Positions 1 through 64,000 of a stretch of DNA of 64,000 bases are shown in pieces. Source of the DNA: Phycisphaerales bacterium (GTDB lineage Bacteria; Planctomycetota; Phycisphaerae; Phycisphaerales; SM1A02); contig JAJDDB010000009.1 in assembly GCA_029260575.1 (NCBI GenBank), positions 124,001 through 188,000 of the forward strand, read 5' to 3'. The position numbers and the translations under genes are program-made. The number at the start of each line of letters is the position of its first letter. Position 1 is the stretch's first letter. The notes under the pieces were generated by a model, which was given only the letters and a program-made list of their open reading frames with translations, did no database searches and was not told the DNA's origin.

Positions 1-1
1 G

Positions 2-181
2 TGTGTGCAACAGGGCAAAAACACGCTCAGGCGGCGCAGCAAGTTCAATTTTGTGTTCATGGCATCGGAAAGCAGTCATCGCGCGACTTCCAATCTTTGG
101 AATGAATCATCAGATGACGAATCGAATGTTGCGGAGCAGCGTTTGAAGAATTCTTCCGCTTCAGCCATCGTCGCCGGGTAG
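2..181 (+). CDS. Possible 3' end of a gene cut by the window edge
   Basis: An open frame enters from the left edge and closes at a TAG at 179-181, giving about 59 residues that are basic at first and then rich in serine and asparagine. I recognise no family in it. Codon choice is not obviously different from the real genes nearby, so it may be the tail of a protein that starts outside the window, possibly the gene before the glycosyltransferase. A chance open frame is equally possible over this length. Confidence 0.25.
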   Translation, partial: CVQQGKNTLRRRSKFNFVFMASESSHRATSNLWNESSDDESNVAEQRLKNSSASAIVAG

Positions 182-509
182 TGACGGTGAGGTATGTCAT
201 ACGGCAGTGACCCGATTCGTCAGCCATGCTCGAAGAGATCAGTCGCAATCCACAATGCATTTACTTCGCGGTTGGGTGGACCCGTAAATTTGTGCTTCAC
301 TCGATACGCCGGTTTGCAGCAGTCCGGTCAGGGGCGTTCATTTGTCGCAGCCGGTCGCGTTGGATGCTTGAACGATCTGCGGCATGCAACACAATCGAAG
401 GGCGCGAGTTGGGTTGCCTTGCGGGACAAATCAGCTCCTGCTCGGTTTCAACAATCGCTACGAGAATACCATATGCATTTGCTCCACACTACGATGCTGA
501 TACTCGCTC
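182..509. other. Non-coding stretch before the first glycosyltransferase
   Basis: These 328 bases hold no open frame that I can support; the two short frames present run into the glycosyltransferase in another phase. A GATACT hexamer at 499-504 lies five bases before the ATG at 510 and could be the -10 box of a leaderless promoter. No convincing hairpin or repeat is seen. Confidence 0.3.
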
Positions 510-1673
510 ATGCGCATCATGCACATCTCAACCCGATTGATTCTCGGCGGCTCTCAGGAAAACACCGTCTTGTCCTGCGAAGGGCAGGCAGATCACGGTC
601 ATGATGTCGCGCTTGTTTTCGGCCCTATCTTCGGTCCTGAAGGTTCAATGCTCGATCGTGTCAAACGACATGGCGGAATCGAGGCAATTGAAACCCCGAA
701 TCTTGTGCGAGAACTGTCACTTTCTAGAGATCCGAAATGCTATCGCGATCTGTGCAAACTCATTGTTGCGTGGAAGCCGGATGTTGTACACACGCATTCG
801 TCCAAAGCGGGAATACTCGGCCGAATGGCCGGGTGGGCAGAACGTGTCCCTTGTGTCGTGCACACGGTACATGGGCCACCGTTTCATGCGTATGAGAAGA
901 AGTGGCGCAACGGCCTGTACATCGCAGCTGAACGTTACGCAGCCGGCAAATGCCATCGCATCATCTGCGTCGCAAAGGCAATGCGCGATCAATTCCTTGC
1001 AGCGAAAGTCGCCGTTCCCGAAAAATACGAAGTGGTGTATTCTGGAATGGAAGTCGATCACTATCTGAATCCTCAACACACTCGCGCCGATGTTCGCCGT
1101 GAGTTGGGCATCGACGAGAGCGACTTCGTCATCGGGACAATCGCCCGCCTGGCTGAGCACAAAGGCCATGATGACTTGCTCGATGCACTGAGCAGTACCA
1201 TGCGGGATAACCAGTCCATTCGTCTGCTTTGGGTTGGTGATGGTTGGTGGGCCAAGCGTCTGAAACAACGAATCGATGATGCAGGGTTACGACAACAGGT
1301 CACGTTGACCGGCCTCGTTTCGCCTGAAGAAATCCCCAGATATCTCCAGGCGATGGACGTGCTGGCGCATCCCAGTTATCGCGAGGGTCTGCCTCGAACT
1401 GTTGTGCAGGCACTTCTCAGTGGCATTGCAACAGTTGCCTATGATGTGGATGGCACCCGAGAAGTCTGCATCACCGGCGAGACTGGTCGTCTCGTGCCGC
1501 CTGGCGATCAAGTGCAGCTGTGTGAAGCGCTGCTCTGGATGCACGACCATCCGAAGCAACGGCAGGCAATGGGGCAAGCTGGGCGGGACAAATGCCGACA
1601 ACAGTTTGATGCTGCGGTCATGGTCTTGGAATTGGAACGCGTGTATGGACAAGTGCTCGGTACGAAACCGTGA
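510..1673 (+). CDS. Glycosyltransferase family 4 (GT-B fold)
   Basis: A 387-residue GT-B enzyme expected to move a sugar from a nucleotide-sugar to an envelope glycan acceptor at the inner membrane surface. The N-terminal half opens with MRIMHISTRLILGGSQ, the usual first strand and glycine loop, and carries DVVHTHSSKAGILGR near residues 94-108. The C-terminal half has IGTIARLAEHKGHDDL (about 209-224) and the HPSYREGLPRTVVQALL block (about 287-303) that contains the donor-binding glutamate. Length is normal for GT4. The downstream lipoprotein gene starts inside its last codons, so the two are probably cotranscribed. The acceptor and sugar cannot be told from sequence. Confidence 0.88.
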   Translation: MRIMHISTRLILGGSQENTVLSCEGQADHGHDVALVFGPIFGPEGSMLDRVKRHGGIEAIETPNLVRELSLSRDPKCYRDLCKLIVAWKPDVVHTHSSKAGILGRMAGWAERVPCVVHTVHGPPFHAYEKKWRNGLYIAAERYAAGKCHRIICVAKAMRDQFLAAKVAVPEKYEVVYSGMEVDHYLNPQHTRADVRRELGIDESDFVIGTIARLAEHKGHDDLLDALSSTMRDNQSIRLLWVGDGWWAKRLKQRIDDAGLRQQVTLTGLVSPEEIPRYLQAMDVLAHPSYREGLPRTVVQALLSGIATVAYDVDGTREVCITGETGRLVPPGDQVQLCEALLWMHDHPKQRQAMGQAGRDKCRQQFDAAVMVLELERVYGQVLGTKP

Positions 1674-3984
1674 CACGAAACGAGGTCGAAAACTGCAATC
1701 TACATGTGCAGCTTTGATCGTGGTTCTCGCAGCATGTACGCAGTCAGCAGCTGCTCAATTTTTTGAATTCGAACAATCGGCCAGTCCGCCCCAGCTCGAT
1801 GAATTTACCTATTGCGCCGAATTAATCGGAACACTCGAATCCGAGATCGCTGCATTCATTGGCAGCGAGCGCGATGCTGACCCGGTTGAACAGGTTGTGC
1901 TGCGTGCTTCTGTTAACGTACGAATCATCGCAGCAGATGTACTCGCCGCTGGCGACGCTGGAGGTCCCAAGGGATCCATTGCTGTTCTCTTTGGCATGAC
2001 GTTGGCAGACGGCCGTCACAAACTGGACGAGACGTTGCAACGTCTCAACAGCCTTGCCCGTCAGGTCGAGCAATCGCAGGGCAATATTGACCCGGCGGTG
2101 CAGCAGCGATTCACCGAAGCTCTGCGTCTCGTGAAGATGTTCAACGAATTGGCGATCAATAACGCAGGCGCAATGCGCGAAATTGATCCTGGGCGTTTGC
2201 GGATGACGTTGTCGACGACTTTCACGCCGCTTGGGGACGCTGTGGTCATACTAGATCGCGCGGATGTCATCTCACATTGGGTGCCTGTTGGTCTTGCGAA
2301 TCACAACGCAGCCGGTGCGAATCTGCTCGCGCAGCGCAATCGACAATCCGTTGGCAATCGTCCGCAACCATCGATCAAGGAATTGTCGGATCGGGTCACA
2401 ACGGTCTTGATGCGCGATGACGTGCGTGATGAATTGCAACGCGTTGCGGATTTTCTGCGCCGCGGCGCTGAGTTTCCGGAACTGCGCCCGCGCGTGCGGT
2501 TGTACCAGGCGCACATTGCTCAGGTGCTCGATCTGGCTGAATCGCTTGCTGCAGCCTCGTGGATCGGAGTGACTTCGCAAGACGTGTATGCGGATCGGAT
2601 CAAGATGGGGGTGCTGCTGTTTAAAGACCCGCGCACACGTGAGCGCGGTCAGCGCTATCTCGATCGGCTGGAAGCATCGCGCACGACTATAGATCGCATC
2701 ACTTCGCTGAAGACTGCCCAGCACGAGAATAAATCGAATCTTGACCCGCTCATCAAAGCGTTTCTTGCTGCCGATTCCATGATCGAAAACGCGGCGCAAG
2801 CTGAACAGGGAAGGCAGCAACTCGTGCGATTGACGTCCGTGCTGGATCGCATGATCGAATATCGCGAGCTGCAGGAGATGGAACTTCGCAGGGAACTGCG
2901 CATTGTACATCGTCAGCTTCTGGATGCGTACGAAAGCGCTGAGGGCGCACTGCTTAAGGAAATTGACACGCTCAGCGGCGACCCCGCAGCGCTCGCAGAT
3001 CCGGCATTCGCAAGTTTGATGAACGATCAGAACCAATATCTCGAGGACCTGCTGCGGATTCGGCGTGTGCCCGGCTGGGTGGATCAGATGACGCTTATCG
3101 CGCCACGATCTGCCGGGCCATTCTATGCGCAAGCGCGCAAGATGACTGCATGGCTGCTCGATCCGAATCGTCGGCCGGATGCGATTCGCGCAATGCAACA
3201 GTTTGAGCAACAGCTCTTGCTGTTTCATCCGCTGCCGTTTGAGCAGGAACTTGCTGCAGCTTCGCCTGGGGCAATCGCAGCGACCGGCGGGCTGCACGAT
3301 CAATTGCTTCAGCACATCAACGAACAGCGGCAGGACTGGGCCCAGAAGTGGGGCGATGGCAATGCGTCAAGCCCTGCGGCGATTCGACTCCTGTTGCTGT
3401 ATCGGTTGCTGCTCACGATGGCGGATACGACCGAAGTGCTGCGTCTGCAGGGCGACGCATCGCTCTTGAATCGATGGGCTGCATGGGAAACCACGCCGCA
3501 AGTCATTGCCCGCGCGATCAGTGATCTGCCGACGCGCCTAAAGCTTGCAAGCAGTGCCGCAATCGATGGCAACAACGTCGAGCTGGAAAGCAATCTGAAT
3601 CGCATTGACGATGACCTGCCGCTTGCCAAACTCATGGGCCGGCTGACTGCGATGCTCAGTGATGCGCTTGTGCAACTTCCCGATGGCGCCGCGTCGACCT
3701 GCGGGCAGATTATCAATGGACCGGATTCCAATTCCTGGTTTGATGAGCGCTTGCCGAAACTCGCGGACATCTGCAGGTATGCCCTGGAGCAGGAATACGC
3801 ACAGGCAACCGGTCGCGGTCAATTGGCCGGTGATCTGCGGCTGCATGTCAACGACACATCTTCGCAATTGCTGGAACTTCTCGGCGATCGGCGCGAACCT
3901 GTTCCATCCTTGATCGGATTCGACGGTTCTGATCCCATGCCGGAAGTTGAAATGCCGAACATGCCCCAACGACGCAAACGATAA
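1645..3984 (+). CDS. Large predicted lipoprotein of unknown function
   Basis: A 779-residue protein that I do not recognise. I place the start at ATG 1645, 29 bases inside the glycosyltransferase gene, because it gives a basic N-terminus followed by a hydrophobic stretch ending in LAAC, a good lipobox, and then AAAQ. The longer frame back to 1402 has no signal peptide and is unlikely. The rest is mostly charged and helix-like, with many Gln, Leu and Arg residues and no obvious catalytic motif. It ends in basic residues (QRRKR). It is probably anchored in a membrane by a lipid and may be a scaffold or periplasmic partner of the preceding enzyme; that is inference from position only. Confidence 0.6.
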   Translation: MDKCSVRNRDTKRGRKLQSTCAALIVVLAACTQSAAAQFFEFEQSASPPQLDEFTYCAELIGTLESEIAAFIGSERDADPVEQVVLRASVNVRIIAADVLAAGDAGGPKGSIAVLFGMTLADGRHKLDETLQRLNSLARQVEQSQGNIDPAVQQRFTEALRLVKMFNELAINNAGAMREIDPGRLRMTLSTTFTPLGDAVVILDRADVISHWVPVGLANHNAAGANLLAQRNRQSVGNRPQPSIKELSDRVTTVLMRDDVRDELQRVADFLRRGAEFPELRPRVRLYQAHIAQVLDLAESLAAASWIGVTSQDVYADRIKMGVLLFKDPRTRERGQRYLDRLEASRTTIDRITSLKTAQHENKSNLDPLIKAFLAADSMIENAAQAEQGRQQLVRLTSVLDRMIEYRELQEMELRRELRIVHRQLLDAYESAEGALLKEIDTLSGDPAALADPAFASLMNDQNQYLEDLLRIRRVPGWVDQMTLIAPRSAGPFYAQARKMTAWLLDPNRRPDAIRAMQQFEQQLLLFHPLPFEQELAAASPGAIAATGGLHDQLLQHINEQRQDWAQKWGDGNASSPAAIRLLLLYRLLLTMADTTEVLRLQGDASLLNRWAAWETTPQVIARAISDLPTRLKLASSAAIDGNNVELESNLNRIDDDLPLAKLMGRLTAMLSDALVQLPDGAASTCGQIINGPDSNSWFDERLPKLADICRYALEQEYAQATGRGQLAGDLRLHVNDTSSQLLELLGDRREPVPSLIGFDGSDPMPEVEMPNMPQRRKR

Positions 3985-3995
3985 CGGGAATGCGG

Positions 3996-4001
3996 TACAA
4001 T
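3996..4001 (+). promoter_or_regulatory. Candidate -10 box (TACAAT) before the BshB1-like gene
   Basis: TACAAT follows GG in the gap after the lipoprotein gene, about 56 bases before ATG 4058. The same GTACAAT string precedes several other genes here. No matching -35 box is clear. Confidence 0.35.
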
Positions 4002-4057
4002 TGATTCTTGAAGCGACTGCGGCGCATTGAAACATTCTCACCTGAGGCACGTCAAGC

Positions 4058-4741
4058 ATGACGAACATTATTGTTGTCGGTCCGCATCCGGATGATCAGG
4101 AACTTGGCATGGGCGGAACGATCGCCAGGCTTGCTGATCAAGGGCATAATGTTCTGCTGTTGGATATGACCAACGGCGAACCCACACCCTTCGGCGATCC
4201 GGAAACCCGTGCCCATGAAGCCGCAGCGGCTGCGAAAATCCTCGGCGTCGAGCGCACATGCATCAACCTGCCCAACCGTACTGTTGAACACACAGTCGCA
4301 GCACGCCATCTCGTGGCTGGCGAAATTCGAAAGCACCAGGCGCAGATTGTATTTCTGCCGTTCTTTGAGGATGCGCATCCGGATCATCGCGCGACCACGC
4401 GCATTGTTGAAGATGCGCGGTTTGACGCCAAGCTGACCAAAACCGAACTGCCTGGCGAGCCGATCTATCCGAAGTGGATGATCTATTACTACTGCACACA
4501 TTTGCGTTGGGTTGCCAACCCCACATTCCTGATGGACATCACCGGCTATCAGCAGCGTAAGCGTGATTCGATTGTGGCCTACGACAGCCAGTTCGTGAAG
4601 CCGAAGAAAAACCAGCGGATTGTGGAGTGGGTTGACGCTGCGAACCACTATTTCGGCAGCAGAATCGGCGTGGAGTTCGCCGAGCCGTTCTATTCGAAGG
4701 AGCCGATGGGGCTGAACTCGCTGGATTCGATGGTAATTTAA
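4058..4741 (+). CDS. bshB1: PIG-L family deacetylase, BshB1-like
   Basis: A 227-residue zinc-dependent N-deacetylase. In bacillithiol synthesis this family removes the acetyl group from GlcNAc-malate. Metal-binding motifs are visible: PHPDD at residues 9-13 and AHPDH near 107-111. The stretch NGEPTPFGDPETRAHEA followed by AAAKILG is typical of the BshB1 branch rather than of mycothiol MshB. No bshA or bshC is in the window, so the thiol pathway is inferred from family resemblance; another GlcNAc-type substrate is possible. GAGG at about 4043 is a distant ribosome binding site. The next gene follows after 11 bases. Confidence 0.75.
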   Translation: MTNIIVVGPHPDDQELGMGGTIARLADQGHNVLLLDMTNGEPTPFGDPETRAHEAAAAAKILGVERTCINLPNRTVEHTVAARHLVAGEIRKHQAQIVFLPFFEDAHPDHRATTRIVEDARFDAKLTKTELPGEPIYPKWMIYYYCTHLRWVANPTFLMDITGYQQRKRDSIVAYDSQFVKPKKNQRIVEWVDAANHYFGSRIGVEFAEPFYSKEPMGLNSLDSMVI

Positions 4742-4752
4742 GGAAGTGACCC

Positions 4753-5127
4753 ATGGCGATTCCGGCTATTTCATTCAGTGCGATGGTTTTCGTGTTTGCG
4801 ATCTGGCTCTATCTCGAAGTCCGCAACGTTCGACGAATTGCTCGCATCATCGTCGGTTGTATGTTTCCAGTCGTCCTTACGTTCTCGATAGTCGAGAAAG
4901 ACATTCTGGATGATGTTTCAGACAACAAGTCTGGATATCTGTTGTGGTTGGCTGAGGGGTTCATGATTGACGGGTTGGAGAGTGGGCAGGAGGACGAAGT
5001 CCTCGCGGCTGTGCGAGAAGCGCATGAAGCCGACGGAATGTTGATTCCGATTCATGAACGAGCGAGGGCGCTCCATACTCTGCTCCATCATCAGTTATAC
5101 GATGGAACGGAATCCGAGTCCGAGTGA
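4753..5127 (+). CDS. Small membrane protein of unknown function
   Basis: A 124-residue protein starting at ATG 4753 with GGAAG just upstream, 11 bases after the deacetylase stop, so probably in the same operon. Residues 5-22 are a hydrophobic segment (FSAMVFVFAIWLYLEV), and a second short one lies around 30-44. The rest is acidic, ending in a run of Glu and Ser. No family recognised. Confidence 0.6.
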   Translation: MAIPAISFSAMVFVFAIWLYLEVRNVRRIARIIVGCMFPVVLTFSIVEKDILDDVSDNKSGYLLWLAEGFMIDGLESGQEDEVLAAVREAHEADGMLIPIHERARALHTLLHHQLYDGTESESE

Positions 5128-5251
5128 GTCGGATGTGGGGATTCTCTTCGTTGGTCGCGGATGGCGCGGGGAAGACTACATCTGAGCCCGTCGTGACGTA
5201 ATCAGGCAGGCCGCAGCCGTACACTGTGTGCCATGCAGTGGGAATTGAAGT

Positions 5252-5812
5252 GTGACGACAAAAATCCACCTCGCTACACGCGCGGATCTTCCCGCGATTC
5301 TTGCGATAAGCAACCACTACGCGCTGACCACATCGGCGAACTTTGCAGTCGAACCGGAGCCGCTCGAACAGTGGCAGCGTGACTTCGATGCAATGCACGA
5401 ACGCTATCCGTGGCTGGTGGCGATTGATTCGAAAATGAACGTCATCGGCTTTGCCAAAGCGTCGCCGTGGAAGGGACGCTGTGCCTACGCGCACTCAGCA
5501 GAAATCACTGTGTACCTGCAGCCGGAGCTTCGCAGCCGCGGCATCGGCCGGGCGCTGTATGACAGACTTTTTGCGATACTGCGGGCGCAGGGATATCGCA
5601 CTGCCCTTGCAGGCATTACGCTGCCCAACGACGTGAGCGTTCGACTACACGAAGCGATGGGAATGAAACGCGTCGCACTGCTTGAGCGCGTCGGATGGAA
5701 GTTTGATCGTTGGCATGATGTGGGGTACTGGCAGGTGCAACTCATTGACGACGATGCGCCGCCAGCGTCAATCGAACTTGTACAGGATGTCATTGCGGAG
5801 TGCGGCTTCTAA
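5252..5812 (+). CDS. GNAT N-acetyltransferase, phosphinothricin acetyltransferase-like
   Basis: A 186-residue acetyl-CoA-dependent N-acetyltransferase of the Pat/YncA type. It has the family pattern: IHLATRADLPAILAISNHY at the start, AEITVYLQPELRSRGIG with the acetyl-CoA pyrophosphate loop at about residues 88-106, and HEAMGMKRVALLERVGWK near the end. The start is GTG 5252. Family members acetylate small amines such as methionine sulfone or phosphinothricin; the natural substrate here is unknown. It converges with the next gene and overlaps its stop by four bases. Confidence 0.85.
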   Translation: MTTKIHLATRADLPAILAISNHYALTTSANFAVEPEPLEQWQRDFDAMHERYPWLVAIDSKMNVIGFAKASPWKGRCAYAHSAEITVYLQPELRSRGIGRALYDRLFAILRAQGYRTALAGITLPNDVSVRLHEAMGMKRVALLERVGWKFDRWHDVGYWQVQLIDDDAPPASIELVQDVIAECGF

Positions 5813-6801
5813 TCACTGCCTGAATCATCGACCGGACGCACTCTGCCAAGCAATCGCGCCACCGGCGTGCCGAACATCGCTTCAACAGATAATTCCGGGA
5901 ACGGAATTGGATTCCTGCCGCCGAAGAGTTTTGTGACTGCTGTCGCCATAATGCGAATCCCAGCCCAGGCGCGAGTGAAGAAGTTCGAACCGCCGCCCAC
6001 ACCGTTGGGGCGGAACATCAGCACCGTTACATCATCGCCGGTGAGGTTCTCGGGATGCAGCGATTCAACGCGCTTTCGCAATTGCTGCACGACGGTATTC
6101 GGATCGGAACCGTCAAGCTGCCGGACGATTTCAAGCAGTCCGTCCAAACCGAGCATCTCTCCATCGGCGTTCTGCGATTCCATCAGTGCATCTGTGTACA
6201 TCAAAACAACATCGCCGATGTCCAATCGCACGCGCAGTTCGTCGTATTCAGTTTCGCGAATAATGCCGAGCGGCATGTTGGACAGATCCGCAGCCTTCTT
6301 CGATTCACGGTCGTCATGGTTGATATACGACCATGACTTCGTGCGAGTGCGCCACAGCAGCGGCGGCGGATGACCTGCATTGCTGATGATAAGCTGCGAG
6401 CGCGGCGCGAAGAAACTCGCCACGACGCTCGTCGCAAAGCGCTGTCCGTCAAGTCTTCCAAGCGCTCGATTCATCATTCGCACGAACCGGCGCTGTTCAA
6501 TGTGGTTGACGTAGCGGCGCATGATGCGCCGAAGTGTTGCTGCGGTTTCTGCAACTGTTTCGCCATGGCCGCTGACATCAGCAAGCAGCAGCCGGGTAAT
6601 ACGTCCGGTTGCGCAGCTTGAAACATAATGCACATCGCCGCCGGATGAATCGCCATGCCACGGACGGCTGTACACCCAAGCGTCCAGGCCGGCCATGATC
6701 ACGCCGCTGTCCACCGCGCGGTTGGAGCCCCACACCTCCATGCACTGCATGCGATGCGATTCTGAAGGCGACTGTGTGTTTGCATTGTGCAGCGTGGACA
6801 T
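5809..6801 (-). CDS. SpoIIE/RsbU-type serine phosphatase (PP2C-like)
   Basis: A 330-residue metal-dependent phosphatase of the family that dephosphorylates anti-sigma factor antagonists in partner-switching systems. The metal-ligand motifs are present: SSGGDVHY (about 52-59), LLADVSGHGE (about 72-81), ISNAGHPPPLL (about 140-150), VLMYTDALMES (about 206-216) and GDDVTVLM (about 261-268). No PAS, GAF, HAMP or response-regulator domain is attached, so the input must come from a partner. The C-terminus continues about 60 residues past the domain with a short hydrophobic piece. No STAS or HPK-like kinase gene is in the window. Confidence 0.85.
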   Translation of the reverse strand: MSTLHNANTQSPSESHRMQCMEVWGSNRAVDSGVIMAGLDAWVYSRPWHGDSSGGDVHYVSSCATGRITRLLLADVSGHGETVAETAATLRRIMRRYVNHIEQRRFVRMMNRALGRLDGQRFATSVVASFFAPRSQLIISNAGHPPPLLWRTRTKSWSYINHDDRESKKAADLSNMPLGIIRETEYDELRVRLDIGDVVLMYTDALMESQNADGEMLGLDGLLEIVRQLDGSDPNTVVQQLRKRVESLHPENLTGDDVTVLMFRPNGVGGGSNFFTRAWAGIRIMATAVTKLFGGRNPIPFPELSVEAMFGTPVARLLGRVRPVDDSGSD

Positions 6802-6884
6802 CTGGTATTGATCTCATCCCACCTTGATCTACAACACCGCAAGCCGCCACAGTATTCACATGAAACGCGACAGGGGATACTCGC

Positions 6885-7352
6885 TCAGGAGCCGGTGCTG
6901 CCGAAGCCGCCTGCCCCGCGTGCAGTGTCTTCGAGCGAATCAACTTCAATCAACTCTGCTCGAACAACGGGTGCAATGACCATTTGTGCGATGCGCATAT
7001 TCGGATCAACCGTAAACGATGCCTTGCCGAGGTTGATCAACGGCACACAGACCTCACCGCGGTAGTCAGCATCAATTGTTCCCGGCGCGTTGGGGATTGA
7101 GATGCCGTGCTTCACCGCCAAGCCGCTGCGTGGGCGAACCTGAGCTTCATATCCGTCGGGCACAGCCATCGCAAAGCCGCACGGAACAAGCGCGATATCC
7201 CCTGCGGCAAGAGTAATCGGCTGTTGCAACGCGGCATGAAGATCCATACCTGCAGCATGATCTGTTTGGTACGAAGGCAGGTCCGCAATCTCTGAAATAC
7301 GTCGAATCGCAACAGCCACCGCTGCGCCGCAATCTAGTGTTGAAGGAGTCAT
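6885..7352 (-). CDS. dut: Deoxyuridine 5'-triphosphate nucleotidohydrolase
   Basis: A 155-residue dUTPase that hydrolyses dUTP to dUMP, keeping uracil out of DNA and feeding thymidylate synthesis. All five family motifs are visible: AAGMDLHAA (motif 1), [12 protein letters not shown] (2), [11 protein letters not shown] (3), RIAQMVI (4) and the C-terminal [10 protein letters not shown] (5) that closes the active site. It is a normal trimeric type. The ATG at 7352 has no Shine-Dalgarno but has TACACT six bases upstream, suggesting a leaderless start. The SpoIIE-type gene follows on the same strand after 83 bases. Confidence 0.95.
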
Positions 7353-7358
7353 TACTGA

Positions 7359-7364
7359 AGTGTA
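7359..7364 (-). promoter_or_regulatory. Candidate leaderless -10 box of dut
   Basis: On the minus strand TACACT is followed by six bases and then the dut ATG at 7352. This spacing puts transcription start at or next to the start codon. Confidence 0.45.
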
Positions 7365-7394
7365 CCGGCTGCCGATGTGTTCAGCGTGCGCCCG

Positions 7395-7820
7395 TCACCA
7401 GATTCTGAAGTTGGGGATCAGCAACATCGACAGACCAAGCAGAGCGATCACGCAGACAGCGACGCTGATGAAGATCGCCATCTTTGCGACTTCGGAGTTG
7501 TGCGCCGCTTCAAGTGGTTTGGCGCCTTTCCTGCCATAACCCGCAAACCGAAGTGGCAGCCGGGCCAGTGCCTGCTGCCAGTTGGCAAGCGATCTGCCTT
7601 GATAGGCTTGAAGAGCGTACAGATTGATGAGTATTGCAAGGGCAGCGCAATACCCCAGCAGGATTTCCTTCCATGAGATGCCGAAGTTCGCAAGGTGCGC
7701 CAGGAAACCGACAAAGCCGCCGATCAGCGCAAACGCAATGTAGACTGCGATGTCGTTGGACCTTGCATTGGATGACTGCGGGCGGCCCTTGGCTTTTCCC
7801 TTGTGATGACCGGTGCTCAT
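7395..7820 (-). CDS. Small membrane protein of unknown function
   Basis: A 141-residue protein with a basic, low-complexity N-terminus (MSTGHHKGKAKGRPQSSN) and three likely membrane segments at about residues 26-44, 50-68 and 113-136. No family recognised. Its ATG overlaps the stop of the upstream gene in an ATGA (7817-7820), so the two are translationally coupled and probably act together. Confidence 0.6.
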   Translation of the reverse strand: MSTGHHKGKAKGRPQSSNARSNDIAVYIAFALIGGFVGFLAHLANFGISWKEILLGYCAALAILINLYALQAYQGRSLANWQQALARLPLRFAGYGRKGAKPLEAAHNSEVAKMAIFISVAVCVIALLGLSMLLIPNFRIW

Positions 7821-8209
7821 GGCAGCAATGCCAACGATGTCTGTGCAGATGCGCTGCGCAACTGCTCGCTATTGAAGTTGCGCTTGGGGCGGAGCATCTC
7901 ATCACACGCGGCGCTATTGACGTGAATCACAGCCGGCCTGTTGTTCGTTTCGCGAGTCTGCTCTAACTCGTGCATCGTGCCGAGAAGCGATTCGGTACGT
8001 GCGATCGCGGTTTCAATGGAACTGCGACCTGTAATGGATTTCATCGGGTCCGGCCGTCCCGATTCGCTTTGGCGCAGCTCAGCTTCCTGCTGAGCGATGG
8101 CAAGTTGCGACAGGAGATCCTCCGCCTGACGGATAACATCCGTAACACGTCGATCTTTCGATGCAGTTGTTGTTGTACGCGCCGCTATCTTCATGGTCTG
8201 CATTGCCAT
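7817..8209 (-). CDS. Small soluble protein of unknown function
   Basis: A 130-residue protein. The start is set at ATG 8209 because GGAGG lies eight bases before it; the frame extends back to GTG 8227 but that codon has no ribosome binding site. The central part (DVIRQAEDLLSQLAIAQQEA) is helical with a short coiled-coil look, and the flanks are rich in Ser, Thr and Arg. No family recognised. It is coupled by ATGA to the membrane protein downstream. Confidence 0.55.
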   Translation of the reverse strand: MAMQTMKIAARTTTTASKDRRVTDVIRQAEDLLSQLAIAQQEAELRQSESGRPDPMKSITGRSSIETAIARTESLLGTMHELEQTRETNNRPAVIHVNSAACDEMLRPKRNFNSEQLRSASAQTSLALLP

Positions 8210-8385
8210 GGCGGAATCCTCCACCACATTCAGGCATGCATCGATCGTTCACACGATCACACACAGCCTTCATGAAACGAAACATTGTCCATGCTGCAAT
8301 TGTCGGGTGCAAGCCGGGTGAAACTTGCAAAAACCCGGTTATCCACAATCTGTCACGGCGGCGCAACCTGCTTTTTGCCAGCCGG

Positions 8386-9963
8386 TTAGACAGTTGCAGG
8401 CTGTTCGCAGCCTCTGGACAGGGTGCGGATGAGCTGTGCAAGAGCTGGCGGTCGGTCCTGCCAGTTGGCAGATGAAAGTCGATTCAGCATGTGCCGAACG
8501 AAGACTGGATTGGGGGCTGCGAGCTCCCAAACGAAGATTTCCGGGTGTACCGATGGCCGAATCGGCGCGCCTTCGCTGGCCAGCTCTTCGTGCATTTTTT
8601 CGCCCGGCCGAACGCCTGTGAGCACAATCCGAATCGATCCTTCATCCACTGGAGCAGCATCTTCACCCTGTACCGGTTGCAACCCGTGCATGGCAACGAA
8701 TCGCTCAGCGAGATCGACGATGCGCACCGGATCGCCCATATCCAGAAGGAAAACTTCTGAGCCATCGGCTTTGTCGACAAGCGCAGCAGACTGAATGACC
8801 AGCGAAGCAGCTTCCTCAATCGTCATGAAATACCGCGTCATATCGGGATGCGTCACAGTCACCGGACCGCCTTCTGCGATCTGCGATGACCATGTATCCA
8901 GCACCGAACCGGCCGAGCCAAGCACATTGCCGAAACGCACAATCGAATATTCGGTTGGCGAGTTTCGATTCATGTGCTGCACATACAGCTCAGCAAGACG
9001 TTTAGTCGCCCCCATGACAGAGACCGGCCTGACAGCCTTGTCTGTGCTGATCATCACAAATCGTTCAACGCCGACCATGTCCGCAGCATCGGCGACGGAC
9101 TTCGTGCCGTACAGGTTGTTGCGCAGCGCCGCCAGCGGGTGATCTTCCATCATCGGGACATGCTTGTGTGCCGCAGCGTGGAAAATGACATGCGGCTCAA
9201 TCTCAGCAAGCAGCCGCCGTGTGTCCTCGGTGTCAACGACATCATGCAGGCAGGTTCGCCGAGGAAGGCCGGGGTGCCTGGCCGCAATCTGCCTGTCAAT
9301 TTCGAACAGTGAATTCTCCGCACGATCAACGATAATCAGCTCTGATGGTTGGCAAGTGGCGACAATTCGCGACAATTCACTGCCGATCGAACCGCCTGCA
9401 CCAGTGATCAGGACTCGTCGTCCAGCCAAGACTGATTGAACGGATTGTTCATCGAAATGTCGGGCTGGCCGGTTGATCAGCGCGCTGAGGTCAATATCCA
9501 GATGCGTCCGGGGTCCGACTCCAGCTAGTTGATCCTGTAGCGTCGCAAGAAACCGTTCTGCAATGCCAAGTCGTCGAAGCTGTGTGCGAATGCCGACGAT
9601 TCGCTGTTGCATGGCAGCTGGCAGGCTCACCAGCGCCAAGTCGGGCGATGTCTTGCCGACGATTGCGGCCAGTCGTTCAACGGTTCCTAGTACATTTGCC
9701 TGGTTGCACGTCTCCGCATCACGGGCATCCGTCAAAATCCAGCCGATCACCTGCGGTGCAGCAGCACTCAAATGCAACTGCTGCTGTACCTGCTGGCATG
9801 TGAACGGCGTACCGATGATGACGGCTGATTGAGTCTTCACAATCTGACTATCGGCACATGCCACACCGATCGCCTCATGAACAACCGTTGTTCGAGTGCG
9901 CAGTGAACCTTCAGCCGCATGACGGTCGCGCGAGAATTGCGCGTCCCACAGTGCGACAATCAC
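8386..9963 (-). CDS. CapD/WbpM-like nucleotide-sugar 4,6-dehydratase or epimerase, soluble form
   Basis: A 525-residue NAD-dependent SDR enzyme of polysaccharide synthesis, acting on UDP-GlcNAc-type substrates. The NAD-binding loop is GAGGSIGSEL (about residues 187-196). The catalytic region reads ISTDKAVRPVSVMGATKR, with the SDK and MxxxK arrangement seen in the FlaA1/PglF/WbpM group. The C-terminal substrate part has RFGNVLGSAGSV and LTGVRPGEKMHEEL. Usual family members begin with four membrane helices; these are missing, and only the nucleotide-binding-like domain before the catalytic part (about 40-120) remains. It starts with GTG, which overlaps the DUF368 gene stop in a GTGA, so the two genes are coupled. 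Confidence 0.88.
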   Translation of the reverse strand: MIVALWDAQFSRDRHAAEGSLRTRTTVVHEAIGVACADSQIVKTQSAVIIGTPFTCQQVQQQLHLSAAAPQVIGWILTDARDAETCNQANVLGTVERLAAIVGKTSPDLALVSLPAAMQQRIVGIRTQLRRLGIAERFLATLQDQLAGVGPRTHLDIDLSALINRPARHFDEQSVQSVLAGRRVLITGAGGSIGSELSRIVATCQPSELIIVDRAENSLFEIDRQIAARHPGLPRRTCLHDVVDTEDTRRLLAEIEPHVIFHAAAHKHVPMMEDHPLAALRNNLYGTKSVADAADMVGVERFVMISTDKAVRPVSVMGATKRLAELYVQHMNRNSPTEYSIVRFGNVLGSAGSVLDTWSSQIAEGGPVTVTHPDMTRYFMTIEEAASLVIQSAALVDKADGSEVFLLDMGDPVRIVDLAERFVAMHGLQPVQGEDAAPVDEGSIRIVLTGVRPGEKMHEELASEGAPIRPSVHPEIFVWELAAPNPVFVRHMLNRLSSANWQDRPPALAQLIRTLSRGCEQPATV

Positions 9964-11027
9964 CGAGGCGTGCTGCGATTGCCAAGATGCGCCACGGCGA
10001 ATGATGCTGCAAAGCCAAGCGCAATCAGCCCGAGCGCCCCACCGATCTGTCCGATGCCCGGCCGAAAGAACGCGGTGGGGTAATCCGCAGCTTCTATAAC
10101 CCTGCCGGTCTGATCGGTTCGCAATTCCCCATCAACACGTTCAACCGTCTCGCCGCGGAAGATCGTGCCGACCTCAGGAGCAACACCTGCCTGAAATGGC
10201 CAGAGCCCGATGACAGCCCCCAGCAACAGCCCGAGCAGCAGCCCCAGCGTGGCTCGCTCGTACTTTGCCAGCAGCAGTTTCAGCAGATTGCTCACACCGA
10301 TGATGCCGACCAGTACGCCGATACCCACCGGAATAATCACATGCAGAGTATGCGCCGCTGTGGTCCAATCCCCCGCGCCGACTGCGTCCTTTGCCTGCGA
10401 GACAGTTGTGAGGATGACCACATATTGGCCGAGGATCAGCAGCAAGTACGCGCCGCTGACGCCGGGCAAGACCATCGCCGACGCCCCAGCAATGCCCGCA
10501 AGAAAATACAGAATGTATGTATGGCTGGCAGAATCACTACCCGCAGAACCGCCCGGTTGGATTAGCGCCAATGCCGCCATAATCGCAATGCCCGCCATCG
10601 ACATGACGGCAACAATTGCGTTTGGTGGTCGCAGCATCGCCCATAGAATCGGTACGCCGCCGAGCGTCAACCCAATGAACAGGCTGTACATCGCCCAGCG
10701 GTGATGCACAACGAGATAGCTGATCGGCTGGGCAAATGCAACAATCGCGATCAGAGCTGCCACGACCACGCACGCCAGGAGCAAGACGGTCTTCTTGCGC
10801 AAGCGAAACGTCGACACTTCAGCCACGCCATTGATGAACTGGGGGTAGATGCCGACAGCCAGTAGCATCGTTCCGCCGGAGATGCCGGGCACGAGATTAG
10901 CCAGCCCCATCAAAGCCCCGCCGATGATGCCACGCACCGCCGTCGTCTCACCCCGATATTCTGCTGCCTCTTTTGCAGCAGCATCGCAAGTTTGATGCCG
11001 ATCGCCCTTATTCTTCGATTGCGTCAT
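9960..11027 (-). CDS. DUF368 polyprenyl-phosphate transporter (PopT-like)
   Basis: A 355-residue polytopic membrane protein with roughly eight to ten hydrophobic segments. The N-terminal GALMGLANLVPGISGGTML and the later GASAMVLPGVSGAYLLLILG are the paired PGxSG repeats of DUF368. Members of this family have been shown to help return undecaprenyl phosphate across the cytoplasmic membrane. Its coupling to a CapD-like sugar-nucleotide enzyme fits a role in envelope glycan assembly. A 50-residue polar loop near residues 285-320 is probably extracytoplasmic. AGGA lies about nine bases before the ATG at 11027. Confidence 0.85.
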   Translation of the reverse strand: MTQSKNKGDRHQTCDAAAKEAAEYRGETTAVRGIIGGALMGLANLVPGISGGTMLLAVGIYPQFINGVAEVSTFRLRKKTVLLLACVVVAALIAIVAFAQPISYLVVHHRWAMYSLFIGLTLGGVPILWAMLRPPNAIVAVMSMAGIAIMAALALIQPGGSAGSDSASHTYILYFLAGIAGASAMVLPGVSGAYLLLILGQYVVILTTVSQAKDAVGAGDWTTAAHTLHVIIPVGIGVLVGIIGVSNLLKLLLAKYERATLGLLLGLLLGAVIGLWPFQAGVAPEVGTIFRGETVERVDGELRTDQTGRVIEAADYPTAFFRPGIGQIGGALGLIALGFAASFAVAHLGNRSTPR

Positions 11028-11125
11028 ACGATGACATCCTTACATTGCCGGATTGTGGCGGATCGTAGCATTCCAACCGGCCGCTGCTCTGCGTCCTGAA
11101 TGTGTGAGAAAGGAATCGGCATTCC

Positions 11126-12145
11126 ATGAACGTGCTCGTGACAGGCGGCTGCGGATATATCGGCTCACATGCGGCGCTGCGCCTGCTGGAAGACGGTCAC
11201 GCCGTCACGGTTGTCGATGACCTGACGCGCGGCCACAAACAGGTCATTGAGATTCTCAAGCCGCTCGGCGATGTGCGCTTCGTGCAGGATGATCTCGGCC
11301 GCGGCGACCCCATCGCTCATGTCATGCGCCAGCGCTCTATCGATCTGGTCATGCACTTCGGCGCGCTGGCGTATGTCGGTGAGTCCGTCGAGCAGCCGCT
11401 GCGGTATTATCGCAAGAACACCGCAAGTTCACTCGGGCTTCTTGAAGCAATGGAAGAAGCCGGCGTCAGCAAGATCGTTTTCTCCAGTACCTGCGCGACC
11501 TACGGCAAACCTCCGAAGCGCTATGTGCCGATTCCTGAAAGCTGCCCACAGAAGCCGATCAATCCGTACGGCCGCAGTAAATTGATGGTGGAACAGATGC
11601 TGCTGGATCATGCCCACGCAAAGAAGCAGCGCGATGAAACGTTTGCATGCACGATGCTGCGGTATTTCAACGTTGCCGGCTCTGATCGTAAAGGCCGCAT
11701 CGGCGAAGATCACGACCCCGAAACGCATCTGATTCCGATTGCTCTGGAAGTAGCGCTTGGCCAGCGCCCGCACATTACGATCTTCGGCACGGATTACGAC
11801 ACCGAAGACGGCACCTGCATTCGTGACTATGTGCATGTCGAGGATCTGATCGATGCGCATATTGAAGCGATGCAGCAACTCGATGCGAACGAGCTACACA
11901 CGTTCAATGTTGGAATTGGTCGGGGCTACTCCGTGCGCGAAGTGATCGATGCAGCAGCGACAGTCACCGGCAAGAAGATCAAAGTGATCGAAGGCGATCG
12001 CCGTCCGGGCGATCCGCCCACGCTGTTCAACAATCCCAAACGCATCAATAGCGAACTCGGCTGGGAAGCGAAGATCGCAGACCTCGAAACAATCATTGAC
12101 AGCGCCTGGCAGTGGCGAAAACAGAACCCGCACGGCTACGGTTGA
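11126..12145 (+). CDS. galE: UDP-glucose 4-epimerase
   Basis: A 339-residue extended SDR that interconverts UDP-glucose and UDP-galactose. The NAD loop is VTGGCGYIGSHAALRLLEDG (residues 4-23), the catalytic serine and tyrosine are in FSSTCATYGKP (about 120-130) and NPYGRSKLMVEQ (about 146-157), and the GalE-typical MLRYFNVAGSD (about 178-188) and RRPGDPPTLF (near 293) are present. Length matches the family. It diverges from the DUF368/capD pair across a 98-base gap, so all three probably serve exopolysaccharide or lipopolysaccharide synthesis. AAAGGA lies upstream of the ATG. It converges on moaA across an inverted-repeat region. Confidence 0.93.
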   Translation: MNVLVTGGCGYIGSHAALRLLEDGHAVTVVDDLTRGHKQVIEILKPLGDVRFVQDDLGRGDPIAHVMRQRSIDLVMHFGALAYVGESVEQPLRYYRKNTASSLGLLEAMEEAGVSKIVFSSTCATYGKPPKRYVPIPESCPQKPINPYGRSKLMVEQMLLDHAHAKKQRDETFACTMLRYFNVAGSDRKGRIGEDHDPETHLIPIALEVALGQRPHITIFGTDYDTEDGTCIRDYVHVEDLIDAHIEAMQQLDANELHTFNVGIGRGYSVREVIDAAATVTGKKIKVIEGDRRPGDPPTLFNNPKRINSELGWEAKIADLETIIDSAWQWRKQNPHGYG

Positions 12146-12147
12146 AA

Positions 12148-12232
12148 AGCCAAACATGCGTAAAGCCAAACAGGAAACGCGGAGCCGAAACTGCGTTCCT
12201 TGTTTGGCTGTTTGGGTTTTCTGCGTTTGGCT
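12148..12232. repeat. Imperfect 85-base inverted repeat between galE and moaA
   Basis: AGCCAAAC occurs at 12148-12155 and 12164-12171, and its complement GTTTGGCT at 12202-12209 and 12225-12232, with a near copy GTTTGGGT at 12210-12217. GCCAAACAGGAAACGC (12166-12180 region) and GCGTTCCTTGTTTGGC pair with two mismatches. The result is a long, branched hairpin between two convergent genes. It may act as a two-way terminator although it lacks a clean T-run; a dispersed palindromic repeat is the alternative. Confidence 0.55.
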
Positions 12233-12238
12233 ATCGTT

Positions 12239-13315
12239 TCATCCGCCTATGGCGCTCATGGTGCGCTGCGGTTGGATAAATTCGCTGCTGTTGATGCCGT
12301 GTCCTGCCTGTTTGGTCCAGACTGCATCCGCGATGAACGCCGCAAGTGCTTCATCATCACCGCCGCTGCGCAGCACCGTACGAATGTCCCATTCGTCATG
12401 ACTGAAAAGGCACGGCCGAACTTTGCCATCAGCAGTAATGCGCAATCGGCTGCACGCACTGCAGAACGGCCGACTTACAGGCGCAATCACGCCGATGCTT
12501 CCCGCTGCACCGTCAGCAAAGCGGAAATTCATTGATGTACTGTGTGGATCACCGCCATCTATTGGTGTCAATTCATGACGGGCGCTGATTCGAGACAGGA
12601 TCTCATCAGCACTGACCACATGTGATCGATTCCACTTCCGGCTCGAATCCAGTGGCATGAATTCGATGTACCGCATATTCACATCATGATCGCGTGCGAA
12701 ATCCGCAAGGTCAGCTACTTCAACGTCGTTGACGTCACGAATCACTACTGCATTGACTTTGATCGGCCCGAGTCCTGCGCGATGTGCGGCTTCAATGGCT
12801 CGCACGATTGAGTCAAGCGAAGTTTGTGCGCGCGTCATCTCGCGCATACGCTGCGGGTCTACACTATCCAAACTGAAAGTCAGTCGATCCAGGCCGAGTT
12901 GTTTCCACTGCCGGGCTCTGCTGTAGTCCACCAGTGAACCATTCGTCGTCATTGCCAGATCATCAAAACCCATGCGCCCGAATGTGCCGATCAAGTCGTC
13001 CAGTTGCGGGTACAGGGTCGGTTCGCCGCCGGTGAGGCGCAATTTGGTAATACCCAGCGAGAATCCAGCACGCGCTACCGCGATGTACTCGTCAAGATCC
13101 AGAAGCTCGCTCTTGGGCATATACCGAAAATTCGGATCCATACAGTAGACGCATCGGAAGTTGCACCTGTCAGTAACACTCATCCGCAGATCGTGGATCG
13201 TCCTGCCGTGTGAATCAATAAGGCGCCCCGGCTGCTGGCGTGCAATCGGCGGCGCAGCAGGCGGAGACTGCGACTGTTGCGTATCTTCTGACAAGACATT
13301 CAGTGAAATCGTCAC
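12239..13315 (-). CDS. moaA: GTP 3',8-cyclase (molybdenum cofactor synthesis)
   Basis: A 358-residue radical-SAM enzyme that, with MoaC, turns GTP into cyclic pyranopterin phosphate. The SAM cluster motif is CNFRCVYC (Cx3Cx2C); the second cluster is CSACSRLRITADGKVRPC (Cx2Cx13C). The protein ends in IGG, the C-terminal Gly-Gly needed by MoaA. The start is GTG 13315, six bases after GGGAG; the frame extends to a TTG at 13321. GGTACAAT at about 13349 gives a leadered promoter. modABC lies 2 kb away on the same strand, with dinB in between, so molybdenum uptake and cofactor synthesis are close but not in one operon. Confidence 0.94.
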   Translation of the reverse strand: MTISLNVLSEDTQQSQSPPAAPPIARQQPGRLIDSHGRTIHDLRMSVTDRCNFRCVYCMDPNFRYMPKSELLDLDEYIAVARAGFSLGITKLRLTGGEPTLYPQLDDLIGTFGRMGFDDLAMTTNGSLVDYSRARQWKQLGLDRLTFSLDSVDPQRMREMTRAQTSLDSIVRAIEAAHRAGLGPIKVNAVVIRDVNDVEVADLADFARDHDVNMRYIEFMPLDSSRKWNRSHVVSADEILSRISARHELTPIDGGDPHSTSMNFRFADGAAGSIGVIAPVSRPFCSACSRLRITADGKVRPCLFSHDEWDIRTVLRSGGDDEALAAFIADAVWTKQAGHGINSSEFIQPQRTMSAIGG

Positions 13316-13348
13316 AAACAACTCCCGAAGAGTGAAACAGCCAGATTG

Positions 13349-13354
13349 TACCGC
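13349..13354 (-). promoter_or_regulatory. Candidate -10 box of moaA
   Basis: TACAAT preceded by GG on the minus strand, 33 bases before GTG 13315. It is consistent with a short leader carrying the GGGAG ribosome binding site. Confidence 0.4.
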
Positions 13355-13383
13355 TGCAGTATCGAAAAACCGACCAAACTGTC

Positions 13384-13821
13384 TTATTTAATTTGTCGAT
13401 TACCGGCATGGACTGGCCTGTCCCGCAATCGGTATACGAACTTCAGTCCGGACCAGTCTTCATCCACCGCGCAGATTTTCACATCCACAAGCCCCGTATC
13501 GAGGCCGGCCTGCCGAACTTCTCCCTCGGAAAGGTCTTTGTGCAGGGGCGATGTCTTCTTCGGCCAGGACATCCAGAGCAGGCCATCGACAGCCAATGCC
13601 CTGACCGCGCCCGGCAATGCTTTGCGAAGCGCCGCCTGGGTACCTGCAAAAAGGTGGATGAAGTCAATGGTCCCTCGCGTGGAAGACACAACGTCGACAT
13701 CCGCGGGGAGTTTGCCGAGCAAATCCATGTAATGCGCAGGTCCGTGCAGAACGCGCATCGTCATGCCCGGCTTGATGCCGAGTTTCTGCACCATTGATTT
13801 TCCTGAATATCCTGCGGGCAC
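13384..13821 (-). CDS. DUF3052 family protein
   Basis: A 145-residue protein of the small DUF3052 family, whose function is not known. It begins PAGYSGKSMVQKLGIKPGM, the characteristic GYSG...KLGIKPG opening. The middle has a Rossmann-like pattern, with DVDVVSSTRGTIDFIHLF and LAVDGLLWMSWPKK typical of the family. The start codon is GTG 13821. It diverges from dinB and lies 68 bases before moaA on the same strand. There is no evidence it belongs to molybdenum metabolism beyond position. Confidence 0.75.
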   Translation of the reverse strand: MPAGYSGKSMVQKLGIKPGMTMRVLHGPAHYMDLLGKLPADVDVVSSTRGTIDFIHLFAGTQAALRKALPGAVRALAVDGLLWMSWPKKTSPLHKDLSEGEVRQAGLDTGLVDVKICAVDEDWSGLKFVYRLRDRPVHAGNRQIK

Positions 13822-13865
13822 AATTTGATGCTCCGATCGGTGTTGTGAAGCCCTACGATACCGTC

Positions 13866-15068
13866 GTGGGCGAAATTACACCCAAGTCGAAGCAGCCGAG
13901 CATCCTGCATGTCGATATGGACGCGTTTTTCGCATCAGTCGAGCAGCGTGACAATCCGGAATTACGCGGCAAGCCGGTGCTCGTCGGCGGATCAGGGCCG
14001 CGCGGCGTGGTCTGCGCAGCGAGTTACGAGGCCCGGCCGTTCGGTTGCAGAAGCGCACAGCCCATGAGTGTCGCGCTGCGCAACTGCCCGCACGCAATTG
14101 TTGTCAAACCCAACGGCAGCAAGTATCGAGACGCATCCAAGATCGCGTTTGATGTGTTGCAGTCCTTCACGCCGATCGTCGAACCGCTCAGTATTGATGA
14201 AGCGTTTCTCGATGTCACAGGTTCACAGCGCCGCTTCGGTCCCGCCGAACAGATTGCCAAAGACATTCGCTCGATGATTCGCGAACGCACGCAGTTGACA
14301 TGTTCCATCGGAGTCGCGCCGAACAAATTCCTTGCCAAGTTGTCCAGTGAGATGAACAAACCCGACGGTTTGACCATAGTGCCGATTGATCGCATTCCGC
14401 AGTGGCTCGCGCCGCAACCGATCCGCACAATGTGGGGCGTCGGCCCGGCTGCGGAAAAACGTCTGCGCGATCTGGGTGTGCAGACTTTCGGCGATGTTCA
14501 GCAGATTCCGCTCGTTGTACTGGAAAACGCGCTTGGAACATGGGGAATGCGGCTGTACCACCTTTCCTTTGGCCGTGACACGCGTGATGTCATGCCGGAC
14601 CACAGTCGAAGGACAGTCAGCCAGGAGCGAACATTCAGTCACGATCTGGACGATCCGGAGCAGGTGCTGATCTGGCTCATGCAGCAAACCGAACAGGTTG
14701 CTGCCCGCCTGCGTCGCAGCGATCTGCACGCAAAGACCGTTACCATCAAGATTCGGTTCGGCAACTTCGAAACGGTGACGCGAAGTCGATCGCTCGGGCA
14801 ACCAACCAATCGTACGGATGCGCTTCTAGCAGCCGCGAAGTCGATGTTCGAAATGTGGACGGAGAAGTCGTTTCGACCGGTGCGCCTCATTGGCATGGGT
14901 GCGATCGTCGCTGATACACCTGCACAGCAGTTGTCGCTGTTCGAACACAGTGAGAACGATCGTGGACCCAAAATTGATGCTCTTACTGACACGATTCGCA
15001 GCAAGTTTGGTGACTCTGCAATTGTGCGCGGTCGGATCCTGTCATCTGAACACCGCCGCAGCAATTGA
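13866..15068 (+). CDS. dinB: DNA polymerase IV (Y-family)
   Basis: A translesion polymerase of about 400 residues. The catalytic core shows LHVDMDAFFASVEQ with the first metal-binding Asp and the Phe steric gate, SIDEAFLDVT with the catalytic Asp-Glu pair, and SIGVAPNKFLAKLSSEMNKP in the palm. Thumb (helix-hairpin-helix, MWGVGPAAEKRLRDLGVQT) and little-finger domains follow, but I see no clear beta-clamp peptide at the very C-terminus; QQLSLFE near residue 365 is a good clamp-binding match. The frame extends back to 13794, overlapping the divergent gene. I prefer GTG 13866, which has TACGAT six bases upstream; GTG 13845 is also possible. It converges on modC with a 9-base gap. Confidence 0.93.
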   Translation: MGEITPKSKQPSILHVDMDAFFASVEQRDNPELRGKPVLVGGSGPRGVVCAASYEARPFGCRSAQPMSVALRNCPHAIVVKPNGSKYRDASKIAFDVLQSFTPIVEPLSIDEAFLDVTGSQRRFGPAEQIAKDIRSMIRERTQLTCSIGVAPNKFLAKLSSEMNKPDGLTIVPIDRIPQWLAPQPIRTMWGVGPAAEKRLRDLGVQTFGDVQQIPLVVLENALGTWGMRLYHLSFGRDTRDVMPDHSRRTVSQERTFSHDLDDPEQVLIWLMQQTEQVAARLRRSDLHAKTVTIKIRFGNFETVTRSRSLGQPTNRTDALLAAAKSMFEMWTEKSFRPVRLIGMGAIVADTPAQQLSLFEHSENDRGPKIDALTDTIRSKFGDSAIVRGRILSSEHRRSN

Positions 15069-15076
15069 CGTTGAAT

Positions 15077-16183
15077 TTACGGCAGGTACTCGATCGCCGT
15101 GCTCTTGATCAGGCAGCACACTTCGTTTCCGGGTTCAATCTGCAGGGATGCCCGCGCTCGCTCGGTGATCTGCACGAGGATCGCTGCGCCGATATCGATT
15201 TCGACAAGCACGCCGTGATCGTGTTGGGCGACACGATTGATCCGACCGGTGATCTGATTCTGAATTGAGATGTTGGCAAGAACTGCAGGCGATAACGCAA
15301 TATCCTGAGGGCGAATTGCGATTCGAACGTCTCCGGTCAAATTTCGCGAAGTTTGCGGCGCGCGAATATTCGTCGATGATTCGGTTGATGCGCCTGAATT
15401 GTTTGCGCCTAACCTCAGAAGCGTTACACCCACTTCGTTCTGATCAGTTGCCGCAGTGCATGTCAGCACGTTCATGAATCCGAGATCGTTGACTGTTGCG
15501 ATACTTCCGCTGTGCTGGGCGACCTCGCGTAGGAGTCCGTTGCCGACAACATGGCCGTCGGCGAGCACAATTGCGTGACTCGTCATCTGCAACAGTTCCG
15601 TAACGTCGTGGCAGACGTAGACCATCGGCATCGAGCAGGAATCCCGCACCCGCCGCAACAGCGGAATAATCTGCGATTTCATGCGATCATCCAGCCCGGC
15701 AAGGGGCTCATCCAGAAGCAATATGTCCGGCCCACTCAACAGGGCACGGCCGAGCGCAACACGCCGTCGCTCACCGCCGGAAAGTTCGTGTGTACGTCGT
15801 TGCAGTAGTTGTGACAACTCAAGAAGTTCAATCACATCATCAAGGCGCAGCGCATCGGTTTGCGTTCGCGCTCGCGTATTTCCATAGCACAGATTGCCCG
15901 CAACGCTTCGATTCGGAAACAGCCGACTGTCTTGAAACACCATGCCGATTCGGCGTTTTTCAGGCCGCAGATGCACGCCGGCTGTTTGATCAAACACACA
16001 TGTGCCGTTGATCACGACTCGCCCAGAGGTCGGCGTAATCAGGCCGCACACTGCATGCAGCAGCGTTGATTTGCCGCAGCCGCTTGTGCCGATCAATCCG
16101 GTGACGCGTTGCGTCGTGGCGCAGCGAATAGTGCTTCGAAATTCACCGCGCTCGATCGTTATATCGACATCAAGCGCAGTCAT
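15077..16183 (-). CDS. modC: Molybdate ABC transporter ATP-binding protein
   Basis: A 368-residue ATPase that powers molybdate import. It has a Walker A GTSGCGKSTL (about residues 32-41), the signature LSGGERRRVALGRALL (about 134-149) and Walker B DILLLDEPLAGLDD (about 153-166), with the switch histidine in VYVCHDVTEL. After the ATPase domain there is a C-terminal TOBE/Mop-like domain (about 290-360) of the kind that binds molybdate and tunes transport. Its ATG overlaps the modB stop by four bases. This is the last gene of modABC. Confidence 0.93.
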   Translation of the reverse strand: MTALDVDITIERGEFRSTIRCATTQRVTGLIGTSGCGKSTLLHAVCGLITPTSGRVVINGTCVFDQTAGVHLRPEKRRIGMVFQDSRLFPNRSVAGNLCYGNTRARTQTDALRLDDVIELLELSQLLQRRTHELSGGERRRVALGRALLSGPDILLLDEPLAGLDDRMKSQIIPLLRRVRDSCSMPMVYVCHDVTELLQMTSHAIVLADGHVVGNGLLREVAQHSGSIATVNDLGFMNVLTCTAATDQNEVGVTLLRLGANNSGASTESSTNIRAPQTSRNLTGDVRIAIRPQDIALSPAVLANISIQNQITGRINRVAQHDHGVLVEIDIGAAILVQITERARASLQIEPGNEVCCLIKSTAIEYLP

Positions 16184-16878
16184 ACGTGATGCATCTTTCG
16201 CGTTCGGCGGGCCAGCAATTCACTGATGATCAGCGCCGCCAGTGCAATCAGTGCTGAGACAATGACCAGGCGCATGGCCGGTCCATCTCCGCCGGGTGTT
16301 TGCGTGTATGTAAACACAGCCAGCGGCAACGTGCGCGTGTCGGGTGTGTTGGCAGCAAACATGATGGTCGCACCGAACTCGCCGAGACTGCGCGCAAAGG
16401 CCAGCACAACGCCGGTGAGTATTCCCTGGGCAGCTAGGGGAATCGTGACTGTGCACCACGTGCGCAGCCGGCCGGCCCCGAGTGTTCTGGCTGCTTGTTC
16501 CAACTTCGGGTCCGCAAGTTCAATGGCAAGACGAACCGGACGAACCAACAGTGGAAAACTGATCACGGCGCTGGCGAGGGCTGCACCTTTCCATGTGAAT
16601 GCAAGTTCCAGTCCGAAGACTCGTTCCAGAAAACTGCCCAGCGCAGTGTTCGGCCCAAGCGCAACAAGCAGGACGTATCCCACAACGACCGGCGGCAGGA
16701 CCAGCGGCAGATGCACGACCGCATCGACGATGATCCGACCCGGAAATCGCACGCGCGCCAGCATCCACCCGAGCACCACGCCCGGCACGAGCATCACAAC
16801 CACCGCAACTGCTGAAACGTGCAGGGACAGCACGATCGCATCAATCTCAGTCGGCGAAAGCAGTTGCGCGAACATCAT
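16180..16878 (-). CDS. modB: Molybdate ABC transporter permease
   Basis: A 232-residue inner-membrane permease with five to six membrane segments. The VHLPLVLPPVVVGYVLL stretch (about residues 55-71) is a hallmark of ModB. The EAA-loop that contacts the ATPase reads LEQAARTLGAGRLRTW (about 130-145). FARSLGEFGATIMFAANTP is also typical. It starts six bases after the modA stop and overlaps modC by ATGA, so the three genes are one operon. Confidence 0.93.
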   Translation of the reverse strand: MMFAQLLSPTEIDAIVLSLHVSAVAVVVMLVPGVVLGWMLARVRFPGRIIVDAVVHLPLVLPPVVVGYVLLVALGPNTALGSFLERVFGLELAFTWKGAALASAVISFPLLVRPVRLAIELADPKLEQAARTLGAGRLRTWCTVTIPLAAQGILTGVVLAFARSLGEFGATIMFAANTPDTRTLPLAVFTYTQTPGGDGPAMRLVIVSALIALAALIISELLARRTRKMHHV

Positions 16879-16884
16879 GACTCT

Positions 16885-17685
16885 TTAATGTAACACGACA
16901 AAGCCGGCATCCTGAAAGATTGGCTTGGCTTCGTCGCTTCGCAGGTATTTCAGGAACCGCGGTGCGTCCAAAGAGCTGTTCGTTGTCGATGCGACCGGAT
17001 ACACAATCGGATCATGAAATTCCGAAGCAATAGGGCTCACCACGGTTACGCCCGACGACGAACTGGCGTCTGTTGCATAGACAATCCCGGCATCGACAGC
17101 ACCGCGTGCAACAAAGCCCACTGCCGCCCGCGCGTCCATTGCTGCGACAATACGCGGCTGGAGTTGCTCCCACCAACCGAATTTCTGTAGGGCCTGCTTG
17201 GCGTATCGTCCCGCCGGGACATGTTCCGGATCGCCCAGGGCAACACGTCCTTTCACGACTTCCGCAAGATTTTCGCCCTGCCTGATGTCGAGTGTAAACG
17301 ACCGATCAGCGGGCGCGATGATCACCAAAGTGTTTCCGAGCAGGTCGTATCGTGTTGCAGCGTAGATAGCGCCGATGTCTTGTAGCTCATTCATCCACAG
17401 CACGTTTGCGGACAGGAACACATCGGCTGGTGCGCCATTTTGAATCTGTCGCGCCAGCGTGGAAGAGGAGGCAAAGTTGCACACCACCTTGATGCCTGTC
17501 TCGGCCGTAAATTGCTCAGCAATCGCGGTGATGACATCGGTGGTGCTCGCAGCAGCATACACATGAATGCCGCGGTGCTCTTCCGGCGAATTCTCTGTCG
17601 CAGCGGTACAACCAGCCACATTGAGCACCAAGCTGAGTGCCGGCAGCAAAATTCCGATTCTGTGAAGCCGGGCTGCAGACGCCAT
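16885..17685 (-). CDS. modA: Molybdate-binding lipoprotein
   Basis: A 266-residue substrate-binding protein for molybdate or tungstate. The signal peptide ends in NVAGC, a lipobox, so the mature protein is membrane-anchored, which is unusual for Gram-negative ModA but common elsewhere. Family motifs include IHVYAAASTTDVI at the start of the mature protein, FASSSTLARQIQNGAPADVFLSAN (binding-site serines) and AAVGFVARGAVDAGIVYATDA. It is the first gene of modABC. No ModE site or molybdenum riboswitch is evident in the 220 bases upstream, although I cannot exclude a weak site. Confidence 0.92.
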   Translation of the reverse strand: MASAARLHRIGILLPALSLVLNVAGCTAATENSPEEHRGIHVYAAASTTDVITAIAEQFTAETGIKVVCNFASSSTLARQIQNGAPADVFLSANVLWMNELQDIGAIYAATRYDLLGNTLVIIAPADRSFTLDIRQGENLAEVVKGRVALGDPEHVPAGRYAKQALQKFGWWEQLQPRIVAAMDARAAVGFVARGAVDAGIVYATDASSSSGVTVVSPIASEFHDPIVYPVASTTNSSLDAPRFLKYLRSDEAKPIFQDAGFVVLH

Positions 17686-17932
17686 GATGCCTTGCCCCTC
17701 GTTCCTGCGGTGATCCGTTCAACGATCAAACCAGAGTGTACAGCGACCCGTATCCCAACAGTCGAGGTGGTCCGCTCTCAAATCGCACAGGTCAGGAAGA
17801 TGCCTCACAGCGAATTGCCAAAACCGGGTTCCCGCTTCGATACGCTGGCCAAAGCGATCAACAGGGCGTACTACTGTTGACCGGTGCAATTCCACGCGAC
17901 TTTCCGTGATGAAGCGCTATGATCGTCGCTCT

Positions 17933-19804
17933 ATGCTCCATCCAGCCGACCCCAACCTGCGAAACGTCGCCATTATCGCCCATGTTGATCATGGCAAGAC
18001 CACTCTCGTTGATGCACTGCTCAAGCGCTGCGGTTCGCTTGCGACGACCGGCGAAGCTGTCGATTGTGTGCTCGACTCCAACCCGCTGGAGCGCGAGCGC
18101 GGCATAACGATTCTATCGAAGAATTGTGCGGTCAATTATAGACCGGCAGAAGGCGAACATGTCGGCGAGACGTTTCGAATCAATCTCATCGACACGCCCG
18201 GCCACGCTGACTTCGGCGGCGAAGTCGAGCGTGTGCTCAAAATGGCTGACGGCGCGCTGTTGCTGGTCGATGCCTTCGAAGGCCCGATGCCACAGACGCG
18301 CTTCGTCGTTGGCAAGGCTCTTGAACTAGATATGCCGATCATTCTCGTCGTCAACAAGTGCGATCGTCCGAACGCCCGGCCGGAGGAAGTCATTGATGAA
18401 GTGTTCGATTTGCTCGTCGCGCTTGACGCAAGTGATGATCGACTCGACTTCCCGGTGATCTACGCTTCGGGGCGCGACGGTTGGGCTTCGGATGATTACA
18501 AGCAGCCCGGTAACAATATCACGCCGATGCTAGACGCCATCTGCAAGCATGTGCCCGCGCCGGTCGGGTACGCAGATGTACCACTGCAACTTCTGATCAC
18601 GAGCCTCGATTACTCGGAGTACACCGGCAGAATTGCGATCGGCAGAGTCTTTGCCGGGGCCATCAGCTCCGGGCAGGCGGTTGCGATCTGCCAAGCTGAC
18701 GGAACACATCGGCGGGCGCGGGCGCTGAAGGTGTATCGATTTGAAGATCTCGGCCGCGTTCCTGCGGACATTATTTCCGTCGGCGACCTGTGCGCAGTCG
18801 AAGGGCTTGGCGAATTCGAAATCGGCGACACAATTGCGTGTCCCGATGAACCGAATCCGATCGCACGAGTCGCAATTGACGAACCCACGCTGCACATGGT
18901 GTTTCGCATAAACGATTCACCGTTCGCCGGCCGAGAGGGCAAGTTTGTCACATCGCGTCAGCTTGCAGAGCGCCTCGAACGGGAACTCAAGACGAATCTC
19001 GCACTGCGCGTGGAGTCAGGCGCGACTGCCGATGAATTCCGCGTGTCCGGCCGCGGGTTGCTGCACCTGGGCATCCTACTGGAGAATATGCGCCGCGAGG
19101 GGTACGAACTTTCCGTCGGCAGGCCGCAGGTCATCGAACGTGTGATTGACGGCACCAAATGTGAACCCATCGAACTGCTTACCGTGGATGTCAATGAACC
19201 GAACGTCGGGCCGGCGCTGGAGTTGCTCGGTTCTCGCGGTGGGGAAATTCGTTCGCTTGATCAGCGTGCAGATCGCATCCACATTGAATGTGAGATTCCC
19301 TCACGCGGGTTGATCGGGTTGCGCAATCGAATGTTGACTGCCACTGGCGGCGAAGCGGTGATGTACCATAGTTTTCAGCGGTACGCGCCGTTGCGCGCGG
19401 GCGAACACGGCAGAGCAAACGGCGTCATGATTGCTTCGGAAACCGGGCAGGCAACTACGTATTCGCTTCTGAATCTCTCTGAGCGTGGTGTGATGTTTGT
19501 GCAGCCACAGGAGCAGATCTACGCAGGCCAGATCGTCGGCGAAAACGCACGTGACAATGATCTGACAGTCAATGTCGTCAAGGGCAAGGCCCACTCCAAC
19601 GTGCGTGAATCAAACAAGGAAGCGACGACCGTGCTCAAATCGCCTCGGCTGTATTCACTGGAAGCGGCGCTGGAGTACATCGAGGCTGAAGAACTGGTTG
19701 AGATTACGCCAGGGTCGATTCGTCTGCGCAAACGTCTGCTGAATGAAAACGAGCGCAAGCGTGCTGGCAGAGTTGAGAAGTCGCGGACTGCGTCGGTGTC
19801 GTAA
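17933..19804 (+). CDS. bipA: Translational GTPase BipA/TypA
   Basis: A ribosome-associated GTPase of about 623 residues involved in stress and low-temperature ribosome assembly. The G motifs are clear: AHVDHGKTTLVDALL (G1), ERERGITI (G2), DTPGHADFGGEV (G3), VVNKCDRP (G4) and YASGRDGWA (G5 region). The EF-G-like domains and the BipA-specific C-terminal part (NVVKGKAHSNVRES) follow. The frame begins at GTG 17906; I place the start at ATG 17933, near where the homologous region begins and nine bases after TATGAT (17918-17923). ATG 17909 is an alternative. It stands alone, divergent from modA. Confidence 0.94.
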   Translation: MLHPADPNLRNVAIIAHVDHGKTTLVDALLKRCGSLATTGEAVDCVLDSNPLERERGITILSKNCAVNYRPAEGEHVGETFRINLIDTPGHADFGGEVERVLKMADGALLLVDAFEGPMPQTRFVVGKALELDMPIILVVNKCDRPNARPEEVIDEVFDLLVALDASDDRLDFPVIYASGRDGWASDDYKQPGNNITPMLDAICKHVPAPVGYADVPLQLLITSLDYSEYTGRIAIGRVFAGAISSGQAVAICQADGTHRRARALKVYRFEDLGRVPADIISVGDLCAVEGLGEFEIGDTIACPDEPNPIARVAIDEPTLHMVFRINDSPFAGREGKFVTSRQLAERLERELKTNLALRVESGATADEFRVSGRGLLHLGILLENMRREGYELSVGRPQVIERVIDGTKCEPIELLTVDVNEPNVGPALELLGSRGGEIRSLDQRADRIHIECEIPSRGLIGLRNRMLTATGGEAVMYHSFQRYAPLRAGEHGRANGVMIASETGQATTYSLLNLSERGVMFVQPQEQIYAGQIVGENARDNDLTVNVVKGKAHSNVRESNKEATTVLKSPRLYSLEAALEYIEAEELVEITPGSIRLRKRLLNENERKRAGRVEKSRTASVS

Positions 19805-19983
19805 CCGAATCTGCCGATCACCTTGGTTGTTGCAGCGATACGTCTCAAACTGCAAGACATGCCAAGAAGTGCGATGCACAGCATTCGGGCTGTGAAAAGG
19901 GTGATCTCAGGCAAACCTCAGGCGAATCAACGCCACAAATGTTATCGACACAGGTATGTTCCGCCATAGACAGGAGCACCGCA

Positions 19984-21417
19984 ATGACATTTGAATTCTC
20001 GACTCGTCGCGCATTTCTCGAAACCTCAATAGGCACCGCAGCAGTGGTTCTCGCCGCCCCGATGTGCGCCTGGGCGGGTCAACTCTCGGATGTTGATACC
20101 GCTCGATTTCTGAATGCAGTACGCAATGGCGATCTCAAGGCTGTGCAGGCAATGCTCGACGCGGCACCCGCTTTGATAGGTGCCGTTGATGCTGAGAAAC
20201 GAACCGCCTTTGCGCTTGCAATCCTGCACAAACATCCACCGATCGCTGCGATAATGCGCGAGCGCGGCTACGAGCCGGATCTGCATGAGGCAGCTCTGGC
20301 GCTTGATTGGGATTTGTTCAACGAATTCGCAGCAACAGGCGAAGCATCAGTCAACGCGCCGCACCCGCTCGGCGGCACAGCGATGTACTGCGCAGCCCTC
20401 GGCGGCGCGGGTTCAGACATCTGGCGCGTCTACAGCAAATGCGGCGATCCTAATGTGCAGCCGGCTGGCGGACACGGCTCGCCGGTGCGCATCGCTCTGG
20501 AATTTCACGATCTGACAACTGCGGAATTGACTGCAGCCACGCTGCTTGGCAATGGGGCAGATCCGAATCCGGCAGAATCGGATCGCAAATCGCCGCTGCA
20601 CATCTCAGCATCGCGCGGCAGCACCGAAATAGTCGAAATACTGATACGCAAAGGGGCGGATATTGATGCCCGCGACACTGACAACGCCAGGCCAATTGAT
20701 CTTGCCGATCGCAACAGCCACAAAGCTGTCGTAGAAATGTTGCGACAACATGATCGCATACCGCGCGATTGTGCATCAAGCCGCAGAACCTTTGATGCGC
20801 ATGGCAAAGCGTACACACCGCCTGCGTTCCAGGACATCCCGTTGCCTGATCGCAGTAATGTCGTCGGTAATTCGCACGGCGACATCGATGCGGTGCGCAA
20901 CGCATTGAAACAAGATGTTCGTCTTGCGCATGCTGTTGCCACCACTACCGAAGGCGCTGTTGAAGCTGGTGCACATATGGGTCGCATGGATATTGTTGAT
21001 CTTTTGTTGGAACACGGTGCGCCGTATTCATTGCCGACGGCGGTTATGCGGAATGACATTCCGCGCGTCAAGGCGCTGCTCAAGCAGGATCCGAAGCGCA
21101 TCACCGAGCGCGGCGCACACGATTTTGCACTGCTTTGGTACCCGGTCATCGGCGGGGGTTCAATCGAGATGATGGAGTTGCTGCTGAATGCTGGCGCGCA
21201 GATCGAATTTCAGCATCATCTCGGAACGACAGCACTTCACTTTGCAATCATGCGACGTCAAACGGATATGGTGCGATTTCTGATCGAGCGCGGTGCCAAT
21301 GTGAACAGGCCCGGCAGGAAATTTGGCGGTGCACGCCTCACGCCCCTTGAAATGGCTCGCGATGGCGGCGATGAAAAGATCATCCGTGTGCTGGAAGAGC
21401 ATGGCGCGCGGGGTTGA
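19984..21417 (+). CDS. Tat-exported ankyrin-repeat protein
   Basis: A 477-residue protein. The start is ATG 19984, with AGGAG about eight bases upstream; an in-frame ATG at 19939 lacks this site. The N-terminus reads STRRAFLETSIGTAAVVLAA then MCAWA, a twin-arginine signal with a likely cleavage after AWA. The remainder is ankyrin repeats, for example SPLHISASRGSTEIVEILI near 198-216 and TALHFAIMRRQTDMVRFLI near 417-435, interrupted by a less regular middle. No enzyme domain is seen. Tat export implies folding before export. The downstream membrane regulator begins 10 bases later, so the pair is probably one operon. Confidence 0.8.
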   Translation: MTFEFSTRRAFLETSIGTAAVVLAAPMCAWAGQLSDVDTARFLNAVRNGDLKAVQAMLDAAPALIGAVDAEKRTAFALAILHKHPPIAAIMRERGYEPDLHEAALALDWDLFNEFAATGEASVNAPHPLGGTAMYCAALGGAGSDIWRVYSKCGDPNVQPAGGHGSPVRIALEFHDLTTAELTAATLLGNGADPNPAESDRKSPLHISASRGSTEIVEILIRKGADIDARDTDNARPIDLADRNSHKAVVEMLRQHDRIPRDCASSRRTFDAHGKAYTPPAFQDIPLPDRSNVVGNSHGDIDAVRNALKQDVRLAHAVATTTEGAVEAGAHMGRMDIVDLLLEHGAPYSLPTAVMRNDIPRVKALLKQDPKRITERGAHDFALLWYPVIGGGSIEMMELLLNAGAQIEFQHHLGTTALHFAIMRRQTDMVRFLIERGANVNRPGRKFGGARLTPLEMARDGGDEKIIRVLEEHGARG

Positions 21418-21427
21418 GGGATATCAT

Positions 21428-22303
21428 GTGTCAATGGTTGATGCATTCGCTTCGAACTCCGGGCGACGGTACAGAATCGGTGCTGTACTGTTCAACGCTG
21501 AGACCGGCGAGGTGGTCAACGCACAGCCGGATGCAGAGCCACTGACAGCCCGCCTTGCGCCCAAGCCGACACAATTGCTTTGCATGCTCATCGATTGTAA
21601 TGGTGCATTGCTTACGACGGAGGCCATTCGTGATGCACTGTGGCCGGACGTGCAGGTTGAATTTGACCAGGGGATGCACTATTGCATGCGGCAGGTGCGC
21701 GCAGCGCTCGGCGACAGTGCATCGTCACCACAATATATCGAGACGCTTCCGCGCCGCGGTTATCGATTGTTGGTTCCAGCTGAGTTGCTGGTCACAAAGC
21801 CTGCCGAAGCATCGCCAACAGATCACCGATCAAGAAAGCAATTCGTCGCCACGGTGGCTGTCGCAGCATTAATCGTTGTTGCGCTGATCAGCGCTGCCAT
21901 CGCCCAGCGCAAGGATCAGCAATCGATCCGACTGGCGATCATGCCTTTCGATCCGCCGGAAGGATCATCTCTCGTTGCAGTGGCAGACATACCCACGCAC
22001 CTGCTTGCAGAATTCGGCGACGATTCGGCGTTTGCCGTCATCGGCCCTTCCACCACCAGCCAATACATGGCAAGTACATCGCCGCTTACCGATGCCGCAA
22101 GCGAACTGCTGGTGTCGTTCATTATCAACGGCCGCTTTCTTGTTCATGAAGATCAGGACAAGGTGCTTGTCGAATTGATCCGCACCTCCGATGGCGCGCA
22201 CGTCTGGGTACGGTTCTACGATGACTCGATGACTGCTGATCGGATTGCTGCGGAAGTCGCTGAATCTGTGCGTGTGCATCTCACGAGCACAGCCGAGCAA
22301 TAG
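21428..22303 (+). CDS. Membrane-bound winged-helix regulator (ToxR/CadC-type) with TolB-N-like outer domain
   Basis: A 291-residue protein in three parts. Residues about 12-118 are an OmpR-type winged-helix DNA-binding domain; TQLLCMLIDCNGALLTTEAI, LWPDVQV and QYIETLPRRGYRLLVPAEL are typical. Residues about 137-162 (VATVAVAALIVVALISAAIA) are one membrane helix. The outer part resembles the TolB N-terminal-like domain found after such helices (IRLAIMPFDPP, ELLVSFIINGRFLV, GAHVWVRFYDD), but lacks the TPR repeats that often follow. The start is GTG 21428, eight bases after GAGGG, which overlaps the upstream stop; ATG 21434 is spaced too far. The natural reading is a one-component sensor-regulator working with the exported ankyrin protein. 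Confidence 0.8.
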   Translation: MSMVDAFASNSGRRYRIGAVLFNAETGEVVNAQPDAEPLTARLAPKPTQLLCMLIDCNGALLTTEAIRDALWPDVQVEFDQGMHYCMRQVRAALGDSASSPQYIETLPRRGYRLLVPAELLVTKPAEASPTDHRSRKQFVATVAVAALIVVALISAAIAQRKDQQSIRLAIMPFDPPEGSSLVAVADIPTHLLAEFGDDSAFAVIGPSTTSQYMASTSPLTDAASELLVSFIINGRFLVHEDQDKVLVELIRTSDGAHVWVRFYDDSMTADRIAAEVAESVRVHLTSTAEQ

Positions 22304-22400
22304 CATGAGGGGATCGATCGTTTCGGGCCTTCTGTGTGTTGATGCCGAAACGGTCGGCACTGATATGGATACGACTCTCGATTCTGCCGAATGAAGTGCG

Positions 22401-22406
22401 TACAAT
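22401..22406 (+). promoter_or_regulatory. Candidate -10 box of the tmRNA gene
   Basis: TACAAT, preceded by GCG, about 48 bases before the mature tmRNA 5' end. This is compatible with a short 5' leader removed by RNase P. A TTGACA at 22445 is too close to the RNA to be its -35 box. Confidence 0.35.
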
Positions 22407-22453
22407 TACGTCTGTGGCGGGCAGTGTCTCGTCGCAAGAATTCTTTGACAATT

Positions 22454-22801
22454 GGGGCCGAACTGGATTCGACCGGACAGGGAAGGTTTGTTGTGGCGTG
22501 TCGTGGAGCATCCTTGCCACGTAAAAAGGATGCACATTTTATAACTGCCAACTCGCAGTATGCACTCGCGGCTTAACTAAGTCGTGCGGTCGTCGGCTGA
22601 CGCTCGATGGGCCGGCGACCGAAAACATCGAGCTGGCTTCAATGGGCTGACAGGCCCCTGCGAAGCGAGACTTCAGTCTGTCATGGCTGACTGAAACGTT
22701 GTCGCATGCGGTTCACGATGCCGAGATTAAAGTTGCGACTACACACGTAGAGGCGGCTTGCTGACTGCTCCGGCACGGGGGTTCGATTCCCCCCGGCTCC
22801 A
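22454..22801 (+). ncRNA. ssrA: Transfer-messenger RNA
   Basis: tmRNA rescues stalled ribosomes and tags their products. The 5' end GGGGCCG (22454-22460) pairs with CGGCTCC (22794-22800), and the T-arm GGGGGTTCGATTCCCCCC is intact. CTGGATTCGAC near the 5' end is the conserved tmRNA D-loop region. A pseudoknot is visible: GTGGC with GCCAC, and GCATCC with GGATGC. The tag frame is read from GCC 22547 to TAA 22576 and gives ANSQYALAA, with the usual ALAA degradation end. The 3' end is followed by CT rather than CCA, so CCA must be added after transcription. It is the one-piece form, about 348 bases. Confidence 0.96.
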
Positions 22802-23109
22802 CTTTCCAGAGACATTACGACTGGACGCGACACGGCTGGTCAGTCGGGCTTGTGGTGGGAGGGAGGTCTGCCTGATGTGTGTCTCTCGCAGGCGATGCGA
22901 AAAGGAAAAAAGGCCGTCCCTGGCCGATCCCCGATGCGTCCGTTCATCGGTCCTGCGATATGCTGCGCCGCGGTCAAGGCGACACTGCGAGTGCATCTTC
23001 GGCACTGCACGAGATATTGACTGAATGCGCATCGCACAATGCAGCCGCAACGTCCGAGAACGTGACGTAATCGTGCGGAAGACGGCTCAGAACCAGCAGT
23101 TTCTGCGCT
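22802..23109. other. Non-coding stretch after tmRNA
   Basis: About 308 bases between the tmRNA gene and the stop of the flippase-like gene. No supportable open frame. A weak GGCC/GGCC hairpin at 22912-22925, followed on the minus strand by a T-run (A's at 22906-22911), could end transcription coming from the right. No terminator for the tmRNA itself is obvious. Confidence 0.35.
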
Positions 23110-24096
23110 TTACTGATCTTCCGAAGCATCTGATGCGTTTGGAGCATGTCGCCAGCGGTGGCGATACCAAAGCAGGGCCAGCGCCCCGAGTGGAATGAAC
23201 ACAAGCGCTTCGCCGGCAGATTCAACCAATGCGAGTTGGGCCATCTGGCCTTCGAGTTGATCAGCAGACAGCCCGGCGGCAAGTCGTTCGGCTACGAGAG
23301 CTACTCCTGCCTCTCGAAAACCGAAACGCCCCAGCGGATTCAGCGTCAGTGCGAGCGTCGCCAGGGCAAGCAGAACAATGTCAGAAGCCGAGAGTTGCAG
23401 TTGCATGATGGCAACAGCGCAGGCCATCCTGCCGGCGAACGCAGCAATATCTACCATGCGCAGCCCGACTGCACCCCAAAGTGCAGTTGGATGGGCGAGC
23501 ATCTGATGCATGCCGCGCCCGTAGCGCACGAAGATGGACTGACTCATGAGCGCCTGCACGAACAATCCGCCAAGAACGAGTTGGCCGACCAACATTGCAC
23601 CCCAGATCCAGTCGAAGCTCGGCCGCAGAACAGTGGATACAACCGCTGCGCCTAGGCACAATCCCATAGTGGCGAGCACCGCAGCAAACCATCCGCCCAG
23701 GCGAACCACCGGCATGCGATCGACGCGAATGTGGTAGGCGATACGGGTGATCAGACCAAGTCGGATCGGCGCGTAGTTGAGAATACTGGTAGTGAGGTTG
23801 ACCAGCTGCAGGTCAGTCCAGCGCAGTGGCTGCACCGGACGAATCGTAATCCAGAAGATTGTTCCGTTGACGAGGAGGCTGATGACACTGCAACCGAGCA
23901 GGGCAGCAACCAGAAGCGGATTCGCATCGGCTATGCGCGACCAGTCACCGCCTTTGATGGCGTTGTTGATGCACCACCCGAGCAGCGCGACGCCGATGGC
24001 AAACCCAAGCAGTTGCGTGATGATGCGGCGCGGTGACCACAATGACGTCGAGGTCTGCTCAACTGCGGTCGTGTTTTTTCGAGAAGTGTCAGTCAC
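23110..24096 (-). CDS. Lysylphosphatidylglycerol synthase transmembrane-like (flippase-like) protein
   Basis: A 328-residue integral membrane protein with about eight hydrophobic segments, resembling the YbhN/AglD-type UPF0104 family. Family-like features are the polar pocket motif LNYAPIRLGLITRIAYH (about residues 105-121) and LNPLGRFGFREAGVALVAERLA (about 255-276), the latter close to the PGGlGvrEa motif of this group. Such proteins are associated with lipid-linked sugars or lipid flipping. It lies 35 bases after a GT2 dolichol-phosphate-mannose-synthase-like gene, so the two probably form a pair handling a polyprenyl-linked sugar. The start is GTG 24096. Confidence 0.78.
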   Translation of the reverse strand: MTDTSRKNTTAVEQTSTSLWSPRRIITQLLGFAIGVALLGWCINNAIKGGDWSRIADANPLLVAALLGCSVISLLVNGTIFWITIRPVQPLRWTDLQLVNLTTSILNYAPIRLGLITRIAYHIRVDRMPVVRLGGWFAAVLATMGLCLGAAVVSTVLRPSFDWIWGAMLVGQLVLGGLFVQALMSQSIFVRYGRGMHQMLAHPTALWGAVGLRMVDIAAFAGRMACAVAIMQLQLSASDIVLLALATLALTLNPLGRFGFREAGVALVAERLAAGLSADQLEGQMAQLALVESAGEALVFIPLGALALLWYRHRWRHAPNASDASEDQ

Positions 24097-24131
24097 AAAG
24101 TCTCAACTGTGCTTTTCGTACTTGAATCTGG

Positions 24132-24887
24132 TTATCGTCGACAGCGCTCTTTGGCAATAACAATGAGTGCGCGCAGTCCATCGCGCCAGCCGATCTTCTT
24201 GCCGGACGTCTGACTGCGTGGATCATACGAGACGGGGACTTCCGTGACACGCACTCGAAGCCGCGCCAGAGACGCGACAATCTGAGGTTCAATGCCGAAG
24301 CGCGGCTCGTTCAACATCGGTCGAATCCGTCGCAGCAGCGCAACGGGAAACAGCTTGTAACAGCATTCCATATCAGAAATACGATATCCGGTCATGACGT
24401 TGCTGAGTTGTGTCAGGAATCTATTGACACACTCGTGAGTCCGCCGCTTCAGGGAATCAGATTTTCGATGTGTACCCCAGCGCGTACCGATGACCGCGTC
24501 AGCATCGCCGGCAATGATCGGCTGGAGCAAGGCAGCGAAATCTTCGGGGTCGTACTCAATGTCGGCATCTTGAATGATCACGACATCAGTATCGGGGACG
24601 TCCTGTGCAAGAATAATGTCAAAGCCAGACTGCAGTGCTGCACCCTTGCCGAGATTCTTTCCATGACGGTGTAATGAGATATCGTGCCCCGCCTGCGCGA
24701 GGCGGGTGATGAGCGATTGAGCTGCGTTAAAAGTTGCGGGTTCTGAATGATCATCAACAACAAGCAGATGGCGCGACCAACCAGTCGGAAGCTCGGTTGC
24801 AATCACGCGATCAAGGCATGGCTCAAGTGTCTCGCGTTCATTAAACACCGGGATGACAACGTGAAGTCTCGGCACGGTTTGTACCAC
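24132..24887 (-). CDS. Glycosyltransferase family 2 (polyprenyl-phosphate glycosyltransferase type)
   Basis: A 251-residue GT-A enzyme resembling dolichol-phosphate mannose synthases. It starts LHVVIPVFNERETLEPCLD, with VVDDHSEPAT (nucleotide-binding), the DXD-like IIQDADIEYDPEDF (about 103-116) and GTRWGTHRK (about 136-144), which is common in this group. No membrane segments follow the catalytic domain. The product is probably a polyprenyl-phosphate sugar, perhaps handled by the adjacent flippase-like membrane protein. The start is GTG 24887, with GTG 24875 as an alternative. Confidence 0.85.
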   Translation of the reverse strand: MVQTVPRLHVVIPVFNERETLEPCLDRVIATELPTGWSRHLLVVDDHSEPATFNAAQSLITRLAQAGHDISLHRHGKNLGKGAALQSGFDIILAQDVPDTDVVIIQDADIEYDPEDFAALLQPIIAGDADAVIGTRWGTHRKSDSLKRRTHECVNRFLTQLSNVMTGYRISDMECCYKLFPVALLRRIRPMLNEPRFGIEPQIVASLARLRVRVTEVPVSYDPRSQTSGKKIGWRDGLRALIVIAKERCRR

Positions 24888-24933
24888 CGTTATCGGCGAT
24901 CAGTTGGGGGCGTCAATCAGTGATGCACCAACG

Positions 24934-24961
24934 AAAAAACCGGCCAGCGTGCTGCCCGGTT
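24934..24961 (-). terminator. Intrinsic terminator after floA
   Basis: On the minus strand AACCGG-G-CAGC-AC-GCTG-G-CCGGTT is followed by a run of T. The stem has ten pairs with one mismatch and it lies 36 bases after the floA stop. Confidence 0.8.
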
Positions 24962-24996
24962 GTTGATGCACGTCTGATTCAACACATCATCGCAAC

Positions 24997-26037
24997 TCAG
25001 GAGATGTTGTTGCCGCCTGAATTTTTGTCATCGCCGGCGATTGAATCGCGCATTGCGGTGTCGGCAAGGATGTTTTTCATACGGTAGAAATCCATGATGC
25101 CGAGGTTGCCTTGGCGGAATGACTCGGCAATTGCTTTGGGTACTTCAGCTTCAGCGAGCACGACAAGGGCTCGGTTTTTCTGTACCTCAGCCTGGAATTC
25201 GGCTTCCTGGGCAACGGCCATGGCTCGACGTTTTTCGGCTTCAGCCTGGAATCGCTTCTTGTCCGCTTCAGCCTGATCGTTCTGAAGACCTGCACCGATG
25301 TTCTCACCGACGTCAACATCCGCAATGTCGATGGAGAGAATTTCGTAACTGGTGCCTGCATCAAGCCCGCGGGCGAGCACACTCTTGGAAATGTTGTCCG
25401 GGTTCTCGAGCACAGCCTTGTGCGATGCAGCGGAACCGATGGCCGAGACGATGCCTTCACCGACGCGGGCGATGACGGTTTCCTCGGTCGCGCCGCCAAC
25501 CAGCCGGGCGATGTTGGTGCGGACGGTAACGCGGGCCTTGGCCTTGAGTTGAATACCGTCCTTGGCGACAGCGTCAATCGTGTTCTTGCTGGCGGTAGGC
25601 GTGGGGCAATCAATGACCTTGGGATCGACGGACGTGCGCACAGCATCAACGATGTCGCGGCCGGCGAGGTCGATGGCCGTCGCCCGCTGCCAGTCGAGAT
25701 CAATGTTGGCCTTATCAGCAGCGATCATGGCGCGTACGACATTGGTGACCCGGCCGCCGGCAAGATAGTGCGCTTCCAGCCAATCAGCGGGAAAATCGAG
25801 TCCGGCTTTCTTGGCGCTGATTCGATTGATCACGATGATCTTGGGATCAACCTTTCGAAAACGCATCATGATGAGATCAAGCAGACGGATCGGTGCTCCG
25901 GAGACGACAGCCTGAAACCACAGCCCGATGATTCGACCGATCATCATGAGCACGACCAACGAGACCAGGCCGATCGGGATGAGAATGGCGAGCCACCAGG
26001 TAAGCGTGAGAGCGAATGTGAATGGTGCGTTGAGCAT
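24997..26037 (-). CDS. floA: Flotillin-like protein FloA
   Basis: A 346-residue membrane scaffold of bacterial lipid microdomains (UPF0365/YqfA type). The N-terminus has a hydrophobic hairpin at about residues 12-45. Then come the family strings [39 protein letters not shown] and [20 protein letters not shown]. The C-terminal half is Ala/Glu-rich coiled coil ([20 protein letters not shown]). ATG 26037 is chosen because AGAGGA precedes it by five bases; the frame extends to 26115. It lies just downstream of two NfeD genes on the same strand, a classical partnership in which NfeD-type proteins act with flotillins. Confidence 0.93.
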
Positions 26038-26171
26038 TGCGGTCCTCTTTATTGCAAAGGCGACGAAGTCCGCCAGATATCCCCGGCAGGGCATCATCCT
26101 ACCCCGCACAAGCAAGTGTGGACAGTCTCAGCGGACAGTTGCTGCGACGGCTCATCAGGAATCAGGCACAC

Positions 26172-26735
26172 TCAGATTGCCGGGCGGACCTTCACCTGAT
26201 TGTCGTATACATCAGTCACGACGATCGGAGTGTCCGCGTCAATCGCCCCTGATTCTGCTAGTGCATCCAGCCGGCGATCACCGATGCGCACGGTTCCCAC
26301 CGGGCGCAGCGCGGTGATTGAGACGCCTTCCGCGCCGATGAGCTGTTTCAACGTTGCCAGTCGCTGCAGACGTTGCTGTTCTGCTGCAAGAGATGTGTCT
26401 TCAGACGTATCGGTTGCGCCGGGTTCGCTTCCGCCCAGAATCATCCGTTTGGCGATACCCGAGTGCAGCCAGAGCTTGAACATCGCAATGATGATAATCG
26501 GTGCCAGGATGATGTACGCACCGGTCATAGCAAAGCCAAGCGTTGTGTCGAATCTGAAGAATGCGACAAGCGATCCTATTGCAGCAATACCCGCAATCAC
26601 ACCGATCAACCCGCCGGACGGCACGAACAACTCGAGCAGCAGCAGTCCCAGCGCAGCCGCCAGAAGCACGCTTCCCCAGATGAGAAATGCAGAGTTGCCG
26701 GTTTGCGAAGCATCCTGCGCGAGCCAGAGCATCAT
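26172..26735 (-). CDS. Short NfeD-type membrane protein
   Basis: A 187-residue protein with two to four membrane segments (about residues 14-36, 37-58 and 60-85) and a C-terminal OB-fold domain (about 125-187). The strings GALIGAEGVSITALRPVGTVRIGDRRLDALAESG-like (here QLIGAEGVSITALRPVGTV and RLDALAESGAID) are the NfeD beta-barrel signature. It lacks the protease part. The ATG overlaps the stop of the long NfeD gene, and floA follows after 134 bases, so the three are likely transcribed together. Confidence 0.85.
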   Translation of the reverse strand: MMLWLAQDASQTGNSAFLIWGSVLLAAALGLLLLELFVPSGGLIGVIAGIAAIGSLVAFFRFDTTLGFAMTGAYIILAPIIIIAMFKLWLHSGIAKRMILGGSEPGATDTSEDTSLAAEQQRLQRLATLKQLIGAEGVSITALRPVGTVRIGDRRLDALAESGAIDADTPIVVTDVYDNQVKVRPAI

Positions 26736-28498
26736 GCGGGTGCTTCCTCCACTTCAATAGCAAATGGGCCGACGTGATTCACGCGTGTCCTCGTACCGCG
26801 AACAATGTACGCGCCTGCGGACCGCACCTCAACGAGTCTCCCGTCGAATTCAGCTCTGCCGGAGGGACGAAGATCGGTTACTGCGATGCCGATGTCTCCG
26901 ACCACGAGCGTAGGTGGTTGATGCGCCATCGCTTCAATGACCGATCCCGGGCCGGCAGTATCGCTGATTTCGGACTTGAGGATAAGCCGATCGAGTACGG
27001 GAATGGAGTGCGTATATCGCGAGACCAGCCAGAGCCCGACGCCGGAGGCAAAGAGTGCAAGCAGCGTTGTAAGAAGCCCGGAAGCAATTTCGCTTTGACC
27101 TTCACTGGTTGTGAAATCACCGGAGACGAACACACCGACAAGTCCGATGAGCAGGAACAGAGCACCAGCGATGCCTGCAATCCCGGTGCCGGGAATGAGC
27201 AGCAGTTCAGCCATCACCAACAGAATGCCGACCAGAATCAGCAGGGCGTCCCACCAGTCCGCCAGTCCGATGAGATAGTGCGCTCCGATGAGGGTTGCCA
27301 GACACACGAGGGCAACCCCGCCGAACACGCCGATTCCCGGAGCTGCCAATTCCAAGAACAGGCTGATGATGAAGATGACGATCAGTGCAACACGGAAAAA
27401 GAAGCTCGTCAGTACACGGACGAGTCCTTCCGACCAGACGCCGTCGTAGCGAACAACTTCCTGCGCGCCGAAGAATGTCTGGAGTTGCTGTTCGTTGGCG
27501 ATGACAGTTTCCGCCAATCCGTAGAAAATCGCTTCGTCCTGATTCAGCGTCAGGAGACGATCGTCAGAGACAACCTGCCGCAGGATCCGCCACTGGTCAG
27601 CGTCAGCAGCAGTAAGCGGATCACGAATAGGCGGAAGAGTTTGTGCGAATTCGACTTGTTCCTTGATTTGCTCCGGCGTCATGACTGCAGATTGATCTGC
27701 AGCGGGCACTGTTGTGTCAACGCGCGGACGAACGGATTTGCGATTGCCCGTAGAAGACGGAGCGACGGGTGTCAATGTGGTCGGTGGTTGTTCGCCGAAA
27801 ACCCGCTCATACTCGTCGCGATCAACGAAGACGTGTTCCCCCGTGTTGATATTTTCCAGAAGCCACAGTTCGACGCCGACGCTTATGAAGGACTGCACCA
27901 GATTCTCGTCGTAGTGATTGCGGCGGGCGGAATCGACAACCTCAGCAAGAAGCGGAGATTCAGTTTTCGCGCGCTCCGCTGCGGGCAGTGCGATCATGCC
28001 TGCGCCGGGGATCGCTGCAATCGGCGCTGCATCACCCATGCGCGAATTCGGTGAAACGACGATTTCCCGACAAGCAAGCGCGATGATGGAGCCTGCGGAA
28101 TACGCCTTTGAATTGATCCATGCCACGGTGTTTGCCGGCGCATCTTCTTTGATGAGATTGCAGATATCGAGAGTGGCGAGCATCTCCCCGCCGGGCGTGT
28201 CTATGTCAAGAACGATTGCATCAGCACCATCATCGACCGCCTGGTTGATCCGCCGTGTCAGGGAGTACAACGTTACGCGGTCAATCGGCTCATGAATGGT
28301 CAGCACCGCGACCTTGTTGGCCTGGCGGAATGCTGGAACAGCAGTGGTGCCCGCCGCCGGCACACGCGTGGGAGTTTGGTCCGCTGCTTGGGCAGCGTCG
28401 TTGTGCAGGGCCGAGGTTGCTGTGGTCAGCGCAAGGCCGACGCCAAGCATTCCTCGGAGCGCATTTCGGATTCGGTGCATTGAGCGTCGCCGATTCAT
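26732..28498 (-). CDS. Long NfeD: ClpP-class membrane serine protease with OB-fold tail
   Basis: A 588-residue protein. A signal peptide ends near AQAADQ (about residue 40). The ClpP-like domain (about 60-270) shows DAIVLDIDTPGGEMLATLD and KAYSAGSIIALACREIVVS, with the nucleophile Ser in YSAG, and GDAAPIA. A linker rich in Pro and Thr, then an unusual 100-residue insert, precede four membrane segments (about 375-495) and a C-terminal NfeD OB-fold (AGPGSVIEAMAH... and TDLRPSGRAEFDGRLVEVRS). Family members cleave hydrophobic membrane proteins such as stomatins and flotillin partners. ATG 28498 has TATACT seven bases upstream and no ribosome binding site. Confidence 0.9.
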   Translation of the reverse strand: MNRRRSMHRIRNALRGMLGVGLALTTATSALHNDAAQAADQTPTRVPAAGTTAVPAFRQANKVAVLTIHEPIDRVTLYSLTRRINQAVDDGADAIVLDIDTPGGEMLATLDICNLIKEDAPANTVAWINSKAYSAGSIIALACREIVVSPNSRMGDAAPIAAIPGAGMIALPAAERAKTESPLLAEVVDSARRNHYDENLVQSFISVGVELWLLENINTGEHVFVDRDEYERVFGEQPPTTLTPVAPSSTGNRKSVRPRVDTTVPAADQSAVMTPEQIKEQVEFAQTLPPIRDPLTAADADQWRILRQVVSDDRLLTLNQDEAIFYGLAETVIANEQQLQTFFGAQEVVRYDGVWSEGLVRVLTSFFFRVALIVIFIISLFLELAAPGIGVFGGVALVCLATLIGAHYLIGLADWWDALLILVGILLVMAELLLIPGTGIAGIAGALFLLIGLVGVFVSGDFTTSEGQSEIASGLLTTLLALFASGVGLWLVSRYTHSIPVLDRLILKSEISDTAGPGSVIEAMAHQPPTLVVGDIGIAVTDLRPSGRAEFDGRLVEVRSAGAYIVRGTRTRVNHVGPFAIEVEEAPA

Positions 28499-28505
28499 CG
28501 CTGGA

Positions 28506-28511
28506 AGTATA
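28506..28511 (-). promoter_or_regulatory. Candidate leaderless -10 box of the nfeD-nfeD-floA operon
   Basis: TATACT on the minus strand, seven bases before ATG 28498. It is one of the best matches to TATAAT in the window; no -35 box is apparent. Confidence 0.55.
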
Positions 28512-28564
28512 GATCGGTAAAGGCTCGGGATGGTTTCAGGGGTGAATACGGATTATCAGCGCAG

Positions 28565-28600
28565 AAGAAAGGCCGGACGCATGTGCGACCGGCCTTCTTA
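28565..28600 (-). terminator. Hairpin terminator after the first prepilin-like gene
   Basis: AAGGCCGG (28569-28576) pairs with CCGGCCTT (28589-28596), with an inner CGCA/TGCG extension. Read on the minus strand it is followed by TTTCTTC. It lies about 60 bases past the stop at 28658. Confidence 0.7.
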
Positions 28601-28657
28601 TTGTGGCCGTCCTGAGCATGATGTGCCAGGCAGGCTGGGCGTGCCGAAAAACTCTGG

Positions 28658-29533
28658 TTATTCATAGTCCCATTCGACGGTGAGCTGATCGCTTGAGCCG
28701 TCGTTGAAGATGGCGCTGACAAGAATCAGCCAGACATCTGTGCCTTCGGAGTCGGTTGCTCCACCGATGTCATTTCGGAAGATGTTGTCCGGCTCAGAAT
28801 CGCCGCCGTTGGGATCTCGGTACGAGATTGAATTGGGGTAGAACGTCTGGAGTGTTTCAATGTGGTTGTCATTGAAGCAGACGTTGCCGACCCACTGCTT
28901 GTTGCTGCCGTGAATTTCGAGCGTCACGGAGTTATTGTAGAGGTTGGCATTGGTGTCGCGGCCGTTCTTGACACCGCGGTTGCCGACGATTGCATACTTC
29001 GAGTCCATCGTGTCACGCCAGTGCTTGACCTTGCGAGGTCCGGCAATGGGTGAGTGCGCGTACGAGGTATGACAGACTGTCTGGAGGTCGGCGTTGAAGG
29101 CCGAATCCCAATAAATATCACCGACGGGGTCGTATAGAGCGTAGTTGTAGTTATCCATCACGACGATGTAGGCGCTTGGCTCGGTAGGGCCAACGACCAG
29201 GTCCGGCGTGAAGTAGTTCTGCGCGATAACCGCGGAGTACATGTTGTCAGACGTATTGAAGAAGGTTGTCTCAGGACCACGGCCGGGGACGTTTCGTCCG
29301 AGATCGGGGTCCGGCTGGCGGTTGATCAGACCCGGCGTCGGGAAGATACCGTTATATTCGCGGGCGAAGATCAGCCATGCCTGCTGAATCTGTTCAATCT
29401 GCGTTGCGTCCTTGAGAAGCTTCGCCTGAGCGCGAGCCTTTGCCAGCGCGGGCAGAAGCAGGCCGATCAGCAGGGCGATGATTGCCATCACCACCAGCAG
29501 TTCGATCAATGTAAAGCCACGTTTTCGTTTCAT
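28658..29533 (-). CDS. Prepilin-like protein (type IV pilin N-terminal domain), copy 1
   Basis: A 291-residue protein with a class III signal, MKRKRG then [18 protein letters not shown]: the prepilin peptidase would cut after Gly6, and Glu+5 is present. [13 protein letters not shown] follows, common in planctomycete pseudopilin-like proteins. The body shares strings with three other genes here: TPGLINRQPDPD, YSAVIAQNYFTPDLVVGPTEPS, WRDTMDSKYAIVGNRGVKNG, and WVGNVCFNDNHIETL. GGAG lies nine bases before the ATG. Copy 2 lies 74 bases upstream on the same strand. Pilin export or minor pseudopilin roles are possible; no pilus or type II secretion assembly genes are in the window. Confidence 0.85.
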   Translation of the reverse strand: MKRKRGFTLIELLVVMAIIALLIGLLLPALAKARAQAKLLKDATQIEQIQQAWLIFAREYNGIFPTPGLINRQPDPDLGRNVPGRGPETTFFNTSDNMYSAVIAQNYFTPDLVVGPTEPSAYIVVMDNYNYALYDPVGDIYWDSAFNADLQTVCHTSYAHSPIAGPRKVKHWRDTMDSKYAIVGNRGVKNGRDTNANLYNNSVTLEIHGSNKQWVGNVCFNDNHIETLQTFYPNSISYRDPNGGDSEPDNIFRNDIGGATDSEGTDVWLILVSAIFNDGSSDQLTVEWDYE

Positions 29534-29607
29534 TGCATCAAGCTCCGTTGCTTGCGTTGAGTTAGTTCAGTGCGATAAAACACATTGTTGAAATGTGCAT
29601 GATTCAA

Positions 29608-30492
29608 TCAGAAGTCGATCGGGTCATAAATAGCGGTGACAGTATCTTCACCCACAGCGCCGGCTGACATCACGAGATAGGCGTCATTGGAGCCTTGAGG
29701 ACCAGTATTAAAGTCGTCGAACTCAGCCTTGAAGATGTTGTCTTTCTCCGGCGTGGTCTGGTTGATCGGCAGATACGACGTCACCGACGGGTACGGGTTC
29801 TCAACGGTGTCGATGTGGTTATCTGCGAATACAACATTGCCGACCCACTGCTGATCAGAGCCATGCAGTTCCAGCGTCGGCGACTGTTTGTACTCAGCAC
29901 CGGTGACTGCACCGTCTTTCGGTGAACGGGTCGCCATCATCGGATCGCCGTTGGATGACGTGTCACGCCACTTGAGGTCTTTGCGCTTGCCGGTCAGAGC
30001 CAGGTGCGTATACGACGCATTACATTCCGGGCCGTTTTCAATATCGGCGACGAAGTCTGCGTCCCAATACTTGTCAGTCGTCGGGTCATATTCATCGAAG
30101 TCATAGTCCGGATCTTCCTGAACGAAGGGGCTGACTTCGGTGGGACCGACGACGATGGCGGTGTCGATGAATTCCTGTGCGATCATGGCACTGAACAACT
30201 CCGCGGTGTTGTTGCGGGTGACGTGCTCGGGGCCGCGGCCGGCAATATTCAGGCCGGTGAACGGATCTGGCAGTCTGTTGATCAGGCCGGGGATCGGCAG
30301 GCGACCTTTGTGATCACCAGCGTAGACCAGCATGCCCTGGTGGACCTGCTTGATCTGTGTCTTGTCTTTCAGCGAACGGGCGTTCTGCTGGGCTTTGGCC
30401 AGTGCCGGAAGCAACAGCCCGATGAGCAGTGCGATGATGGCAATGACCACCAACAGCTCAATCAATGTGAAGCCTCTTTTGCGAATCATCAT
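29608..30492 (-). CDS. Prepilin-like protein, copy 2
   Basis: A 294-residue paralogue of the neighbouring gene. The leader is MMIRKRG then [18 protein letters not shown], with the peptidase site after Gly and Glu at +5. Shared body strings are [38 protein letters not shown] and [15 protein letters not shown]. The start is ATG 30492 with GGAG six bases upstream; the frame extends to 30531 without a site. The body has about the same length as copy 1 but differs markedly at the C-terminus, where it ends AIYDPIDF. Both copies are probably transcribed from one promoter upstream of 30492. Confidence 0.85.
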
Positions 30493-31101
30493 GAGCGTCT
30501 CCGCGATACGAGGGATTGGAATGTGAAGCAACGCCCACTGGCGAAGCTTCGAGAACTTTCAAACATCACAGGCATTCAGTTTCCAGCCGGTGAAAAACGT
30601 TCACACAGCTCTGATGTGCCTGATACACGCAATTGTTGTTCTGTCCGCCGAATATTGATCTTCGATCATGCCACCAAGCAGCTTGTTGCCCATGGTGGCC
30701 ACAATTCGAGGGACCGACACTTCGCAACGGTCAGTTCAGACGTTCGCGGCAATCTCCCGGGATTGATGCGCTCACTCAAACGGGCAGCGGCCAATGATTG
30801 TTTACAAATGGGATTTTGAAATTTCCCACGGGACAACATCCGCGGCCGCCACATTCGTGGCCTGACCGATGCTTCGAATTGTCGACCGTGTGACGGAAAT
30901 TGGTGCCGAGGGGATCGGCAAATGAGGGCGTTAATCAAATAATCCGTATGACGCCACCGCAGGTCAGGTTGTCGAGGAGCAGGTACTCCTCAGTTCATTA
31001 TGATAATCCGCAGAAAGTCCGCGTCAAGTTCCATTCCGACATCGAATTCTTACGTGAAACCTTGACCATTATAACACCTTGGCAAGAAACGGTTTACAAG
31101 A
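30493..31101. other. 609-base intergenic region between divergent prepilin-like and RidA genes
   Basis: The longest gap in the window. A 90-codon minus frame inside it (30666-30938) has no family resemblance and an odd composition, so I do not call it. GAGGAG (30974-30979) and CTCCTC (30986-30991) form a small perfect inverted repeat. TATGAT at 30999-31004 and TATAAC at 31070-31075 are possible -10 boxes for the RidA gene. The region could hold promoters for both genes or a small RNA. Confidence 0.4.
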
Positions 31102-31566
31102 ATGACCTCTCCGAGCGACCAGTTGGCGTCCCTGAATCTGCGATTGCCCAAGGCCCCAAAACCTGTTGCAGCGTATGTCCCGGCTGTCAAGACAGGCAAT
31201 TTGCTGTTCATCAGCGGCCAGATCCCCTTTCGGGATGGACAACTTATGGCCACTGGTTCCGTTCCCGGTCAAGTATCGATGGTTCAGGCTCAGCAGTGCG
31301 CCCAGCAGTGTGTCCTCAACGGTCTTGCGGTTGTCGCGGATCAGCTTAATGGCGATCTCAGTCGGGTGAACCGCATCGTGAAAGTCGGCGTGTTCGTGGC
31401 AAGTGACCCGGAATTTGGCGATCAACCCAAAGTCGCCAACGGCGCAAGTGAGTTGCTCGAAAAGATCTTCGGCGAGGCCGGCCGACATGCTCGCGCAGCA
31501 GTTGGTTGTTCTGCGCTGCCGTTGAACGTGCCGGTCGAGGTGGAGTTCATAATCGAAGTACGATGA
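31102..31566 (+). CDS. RidA family enamine/imine deaminase-like protein
   Basis: A 154-residue protein of the YjgF/YER057c/UK114 family, of the longer YER057c-like subgroup. Its members hydrolyse reactive 2-aminoacrylate-type intermediates or have related roles. Typical strings are KTGNLLFISGQIPFRDG (about residues 29-45) and KVGVFVASDPEFGDQPKVANGASELL. The RidA arginine that binds the substrate carboxylate (near residue 105 in the classical protein) is not at the usual place: RHARAAVGCSALPLNVPVEVE has an Arg-Ala-Ala-Val arrangement as in subfamilies of unknown substrate. It stands alone, ending in a good terminator. Confidence 0.88.
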   Translation: MTSPSDQLASLNLRLPKAPKPVAAYVPAVKTGNLLFISGQIPFRDGQLMATGSVPGQVSMVQAQQCAQQCVLNGLAVVADQLNGDLSRVNRIVKVGVFVASDPEFGDQPKVANGASELLEKIFGEAGRHARAAVGCSALPLNVPVEVEFIIEVR

Positions 31567-31578
31567 CGAAGACAAAAA

Positions 31579-31601
31579 AACAGCGCCTGTTCGGCGCTGT
31601 T
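31579..31601. terminator. Two-way terminator between ridA-like gene and dockerin-tailed gene
   Basis: AACAGCGCC (31579-31587), loop TGTTC, GGCGCTGTT (31593-31601): nine perfect pairs. An A-run precedes and TCGTTTC follows, so it can serve the two convergent genes. Confidence 0.78.
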
Positions 31602-31674
31602 CGTTTCTTGATGTCATAAGGGCAGGGATGACGCTGACCTGTACCCAGACAGGTCAGCGCAATCCCCACACAGT

Positions 31675-33474
31675 TCATGGTGCGGTGATCGTGAATTCGA
31701 ATGGACCGGGGACCGACCCGAGCCATTGACCGGGATTCATCACGCACAGGTAATAGGTTTGTCCAGAAGTAAGCCCAGACGCATGTACCCGGCTGTACCA
31801 CGGTGCTGTCGGCGGATCTTCACAACCATCCTCGTCGCACGCGATCTCAATGAGGTTGCCGCATGATCCGGAGTACAGCGCCATTATCGAGTCATTGAAT
31901 GGTGCTTCGCTGCCGCAGATTGAGATGGTGACTTCACCCTCTTCCGGGCCGACGAACGAGTACCACACCGTGCTGTGCGATGCTTGAGGGAAATTATCCC
32001 AATGGCACGATGGCGAGCCTGCCGGCAATTCCGGGTCGCCACCACCAAACGGAGGCGTTGCCTGTGAATTGCTCCCAAGGACCACCACACCGTTGATGTT
32101 GGCCGTAATGTCGACAGCGTCAACGCACAGATCGTTATTCACACACGTATCAACCGCGCACGGAACGCTGTTACCGATGTATGTGCCGCCGGATGTTGTG
32201 CAGTCCTGTTCAGTGACTTGCGAACAAGCGCTGTCGATGCAGCACGCACCCACCGGACCCTGACACGAGCCCCATGCTGTGAGCAGGTCGAGCAGGTCGA
32301 AAACATCGACGACGTCGAACGGCGAAGCGATGGCTGCTCCGGCTCCGTTTGTACCCCAGTTGGCCAGCAACTCAAGCAGATCAAATACATCCACCGCGCC
32401 ATCAGGATCAGTGCTGTCGCTGTCGGCAATGTCTGCCACGCAGGTTGTATCAGGCGTGATAGTTACGATCCATGCGCCTGTGCCGAAGCCATGCCCGATG
32501 ATCTTGAGGCCGTCAGCGGAGATTGCCTGGCAGACTTCGAGAATCTGACCTTGTGGGACTACACCGCCGTTTGCTTCGACGTATGTCTTCAAGTCAATCA
32601 GCGGCCCCTGGCCTTCAAGTTGAATCCAGGCCCGACGATTACCGCCAAGAATATCGAAGCCGACGATTGTTCCGTTGCCAGCAATATCCAGCGGAATGCC
32701 GGTCCAACCGGGCAGGATCGAGCCGCCGGCAATTTGGCTGCGAACGTGCGAAGGTCCGGTCCACATCGTTGCGGCGCCGTCCCAGCTCCCCAGCAATATA
32801 TTGCCGTCATCACTTATGCCCTGCACTTCGCCGAGTGCATCGCCGTTGGGTGGGTCAAGCAATGTTCCGTTGCCTGCGGCGTCCCACACAGCTGGCGTTC
32901 GACTGAATGAACCCTGGGCAAAACCGCCGATTACAGAACCGTCAGCTGAAACCACCGACGCACGGTTGCTTCCGTTGGCAAGGGCTTGTAACTCAACCAT
33001 TCCGCCGGCCAGCGTCCAGCGGAAGCCGCGGCCGCTGCAACCGTCCCACGACAGCCCGACAGCAACCGAGCCATCGGCAGACAACTCGTACGGCGAGCTT
33101 CGGCTAGGACACGCATTCGCGTTTGGCAAGTAACCAATGCTGACCCATTGCGGATTCGTCCGCGTCCATATTGCAGCAACGGGATCTCCAGTGCCCGGGT
33201 CGGCAATCTCTCCGAACACTACATCGCCTAAATCAGATGTCGCGGTGGCAAACGGCGATTCGGGAGGCAAAAGCAACATCCGATTTGTCACAGTGTCGAA
33301 CTGATAGGGAACAAAGTTGTCGTCGACGCCGACAATAAAGCGCCCATCCGGCGACATGTCATCGGCGGACAGCGCATTGGGTATCTGTAGATACGTAACA
33401 GTATCAGCATGAGCGAACGCGCTGAGCGAGAGTGCGGCCATTCCGCAAATCAGAAGGCGCTGTGTAAGTCGCAT
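31675..33474 (-). CDS. Secreted beta-propeller-like protein with dockerin-like repeats and Cys-rich tail
   Basis: A 599-residue secreted protein. The signal peptide is MRLTQRLLICGMAALSLSAFAHA (start at ATG 33474; the frame extends to 33549). Residues about 30-345 contain repeated blocks such as ALSADDMSPDGRFIVG, YELSADGSVAVGLSWDG and VVSADGSVIGGFAQG, the HAF-type extracellular propeller repeats. Residues about 350-410 carry two DVFDLLELL/DVFDLLDLL dockerin-like repeats. A short Cys-rich GACCIDSACSQVTEQDC block and a jelly-roll-like C-terminal domain ending FEFTITAP follow. No catalytic motif is seen. It lies downstream of a PEP-CTERM gene but is separated by a terminator. Confidence 0.8.
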   Translation of the reverse strand: MRLTQRLLICGMAALSLSAFAHADTVTYLQIPNALSADDMSPDGRFIVGVDDNFVPYQFDTVTNRMLLLPPESPFATATSDLGDVVFGEIADPGTGDPVAAIWTRTNPQWVSIGYLPNANACPSRSSPYELSADGSVAVGLSWDGCSGRGFRWTLAGGMVELQALANGSNRASVVSADGSVIGGFAQGSFSRTPAVWDAAGNGTLLDPPNGDALGEVQGISDDGNILLGSWDGAATMWTGPSHVRSQIAGGSILPGWTGIPLDIAGNGTIVGFDILGGNRRAWIQLEGQGPLIDLKTYVEANGGVVPQGQILEVCQAISADGLKIIGHGFGTGAWIVTITPDTTCVADIADSDSTDPDGAVDVFDLLELLANWGTNGAGAAIASPFDVVDVFDLLDLLTAWGSCQGPVGACCIDSACSQVTEQDCTTSGGTYIGNSVPCAVDTCVNNDLCVDAVDITANINGVVVLGSNSQATPPFGGGDPELPAGSPSCHWDNFPQASHSTVWYSFVGPEEGEVTISICGSEAPFNDSIMALYSGSCGNLIEIACDEDGCEDPPTAPWYSRVHASGLTSGQTYYLCVMNPGQWLGSVPGPFEFTITAP

Positions 33475-33518
33475 CGGGAGGATTCCTTGGTGTTTGTGAG
33501 GAGATTCTGGTCTGGGCG

Positions 33519-33551
33519 AAAAAGTGTGAGCGGAGGTTTCTCCGCCCACAC
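33519..33551 (-). terminator. Intrinsic terminator after the first PEP-CTERM gene
   Basis: GTGTGaGCGGAG (33524-33535), loop GTTT, CTCCGCcCACAC (33540-33551): eleven pairs with one mismatch. On the minus strand it is followed by TTTTT. Confidence 0.85.
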
Positions 33552-33585
33552 CAGGAGGAGCTGTTTGACGTGTGAATTTGATCGT

Positions 33586-34233
33586 TCAAGCGCGTCGACG
33601 GCGTCGTGCGGCGACGCCCGCAAATCCAAGCAGTGCTAACGCGCCCGGTGCTGGAACTGATTTGACGTAGGAAATGTTGTCCACGTACGTCTGCGGGCTG
33701 AACGAATTGTTGAAGATCGTCACCTTCTCGAACGTGTCACCGCCGGTCGTGGTGATATCGAACCAGGTATCGCCGATCCCGCCCCAGGCGCCGGTGAACT
33801 GTTCAAACGCAAGAATGTTGTCAGCGGCATCCGTCAGGACGATAGTCAGGCCTGCGCCGAAGAAATCCGGCACGCCGCTGGGGTCCCATGCCTGAAACGA
33901 CATCGCCGACGTGGGGCTTTCGAAGGTGAGGAAGTTGCCGAAGGTGCCTTCCAGCATGTTGCCGGTGTTGAGCCACGGCATGCTGCCGGAAAAGTCAGCG
34001 ACTGCCGCATTTGGTCCGTTGACACCGTCGGTGATGGTGACGCCGTGGCTGGACAGCCAGTTGTTCGACGGCACAACTCCAGTCGGCGAGCCGGGCTCAT
34101 CAAACGTAAGCAGGTTGTTGTAGGTCGGGGCCGGTGCAGCCTGCTGCGTGATGGTGTACGCAGCATGACTTGCTGGGCTCACGGCAATGGCCGTCCCAAC
34201 TGCGGCGCAAATGATTGTGAACTGGAATCTCAT
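33586..34233 (-). CDS. PEP-CTERM sorting-domain protein
   Basis: A 215-residue exported protein. The start is ATG 34233, with GGAG nine bases upstream; the frame extends to 34293 without a site. The signal peptide (MRFQFTIICAAVGTAIAV...ASHA) is followed by a beta-rich domain with a Gly/Asp/Phe composition. The C-terminus reads VPAPGALALLGFAGVAARRR then basic residues: a PEP-CTERM-like sorting tail with VPAPG in place of VPEP, a membrane helix and an Arg run. These tails are normally handled by an exosortase, and no exosortase is in the window. Binding or matrix roles are typical, but its function is unknown. Confidence 0.82.
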   Translation of the reverse strand: MRFQFTIICAAVGTAIAVSPASHAAYTITQQAAPAPTYNNLLTFDEPGSPTGVVPSNNWLSSHGVTITDGVNGPNAAVADFSGSMPWLNTGNMLEGTFGNFLTFESPTSAMSFQAWDPSGVPDFFGAGLTIVLTDAADNILAFEQFTGAWGGIGDTWFDITTTGGDTFEKVTIFNNSFSPQTYVDNISYVKSVPAPGALALLGFAGVAARRRRRA

Positions 34234-34427
34234 CTTTTGTGTCTCCGGGAAAAAGGGTAAGCAAGGCAGAACAACGAACGGCAACAACGCCACGAGCTCT
34301 CTCTTCTCACCCGGCGCTCACACGACTTTCAACGTGACAAATGAACCGAGTTATCGGAGAGCATATCCCGAATAATTCTCCACGCAAGTTTCCAACTGGA
34401 AAATTTTCAGGAAAATTGTTCAGTATA

Positions 34428-34455
34428 TTGCATGAGGAAAAGCATGTGCTATACT
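34428..34455 (+). promoter_or_regulatory. Predicted promoter of the orphan 416-residue gene
   Basis: TTGCAT (34428-34433) and TATACT (34450-34455) are separated by 16 bases, the best two-box promoter seen in the window. The start codon is 38 bases further on. Confidence 0.55.
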
Positions 34456-34493
34456 CCGTCTAGTCGCACAGAAGCGGGTCGTGAGTCAACCAT

Positions 34494-35744
34494 ATGCAAC
34501 ATAATTCGTTTATTGATAAAGACTTCGAGCCCGAATGTAAGGCCGCATTCGACGACCTCCGAGCAGCTCTCATTGAGCTTTACGCTAGCGCTGGGGCTGA
34601 TCCAAGAAGCCCTCAGGACATTGCAAGGCAGTTTCGGATCAACAAGACATTGACCTGGAGCCTGTCAAAGATCGTCAGCAGTACTGATCCGATTGCGACT
34701 TTGCCAAACGTGCCCGGTTCCACTGCAATGCGGAGTCTGCTCACCGCAATGCAGCGTGAAGGTGCAAGCCCGGATGCAGCGGAACGAGTGCGCAAAGCTG
34801 CTCTCGCGCTGGAAAAAGTGGTTGAATTGCATGTCGGCGATCGCGGCACGCTTGAGTTGATCGTCGATGGCATGGGAAAGAACCGCGACGATCATCTGGA
34901 AGTCAGCCGTAAACTCGCGTTCAGAGGCAACAGCGGTCTTTGGGGTGTGCAATCCAAGACTCGGCTGATGACGGTCTTCATGGTGCCCAATGCCGACGAT
35001 CCTGATCGCATTGATATTGCCATCGTCCGCGGCTACATCGGATTTCGCCGATTGCGATCAGATGTTCGCTGGCCGATCTTTCAGTTGCGCGGCTGGGGCG
35101 AAGAAGACGGACCCATGACCAACAGGTGGCAGTCGCTCGAGGAACGGGACGATCAGCCGAACGGTCTTCCGCTGCTGCGCGAGTTCAGCACAGTTGATCC
35201 AGTGTCCATTGAAGAGGTGCGAACAGCACGTGGGCTTGATTACGTCATGGCGCCGGGGCCCATCGGCAACAGCGGCGCGGTTGACTGCTTCATCAGCGAC
35301 TGTGAACGTTCCGCTGTCGGCAAGTACCGCACCGAAATTGATACAACAGGCGAATTTGGCGCGACGATCTCCGTGCCGACAGAACGCCTCGTTTTTGACT
35401 TGCTTGTTGATGAGAGTCTTGATTTCGCGTTGTCGCCTGAAGTGCGCGCGTATAGCGGTATTTTCATGGAGCGATCCGAAGACGCAATGCCTGCAGATCA
35501 ATTACCAATTCCTGTGCCGCAGAATGTGTCGTCTCTGCCCGGCCGACCTCCGGTGGTTGCCACGCCGCACGTGCCGCACTATCCGAAAATTGTGCAATTC
35601 GTGCAGCAACGCATGCAGTGGCCGGCTGATAGATTTCGCGGGTGTCGTCTGGAACTGACCTATCCACCAATGGGATCGACCATCCTGCTTCGATTCAAGT
35701 TGCCCGCCGAAGTGACCGCAGACGCAACAACTGCACAAGCGTGA
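34494..35744 (+). CDS. Orphan soluble protein of 416 residues, unknown function
   Basis: I recognise no family. Residues about 15-70 (FDDLRAALIELYASAG, QDIARQFRINKTLTWSLSKI) look like a helix-turn-helix. The middle (about 110-330) is mixed alpha/beta with charged loops, and the last 60 residues contain a Pro-rich stretch and YPPMGSTILLRFKLP. No signal peptide or membrane segment is present, so it is cytosolic. The start ATG has no ribosome binding site. It is preceded by a TTGCAT-16-TATACT promoter and flanked by unrelated genes, so the neighbourhood does not explain it. A regulatory protein is possible, which is inference only. Confidence 0.65.
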   Translation: MQHNSFIDKDFEPECKAAFDDLRAALIELYASAGADPRSPQDIARQFRINKTLTWSLSKIVSSTDPIATLPNVPGSTAMRSLLTAMQREGASPDAAERVRKAALALEKVVELHVGDRGTLELIVDGMGKNRDDHLEVSRKLAFRGNSGLWGVQSKTRLMTVFMVPNADDPDRIDIAIVRGYIGFRRLRSDVRWPIFQLRGWGEEDGPMTNRWQSLEERDDQPNGLPLLREFSTVDPVSIEEVRTARGLDYVMAPGPIGNSGAVDCFISDCERSAVGKYRTEIDTTGEFGATISVPTERLVFDLLVDESLDFALSPEVRAYSGIFMERSEDAMPADQLPIPVPQNVSSLPGRPPVVATPHVPHYPKIVQFVQQRMQWPADRFRGCRLELTYPPMGSTILLRFKLPAEVTADATTAQA

Positions 35745-35866
35745 GAAACGCTCAACTGATCGCCTGCCTCGATCGTGAAGCTGGCGAGGCAGTGCTGACG
35801 ATGAATTGATTTCGATCAACGTCGATCGTGATCCAGCAGTCGTATTCATCGAAAGTTCGTCCTGCC

Positions 35867-36439
35867 ATGTTGTGGTACATCCCGCTTTTGATTTTCTGCG
35901 CCCGAATCTGTGACGTCTCCATCAACACGATGCGGACGATGCTCGTGATCTCCGGCCACCGTGCTATTGCGACAATGCTCGGGTTCTTTGAAGTCGTGAT
36001 CTGGGTCATCGCAGCCGGCTTTGCATTCAAGTATCTCGATCAGCCGCTGGCTGTTATCAGTTACGCAGGTGGGTTCTCTGCCGGCGTGGCAGTGGGGATG
36101 TGGCTGGAACAGCGCATCGCACTGGGATATCGCATGGTGCAGGTCGTCTCACCTGCCACTGAACTGACAGTTTCCAGGGCGCTGCGCGATCACGGCTACC
36201 GGACAACGCGCGTCGAAGGCAATGGCAGGGACGGACCCGTCGAGATTGCCTATACCGTCATCCGCAGAAAGAAGCTCAAAGATGTTCGGGCGATCCTCGC
36301 TGAAGTGGCGCCGCGTTCGTTCATCACAATTGAGCGCGTGGATGTCGCAACCGGGGGCGCGTTCCCCAACGGCAACAGCAATGGCAGTACACAACGCTTC
36401 ACATCTCGCATCTGGGATCGAGTGCTTGTACGCAAATAA
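35867..36439 (+). CDS. UPF0316/DUF2179 family membrane protein
   Basis: A 190-residue protein with three membrane segments near the N-terminus (IPLLIFCARICDVSI, FFEVVIWVIAAGFAF and SYAGGFSAGVAVGMWL). The order CDVSINTMRTMLVISGHRA followed by FFEVVIWV is characteristic of UPF0316. The C-terminal half is a soluble DUF2179-like ferredoxin-fold domain (ALRDHGYRTTRVEGNGRDGP and IERVDVA). The start is ATG 35867; the frame extends back to GTG 35828 but the family begins at the membrane segment. A transport or sensing role has been suggested for related proteins; I make no firm claim. Confidence 0.82.
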   Translation: MLWYIPLLIFCARICDVSINTMRTMLVISGHRAIATMLGFFEVVIWVIAAGFAFKYLDQPLAVISYAGGFSAGVAVGMWLEQRIALGYRMVQVVSPATELTVSRALRDHGYRTTRVEGNGRDGPVEIAYTVIRRKKLKDVRAILAEVAPRSFITIERVDVATGGAFPNGNSNGSTQRFTSRIWDRVLVRK

Positions 36440-36445
36440 CTCGAC

Positions 36446-36658
36446 TTACGATTTGGGGTTGCGGCACTGCCCTGGGATGAGAAACAGATCGACAATCTGG
36501 CCGATGAGAAACACGCCGCCAGTAAGGATCCAGATGATTCCGGTCACCCATCGTCCGGAATAGAAACGGTGAATGCCGCACACGCCGAGGAACACGAGAC
36601 ACCACAGCAGGTATGCAATGCCGGGATTCGGATGTTGACGGGGCGCGGTGTCATGCAT
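36446..36658 (-). CDS. TM2 domain protein
   Basis: A 70-residue protein with the two-helix TM2 domain. YLLWCLVFLGVCGIHRFYSG (first helix and the GxHRFYxG motif) and GIIWILTGGVFLIGQIVDLF (second helix) are clear. The frame reaches back to 36718, but ATG 36658 has TATGAT seven bases upstream, consistent with a leaderless start and avoiding overlap with the neighbouring prepilin-like gene. TM2 proteins are small and their function is unknown. It converges with the DUF2179 gene, with six bases between. Confidence 0.8.
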   Translation of the reverse strand: MHDTAPRQHPNPGIAYLLWCLVFLGVCGIHRFYSGRWVTGIIWILTGGVFLIGQIVDLFLIPGQCRNPKS

Positions 36659-36665
36659 GATGCCA

Positions 36666-36671
36666 ATCATA
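36666..36671 (-). promoter_or_regulatory. Candidate leaderless -10 box of the TM2 gene
   Basis: TATGAT on the minus strand, seven bases before ATG 36658. It lies only 26 bases past the stop of the upstream prepilin-like gene. Confidence 0.45.
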
Positions 36672-36696
36672 CCAGCAGCGCGACCTATGCGCAGCG

Positions 36697-37545
36697 TCAC
36701 TGCACCAGTGGATCCCACACACGGGTGACATCGTCTTCTGTGGACGCAATGGAAATGCCCAGTGCGCCGCCGTCCATTCGGAAGAGGTTATACGGCTGTT
36801 TTGCTCCGGGTGTTTGAAGATCGGGTGGTTCCAGCGAGTTGTAATGTTGCACGCCGCTGGACAGTACGACATTGCCGAACCATTGATCTTCTGGTCCCGA
36901 GAACAGTAGGGTGATGGAATCTCTGTATTGCGGGCCAGTTGTTGCGCCATCCTTCGGTCCGCGTGTTCCGAGCAGGGGTACACCCGTTGATGCCATCGTG
37001 TCGCGCCAATATTTGTGCTTGCGTTCACCGCATAAAGCCATGTGTGCGTATGACGTGTGTGATGTACTGCGCAGGTCTGCGGAGAAGGTGTTGTCCCAGT
37101 ATGAATCCGCAACAGGGTTGTATGTGCTGTAATCGTAATCCTCTTTCTCCGTAATTCGCGAACTGGGCTCAAGCGGGCTGACGACGAGTGCGGGCGTAAA
37201 ATAATTCTGCGCGATCATTGCTGAGTACAGCGGAGCAGTGTGGTTGAGTGTGAAATCTTCCGGACCAGTGTTCGGCGTGTTCATATCCAATTCTGGATCA
37301 GGCAAACGGTTGATCAAGCCCGGCAAGGGGTACTGGCCGTCAAAATCGCGAGCCCAGATCATCATGGACTGGTGCAACTGCTCCTGCATCGTTGCATCCT
37401 TGAGCCGCTTGGCTCCTTCGATGCTGCCTTGTGTTGCAATCGGGAAGAGCATCACACCAATACTGACAATGAACACCATGACCACAGTGACAATGATGAG
37501 TTCGGCAATAGTGAATCCGCAGTAGTGTCGTGAATGTCGTCTCAT
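36697..37545 (-). CDS. Prepilin-like protein, copy 4 (tandem)
   Basis: A 282-residue protein. The leader is MRRHSRHYCG then FTIAELIIVTVVMVFIVSIG, with Glu at +5. The start is ATG 37545, which overlaps the upstream stop in an ATGA and so is translationally coupled; a longer frame to 37560 is less likely. Body strings match the paralogues: [58 protein letters not shown] and WFGNVVLSSG. The C-terminal LFRMDGGALGISIAST...DDVTRVWD is shared only with copy 3. The tail residues DPLVQ differ. It could be a structural pilin-like subunit; no assembly machinery is nearby. Confidence 0.83.
   Translation of the reverse strand: MRRHSRHYCGFTIAELIIVTVVMVFIVSIGVMLFPIATQGSIEGAKRLKDATMQEQLHQSMMIWARDFDGQYPLPGLINRLPDPELDMNTPNTGPEDFTLNHTAPLYSAMIAQNYFTPALVVSPLEPSSRITEKEDYDYSTYNPVADSYWDNTFSADLRSTSHTSYAHMALCGERKHKYWRDTMASTGVPLLGTRGPKDGATTGPQYRDSITLLFSGPEDQWFGNVVLSSGVQHYNSLEPPDLQTPGAKQPYNLFRMDGGALGISIASTEDDVTRVWDPLVQ
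36713..36797 (-). repeat. Direct repeat A: conserved 3' end of tandem prepilin-like genes
   Basis: About 85 bases match 37555-37639 with roughly ten differences by eye. They encode the LFRMDGGALGISIAS...DDVTRVWD tail. The conservation at nucleotide level suggests recent duplication or gene conversion. Confidence 0.75.
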
Positions 37546-38366
37546 TGAAGTGTATCCCACACACGTGTGACATCGTCATCGGATGATGCGATGGAAATGC
37601 CAAGTGCGCCGCCGTCCATTCGGAAGAGGTTGTACGACTGAGCAATGCCTGGCGTTTGCAATTCTGGTGGTTCAAACGTGTTTAATGTTTCGACATGATT
37701 ATCCGCAAAGATGACGTTGCCGACCCATTCATCGCTCTCGCCATGAATATCGAGTGTGACAGATCTGTTGTATTCAGCACCGGCGGTCGCACCGTTGCGC
37801 GGGCCACGGGTGGAGAACATTGGTACGGTCGAACTCATCTGATCGCGCCATAGTTTTTCTTTACGCTCGCCGCAGATGGCAAGGTGGGCATAGGACACAT
37901 GTGCGGCCTGCGTCAGGTCGGCGCTGAATGTTCTGTCCCAAAACGAATCGCGAAGTGGATCGTACACTATGTAGTCGTAGTCGTCTTTCACGACCACATG
38001 TGGACTCGGCTCGGTCGGCCCGACGACAAGTTCCGGCGTGAAGTAATTCTGCGCGATCATCGCTGAGTAGAGCGGCGCAGTGTGATTGAGCGTGAAGTCT
38101 TCATCGCCGCGCCCTGAGATATTCTTACCTGTGTCTGCATCAGGCAGTCGATTGATCAAACCCGGCGTCGGGAAGATGCGATCGTTGTCGCGTGCATAGA
38201 TGAGCATTGCCTGATGAATTTGTTCTATCTGCGTTGCGTCTTTGAATATATAAGCACAGCCGCGTTTCTTGCCTGCTGCGACCAATACCAATCCAGCGAG
38301 AGCGGTGATGGCGGCAGTGGCCACAACAAGTTCAAGAATAGTCAAGCCGAAGCGTGGGCGTTGCAT
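37542..38366 (-). CDS. Prepilin-like protein, copy 3 (tandem)
   Basis: A 274-residue protein. I take ATG 38366, with GGGGGT eight bases upstream, giving the short leader MQRPRFG then LTILELVVATAAITALAGLV, with Leu at +1 and Glu at +5; longer starts at 38381 and 38426 lack a site. Shared strings are [56 protein letters not shown] and WVGNVIFADNHVETL. It ends with FRMDGGALGISIASSDDDVT. Its stop overlaps the start of copy 4. The intervening sequence is diverged, while the 3' ends are almost the same, so the pair arose by tandem duplication. Confidence 0.83.
   Translation of the reverse strand: MQRPRFGLTILELVVATAAITALAGLVLVAAGKKRGCAYIFKDATQIEQIHQAMLIYARDNDRIFPTPGLINRLPDADTGKNISGRGDEDFTLNHTAPLYSAMIAQNYFTPELVVGPTEPSPHVVVKDDYDYIVYDPLRDSFWDRTFSADLTQAAHVSYAHLAICGERKEKLWRDQMSSTVPMFSTRGPRNGATAGAEYNRSVTLDIHGESDEWVGNVIFADNHVETLNTFEPPELQTPGIAQSYNLFRMDGGALGISIASSDDDVTRVWDTLQ
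37555..37639 (-). repeat. Direct repeat B: conserved 3' end of tandem prepilin-like genes
   Basis: Second copy of the 85-base unit at 36713-36797; see that entry. The two lie one gene apart in the same orientation. Confidence 0.75.
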
Positions 38367-38465
38367 CGGGTGAACCCCCATGTGTTGTGCGGCGCAGCGT
38401 ATTGTACTAGTGCTGCGCTCACACAATCATTCGCATGAATCAGCCGTGTCGTTGCGAAGAAATTA

Positions 38466-39134
38466 TCAGCGGGATGTCTGGCGAGCAGCAGTCGGCTGCG
38501 CATTGTCCTTGCATTGTCGTCGATACAGGAAATGAATAACGATGCCGCTGCCGACTGCGCCAATCAGCGCCAGAGCCATGTCTTTTTGGGCATCATATGG
38601 ATCGCCTTGTTCACCGTTGTAGCGGGCGGCATCGGTGTTCGACAAGATGATGGCGTACATGCATTCGAGCAGTTCATACAGTTTGCTCAGGAACGCGATT
38701 ATCAGGACGGCAATGATCAGACGTCGGCCGGATTGGACCTCGGGAATCCAGCGATCGAGAAACTCGTACGTGGGATACACCATGAGCACGCCGAACAGGA
38801 AATGCACGAGCCGGTCGTAATGATTGCGCTGCAGGTTGAATGCATCGGAGATGCTGGTGCCGAAGATGTTGCTCGCCCAGACGTCGTACGGCACTTCGCT
38901 GTAGGTGTAGCGCGCGCCGAGCAGATGCAGCAGCATGTACAGGAACAGCAGCGTCGAAGATGTATTGGAAATCGGCCTCGTGCGATCGAGCACAATCATC
39001 AATGCCACAAACGCGAGCGTGAGCGAGTGTTCGATGACAAAGTCGAACACATGCGGCGGGCGGATGGCGGTGACAGCCAGCAGAACCCCCAGCACGATCA
39101 GCAGCCACGCACGGTATGGCAGTCGCCAGCGCAC
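38466..39134 (-). CDS. DUF2238 (YjdF-like) membrane protein
   Basis: A 222-residue integral membrane protein with about six segments. The strings LHLLGARYTYSEVPYD, NHYDRLVHFLFGVLMVYP and GDPYDAQKDMALALIGA are diagnostic of DUF2238/YjdF; the conserved polar residues sit between the membrane helices. The function is unknown in all organisms. The start is GTG 39134 with TATCAT six bases upstream. It lies alone between the prepilin-like pair and a dockerin-tailed gene. Confidence 0.87.
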   Translation of the reverse strand: MRWRLPYRAWLLIVLGVLLAVTAIRPPHVFDFVIEHSLTLAFVALMIVLDRTRPISNTSSTLLFLYMLLHLLGARYTYSEVPYDVWASNIFGTSISDAFNLQRNHYDRLVHFLFGVLMVYPTYEFLDRWIPEVQSGRRLIIAVLIIAFLSKLYELLECMYAIILSNTDAARYNGEQGDPYDAQKDMALALIGAVGSGIVIHFLYRRQCKDNAQPTAARQTSR

Positions 39135-39140
39135 ACGCGC

Positions 39141-39146
39141 ATGATA
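39141..39146 (-). promoter_or_regulatory. Candidate leaderless -10 box of the DUF2238 gene
   Basis: TATCAT on the minus strand, six bases before GTG 39134. It is 34 bases past the stop of the upstream gene. Confidence 0.45.
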
Positions 39147-39179
39147 CCAGCGAACTTGCTACGCGACCAGATACTTCAA

Positions 39180-40274
39180 TTACGGGCAACTGCCCCACGC
39201 GGCCAGCAGTTCCAGCAGATCGAAAACATCGACGACATCAAGCGGTTTGGCAATGGCGGCGCCGGCGTTGTTTGTATTCCAGTTTGAAAGCAATTCCAGT
39301 AGGTCAAAGACGTTCACTTCACCGTCCGGATCGGCGCTGTCTGCATCTGCAAAATCAGCAGGGCAGTCGTTGAGATCATCATCAATCGCGCCGGGGCCGG
39401 TGATAGTTGTTGTGAATGCCAGCGCTGGTGAACCGGCAGACCATTGACTGGTGACATAGAAGTAGCGATCACCTTCGAACAGCATCGCTTCGATCAGTGA
39501 TGTGCCGCGCGGTGTGCCGTTGGGCGCGTTTCCGTTGCCGAGGCCGTAATCAAACAGGTTGGCGAGCTGGCCGGTATCGCCGGGAGTCTGCGGGTCGCCG
39601 GGGTTGAACGCGCCTCTGTAGATGTAATTGAAGTTGTCCCCGGACTGCACAACGCTTTCAAATGTGTATCCGCCGGAGACAGCGACTTCGAATTCGATAA
39701 CGTGGTAACGCACCGGACCCAGCCCGGAAATACCTGCGATGAAAAACGGCCGATTCCACATCGGTCCGCCCGCAGTTGTGTCGTTGCGCACTTCCACAAC
39801 ATCAGGCACCGTCGTTGTCAGATGCAGTTGCACATTGCGCAGCCCCATCGTGTACGGGGCTTGCGGTGAACTGTTGTTGAACGTCCACTGAAATGTGCCC
39901 GTGCCGTTGACGGAGGGGAAGCCTGCGCCACTGAAATCCTGCAACGGGAAGTCTGCGATGGTGCGATCACCGCCGACGACCGGCCAGTTGATCACTTCAC
40001 CGATCGGAGCCTGCACAATCGGGTTCAGATCAAGCGACCACGGGAACAGGCCGTCTTCGTTGTCTGCGACTACAGCGATCCAGTCTGCTGTGAAACCAAT
40101 ACCGTCAACGGGATCAGTCGCAGTGAACGGCACGTTGGCGACGACATCAACCGTCGAAAGATTGAAATCAGCAATGACTTCCGTCGCGATGAGTTTCTGC
40201 GCAGAATGCGTCGATGCAGAAAAAGCCAGCGCAGCACACATCATCAGGGATGCGAAGCGAATCGTTTTGTTCAT
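39180..40274 (-). CDS. Secreted protein ending in two dockerin-like repeats
   Basis: A 364-residue protein. The signal peptide MNKTIRFASLMMCAALAFSA then STHSAQ gives a start at ATG 40274; an in-frame ATG at 40301 is unlikely. The body is beta-rich and resembles PEP-CTERM-type domains, with no enzyme motif recognised. The last 60 residues contain two EF-hand-like loops: DFADADSADPDGEVNVFDLL then DVVDVFDLLELLAAWGSCP, ending exactly at the C-terminus. The Asp spacing resembles calcium-binding dockerin type I repeats. A second protein of this kind is at 31675-33474. No cohesin gene is in the window, so a cellulosome role is not suggested. Confidence 0.8.
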   Translation of the reverse strand: MNKTIRFASLMMCAALAFSASTHSAQKLIATEVIADFNLSTVDVVANVPFTATDPVDGIGFTADWIAVVADNEDGLFPWSLDLNPIVQAPIGEVINWPVVGGDRTIADFPLQDFSGAGFPSVNGTGTFQWTFNNSSPQAPYTMGLRNVQLHLTTTVPDVVEVRNDTTAGGPMWNRPFFIAGISGLGPVRYHVIEFEVAVSGGYTFESVVQSGDNFNYIYRGAFNPGDPQTPGDTGQLANLFDYGLGNGNAPNGTPRGTSLIEAMLFEGDRYFYVTSQWSAGSPALAFTTTITGPGAIDDDLNDCPADFADADSADPDGEVNVFDLLELLSNWNTNNAGAAIAKPLDVVDVFDLLELLAAWGSCP

Positions 40275-40341
40275 AGGAATATGGTTGCAGCGGAAGATCA
40301 CCAGATCAACGAAAATCGCAGCAGATTCAACAGTCAGCCGA

Positions 40342-41016
40342 TTACGCCATTGCGGGCTGTTTGGAAGATTTCTGTGATTTGGTTTTCTCCCAGTCGGCGA
40401 GGAATTTCTTCAGGCCGGAGTCCGTCAGCGGGTGATTCATCATCTGAGCGATGACCTTGAACGGGACGGTGCAGACGTCTGCACCGATGAGCGCAGCATT
40501 GACAATGTGCAGTGGATGGCGGATCGACGCAGCGAGGATCTTCGTGTCATAACCGTAGTTGTCATAGATCTGGCGGATCTGCTGGATGATCTCCATGCCG
40601 TCGCCGGAAATGTCATCGACACGGCCGACGAACGGGCTTACAAGAAACGCGCCAGCTTTGGCGACGAGCAGTGCCTGAAGCGGCTGGAAGCACAGCGTCA
40701 TGTTGACCCTTACGCCGCGATCGCTCAGCGTCTTGCATGCTTTCAAACCTTCAACGATTGATGGTAGCTTGATGACGATGTTGTCAGCAATCTTTATCAG
40801 TTCATCAGCTTCGGCAATCATGCCATCGTGATCAGTGCTGACGACTTCCGCGCTGACCGGCCCGTTGACGATTTCGCAAATTTCGCCGAGCCGATCGTGA
40901 AAGTCAGCGTTCTCTTTTGCGACGAGGCTGGGGTTGGTGGTCACACCATCAAGCACGCCCATGTCGGCTGCCTGGCGGATTTCATCAAGATTGGCGGTAT
41001 CGATGTAGAGGTCCAT
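40342..41016 (-). CDS. Transaldolase of the FSA/TalC type
   Basis: A 224-residue class I aldolase. It starts [20 protein letters not shown], has [11 protein letters not shown] (about residues 25-35), the catalytic lysine in [15 protein letters not shown] (about 79-93) and [10 protein letters not shown] (about 131-140). Small transaldolases of this group either transfer dihydroxyacetone units in the pentose phosphate pathway or cleave fructose 6-phosphate; the Gln/Tyr residue that separates the activities cannot be judged safely by eye. The ATG at 41016 has TACAAT six bases upstream and no ribosome binding site. It is followed by a gap of 67 bases before the dockerin-tailed gene. Confidence 0.9.
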
Positions 41017-41022
41017 GTGGGG

Positions 41023-41028
41023 ATTGTA
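41023..41028 (-). promoter_or_regulatory. Candidate leaderless -10 box of the transaldolase gene
   Basis: TACAAT on the minus strand, six bases before ATG 41016, one of the clearest examples of the leaderless pattern. Confidence 0.55.
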
Positions 41029-41163
41029 GTGCGCGACGAGCAGCGAGGGAGGCGCGATATTGGATGGATTCAGAATGGCGGTATTGCGACTTTTCTGCGC
41101 GACAAACGCAGTACAGCGGCTGAAGCCGCCGGGACGTCATGTGGGGAACTGGATTTGAGGGGC

Positions 41164-42729
41164 TTAGTTGCTTAGCACGAGTACGAGCAGGATCAGGTTG
41201 ATCACGATGCTTATGCCCAAACCGACGATGATGAACATCACCAACGGGCTACTGAAGATGCTGGTATCGGGGTTAGTCTTCCGCTGCATTTTCGCAACAG
41301 ACGCGACTTCCGTCGCCGGGTTGCTGATGACTGTTGCGAGATTCGAAATGTCCAGGCTCTTGTGTGCGAAGTGTGGCGGCTTTGCGGAGGCGATCAGTTC
41401 AAGATCTTCCAGCAGGTCCGTTGCGTTGTGGTACCGCTCTGCAGCTGACTTATCCATCATCATCTCGATGACCTGCGCGCAGCCGGCGGAAAGCTTGGTG
41501 TTGATGTGGTCCGGCGGTTCGAGCGGCGACTTCAAGTGCCGGCGCATGACTTCCGACGGATTCTTGCCGGAGTACGGAACCCGGCCGGTCACCATGTGAT
41601 AGAACGTCGCGCCGAGTCCATAAATATCTGCTTCGGGTCCGATCTTCATTTCGCCGCGAATCTGTTCGGGGCTGATGTAGTACGGCGTTCCATACGCCCG
41701 CCCGGCTTCTGCTGCTGCGGCTTCCTTATCGCTGATCGCGCGGGCCAGACCGAGGTCAGCAAGTTTTACCTTGCCTGATGTGCTGAGCATTATGTTCTTG
41801 GGCTTGATGTCGCGGTGGATGAAGCCGCGTTCATGCGCGTGTTGCAATGCTTTAGTGACCTGCATGACAATTTCAACAGCTTCGGCTTCGCGGAAAACCT
41901 TGTCCTTGACAAGGCGATCATGCACGGTTGAACCATCGACATACTCCATGACGAAATAGTGATGTTCACCAGCCCGGCCGACGTCGTAGGCCTGCACGAT
42001 GTTGGGGTGGTTGAGCTGCGCTGCAGCGCGGCCTTCCTTATAGAAGCGTTCGATGAAGTCCTTATTGGCGGAGAACTTTCGTGGCAGAATCTTGATTGCG
42101 ACTTTTCGATCCAGCGACAACTGGTTGGCGCGGAAGACCGTTGCCATCGCGCCCGAGCCGAGCTTTTCTTCCATGCGGTAACCGGGGATGGCGCGAGTGG
42201 ATTTTCGCGTGTCAAAATCAGCTTTAAGTCGTTTGATCTGCCGCGATGTGATTAGGTCGTTCTCGATGAGCAGATCACTGAGCGTCCGCGGCGCGCCTTC
42301 AGAGCTGCCCTGTTTGGCCAGCTCATTGAACATTTCGATTTCTTCGTCGGTCACCAGCCCGGTCTTGATAACCATCTTGCCGAGCATGGTTTCGAACCCG
42401 CCGGTGGATGTACTGCTGCCGGCCGTATCCGAGGAAGATTGGCCTGCCAGCGAAGAGCCGGTGGAACTGGCTGTGCTGCGATCGGCCTGATACGAACTGG
42501 TATCTTCCGGATCGGCGTTGCCGGCCGCCTGTCCGCCGGCCTGGCTGTCAGCGAGTGGGATACCGCTATCCCCGGCAGCATTCCGCTGCGCGGTCTCGGC
42601 TGAGTCCTGTTTTACGGATCGCTTGCTCACAATGCTCTGCCTGTTCCCACTCGCAGGCGCGTTCGAAATGGCGCTGCCTTGCCAACTATGGCAGGGGGCA
42701 CCCGCTGATGTCAACTTTCCGTCTGGCAT
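41164..42729 (-). CDS. Membrane-anchored Ser/Thr protein kinase with paired MshEN-like N-terminal motifs
   Basis: A Hanks-type kinase of about 521 residues. A Ser/Gly-rich low-complexity N-terminus is followed by two short repeats, MLGKMVIKTGLVTDEEIEMF and LSDLLIENDLITSRQIKRLK, like MshEN/GspE-N modules. The kinase domain has the glycine loop LGSGAMATVF, the VAIKIL lysine, HRDIKPKN, DLG in place of DFG (LADLGLAR) and GTPYYISPEQIRG. A membrane segment ends the protein (PLVMFIIVGLGISIVINLIL), so the kinase is cytoplasmic with a tail anchor. I use ATG 42729, with TATATC eight bases upstream; frames reach GTG 42789, and GTG 42630 is also possible. Confidence 0.88.
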   Translation of the reverse strand: MPDGKLTSAGAPCHSWQGSAISNAPASGNRQSIVSKRSVKQDSAETAQRNAAGDSGIPLADSQAGGQAAGNADPEDTSSYQADRSTASSTGSSLAGQSSSDTAGSSTSTGGFETMLGKMVIKTGLVTDEEIEMFNELAKQGSSEGAPRTLSDLLIENDLITSRQIKRLKADFDTRKSTRAIPGYRMEEKLGSGAMATVFRANQLSLDRKVAIKILPRKFSANKDFIERFYKEGRAAAQLNHPNIVQAYDVGRAGEHHYFVMEYVDGSTVHDRLVKDKVFREAEAVEIVMQVTKALQHAHERGFIHRDIKPKNIMLSTSGKVKLADLGLARAISDKEAAAAEAGRAYGTPYYISPEQIRGEMKIGPEADIYGLGATFYHMVTGRVPYSGKNPSEVMRRHLKSPLEPPDHINTKLSAGCAQVIEMMMDKSAAERYHNATDLLEDLELIASAKPPHFAHKSLDISNLATVISNPATEVASVAKMQRKTNPDTSIFSSPLVMFIIVGLGISIVINLILLVLVLSN

Positions 42730-42945
42730 CCCGAGTAGATATACGAGTCCAACCATGCCGACAGATGCGTTTGAGTGCAAAGGTTTCACAACTGATGATC
42801 AGGCGAAGTTGGGGTATGTGCAGCAACAACGGGGCTTTGACGCATCCCGGTGATGCCAAACGATGCCCCGTAGGGACTACGATGCGGACTCCGGCAGGAC
42901 TCGATTGTGCACAACCGGTAAACCTGCAGAGACTATGAGCAGCTG

Positions 42946-43980
42946 ATGGCAGAGCCGAAACGAATCCTGATTATTCGACCAAGCGCGCTTGGCGATGTCT
43001 GCAGGTCGGTACCGGTGCTGGCGAGCCTTGCCCGGGCCTTTCCCGATGCTGCGATCGATTGGGTGGTGCGGGACAGCTACGTCGATGCGATCCGGTCGCA
43101 TCCGGCTCTACATGAAGCGATTGCGTTTCCCAGGAGCCGACTGGGCGGGTGGTGGCGGAATCCGAAGACGGCTGCAGAAACGTGGAAGTGGTTCAGGGGC
43201 TTGCGGCATCGTGAGTATGACGTCGTTGTGGATTGCCAGGGACTCGGTCGATCGGGTTTGATGACAGCCGTGACCGGTGCAGCCATGCGCATCGGCCACG
43301 CTGATGCGCGGGAATTCGCATGGCTGGGATACAACGAACGGGTTCGCAGTTCCATGCAGATGCACACAGTTGATCGGATGTTGTCGCTGCTTGAACCGCT
43401 GGGCATCGAGATCATCCGAGACATGCGTCTGTATGTCGGGTCGGGTGATACGCAGTGGTGGCAGCAGCAATCCGCGCAGCGCGAGTGTGCAAGTTCGCAG
43501 TACGTTGTGCTTGCCCCGACAGCGCGATGGGAAAGCAAACGATGGCCTATCCAGCGCTGGACAGAGCTGATCGGGCCGTTAACGGATCGTGGCTTTGAGC
43601 GCTGCGTTGTGATTGGCGCGCCGGGCGAAGAACCGCAGGTTGAATCACTCGTGGCAGACAGTTCCGCTGTGAATCTCGTTGGCGATGTGACGATCGGGCA
43701 GACAATGGCGGTGATCGAGCAGGCAGCGCTGGTCATTGCCAATGACTCTGCGCCGCTGCACATGGCTGTGGGGTTGGATGTTCCGTGTGTGGCGCTGTTT
43801 GGGCCGACGAATCCCGCCCTTGTCGGACCGTATCGAAAGCAGGACTCGGTCGTTCGCAGGTACGATGATGCTGATGGTGCAGTGCACTTCAAGGATCGAT
43901 CGTTGGGCGATTCTCTCATGCGGCTGATTGACGTGTCGGATGTGCTGGAGCGCGTCGACACTGTGTTGGGCGAACGGTGA
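42946..43980 (+). CDS. Glycosyltransferase family 9 (heptosyltransferase)
   Basis: A 344-residue GT-B enzyme of the ADP-heptose:lipopolysaccharide heptosyltransferase family. It opens with RILIIRPSALGDVCRSVPVL, with the SxxGD motif at residues 11-16 of the loop, and later has APTARWESKRWPIQRWTEL and VIANDSAPLHMAVGLDVPCV, the donor-binding DSAPxH block, and LFGPTNPALVGPY. It starts an operon with maf, a small membrane protein, lpxK and hldE, which makes ADP-heptose the likely donor. The next gene overlaps by four bases (GTGA). Confidence 0.9.
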   Translation: MAEPKRILIIRPSALGDVCRSVPVLASLARAFPDAAIDWVVRDSYVDAIRSHPALHEAIAFPRSRLGGWWRNPKTAAETWKWFRGLRHREYDVVVDCQGLGRSGLMTAVTGAAMRIGHADAREFAWLGYNERVRSSMQMHTVDRMLSLLEPLGIEIIRDMRLYVGSGDTQWWQQQSAQRECASSQYVVLAPTARWESKRWPIQRWTELIGPLTDRGFERCVVIGAPGEEPQVESLVADSSAVNLVGDVTIGQTMAVIEQAALVIANDSAPLHMAVGLDVPCVALFGPTNPALVGPYRKQDSVVRRYDDADGAVHFKDRSLGDSLMRLIDVSDVLERVDTVLGER

Positions 43981-44609
43981 TGTGTGCAACGATGTTGATA
44001 TGTCTTGCCAGTTCATCACCCAGGCGCCGCCAGATGCTGGAAGACGCGGGGTACGACGTTCTGATCGCTGCGCCATCTGTTGATGACGGCTGCCTCGAAC
44101 GGTTGAACGTCGCGCCGAAGCAATGGGTGATGTCGCTTGCGTATCTCAAAGCTCGGTCGGCACTTCAGCAACTTGATGAGCAAACCCGCAAGAGGGTCAG
44201 CGTCGTGGTTGGCGCCGATACGGTTTGCGTGGTGGATGGCGTTGTCCTGGGGCAACCCGTTGATGCATCGGACGCCCGCACAATGATCTGCGCAATGCGC
44301 AATCGTGCCCATCAAACCATGACCGGAGTCTGTCTTATTGATCCGGATGATGACCGGAGAATGTTCGCTGTGGACGTAGCCACGGTAATTCTCGGCGCAG
44401 TCACTGATGCGCAGCTCGATGCATACATTGCCAGTGAAGATTGGCGTGGCAAGGCAGGGGGGTACAATCTGGCCGAACGTGTTGCCTGTGGCTGGCCGAT
44501 TGAATGCGCCGGCGATCCGACGACCGTCATGGGTTTACCGATGCTGAAGTTGCCGCAATGGCTGAACAGCATCGTCGCCAACAGTTCGCAGAAGATTTCC
44601 AGCCGCTGA
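43977..44609 (+). CDS. Maf-like nucleoside triphosphate pyrophosphatase
   Basis: A 210-residue protein of the Maf/YhdE family, which hydrolyses dTTP, UTP or modified nucleotides to monophosphates. SSSPRRRQMLEDAGYDV is the family's N-terminal loop, and VVGADTVCVVDG with the catalytic Asp is present (about residues 76-87), as are AEDWRGKAGGYNL-like (here SEDWRGKAGGYNLAE). Start GTG 43977 overlaps the GT9 stop; ATG 43980 is the alternative. The placement inside a lipopolysaccharide operon is unusual and probably only reflects growth-linked expression. Confidence 0.9.
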   Translation: MMCATMLICLASSSPRRRQMLEDAGYDVLIAAPSVDDGCLERLNVAPKQWVMSLAYLKARSALQQLDEQTRKRVSVVVGADTVCVVDGVVLGQPVDASDARTMICAMRNRAHQTMTGVCLIDPDDDRRMFAVDVATVILGAVTDAQLDAYIASEDWRGKAGGYNLAERVACGWPIECAGDPTTVMGLPMLKLPQWLNSIVANSSQKISSR

Positions 44610-44658
44610 TGCTGGCGAGCGAACGGTATCCAGTCGCAACTGGCGATACGATGGAGCA

Positions 44659-45108
44659 ATGCAGATGCTCGCGACAGTGCATATTGCGCCGATATACACC
44701 GCCCCGGTCGCAGCGGGGTTTGCGATCGTGGTGATGTGGTATTGGGTGCGGCTTGGTCGCTCGGATGTGCCGCAAAGCAGGCGCCGCATCCGCCGATCGT
44801 CATTGTCAATCATTTTGGTGACGATTCCGGTCCTGTTCGGAGCATTGAGTTTGATCGATCCGAAGGTGCGAGCCAGCGCATACGTGATTCTGTGGTCGGT
44901 TGCCATGTTATGTTTGTTGCTGGTGGTTGTGACTGCGATTTTCGATTCGCTCAATAGCATGCGCCTGCATCGTGAAGCGGCGCAGGCGGAGGCCGGCCAT
45001 GCTGCTGCCAACATTATGCGCAGCCTCAAACGACTTGAAGACGTCTCCGAAGTCGGCGCAACAACAAACAGTCAGGGCAGCGCGTCCAGTAACGGAGCGG
45101 CTGAGTAA
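44659..45108 (+). CDS. Small membrane protein in the lpxK operon, unknown function
   Basis: A 149-residue protein with membrane segments at about residues 10-28, 50-66 and 72-93, and a C-terminal cytoplasmic helical tail (REAAQAEAGHAAANIMRSLK) that ends in a low-complexity stretch. No family recognised. The stop overlaps the lpxK start (TAATG), so it is translationally coupled to lpxK, and GGAG lies upstream of its ATG. Its position points to a role in lipid A or heptose assembly; that is inference. Confidence 0.65.
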   Translation: MQMLATVHIAPIYTAPVAAGFAIVVMWYWVRLGRSDVPQSRRRIRRSSLSIILVTIPVLFGALSLIDPKVRASAYVILWSVAMLCLLLVVVTAIFDSLNSMRLHREAAQAEAGHAAANIMRSLKRLEDVSEVGATTNSQGSASSNGAAE

Positions 45109-46121
45109 TGGCCAACCAGGCCAACGGTCTCCTGTCATCGATTGCTGCGCTAGCCGCCTGGGTGTACGGCAGGATCATTGCCCGTCGCAACGCACGCTTT
45201 GATGCCGGCCGCGGTGTACAGCGCATCGATCGCCCGGTCATTTCAGTAGGAAACATCACAGTAGGCGGCACCGGCAAATCACCGATGGTTCTATGGATCG
45301 TGCGCGAGTTGCGCGCGGCCGGCTGCTCACCGGCGATTGCCATGCGCGGCTATGGCGCCACGTCCGGCGAGAAGAATGATGAGCAACTCGAATACGAGTG
45401 GCATGAACCGGATGTGCCGATCGTTGCATGTCCTGATCGCTACGCTGCGTTGTCCGAATTCCTTCCCGCGCATCCAAATGTTGATTGTGTCGTGCTTGAT
45501 GATGGGTTTCAGCATCGGCAGCTCCATCGCGATCTCGATCTGGTGCTGGTCGATGCCAGCGGCAAGACGTTTGATCAAGCGCTACTGCCTGCCGGTCGAT
45601 TGCGCGAGCCGGCGCAGTCGTTGCAGCGGGCCGATGCTGTGATTGTCACCCGTGCGTGTGCTGTTGATTCGCAGCTCATGCAGTCTGTTGCACGCGCGCA
45701 CGGCCGGCCGCCGATTGCGTGGACCCAACACAGATGGTCCGACCTGTTGGTATCGGCTGGCGGCATCCAACAACACGAACCTGTGCACTGGCTCGATGAC
45801 AAACGCATGCTGGTGATGTTGGGGGTGGGTAATCCTCGTGCTGTTGAGTTGCTGCTGGAGCAGGCTGGGGCAACTATCGCAGCGCGAATTCCTGCTCGGG
45901 ATCACGAGCGCTATGATCGGGCCAAGCTTGCGACAGCTCGAGGGTTGTGCACCGGCGTCGATGCAATGTTCCTGACAGCAAAGGATTGGGTGAAAATCCG
46001 TACGTTGGTAGACTCTGCGGACTGGCCGTGCCCGATCGTCGTGCCGCAGCTTGCAATTGATGTACATCACGGCGCTGCGGATCTGAGAGCAATGTTACTC
46101 AAGACCGTACGCCCCACATAA
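45108..46121 (+). CDS. lpxK: Tetraacyldisaccharide 4'-kinase (lipid A)
   Basis: A 337-residue inner-membrane kinase that phosphorylates the 4' position of the lipid A disaccharide. The N-terminal hydrophobic helix (SIAALAAWVYGRIIA) is the membrane anchor. The P-loop reads GNITVGGTGKSPMV (about residues 48-61), with RGYGATSGE and LDDGFQHRQLHRDLDLVLVD (about 128-147), all hallmarks of LpxK. Its presence indicates that this organism makes lipid A of the Gram-negative kind. It is coupled to the small membrane protein upstream, and hldE follows 28 bases later. Confidence 0.94.
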   Translation: MANQANGLLSSIAALAAWVYGRIIARRNARFDAGRGVQRIDRPVISVGNITVGGTGKSPMVLWIVRELRAAGCSPAIAMRGYGATSGEKNDEQLEYEWHEPDVPIVACPDRYAALSEFLPAHPNVDCVVLDDGFQHRQLHRDLDLVLVDASGKTFDQALLPAGRLREPAQSLQRADAVIVTRACAVDSQLMQSVARAHGRPPIAWTQHRWSDLLVSAGGIQQHEPVHWLDDKRMLVMLGVGNPRAVELLLEQAGATIAARIPARDHERYDRAKLATARGLCTGVDAMFLTAKDWVKIRTLVDSADWPCPIVVPQLAIDVHHGAADLRAMLLKTVRPT

Positions 46122-46149
46122 GAGCCAATTCTCCCACACCGCTTTGTAT

Positions 46150-47646
46150 ATGGACACGCTGCTGCACCAACTCGCTGCCTACGACACGTTCAACGTCATG
46201 GTGATCGGCGACTACATGCTCGATCAGGCGATCTACGGCGCTGCAGAACGACTGAGTCCCGATGCGCCGGTTCCGGTGTTGCACGCAACAACCACCGAAG
46301 ACCGCGCTGGCGGCGCAGCAAACGTCTCGCTGTGTCTGCGGGCACTCAAAGCCAGGGTTCGCTGCGTCGGTGTGACCGGCGATGATGATGAAGGCAAACG
46401 CCTGCGCGAACATCTGACGAACGCAGAATGCGATGTTTCCGGAATGCTCATTGATCATGAACGGCCGACGACTGTCAAGCGCAGTTTGATCGGTCTTGCG
46501 CAACATCGCCACCCGCAGAAAATGTTTCGCGTTGATATGGAATCGCGCGAGCCGTTGAACGACAACATGCAGGCAGAGTTGCTGCGCGTTGTTGGCGCAC
46601 ATCTTGCAGATGTCGATGTCGTATGCATCGAAGATTACAACAAGGGTGTGTGTTGTCAGGAGATGTGTCGGCAGATTATTTCGATGTGCCGGGCTGCAGA
46701 AAAGGTTGTGCTTGTTGACCCGGCTGCGATTGAGGACTACAGCAAATACACTGGGGCGACAGCGATTACGCCCAACCGAACCGAAGCGGAACTCGCTACC
46801 GGATTGGATACACCGGTGGAATCTGATGCTGCACACAACGCGCAGCTTTCGAGCAAGCTGCTGCACGAATTGAATCTTGATGCGGTTGTGCTCACACTTG
46901 ATCGGCATGGGGCGTTGTTACACGAACGCGATCAGCAGCCGGTCCATGTGCCGACCAATGCGCGGTCGGTCTATGACGTGACAGGGGCGGGTGACATGGT
47001 GTTGGCTGCGCTTGCGGGCGCAGCAGCCAACGAGTTCAACTGGCCTGATGCGGTGCGTTTTGCAAATGCTGCAGCCGGACTTGAAGTTGAAGTCTTCGGC
47101 GTGCAACCGATTCCGCTCGCAGCAGTACAGCGCGAGATCATGGCCCAGCAGCGCTCACTTTCGGGAAAGGTTCGCACGGCTGATGAACTGGCAATCGAAC
47201 TTGCTGTGCATCGCGATGCCGGGCGACGAATCGTTCTTACCAACGGATGTTTCGATGTCTTCCACGTCGGCCATCTGCTGTATCTGCGTGAAGCAGCAAC
47301 GCTTGGAGATGTGCTTGTCGTTGGTGTCAACAGTGATGCGCAGGTCAGCCAACTCAAAGGCGATGGTCGACCGGTCTACAGTCAAAACGAACGGCTCGAG
47401 CTGCTCAGTGAACTGGAATCGATCACGTATCTGACAGTTTTCGAAGAACCGACCGCGGAACAGTTGATCAACGTCGTACAACCCGATTTATACGTAAAGG
47501 GCGGCGATTACGAACCGCAGCAGATCGTCGAGTATCCGATGCTGCGTGAGCAAGGCATCGAGGTGCGCGTGCTTGCGCATCGGCCGGGCCTCAGCAGTAC
47601 GGAGGTGATCGATCGATTCACCAAAGCCTACGGCAATCGTTCATAA
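46150..47646 (+). CDS. hldE: Bifunctional heptose-phosphate kinase / ADP-heptose synthase
   Basis: A 498-residue fusion that makes ADP-heptose precursors. The N-terminal ribokinase-like domain (about residues 1-320) has VMVIGDYMLDQAIYGAAERL, DRAGGAANVSLCLRALKARV, and the anion hole VYDVTGAGDMVLAALAGAAA with the catalytic Asp. The C-terminal domain (about 340-498) is a nucleotidyltransferase: VLTNGCFDVFHVGHLLYLRE, with HxGH. Domain order and length match HldE. The frame also allows TTG 46144; ATG 46150 is preferred. It feeds the GT9 heptosyltransferase at the start of the operon. Confidence 0.95.
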   Translation: MDTLLHQLAAYDTFNVMVIGDYMLDQAIYGAAERLSPDAPVPVLHATTTEDRAGGAANVSLCLRALKARVRCVGVTGDDDEGKRLREHLTNAECDVSGMLIDHERPTTVKRSLIGLAQHRHPQKMFRVDMESREPLNDNMQAELLRVVGAHLADVDVVCIEDYNKGVCCQEMCRQIISMCRAAEKVVLVDPAAIEDYSKYTGATAITPNRTEAELATGLDTPVESDAAHNAQLSSKLLHELNLDAVVLTLDRHGALLHERDQQPVHVPTNARSVYDVTGAGDMVLAALAGAAANEFNWPDAVRFANAAAGLEVEVFGVQPIPLAAVQREIMAQQRSLSGKVRTADELAIELAVHRDAGRRIVLTNGCFDVFHVGHLLYLREAATLGDVLVVGVNSDAQVSQLKGDGRPVYSQNERLELLSELESITYLTVFEEPTAEQLINVVQPDLYVKGGDYEPQQIVEYPMLREQGIEVRVLAHRPGLSSTEVIDRFTKAYGNRS

Positions 47647-47740
47647 CAGTCTGAAGCGACACATCTTTGAAAGCCGCACCTGAGTCTGCGAAATTGCGGA
47701 TTCGAAATGTCGACACATTTCACCATCATCGGTGCATTGA

Positions 47741-47746
47741 TATATT
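47741..47746 (+). promoter_or_regulatory. Candidate leaderless -10 box of the ASCH/B3-like gene
   Basis: TATATT, six bases before GTG 47753. There is no ribosome binding site in the gap. Confidence 0.5.
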
Positions 47747-47752
47747 CACATT

Positions 47753-48478
47753 GTGATTCACGTCGCTGTATTGATGAAGCAGTATCTGCAGTTGGTGCTT
47801 GCCGGTGAGAAAACCGTGGAGTGCCGGTTGACTCTGCAGGCCCGCGCACCCTTTGATGCAATTGAACCGGGCGAGCGTATCTATTTTAAACAGTCTGCAG
47901 GGCCGTACCGAGCAACGGCAATTGCGGACGAAATCCTGTATGAAAGTGAACTGACGCCGAAGCGCGTGCGCGGGCTGCAGCGCGATTACAACGATCTGAT
48001 CCTCGGCGATGACGGTTTCTGGCAGTTGAAACGCAACAGCAGGTTTGCAACGCTGATCTGGCTCCGAGAGATGCGTGAGATCGACACCGGCCCTGCGATT
48101 CGACCGTTGCAGGGCGTTGCGTGGTTGACGTTGGATGAAGAGCCGGCCTGGAGAAGGCGCGAAGACTTCGGATGCAGTTTCCTTGTGCCGATTACAGAGG
48201 GAAACATTCGCAACAACACGCTGTATGCAACGAACGTGGTCGATCGTTTTCCGCCGGATTGCATTGGTGGCCGCACCCGACTGCAGCGCGGCAAGAACAT
48301 CACGCTCATGTTCTATCGCGGCAAGACAGTGCAGACTGATATTGTCGGCGCACGCAAGCTTTTTCGGACGCGCGTGTGGGGTTCGTGGCTGCGTACACAC
48401 AAAGCCAGGCCCGGCGATCGCGTCGTCTTCGAACCGCTGGGCCGAAGACGCTGGGCCGTGGGGTTGGTGCGAAAATAG
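47753..48478 (+). CDS. ASCH domain fused to a B3-like pseudobarrel domain
   Basis: A 241-residue basic protein that I read as two nucleic-acid-binding barrels. Residues about 3-115 look like an ASCH (PUA-like) domain: MKQYLQLVLAGEKTVECRL has the GEKTxExR motif, followed by GERIYFKQ. Residues about 138-240 resemble the B3/restriction-enzyme-type DNA-binding pseudobarrel: FLVPITEGNIRNNTLYATNV, RFPPDCIGG, and the closing VWGSWLRTHKARPGDRVVFE. The second assignment rests on pattern only. The start is GTG 47753, with ATG 47774 as an alternative; TATATT six bases upstream favours GTG. It stands alone, with no nuclease or methylase next to it, so a modification or tRNA role cannot be named. Confidence 0.65.
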   Translation: MIHVAVLMKQYLQLVLAGEKTVECRLTLQARAPFDAIEPGERIYFKQSAGPYRATAIADEILYESELTPKRVRGLQRDYNDLILGDDGFWQLKRNSRFATLIWLREMREIDTGPAIRPLQGVAWLTLDEEPAWRRREDFGCSFLVPITEGNIRNNTLYATNVVDRFPPDCIGGRTRLQRGKNITLMFYRGKTVQTDIVGARKLFRTRVWGSWLRTHKARPGDRVVFEPLGRRRWAVGLVRK

Positions 48479-48527
48479 GTTTTTCATCACATCAAGACTG
48501 CACTCAGCACTGAGATTGGGTAGCCGG

Positions 48528-48533
48528 TACAAT
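48528..48533 (+). promoter_or_regulatory. Candidate leaderless -10 box of the Eis-like gene
   Basis: TACAAT preceded by GG, eight bases before ATG 48542. There is no ribosome binding site. Confidence 0.5.
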
Positions 48534-48541
48534 TCGCCGCC

Positions 48542-49777
48542 ATGCAATTGCGTGTGTATGAACATGAGCGGGATTTCGACGCGGCGAAGCGCATCTGGCG
48601 CGAGTGTGGCTGGCTCGAAGATGTTCCGGACGAGCATGTGCTGGAGCACTTCATTGCTGCAGGAGTAGGTGTAGTCGCGGAATCTGACGGGCAGCCGGAG
48701 TGTTTCGTATGCACTGCGCCCGGACAGATGTATTGGCTGCAAACACCCTTGCAGATGTGCGCGGTCACCGCAGTCACAACCAGCAGAGTCGTGCGTAAGC
48801 GTGGATTCGCCACACGAGCCACAGCCCGCGCGATCGCTGACGATGTCGCACGTGGCGCAGCGGTCGCCAACCTCGGCATATTCGATCAGGGCTACTATGA
48901 CAAGCTTGGCTTCGGCACCGGTTGCTACGAACGCATGTTCACGTTTGACCCTGCGGCGCTTACGGTGCCAGTTCCGCAAAAGCCCATTCGCAGGCTGACC
49001 AAAGACGACTGGCAGATCATGCATGACAATCGTCGCCGGAATGTGCCCACCCACGGCGCGTGTCCACTAGACAGCGCGCAGTTTTTACGTTTCCATATGG
49101 AAGCATCGAAAAATGGATTCGGCCTCGGATTTGATGATCCAGACACCGGCGAGCTGACGCATCACATCTGGTGCTGGACGAGTGATTCATTGGAATACGG
49201 TCCATACCGAGTCAGTTGGGCGGCCTATCAATCCGCCGATGAATTCCGCGAGTTGATGGGACTCGTGCGCGGTCTTGGCGATCAAATCATGGCAGTGCGC
49301 ATGGCCGACCCGCCGGGCATTCAGGTGCAGGCGCTTCTGAAACAGCCGTTTCGCCGGCGTGAACTCTCGCAGGACTCCAAATACAAATACGGCGAAATGA
49401 ACGTCGCATTCTGGCAGGCCCGCATCTGCGATGTGAACAAGTGTGTAAAAGCGGTGCAATTGCCCGGCGACGCCGTTTCGTTCAATCTCAACCTGACCGA
49501 CCCGATTGAAAGATACCTGCCGGAAGATGCGCCGTGGCGCGGTGTTGCGGGCAGTTATGTGGTTACTCTCGGCGCGGATTCGACAGTGCGTACTGGCGTT
49601 GATGAGTCGTTGCCGACGATGCGCACAAGCGTGAACACATTTACACGTATGTGGCTGGGCGTCGCGCCGCCGACTGGTTTGCAGGCGACTGATGAACTTG
49701 ATGCGCCGCTGGAGTTACTGCAGCGTCTAGACCGGTTGCTGCGCCTGCCGACGCCAAGCCGCGTGTGGGGTTTCTGA
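48542..49777 (+). CDS. Eis-like GNAT acetyltransferase (two GNAT domains plus SCP2-like tail)
   Basis: A 411-residue protein with the layout of the Eis family. Residues about 1-145 are the acetyltransferase: VTAVTTSRVVRKRGFATRAT is the acetyl-CoA loop and DQGYYDKLGFGTGCYERMF follows. A second GNAT-like part (about 155-280) contains FGLGFDDPDTGELTHHIWC. The C-terminal portion resembles the SCP2-like domain (FNLNLTDPIERYLPE and RTSVNTFTRMWLGVAPPTGL). Family members acetylate amines on aminoglycosides or other polyamines; the substrate here is not predictable. It has a leaderless start. Confidence 0.84.
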   Translation: MQLRVYEHERDFDAAKRIWRECGWLEDVPDEHVLEHFIAAGVGVVAESDGQPECFVCTAPGQMYWLQTPLQMCAVTAVTTSRVVRKRGFATRATARAIADDVARGAAVANLGIFDQGYYDKLGFGTGCYERMFTFDPAALTVPVPQKPIRRLTKDDWQIMHDNRRRNVPTHGACPLDSAQFLRFHMEASKNGFGLGFDDPDTGELTHHIWCWTSDSLEYGPYRVSWAAYQSADEFRELMGLVRGLGDQIMAVRMADPPGIQVQALLKQPFRRRELSQDSKYKYGEMNVAFWQARICDVNKCVKAVQLPGDAVSFNLNLTDPIERYLPEDAPWRGVAGSYVVTLGADSTVRTGVDESLPTMRTSVNTFTRMWLGVAPPTGLQATDELDAPLELLQRLDRLLRLPTPSRVWGF

Positions 49778-49815
49778 TTCTTCGAATCAGCACATTGCGA
49801 AGTCTCGGTTTGCAA

Positions 49816-51048
49816 CTACCGTTTTATTGCTTTTTCAATCGCAGCGGCGGTGCGCGGAATCTTTTTTGACAACACACGATGGCTGTCTTTTGTAACGAGC
49901 ACATCATCTTCAATACGCACGCCAATCGCTTCATCGGGAATGTAGATTCCAGGTTCAATGGTGATGACGTTACCTGCCTTGAGTGTTGCGCCTGCGCCCG
50001 GATTGACATCATGGGTTTCCATTCCCAGATGGTGCCCGATGGAGTGAATGAAGTAATCGCCGAAGCCTGCTTTGGTAATGACAGCACGCGCGACTTTGTC
50101 GAGGTGGGTTAGCGTGACGCCGGGTTTCGTTGCTTTCGTCGCCGCTTCCAGCGCATTGAGCACTGTGTTGTAGATTTCGCGCTGGCGTTTCGTGAATATG
50201 CCGTTGGCGGGAATCGTGCGTGTGATATCAGCACAATACGCGCCGCCGATGGGTCCGAATCGCGCACCGGAATCAATGCAGATGAGATCGCCATCTTTGA
50301 TCACCTTGTCATTCGCGCCGTAATGAAGCACAGTGCTGTTGATGCCGCTGCCTGCGATTGTGGCAAATGATGTCCGCCGCGATCCGCCGGTGCGATAGGT
50401 ATGTTCGAGTGTTTCCTGCACATCGAATTCATTCATGCCGGGCGCGATCGATTTAAAGACCGCGTCGAACCCGGCTGCGGTAATGTCAATCGCGCGCTGC
50501 AGCATTGCAACTTCTCGCGCCGATTTAACCGTGCGCAGCGCCGGCAGAGCGTCACTTAGATCTGTAATTTCCGTCTCCGGGATGCGCTCTGCAAGTTGGC
50601 GAAAGACCGCACGATCGGGCGAAATCGACTGATCATGCTGTGCCAGTGCGTGCAGGCATGCAAATTGTTTCGCGCGGCGGGCTGCTTCCAGAAGGAACCG
50701 GCCGAACTGGTTCGTGCGGAAAATGGATGTGAACCCGGTCGCATCGCGCAGTGCTTTGCTGACTTCCAGCCGAAAGCCGTCCCATTTTTCTACTTCGGGA
50801 TTCAACGGCCGAAGAAAGAGCACTTCACGTCGGGCCTCTATCGGATTGCCAGGATCCAGAAGGAGTATCGCTCCCGCTTCATCCGTCACGCCGGTGAGAT
50901 ACGCAAAGTTCGGATGCGGTTCATACACGCGCTCAATGTGCGCATCAGCGTCGCCCGCAAAGACAAGGCCGATGCGATTCTTCAATTTGCGTTGGAGTTT
51001 GGCTCTCCGGGATGCACATTCAGACTGCGGGATCGTTGGTTCGGGCAT
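49816..51048 (-). CDS. pepP: Xaa-Pro aminopeptidase (M24 family)
   Basis: A 410-residue metallopeptidase that removes N-terminal residues ahead of proline. The N-terminal AMP-N domain (about residues 5-130) has the family string YEPHPNFAYLTGVTDEAGA. The catalytic domain shows the five metal ligands: ICIDSGARFG (Asp), GAYCADITRTIPA (Asp), HSIGHHLGMETHD (His), ITIEPGIYIPDEA (Glu) and GVRIEDDVLVTKD (Glu). Length is normal for PepP. It is preceded by weak CATAGT eight bases before the ATG at 51048. The 2-hydroxyacid dehydrogenase stop is 45 bases upstream. Confidence 0.93.
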   Translation of the reverse strand: MPEPTIPQSECASRRAKLQRKLKNRIGLVFAGDADAHIERVYEPHPNFAYLTGVTDEAGAILLLDPGNPIEARREVLFLRPLNPEVEKWDGFRLEVSKALRDATGFTSIFRTNQFGRFLLEAARRAKQFACLHALAQHDQSISPDRAVFRQLAERIPETEITDLSDALPALRTVKSAREVAMLQRAIDITAAGFDAVFKSIAPGMNEFDVQETLEHTYRTGGSRRTSFATIAGSGINSTVLHYGANDKVIKDGDLICIDSGARFGPIGGAYCADITRTIPANGIFTKRQREIYNTVLNALEAATKATKPGVTLTHLDKVARAVITKAGFGDYFIHSIGHHLGMETHDVNPGAGATLKAGNVITIEPGIYIPDEAIGVRIEDDVLVTKDSHRVLSKKIPRTAAAIEKAIKR

Positions 51049-51092
51049 GTGAGTTCACTATGAAGGCGTTATGGATTGAGAAATTCACAAAT

Positions 51093-52100
51093 CTAGGTGT
51101 GTGCGATGTCGGGTAACGGGAAGAGGTGTGGCGGCACCTTGCCGGTAAGTGCAGCAATGGTGTTGTCAACTGCGATTTGCATCATCCATTGTCGATCTTC
51201 AACGGTTGCGCTGCCGAGATGTGGCAGGACAAATACATTTGGTAACTGTGCCAGTCCCGGATGCAGCTTTGGTTCATTCTCAAATACGTCGAGTCCGGCT
51301 GCAGCAATCTGATTCGTACGAAGCGCATCAACGAGCGCCGCTTCATCAACAACCGCGCCTCGTGCTGTATTGATCAATATGGCAGTTGGTTTCATGAGCG
51401 CGAGTCGTTGCGCATTGATCAGATGCTGCGTTTCAGCCGTCAGCGGTGTATGGATGCTTACAAAATCAGCACGGCGCAGGCCCTCCTCAAGCGAAACGCG
51501 CTCAGCATTGATTGGCGGCGATTCAAAATCCTCATGTTTCGAGCGCGCGTGGTACAGCACCTGCATTTTCCAACCGAGCGATCGTCGGGCTGTTGCATAT
51601 CCGATGCGCCCGGCACCGATGATGAACAACGTCTTGTTGATAACGCGCTGGCCGAGTAGTTGTTGCGGCGCGACGCCGGTCCAGTTGCCGCTGCGCACAA
51701 GGTCCATACCTTCGGTTGCGCGTTTCGCTGCTGCGAGCAGGAGCAGCCAGGCAATGTCCGCTGTTGGTTCGGTAACTGCGTGTGGTGTGTGGCCGATCAG
51801 AACATGGCGTCGGGTCGCTTCCTCGAGATCGCAGTTGTCTACACCAACGGCGTAGTTACTGACGATGACGAGTTGCTCGCCAGCCGTATCAAAAAACTCG
51901 GAATTGATTTCAGTATCTGCCGGCGTTGCAATCACAGCATGCGCTCCAGCCACAGCATCAAGCAGCTCCGCCCGGGTGAGCGCACGATCGTTCGGATTGC
52001 ACAAGACATTCGTGAAACCTGCTTTCGTCAAGAGTGCAACCGGATCGTCCGGAATCGGACGGGTAATGATGATGCGCGCGTTGGAAAGTGTTGCTGTCAA
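51093..52100 (-). CDS. D-2-hydroxyacid dehydrogenase (glyoxylate/hydroxypyruvate reductase type)
   Basis: A 335-residue NAD(P)-dependent enzyme. The dinucleotide loop is IGAGRIGYATARRSLGW (about residues 160-176), and the catalytic Arg, Glu and His lie in NTARGAVVDEAAL, DVFENEPKLHPGL and LPHLGSATVE. The substrate-binding segment SNYAVGVDNCDLEEATRRHV is the usual SNxxVGxDNID type, here with Cys in place of Ile. Family members reduce glyoxylate or hydroxypyruvate; the precise substrate is inferred. It overlaps the upstream gene by ATGA, so the pair is coupled. Confidence 0.9.
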   Translation of the reverse strand: MTATLSNARIIITRPIPDDPVALLTKAGFTNVLCNPNDRALTRAELLDAVAGAHAVIATPADTEINSEFFDTAGEQLVIVSNYAVGVDNCDLEEATRRHVLIGHTPHAVTEPTADIAWLLLLAAAKRATEGMDLVRSGNWTGVAPQQLLGQRVINKTLFIIGAGRIGYATARRSLGWKMQVLYHARSKHEDFESPPINAERVSLEEGLRRADFVSIHTPLTAETQHLINAQRLALMKPTAILINTARGAVVDEAALVDALRTNQIAAAGLDVFENEPKLHPGLAQLPNVFVLPHLGSATVEDRQWMMQIAVDNTIAALTGKVPPHLFPLPDIAHT

Positions 52101-52741
52101 GATGCTGTATTCTCGGTTTCAGATCGGGCGATGTCGATCATACGCGCAAGCTCTTGCATGGCTGCATCAGGTGTTGTCTGTGAGGATGGAAACGGCACCC
52201 GAACAACATCGAACTTTCGACGGACATCCAATCCGAGTGAATCGACGCCGACGACGATCGGATCTTCCACATCCAGTTGAGCCAGGTGTTTGCATAGCAA
52301 TCTAACATCATCGCGATGATCAGTGTTGATCGTACGGCAGAGTGTTGGGAGATGTTGCGCGAGCGGGTTCTGCTGCATGATCGCATCGCCATCAATGACC
52401 TGATCTTTAAACCGAACAGCATCGATGTACAGCTTTGCCCAATAGACATCATCCGGCTCACCGTGGTAGATGCGCCAGCGATCAGCCAGCGCGCCATACT
52501 CCGCGCTGGCTTCCTCAAATTGTTCGAGCGTGATCTGCACCTGCAGCGCATCATCAGCACACTCCGGAACAAACAGCACAGTGTCGAAACTGCGAAGCAT
52601 CGCTGCCATAGCCGGTGCGATGAGGTGCCCGCTGGGGGCAGTGACATAGTTCACCGGCCGGAGGTGCTCATCAAAGCGCAATTCACCAGTGTATTGTGCC
52701 CGCAGCGTTGCCACAGCCTGGTCGACGATCTGATCACACAT
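52097..52741 (-). CDS. Soluble protein of unknown function, coupled to the dehydrogenase
   Basis: A 214-residue protein with no signal peptide. Its N-terminal third (FDEHLRPVNYVTAPSGHLI and PAMAAMLRSFDTVLFVPECA) has a beta-rich pattern that reminds me of small FMN-binding split-barrel proteins, and GALADRWRIYHGE is another likely conserved block. I cannot confirm either. The ATG at 52741 has TACTAT eight bases upstream. The stop overlaps the next start in an ATGA, suggesting a functional link with the 2-hydroxyacid dehydrogenase. It diverges from a kinase gene. Confidence 0.55.
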   Translation of the reverse strand: MCDQIVDQAVATLRAQYTGELRFDEHLRPVNYVTAPSGHLIAPAMAAMLRSFDTVLFVPECADDALQVQITLEQFEEASAEYGALADRWRIYHGEPDDVYWAKLYIDAVRFKDQVIDGDAIMQQNPLAQHLPTLCRTINTDHRDDVRLLCKHLAQLDVEDPIVVGVDSLGLDVRRKFDVVRVPFPSSQTTPDAAMQELARMIDIARSETENTAS

Positions 52742-52800
52742 GACTGGACATAGTACCGATCGAGATTCGTCCCAACATGTTTTGCATCATCGTTTCGCAG

Positions 52801-52806
52801 TACAAT
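52801..52806 (+). promoter_or_regulatory. Candidate leaderless -10 box of the kinase-propeller gene
   Basis: TACAAT preceded by AG, six bases before GTG 52813. This is the main reason for choosing that start over ATG 52777. Confidence 0.55.
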
Positions 52807-52812
52807 TCGACT

Positions 52813-55575
52813 GTGAGCGAGTTGACACCGAAACAGATCGGTCATTATCTGATCCAGCGTGAGCTTGGCCGCGGCGGAATGGGTGTGGTGTACCTTGCCA
52901 AGGACAGTCGGCTGGATCGCTCTGTGGCGATCAAAGTGCTGCCGGAGCACCTTGCGGGTGACGCCGAACGGCTGACCCGCTTCGAGCGCGAAGCGAAGAC
53001 GCTGGCGCAGCTGCATCACCCCAACATTGCAAGCATCTTCGGCATTGAACTGGCAGATGGCGCGCAGTACATCGTTCTGGAGTACGTCGCCGGTGAAACT
53101 CTGGAGCAACGACTATCACGCGGTCCGCTTCCGATTGATGAAGCTCTGGAAGTGTGCGCGAAGATCGCAGCGGGTATGGAAGCTGCACACGATGCCGGCG
53201 TTGTGCATAGAGATCTGAAGCCGGGCAATGTCATCATCAGTTCGACAGGCGCGGTCAAGGTGCTCGACTTTGGTCTGGCAAAAGTCTCGGAGCAGCCATC
53301 GAGTATGGGCCACATGCTCAGCGAAAGTCCGACGCTGACGGACCCGATGATGCTCTCACCGACCATTCCCGGCGCAATCCTCGGCACTGCACCGTATATG
53401 AGCCCGGAACAGGCTCGCGGCCGGCACGTTGATCATCGCAGCGACATCTGGTCGTTTGGTGTGCTTCTGTATGAATGTCTGACGGGTATCAGCCCGTTTC
53501 GCGGTGAAACAGTTTCCGATGCGATCGGCGCGATCCTTCACAAACAACCGAAGTACGATCGGCTGCCCTTGGCAACGCCGCCAATTGTGAAACACGTGTT
53601 GCAACGCAGTCTAGAGCGCGATCGTAATCAACGGTGGCGCGATATTGGTGATGTTCGGCTCGAACTTGAAGATGCGCTCAAGCAGGCGCATGAAGGTGTG
53701 ACCAGCGTCGCTCAAACTGGATTGCGCAAACCGTCTCGCATCTGGCCGGTTGTTGCGGTGATTACAACCCTGATTGCGATCAGTGCGACAGTTGTTTCAA
53801 TCCGATCCATCTCAACTGAACCGGTGACGAGGAAACGGCCGGCCAGGGCCGATGCAATTATCGATTTCGAGTTAGACATTCCGAAAGAGATTCCATTGCC
53901 CGATCTCGAAGGTGATGCGGAAGTTGTAGCGATCTCGAATGATGGTCAGCAGATCGCCCTCGTCTCACATGTAGACGCGGTCAGTCGGCTGTATGTTCGC
54001 GATCTTGATTCAAGAGAGTATCGGGAAGTTGCTTTGGGAGAAGAGACCTGGGCACCCTGTTACTCGCCCGATGGTGAGTGGATAGCGTTTTTTGACGCGC
54101 GGCGTCTGCTGAAAGTGCGTACGCTCGGGGGGCCACCACAGGTGATATGCGATTCTGGTCTTCCGATGGGCACAATTGCCTGGTTGGATGACGACACGAT
54201 TGTGTTTACGGATGGGCAACGGGGCCTGCTCGCTATCGCGCCTGGGGCGCAGCAGCCCGAACTGGTTGTGCCGACACCGACAACGATCAATTGGCGTGGG
54301 CGCGACATGAAGATTTACGGATTCCTGCAGGTCGCAGCGATTCCCGGCAGCCGTGATGTACTGACCGCGTTCTGGGCCGGAAGCACTGCAGACGATCAGC
54401 ACATCGGCGTGGTCTCGATTGATGATGGCACACTTACACCTATCATACTTGGAGCGGTGGTTCCATATTTGATTGATGATGACATTCTTGTGTTCCTGCG
54501 GCAATCGACTTTGATGGCGGTGCCGTATGACAAGTCGTCGCGCAAGATCGTCGGCGACCCGACACCTGTGCTTGCAGGAGTCTGGGCGAGCGATTGGGCA
54601 GATGAAGCGACGTACGCGCTGTCGCCGTCAGGCACGCTAGTGTATATGCCCGGCGATCGCGTCGGCGCAGGTCGGCAGATCATTCGAGTTAGTCCTACGG
54701 GGGAAATTGAACCGCTGAGCGAGCCCGGACAGTTCATGGGTGCGGTTCGTCTGTCACCTGATGAATCGCGTGTGACAGTGGCAACACTTGACCGATCAGT
54801 TGCGCTGTGGGCGCATGATTTGCAGCGCAAACGCGAATTGCAGATTGAATCCGAGGGTGAGTCGTACGGGCCTGTCTGGACGCCGGATGGCAAGTACATA
54901 ACGTATTCGCACGGCGTTGGTCGTCGTGAACGCTTGGCGCATCGGCGGGCCGATGGAAGCGGCTCGCGCGAGCAGTTACTTCATGTCGATGAATTGAAAA
55001 ACGGACTAAACAACGAATCGAGGCTCTGGCCGATCGGCTGGTTGGCCGATGGGGAAACGCTCTTGTTCAAAGCAAGTGAAGCGGGGCATGTCTATCAGAT
55101 CAAACGCGGCGGCGCTGCGGAGTTGGTGCTCGATATTGGTATGTATATCCGCAGCAGCGATATCTCACCGGATGGAAAGTGGATTGCGTACGGCTCAAGT
55201 GAAGTCGGGTTCAACGTCTTCGCACGCAATGTTGACAATCCGGACCGTCGATTTCAGGTGTCATTTGATGGCGCCGATCAACCTGTCTGGAGTCATGATG
55301 GTTCCAAGCTGTACTACCGCGCTGCTGACAATGCGATTTATTTTGCGGATGTGACTGTTGATGACGGATTGGTTTTCAGTGAGTCGACCAGGCTTCTGTC
55401 CGACCGCGAATACATTGCTCCGGATTCCTGGACGCCAGCATACGACGTTGACAGTGCTGGAAATATCTACGCAGTGGCTCCAGCAGCATGGGAGATCGAG
55501 CCGGCGACGATTCGAGTGATCGTAAACTGGGGCCGGCATGTCCGCGAAACACTTGGTATTACGACAGGACCGTGA
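52813..55575 (+). CDS. Ser/Thr protein kinase with C-terminal WD40-like beta-propeller
   Basis: A protein of about 920 residues. The kinase (about residues 10-275) has the glycine loop ELGRGGMGVVYLAKD, VAIKVLPEH, HRDLKPGNVIIS, VLDFGLAKVSE and GTAPYMSPEQARG, all intact. A membrane helix (IWPVVAVITTLIAISATVVS, about 312-331) follows, then a long outer part with PD40/TolB-type blades such as YSPDGEWIAFF, LSPDESRVTVATLD and WTPDGKYITYSHG. It is a receptor-like kinase whose propeller lies outside the membrane. I use GTG 52813, with TACAAT upstream; ATG 52777 is the alternative. aroDE starts 10 bases after its stop. Confidence 0.9.
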   Translation: MSELTPKQIGHYLIQRELGRGGMGVVYLAKDSRLDRSVAIKVLPEHLAGDAERLTRFEREAKTLAQLHHPNIASIFGIELADGAQYIVLEYVAGETLEQRLSRGPLPIDEALEVCAKIAAGMEAAHDAGVVHRDLKPGNVIISSTGAVKVLDFGLAKVSEQPSSMGHMLSESPTLTDPMMLSPTIPGAILGTAPYMSPEQARGRHVDHRSDIWSFGVLLYECLTGISPFRGETVSDAIGAILHKQPKYDRLPLATPPIVKHVLQRSLERDRNQRWRDIGDVRLELEDALKQAHEGVTSVAQTGLRKPSRIWPVVAVITTLIAISATVVSIRSISTEPVTRKRPARADAIIDFELDIPKEIPLPDLEGDAEVVAISNDGQQIALVSHVDAVSRLYVRDLDSREYREVALGEETWAPCYSPDGEWIAFFDARRLLKVRTLGGPPQVICDSGLPMGTIAWLDDDTIVFTDGQRGLLAIAPGAQQPELVVPTPTTINWRGRDMKIYGFLQVAAIPGSRDVLTAFWAGSTADDQHIGVVSIDDGTLTPIILGAVVPYLIDDDILVFLRQSTLMAVPYDKSSRKIVGDPTPVLAGVWASDWADEATYALSPSGTLVYMPGDRVGAGRQIIRVSPTGEIEPLSEPGQFMGAVRLSPDESRVTVATLDRSVALWAHDLQRKRELQIESEGESYGPVWTPDGKYITYSHGVGRRERLAHRRADGSGSREQLLHVDELKNGLNNESRLWPIGWLADGETLLFKASEAGHVYQIKRGGAAELVLDIGMYIRSSDISPDGKWIAYGSSEVGFNVFARNVDNPDRRFQVSFDGADQPVWSHDGSKLYYRAADNAIYFADVTVDDGLVFSESTRLLSDREYIAPDSWTPAYDVDSAGNIYAVAPAAWEIEPATIRVIVNWGRHVRETLGITTGP

Positions 55576-55585
55576 GGAGCGACCT

Positions 55586-57181
55586 GTGACACATGTGGCA
55601 GTGTCCATCGCAGTGGCGGATGCAGCGGAACTTGATGCGGCGCTGCAACGCGCACAAGCAGCATCTGTAGCGGGCGCGCGTCTGGTGGAGTGGCGCGTCG
55701 ATGAACTCGCCCCACAGGATAATGCGGGAAATGTGATTGGCCGTCTTGTTACTGCCAGTCCGATGCCGTGCATCGTCACGATTCGTTCGGAAACCGAAGG
55801 CGGCTTATACAACGGTGATGAACAGCATCGTGGTGAACTGCTTGCGCAGTTGATTCAAGGTGATGCGCCGCCGCGCTATATCGATGTCGAGTGGAAGATG
55901 TTTCGCAATCCGGGTGTGCTGCGTGATCAAATATGTGCAGCATTGGATGCTGTTCCCGAAGATAGACGGCCGTCAATAATCGCATCAGCCCATGATTTTG
56001 CTAGCCGGCCGGGCGATCTGTTGCAGATCATCGAACAGACAACGCATGATGATCGCGTTGATGTCATCAAGCTGGCGTGGACTGCACGTTCGCTGCGGGA
56101 CAATCTGGAAGTGATTGATGTACTTTCCGAGCGGCGCAAGCCGATGATCGCGCTGTGCATGGGGCCGTTCGGCTTGATGAGCAGAGTGCTCGCGCCAAAA
56201 TTCGGCGGGTTGCTGACGTATGCCAGCGACTCTGACGCATCCGCAACCGCTCCCGGGCAACCAACGCTCATGCAATTGCGCAATCTATATCGTTTCGATT
56301 CAATAGGCGCGAACACGAAGGTGTATGGCGTGATCGGGTGGCCGATCGAACATTCGCAAAGCCCGCGTGTTCATAACGCCGGTTTTACTGCGATCGACTT
56401 TGACGGTGTGTATCTGCCGATGCCGGTTCCGCCGGAGTATGAACACTTCAAAGCAACAGTCGGTGCGATGATTGATCACGACGGGCTGGGTTTCTGCGGT
56501 GCGTCGGTGACGATTCCGCATAAACGCAATCTCGTTCGGTTTGTGCAGAATCGGGCGGGCACACTCGATCCGATGAGCGAGCGCATCGGTGCTGCCAACA
56601 CGCTGGTTGCAGATAGTGATGGAGGTGTGGAATGCGCAAATACAGACGCACCTTCGGTAGTGCAGTCGTTGCGCAGTACTTCGGGGGATAACGACTGCGA
56701 GTTACGCAGCAAACGTGCTGCTGTACTTGGCGCCGGTGGCGTCGCTCGCGCAGTTGTTACTGGTTTGATCGACGCCGGGGCGGATGTCGTCATTTTCAAT
56801 CGCACCGCGCAACGCGCGCAGCAGCTTGTTGATGCGCTGATGCAATCGAATCGATCAGATGGTGTAGGTCGGGCTTCAGTTGGTGAACCGTCAGCACTAC
56901 GCAGTGAGCAGTTCGACATTTATGTCAACTGCACGTCGATCGGCATGGAAGGCGGGCCGATGCCCAGCGACTCACCACTCGATGTTCTGGCCGGCAGAGC
57001 GGTAACTGTGCCGGAAACCGCGGTTGTATTCGACACGGTGTATGCCCCAAAGCGCACTGTCTTTTTGCAACAGGCGGAAAAAGCCGGTGCAGTCGTCATC
57101 AGCGGGTGGGATATGTTCACGCGCCAGGCGGCGATGCAGTTCGAATTGTGGACTGGACGGGAGTTGTCTGAAGCTCGCTGA
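55586..57181 (+). CDS. aroDE: Fused 3-dehydroquinate dehydratase / shikimate dehydrogenase
   Basis: A 531-residue fusion for steps three and four of the shikimate pathway. Residues about 1-215 are a type I dehydroquinate dehydratase: RLVEWRVDEL at the front, SAHDFASRP with the catalytic His region, and DVIKLAWTARS with the Schiff-base Lys. Residues about 240-531 are shikimate dehydrogenase: VIGWPIEHSQSPRVHNAGF, CGASVTIPHKRNLV with the catalytic Lys, and the NADP loop VLGAGGVARAVVTGLIDAGA. The start is GTG 55586, six bases after GAGGAG; the frame reaches back to 55538. The fusion resembles that of plants and some other bacteria. aroC is 2 kb downstream. Confidence 0.93.
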   Translation: MTHVAVSIAVADAAELDAALQRAQAASVAGARLVEWRVDELAPQDNAGNVIGRLVTASPMPCIVTIRSETEGGLYNGDEQHRGELLAQLIQGDAPPRYIDVEWKMFRNPGVLRDQICAALDAVPEDRRPSIIASAHDFASRPGDLLQIIEQTTHDDRVDVIKLAWTARSLRDNLEVIDVLSERRKPMIALCMGPFGLMSRVLAPKFGGLLTYASDSDASATAPGQPTLMQLRNLYRFDSIGANTKVYGVIGWPIEHSQSPRVHNAGFTAIDFDGVYLPMPVPPEYEHFKATVGAMIDHDGLGFCGASVTIPHKRNLVRFVQNRAGTLDPMSERIGAANTLVADSDGGVECANTDAPSVVQSLRSTSGDNDCELRSKRAAVLGAGGVARAVVTGLIDAGADVVIFNRTAQRAQQLVDALMQSNRSDGVGRASVGEPSALRSEQFDIYVNCTSIGMEGGPMPSDSPLDVLAGRAVTVPETAVVFDTVYAPKRTVFLQQAEKAGAVVISGWDMFTRQAAMQFELWTGRELSEAR

Positions 57182-57199
57182 ATGTTTCGTGTGAGTGAT

Positions 57200-58618
<1,419 letters not shown>

Positions 58619-58679
58619 AGCTATATGGTAGGAGAAGATTGAACCACGGAGGCGCCGAGACACAGAGGGGGATCCGGTT

Positions 58680-59207
58680 TCAGATTGTGTGGGCCTTCCG
58701 TTTCCAGAGTCGTAGGCGGGCGCGGAGTTTGCGGTCGAGTTTGAACACATCGATTTTGCTCGGGATTCCCAGTGTGATGATGCGCGATCCCCGGCGTTTC
58801 GACTCCGCTGAGATCGCAAGACAGGCAAGTTGAGGGCGTGTCGGCGTCGCATAGATCCGGAGGCGACGAATTTTCTTGAAGTCGATTCGTGATGCTGACT
58901 GTCCGTCCTGAATGATGAGATAGCAATGATGTACCTTCACTGATCTGGGGAAAATCATGCCGATGCAGCCTGCAAGACCAATCATCGCCAGCAACGACAG
59001 GGCATACGGATAGATCGCCCAGGAACGCATCCCAAATGGAAGGCAGAAGTGCCAGACAACAAAGTGCGCTATTCCCGAAGCAATGATCGTGTAGACGATT
59101 GATCGCAGAAACACCCACCGCAGTTTGTACAACCCTCGCCAGGTGTGTCGGCGGTTGAAACAAAGTGGTTCCCACCAGGTCATCGGTTTTTTTCGTCGGC
59201 GCAGCAT
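58680..59207 (-). CDS. Membrane protein with PH-like tail, unknown function
   Basis: A 175-residue protein with two hydrophobic segments (about residues 28-55 and 65-85) and a basic cytoplasmic C-terminal half beginning MIFPRSVKVHHCYLII and continuing KIRRLRIYA. The C-terminal half has the alternating pattern of a PH-like (bPH2) domain, but I am not certain. A frame overlapping this gene (58621-59175) is in another phase and looks like its shadow. It precedes hslU on the same strand, with 61 bases between. No family recognised. Confidence 0.6.
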   Translation of the reverse strand: MLRRRKKPMTWWEPLCFNRRHTWRGLYKLRWVFLRSIVYTIIASGIAHFVVWHFCLPFGMRSWAIYPYALSLLAMIGLAGCIGMIFPRSVKVHHCYLIIQDGQSASRIDFKKIRRLRIYATPTRPQLACLAISAESKRRGSRIITLGIPSKIDVFKLDRKLRARLRLWKRKAHTI

Positions 59208-59322
59208 GGCACTTGTATTGTGCGGCAGCGGCAGCCGTCTAACACGTCCAAAAAATCATGCTGAGGGACCGTTGAATTGCGACAGAGTGTTTCGCCGCAA
59301 GTGGCGAGGTGAATTCGATACC

Positions 59323-60549
59323 ATGTCCTTCATGGCGACACTGACCGCGTACACAGCAGGCGAATCGCACGGGCCGGCGCTGACGACGTATATCGATGGC
59401 ATCCCAGCTGGGCTGCCCGTTGACCTCGATTTCATGAACAACGTCTTGCGCAAACGACAGGGCGGGTACGGTCGCGGTGGTCGCCAGCGCATCGAAACCG
59501 ATGCAGTATCCGTGCTGGCCGGCGTTCGACTTGGCCATACCACCGGCGCGCCGATCATTTTCCAGATTCCCAATAAGGACAGCCGGTTGGATGATATTGA
59601 TCGCACGCCGCCGGTGCATCGACCGCGCCCCGGCCACGCTGATCTTGCCGGTTCTATCAAGTGGCTGACGACGGATTGTCGCAATGCTCTGGAACGAGCA
59701 AGCGCACGAGAGACCGCAGCCCGTACCGCTGCCGGCGCACTGGCCCGGTTGCTGCTCCGCGAATTCGGTATCGAAACGTTCGGCTTCGTGCGATCCATTC
59801 ACGAGGCTGCGACCGAGATTGAAGTGAACCAATCCAATCTTTCTTCGTTGATCGAAGCCCGCGATGCGTCGGAAGTGTACTGCCCCGACGCCGAGGCCGG
59901 CCAGCGCATGATCGACGCGATCCGTGCCGCAAAGGTCGATAAGGACACCGTCGGCGGATTGTGCGAAGTGCATGTCTTCGGAGCACCGATTGGTCTGGGC
60001 TCGTGCGTGCAGTGGGATCAGAAACTCGATTCGCGCCTTGCCGCAGCGGTCGTCGGCATACAGGCATTCAAGAGCGCTGAAATCGGAATGGGCCGGGATG
60101 TATCGCAACGTCGCGGCAGCGATGTGCATGATCCCATCGCCTATGACGTTTCTCGAAGAACTGAGCCGAGCCTTGGGTACACGCGAAGTCGCAACAACGC
60201 AGGCGGCCTGGAAGGCGGCATGACCAACGGCATGCCCATCGTTGTGCGCGGCGCGATGAAACCGATCAGCACACTGCTGCGAGGCATGCCGAGCGTTGAC
60301 TTGAACACGAAACAGGCCGAGCGCAGCAGTTACGAGCGTTCGGATGTGTGTGCGGTGCCTGCCGCAGCGGTCGTGATGGAACACGCGGTGGCCTTCGAAG
60401 TGGCCCGAGCATTGCGCGAGAAATGCAGCGGCGATTCAATACTCGAGATGAAGTCGCAGTACGAGGCATATCTTGAATTGGCGAGATCGCTGCCGATCGA
60501 TGAATCTGCGGGGCACACGACCGCTACTGAGGACGACACTGAAACCTGA
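59323..60549 (+). CDS. aroC: Chorismate synthase
   Basis: A 408-residue FMN-dependent enzyme that makes chorismate from 5-enolpyruvylshikimate 3-phosphate, the last step of the shikimate pathway. Key signatures are TAGESHGPALTTYIDGIPAG (about residues 11-30), RPGHADLAGSIKW (about 108-120), ERASARETAARTAAGALARL and GRSRNNAGGLEGGMTNG-like (here SRNNAGGLEGGMTNGMPIVV). An extra Thr/Asp/Glu-rich tail is present at the C-terminus. The start is ATG 59323, with ATG 59332 as an alternative; the long frame to 59125 overlaps the divergent gene. aroDE lies 2 kb away, separated by hslU. Confidence 0.95.
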   Translation: MSFMATLTAYTAGESHGPALTTYIDGIPAGLPVDLDFMNNVLRKRQGGYGRGGRQRIETDAVSVLAGVRLGHTTGAPIIFQIPNKDSRLDDIDRTPPVHRPRPGHADLAGSIKWLTTDCRNALERASARETAARTAAGALARLLLREFGIETFGFVRSIHEAATEIEVNQSNLSSLIEARDASEVYCPDAEAGQRMIDAIRAAKVDKDTVGGLCEVHVFGAPIGLGSCVQWDQKLDSRLAAAVVGIQAFKSAEIGMGRDVSQRRGSDVHDPIAYDVSRRTEPSLGYTRSRNNAGGLEGGMTNGMPIVVRGAMKPISTLLRGMPSVDLNTKQAERSSYERSDVCAVPAAAVVMEHAVAFEVARALREKCSGDSILEMKSQYEAYLELARSLPIDESAGHTTATEDDTET

Positions 60550-60678
60550 TCGTCGGCGCCGGGTACGACAGGATGGATTCGGGCAGCGCTGCTACCGATT
60601 TTCCTACGCCCAAGAGTTGTACGTATATCTGTGGAAAGGCCGAAACGATGATTCGACCTGCGCGTTTGGAGGTACACA

Positions 60679-61821
60679 ATGAAGCTATGGGTATTACTGT
60701 GCGTGATGTCAGCGTTCTTGATGACATTTGAGATGAACATGTGTTCGGCGGCGACTCAAATGATGCACAGTGAACAAACGCAGAAAACCCAACCTGCTAC
60801 ACGAGAGATTGCTGAACACCCCAGTGGATTCGGGACCGGCACGCTTGTCGTGCTGAACAAGGCTGTTGCGTCGGCATCGCTTGTCGATCTGGCCACCGGC
60901 AAAGAAATCAAACGCCTTGAAACGGGCGTTGGCCCGCATGAAGTTGCCATCTCGCCGAATGGGAAATTCGCAGTCGTTGGCGATTACGGCCAGCGCACAC
61001 CCGGCGGCACATTGACCGTTCTCGATCTTGAGAAGCAACACGTTCTGCGCACAATTGATCTCAAACGGTATCACCGGCCGCACGGCATTCTCTTTTTCGA
61101 TGATGGGCAACGAGTGGTTGTGACGTGTGAACACGAACAGGCGCTTCTTGTTGTGGACATTGGCGCAAGCAAAGTACTCCAGGCCATCGACACAGATGCT
61201 CGAATCAGTCATATGGTCGCGCTGTCACCGGATCAGAAGCGTGCATTCGTGGCCAACATCGGGTCTGGTTCCTTGACCGTGATTGATCTGGAGATCGGCC
61301 GGCGCATAAAGACGATCGACACCGGCGGCGGGGCCGAAGGTGTGGACGTTTCGGCGGATGGCACGGAAGTCTGGGTGACGAATCGTGCCGCCGATACGGT
61401 GACTGTGATTGATGCAGTGACGTTCGAAAATGTTGCGACGCTGGAATGCCCATCGTTTCCGATTCGTGTCAAGTTCACCCCCGATGGGTCCAAAGCGCTT
61501 GTCTCGAATGCGCGTTCTGGAGACGTTGTTGTATTTGACGCCGCAACACGCACTTTACTGAAGCGCATCTCGATGGAAGCGACAGCTGTCGAAGAAAAGG
61601 ATGACCGGTTGTTCGGCGACTCGTTTGAAGGCTCACCCGTGCCTGTCGGAATCCTCGTACACCCCGATGGCAGATTTGCATATGTGGCCAACACCAATGC
61701 GGATGTGATTACCGTACTGGACCTGGAATCACTGTCGATCGTCGGCAGGCTCAAAGCCGGCAAGGAACCCGACGGGCTTGGATGGTCGCCGTTACAGTTA
61801 CAAGGTCTACAGGGTCAATGA
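60679..61821 (+). CDS. Exported YVTN-type beta-propeller protein
   Basis: A 380-residue protein. The signal peptide MKLWVLLCVMSAFLMTFEMN then MCSAATQMM lies at the front. The body is a seven-bladed YVTN/YncE-like propeller: VATGKEIKRLETGVGPHEVAI-like (here LATGKEIKRLETGVGPHEVA), MVALSPDQKRAFVANIGSGS, DVSADGTEVWVTNRAADTVT and VHPDGRFAYVANTNADVITV. These propellers bind ligands or act as scaffolds; no active site is assignable. GGAGGT lies five bases before the ATG, a strong ribosome binding site. It ends before a strong two-way terminator. Confidence 0.88.
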   Translation: MKLWVLLCVMSAFLMTFEMNMCSAATQMMHSEQTQKTQPATREIAEHPSGFGTGTLVVLNKAVASASLVDLATGKEIKRLETGVGPHEVAISPNGKFAVVGDYGQRTPGGTLTVLDLEKQHVLRTIDLKRYHRPHGILFFDDGQRVVVTCEHEQALLVVDIGASKVLQAIDTDARISHMVALSPDQKRAFVANIGSGSLTVIDLEIGRRIKTIDTGGGAEGVDVSADGTEVWVTNRAADTVTVIDAVTFENVATLECPSFPIRVKFTPDGSKALVSNARSGDVVVFDAATRTLLKRISMEATAVEEKDDRLFGDSFEGSPVPVGILVHPDGRFAYVANTNADVITVLDLESLSIVGRLKAGKEPDGLGWSPLQLQGLQGQ

Positions 61822-61880
61822 GTTGGTGGAGTAAACGGTCCGAAACACTCTTGGATTGCTGAGAGTCACGAGACACCTAA

Positions 61881-61909
61881 AAAACGACGCCGAAGTTCGG
61901 CGTCGTTTT
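61881..61909. terminator. Two-way intrinsic terminator between YVTN and PEP-CTERM genes
   Basis: AAAACGACGCCGAA (61881-61894), one base, then TTCGGCGTCGTTTT (61896-61909): a perfect 14-base inverted repeat flanked by A/T runs. It serves both convergent genes. Confidence 0.92.
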
Positions 61910-61935
61910 ACATTCAAATGCGAAACTGAACTGTT

Positions 61936-62739
61936 TCAGGCTGTGCGGCGTCTGCGTCGAAGTGCCGGCAGGCCGAGTGCGAGCAGTGCCATTGCGCCCG
62001 GAGCAGGGACGGAAACCTGGTAAATCAGGTTGTCGAGCGCAGCAGATGGCGAACTGCCGTACACGCGGAAGCTCAGTGAAAGAACATCACCTGCATCGAA
62101 GCCGACATCTTCAAACGCGTTGGTCGTGCCGCCGCCTTCACCCAATTGTCCGGCGAGCGAGGTCAGGTCTAGTGTGTCATAACCGTTCGGGCCGCTGGCG
62201 TTAATGTCGTTGGTCCACATCGAAGGGACTTCGTACGTTCGCTGCCGTCCGAGGCCATCGGTCATCACAACGTCAACAAGCACGCCACCGTTGATATCGA
62301 TCAGATCGATCGAATCGAGCGTCACCGCATTGGTGAAACTGAAGACGATGTTGCCCTCGCCTGTGGGGTTGAAGTCAGCTTCATCATCAGGCGTGAAAAA
62401 CACGCTGCCATCGTTATTACCGAAGCCGCCGTTGTTGTTCTGCATGATCAGCACATTGCCGAGGTTGACCAACAGATCAGGATCGCCGCCTGCAGCATTC
62501 GGTCCGGCTGGATTGGAATCGAAGATCGCAAGGCCGGCATGGCTGATACCGGCATCGGGCGAACTCACCGTGAAGTCGGTGAAGAACTCGGTATCGATAA
62601 TCTGGCCGTTCACCAGCGGGTTACTGTTGTGGTCAGTACTGAAATCGACGACCACGCCTGCTTGCGCGCTTGCGGCAATGAACCCGAAAGCTCCCGCACA
62701 CACAAGCGCAAGAGTCCTGTAGTTTGTCTTGATCTGCAC
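61936..62739 (-). CDS. PEP-CTERM sorting-domain protein, second copy
   Basis: A 267-residue exported protein. The start is GTG 62739, seven bases after the strong GGAGGAG site; the frame reaches back to 62922 without a signal peptide. The signal sequence (YRTLALVCAGAFGFIAASAQA) is followed by a beta-rich domain with repeated Gly and Asp residues (LLVNLGNVLIMQNNNGGFG), resembling a PEP-associated domain. The C-terminus reads VSVPAPGAMALLALGLPAL then an Arg run, the same VPAPG variant as at 33586-34233. It would be sorted by an exosortase not found in this window. Confidence 0.83.
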   Translation of the reverse strand: MQIKTNYRTLALVCAGAFGFIAASAQAGVVVDFSTDHNSNPLVNGQIIDTEFFTDFTVSSPDAGISHAGLAIFDSNPAGPNAAGGDPDLLVNLGNVLIMQNNNGGFGNNDGSVFFTPDDEADFNPTGEGNIVFSFTNAVTLDSIDLIDINGGVLVDVVMTDGLGRQRTYEVPSMWTNDINASGPNGYDTLDLTSLAGQLGEGGGTTNAFEDVGFDAGDVLSLSFRVYGSSPSAALDNLIYQVSVPAPGAMALLALGLPALRRRRRTA

Positions 62740-63109
62740 GTTCCTGCTCCTCCGAGATGCGCTGCTGCGCATCGACTGCACTTGCGTGGCAATCAGCCGC
62801 GTTCGCTGATCGCGCACAAACCATGAACACTTCGCCGTCCAATGGCGATTGCAGTCTCTCTCTTCGGATGCTTTCGTGCGGACTTTCCCGGTTTCAGATG
62901 CGAAACACGGCCTCCTGTCCAACTCGAATTGAAGCCTTCAAGAGGCTCCAACTCATACTTTGGTGTGATTCTCAAGCGCGTGCAATGAAGAAGTTGTCAT
63001 TTTAGTCGAATCGCGATCTGTAGACCCAAGGCAATCTTACTTAAGATATTGTGAATGGATGGTTTGCGATGGGTGTTACCCTATCTTCACATTTTGTAAG
63101 AATGGCCTA
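62740..63109. other. Non-coding stretch between the PEP-CTERM gene and clpB
   Basis: About 370 bases without a supportable gene. It must hold the promoter of the PEP-CTERM gene and the 3' flank of clpB on the same strand. An AGCCT/AGGCT short inverted repeat is seen near 62930-62950, but no good terminator for clpB. No -10 box stands out. Confidence 0.35.
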
Positions 63110-64000
63110 TCAACCAATGGACACTGCCTTGGGGTTGCCTCCAGCACCGGAGAATTCGAATCGGCCCGCTTCATAATCAACGCGGATGGTATCGCCCTCG
63201 CTGAACGCACCTGAAAGGATCTGCGTTGCGATGCGATTCTCGATCTGCTGCTGGATGACACGCTTGAGCGGGCGGGCGCCGAACTGCGGGTCGTACCCAT
63301 CCATCGCCAGCGCCACCTTCGCGCCCGGCGTGATTTCCAACAGCAGGCCACGATCCGCCAGCCGACTGCGCAACAAATCAAGCTGAATATCAACAATCGA
63401 TGTGAGATCGTCCGGCGAAAGCTGATGAAAGATGATCGTCTCATCGATGCGGTTGAGAAGCTCCGGGCGCAGCGCTTGCTTGAGCAGATCACGAACATGC
63501 GATTCAATTTCCGTGTCAATCGCGCCGCCGGCGGCCAATTCAAGAATCGCCTGCGAACCGATATTGCTGGTCATGACAATAATCGAGTTGCGAAAGTCCA
63601 CCGTTCTGCCGTGGCCATCGGTGAGCCGTCCATCATCGAGCAACTGCAGCAGAATGTTGCTGACATCAGGATGCGCCTTTTCCATTTCGTCGAACAGCAC
63701 AACACAGTACGGCCGCCGACGGACTGCTTCCGTGAGCCTGCCGCCTTCTTCGTAACCGATATACCCGGGCGGCGCGCCGATCAGGCGCGCTACTGCGTGC
63801 TGCTCCATGTATTCGCTCATGTCGATGCGCACCAGCGCATCATCCGTGTCGAACAGAAACTCAGCCAGAGCTTTGCACAATTCAGTTTTGCCCACACCGG
63901 TGGGGCCGAGGAAGAGGAATGAACCGATCGGCCGATGCTGATCGCCAAGACCCGCACGACTTCTGCGCACTGCATCGCTGACAGCCCGAACTGCTTCATC
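63110..64000 (-). CDS. clpB: C-terminal part of ATP-dependent chaperone ClpB (cut by window edge)
   Basis: The last 296 residues of a class I AAA+ disaggregase, read from the right edge. The second nucleotide-binding domain is visible: [21 protein letters not shown] (Walker A), [20 protein letters not shown], then [15 protein letters not shown] (Walker B), [27 protein letters not shown] with the arginine finger, and [18 protein letters not shown] at the end of the small domain. The pore loop reads YIGYEEGG. The tail past the domain is short. The first AAA+ domain and middle coiled coil lie outside the window; ClpB is favoured over ClpC/ClpA from the sequence near the pore and from the lack of a ClpP-binding IGF loop. 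Confidence 0.9.

Follow-up and report, generated by a model that had tools for sequence, protein, structure and literature searches.

The window, by which we mean the whole stretch of 64,000 nucleotides analysed here, carries a gene for an ankyrin-repeat protein (P0001) whose stop codon is followed, 10 bases later and on the same strand, by the start of a gene for a ToxR-type membrane regulator (P0002; Table 1). Re-reading the frames returned the same positions, strand and gap for this pair as an earlier note on this DNA, and the architecture described there also stood, the first protein matching the Pfam model Ank_2 and bearing a Tat-type motif that predicts export, the second combining a Trans_reg_C domain with one hydrophobic segment. 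Judged by composition there is no sign of horizontal transfer, the G+C content of the ankyrin gene (57.1%) and of the regulator gene (56.5%) lying close to that of the window (56.4%).

Table 1. Features of the ankyrin/regulator locus and its surroundings, in window positions
Feature	Position	Strand	Details
ABC transporter genes	15077-17685	-	solute-binding protein, permease and ATPase with TOBE domain; a layout we take to be like that of a molybdate system
Probable operator array	19906-19932	+	CTCAG-N6-CTCAG-N6-CAACG; boxes recur every 11 bp, the third degenerate, the first lying 78 bases 5' of the ankyrin start
Ankyrin gene P0001	19984-21417	+	ATG 19984 to stop 21417; 477 aa
Regulator gene P0002	21428-22303	+	GTG start 21428, ATG 21434 also possible; 291 aa from GTG
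Winged-helix DNA-binding domain	21551-21769	+	P0002 residues 42-114, Trans_reg_C
Single membrane helix (hydropathy)	21845-21901	+	about residues 140-158 of P0002
Outer FlgO/TolB-N-like domain, no TPR tail (profile alignment)	21920-22300	+	about residues 165-291 of P0002
tmRNA gene	22454-22802	+	tag peptide ANSQYALAA; directly 3' of the regulator gene
One gene run	24997-28498	-	FloA flotillin-like protein and two NfeD-type proteins

P0001 scores far above the cut-off of the Pfam ankyrin models (Ank_2, E = 1.4e-33). Its N-terminus reads STRRAFLE, then a hydrophobic stretch, then AWA, after which a candidate cut would fall; this resembles a Tat signal, and the protein is probably exported across the inner membrane. 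A twin arginine followed by a hydrophobic stretch, the mark of a Tat substrate, recurs in all five ankyrin proteins of the set assembled below, as STRRAFLE in the genome of the window (G000), TTRRGFIA in G046, PSRRTILA in G014, SSRRSFVI in G024 and LDRRSMLY in G111. A search of a wider contig collection with P0001 returned two weak, general ankyrin relatives (L001 and L002), which were set aside. Assignment to a defence system was rejected, PADLOC giving general ankyrin similarity only (best PDC-M72A, E = 2e-26) and no match to the regulator. AlphaFold single-sequence models, built with no alignment, reached mean pLDDT values of 46.2 and 35.9, too low to be of use.

The sole match of P0002 above the Pfam cut-off is Trans_reg_C (E = 2.7e-11), of which its genome holds only four genes, and when solved structures were ranked by sequence its winged helix fell nearest to ToxR (2e-13), then to CadC (4e-8). 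The best 19-residue hydropathy stretch, from residue 140, has a mean of 2.8, the next best elsewhere 1.2. Together with its counterparts in three other genomes P0002 makes up a set of four short regulators, all with Trans_reg_C above cut-off, as expected of an OmpR/PhoB-type winged helix, and all with a predicted topology of one strong hydrophobic segment after the winged helix and then a C-terminal domain, which by eye is free of cysteine in three of the four. A profile of the four members aligned with a 647-aa regulator from genome G594 (hhalign probability 99.8%) over nearly the whole short protein, from near its start to the end of the outer domain, which in the G594 regulator gives a weak FlgO match (E = 9e-4, below the Pfam cut-off) and is followed by TPR repeats. 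The short regulators end where that protein continues into its repeats: no Pfam TPR match follows the outer domain in any of the four, and both long relatives, from G594 and G732, have them. This alignment to a CadC-like relative upholds the earlier description of a TolB-N-like outer domain lacking the TPR tail.

A rare but recurrent pairing

Conserved adjacency in related genomes, proposed in the earlier note as a check, was looked for from both sides. Full-size relatives of P0001 (E <= 1e-25) occur in at least 4 of 400 genomes of the order (G000, G014, G024 and G046), and relatives of P0002 (E <= 1e-6) likewise in at least 4 of 400 (G000, G014, G046 and G111), both counts being lower bounds because the best four to six candidates per genome were scored and the order was sampled. 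The same four regulator-bearing genomes came back when the regulator profile was run across two families at E <= 1e-30 (2 of 163 and 2 of 181 genomes). Among 392 genomes of the phylum, at E <= 1e-20, four matches emerged, in G000, G046, G594 and G732, the last two set aside as long, TPR-type regulators. A further match, in G040 (L038), was likewise set aside, being to the outer-domain model only and not to the winged-helix model. A plasmid search with the regulator gave five records, of which the two covering most of the protein are from Caballeronia; one of these (H1) holds a 607-aa frame with a TPR-like tail by eye and no ankyrin among the frames listed, and we rejected it. Record H3 has no ankyrin among its annotated neighbours.

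In every genome with a short regulator, our own included (four of four), a Tat-ankyrin gene adjoins it, three times in the order ankyrin then regulator and once divergently, so the adjacency check came out positive. In G046, which belongs to another family of the order, the two genes follow each other on one strand with a gap of 16 bases, and in G014 they overlap by four bases (ATGA), both distances presuming that the first ATG of the regulator frame is the start; the three relatives of P0001 in G046, G014 and G024 share 50-52% identity with it. In G024 (L043) the contig ends inside the ankyrin gene, so that any regulator would lie beyond the sequence; a 595-aa protein with a Pfam Beta-lactamase domain is encoded shortly 5' of that gene (L043:2093-3880, + strand). 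G111 has no full-size ankyrin relative at E <= 1e-25. Its regulator is directly adjoined by a divergent gene for a Tat-type ankyrin protein of 182 aa, different from P0001, whose alignment with P0001 covers the C-terminal half of the latter at 26% identity.

Beyond the two genes the neighbourhoods have little in common. Across window positions 9001-34000 and L040-L043 no third recurring gene was found near the pair, the overlaps besides the pair amounting to one weak ABC-transporter match far away and frames antisense to the pair itself. The pair is rare and not general, yet real, being confined here to a handful of dispersed members of a single order; its rarity and differing surroundings suggest either transfer or repeated loss.

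The smaller ankyrin protein provided a control. A search with it found 28 places in 26 of 121 genomes, and a simple script rule detected a Tat-type signal in 25 of these 28 loci, G111 itself included (the exceptions are L063, L069 and L081, the last cut by a contig end); within the order, Tat-type signals and ankyrin repeats go together in a broad protein family, represented by loci L057-L083. None of the 27 loci other than that of G111 has a winged-helix gene in flanks of about 1.5 kb (shorter at L069, L075 and L081). The first winged-helix model used for this control was narrow and misses the three response regulators of our own genome; a broader model, whose building set included them as well as the two long regulators, detects every one and, at E <= 1, again gave no match in any of the 27 loci. 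Around the long regulators no ankyrin match (E <= 1e-2) lies in the 17 kb examined at G594 or on the 6.2-kb contig of G732.

A repeat array in front of the ankyrin genes

Set side by side, the five ankyrin promoters display by eye the word CTCAG repeated every 11 bases. Such direct repeats at an 11-bp period, in front of all five ankyrin genes, are the new observation here. When all five-letter words were tried on both strands at spacings of 6-25, CTCAG at 11 was recovered in five of five promoters; when the five regions were shuffled 3,000 times with dinucleotides preserved, the top-scoring word was present in one of five in 2,902 cases, in two of five in 98 and never in more. In 128 kb around the five loci CTCAG-N6-CTCAG occurs at these promoters only, and it is absent from the 27 other loci with G111-type Tat-ankyrin genes and from 28 other ankyrin-bearing loci.

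At all five loci the array is oriented with the ankyrin strand, also in G111, where the regulator lies on the other side. From the first box to the ankyrin start it is 78 bases in G000, 100 in G046, 85 in G014, 86 in G024 and 108 in G111. In G014, G024 and G111 a third box carries the exact word; that of G046 differs by a single letter, and that of G000 is poor (CAACG). The G111 array (L039, about 1381-1418, - strand) has in addition a fourth box, ATCAG, in register. When the sites are anchored on the first two boxes, pairwise identity drops from 63% within the array, a value that the anchoring inflates, to 23-24%, the chance level, in the flanks. Excluding the anchor letters gives 70% for the third box and 30%, near chance, for the spacers, and together with the flanks this indicates that the boxes are conserved and little else is.

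A three-box pattern was drawn from the five sites themselves, with the third box loosened until it covered every site. Scanned over the five whole genomes, it has a single exact match per genome, always at the ankyrin promoter. With one mismatch allowed, G111 gained a second register and 10 further places appeared, compared with 20 for a reversed control, and a wider regulon was therefore rejected, the one-mismatch places not rising above that control. In 206 genomes of the order, a draw without G014 and G024, the exact pattern fell at 32 places in 22 genomes, three of them the pairs of G000, G046 and G111; the reversed control gave 28 places by table count. Of the 29 places outside pairs 28 were examined (one, in G184, was left out), and no ankyrin relative or short regulator was found at them. 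Outside the pairs, then, the three-box pattern is at background. Whether a site falls within an open frame is uninformative, because long frames cover the true arrays too.

Since the array stands 5' of an operon encoding a ToxR-type regulator and has no other strict copy, it is best read as that regulator's own operator, and its conservation makes the ankyrin gene a likely direct target of the regulator. On that reading the regulator would mainly control the ankyrin gene and, where the two share an operon, its own gene; weaker or two-box targets may exist elsewhere. Position and orientation suggest activation rather than repression; as a consensus scan of positions 19780-22460 returned no sigma-70-like promoter, activation stays something we infer.

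A probable self-wired module and its alternatives

Four features are read from the DNA: the predicted architecture of both proteins, their recurrent pairing, the recurrent array at the ankyrin gene and its single strict copy per genome. The set comprises five loci, four of which include the regulator. Building on these, we consider it likely that the two genes form a dedicated envelope-sensing module that is wired to itself, the regulator switching on its own operon and the chief output being a Tat-exported ankyrin protein that probably reports back. The regulator would span the inner membrane, the winged helix lying on the inner side and the short alpha/beta domain facing outwards; once active, several copies would bind the CTCAG-N6 direct repeats and turn on their own operon or, where the genes diverge as in G111, the ankyrin gene. 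The chief product would be the exported ankyrin protein, delivered to the compartment of the regulator's outer domain, where it would act by protein binding and probably report back to that domain, closing the loop. Binding of the array, activation, export and contact in feedback are the steps that we infer.

An alternative that we take seriously, at somewhat under even chances, is that of a one-component regulator and its target, in which the outer domain senses alone, an exported ankyrin effector is switched on and the two proteins never touch. The array speaks for it, lying at the ankyrin gene, reading towards that gene even in divergent G111 and having no other exact three-box copy in the five genomes, as does the want of a winged-helix gene in the examined flanks of all 27 other G111-type loci, which implies that ankyrin proteins of this type have a job of their own. 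It fits less well with the finding that two different ankyrin proteins, of 477 and 182 aa, accompany the same type of regulator, or with the loss of the TPR tail in all four regulators; both would suit a partner that took over, and neither is decisive.

The earlier note had proposed a two-part sensor, in which the ankyrin protein may supply a protein-binding function that the regulator lacks; read as a co-component sensor, the ankyrin protein would contact the outer domain and be required for sensing, in the manner of ToxS, TcpH or VtrC. The proposal is partly supported. The pairing and the missing TPR tail on which it drew are conserved in four of four cases; the array, which it had not seen, points instead to the ankyrin gene as a target. 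A two-gene cassette with a regulator laid out as in ToxR/ToxS and VtrA/VtrC (PMC9214523, in the sections used here) argues for such a sensor, as do the overlapping genes of G014, but the partner gene comes first and not second, its product looks like a soluble Tat protein rather than a tethered, lipocalin-like one, and in one case of four the genes diverge. We hold this reading tentatively, behind the one-component alternative.

That the genes are chance neighbours is very improbable: ankyrin genes are indeed common (some match at E = 1e-3 in 56 of 61 genomes), but the pairing holds four times out of four in differing surroundings where no other gene close to the pair is shared, and it comes with a shared array. 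In the 3.4 Mb of G111, moreover, such ankyrin genes lie at just two places, so that one would lie next door in about 1 case in 1,000 (an estimate that assumes some 3,000 genes and leaves other kinds of exported ankyrin out).

Returning to the self-wired module, contact between the ankyrin protein and the sensor, as in co-component systems, is plausible by analogy. A bolder form of the idea, which we think unlikely, is a co-component sensor built in a new way: a TPR-less ToxR-type regulator would use a Tat-exported, folded ankyrin protein as an interchangeable sensor half and, through a CTCAG operator and a one-operon regulon, the circuit would measure the amount or occupancy of its own product. 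If this were true, the cassette idea would extend beyond enteric pathogens with lipocalin-like partners, and the partner would be swappable; and, there being a single operator, sensor, output and feedback could be tested with one promoter.

Comparison with known systems

Periplasmic ankyrin proteins tied to catalase include Cj1386 of Campylobacter. AnkB of Pseudomonas and Ank of Leptospira are described as such in the sections of PMC7567364 used here, and the present proteins would resemble all three in that an ankyrin protein acts outside the cytoplasm or is co-expressed with a neighbour. Pfam scans of 20 neighbouring proteins brought up no catalase family, and within this sample the pair lacks the mark of a catalase accessory.

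ToxR-family winged helices bind direct repeats, and PhoB sites have an 11-bp period. The winged helix of CadC is similar to that of PhoB (PMC5430869, in part), and the TcpP site, TGTAA-N6-TGTAA, shares with our array the direct repeat of two five-letter words six bases apart, hence the 11-bp period; TcpP was only known to regulate toxT (PMC4829181, in the portion used). The array differs from the TcpP and PhoB operators in its CTCAG core and in having a third box in all five cases, degenerate in two, and a fourth in G111. In their winged helix, membrane region and outer domain the short regulators align with the CadC-like TolB-N/FlgO regulators of G594 and G732, from which they differ in having no TPR tail, the examined surroundings of the long ones being free of ankyrin matches.

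The closest likeness is to the co-component systems described by Kinch and colleagues (PMC9214523), in which a CadC-like membrane regulator is joined by an adjacent outer partner; according to the sections used here, they were described from enteric pathogens, the partner was lipocalin-like with one exception among the cases modelled, and its replacing the helical domain of CadC was called a tempting speculation, without confident support. The same sections make no mention of ankyrin. Among the partners of such regulators, ToxS and TcpH stabilise theirs and PsaF affects the level of PsaE (PMC6657601, in part), and self-contact of ToxR is enhanced by ToxS (PMC7496328, in part). The earlier note held that no described system pairs an ankyrin protein with such a regulator, and none appeared among the literature matches listed (open-licence papers, by titles and the starts of abstracts). 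Like ToxR/ToxS, TcpP/TcpH, VtrA/VtrC and PsaE/PsaF, ours is a two-gene cassette with a CadC-like winged helix, one membrane helix and a short outer alpha/beta domain without TPR repeats, and the partner gene is adjacent in an operon layout, on the same strand in three of four cases (separated by 10 and 16 bases in two, overlapping by 4 in the third) and divergent in one. It departs from them in an outer domain without cysteine in three of four cases, and where PMC9214523, in those sections, has a downstream, membrane-tethered, lipocalin-like partner, ours is upstream or divergent, of ankyrin fold and equipped with a Tat-type signal. Because partner fold, tethering and gene order fail, we do not file the pair as a co-component system; by analogy, it may work like one.
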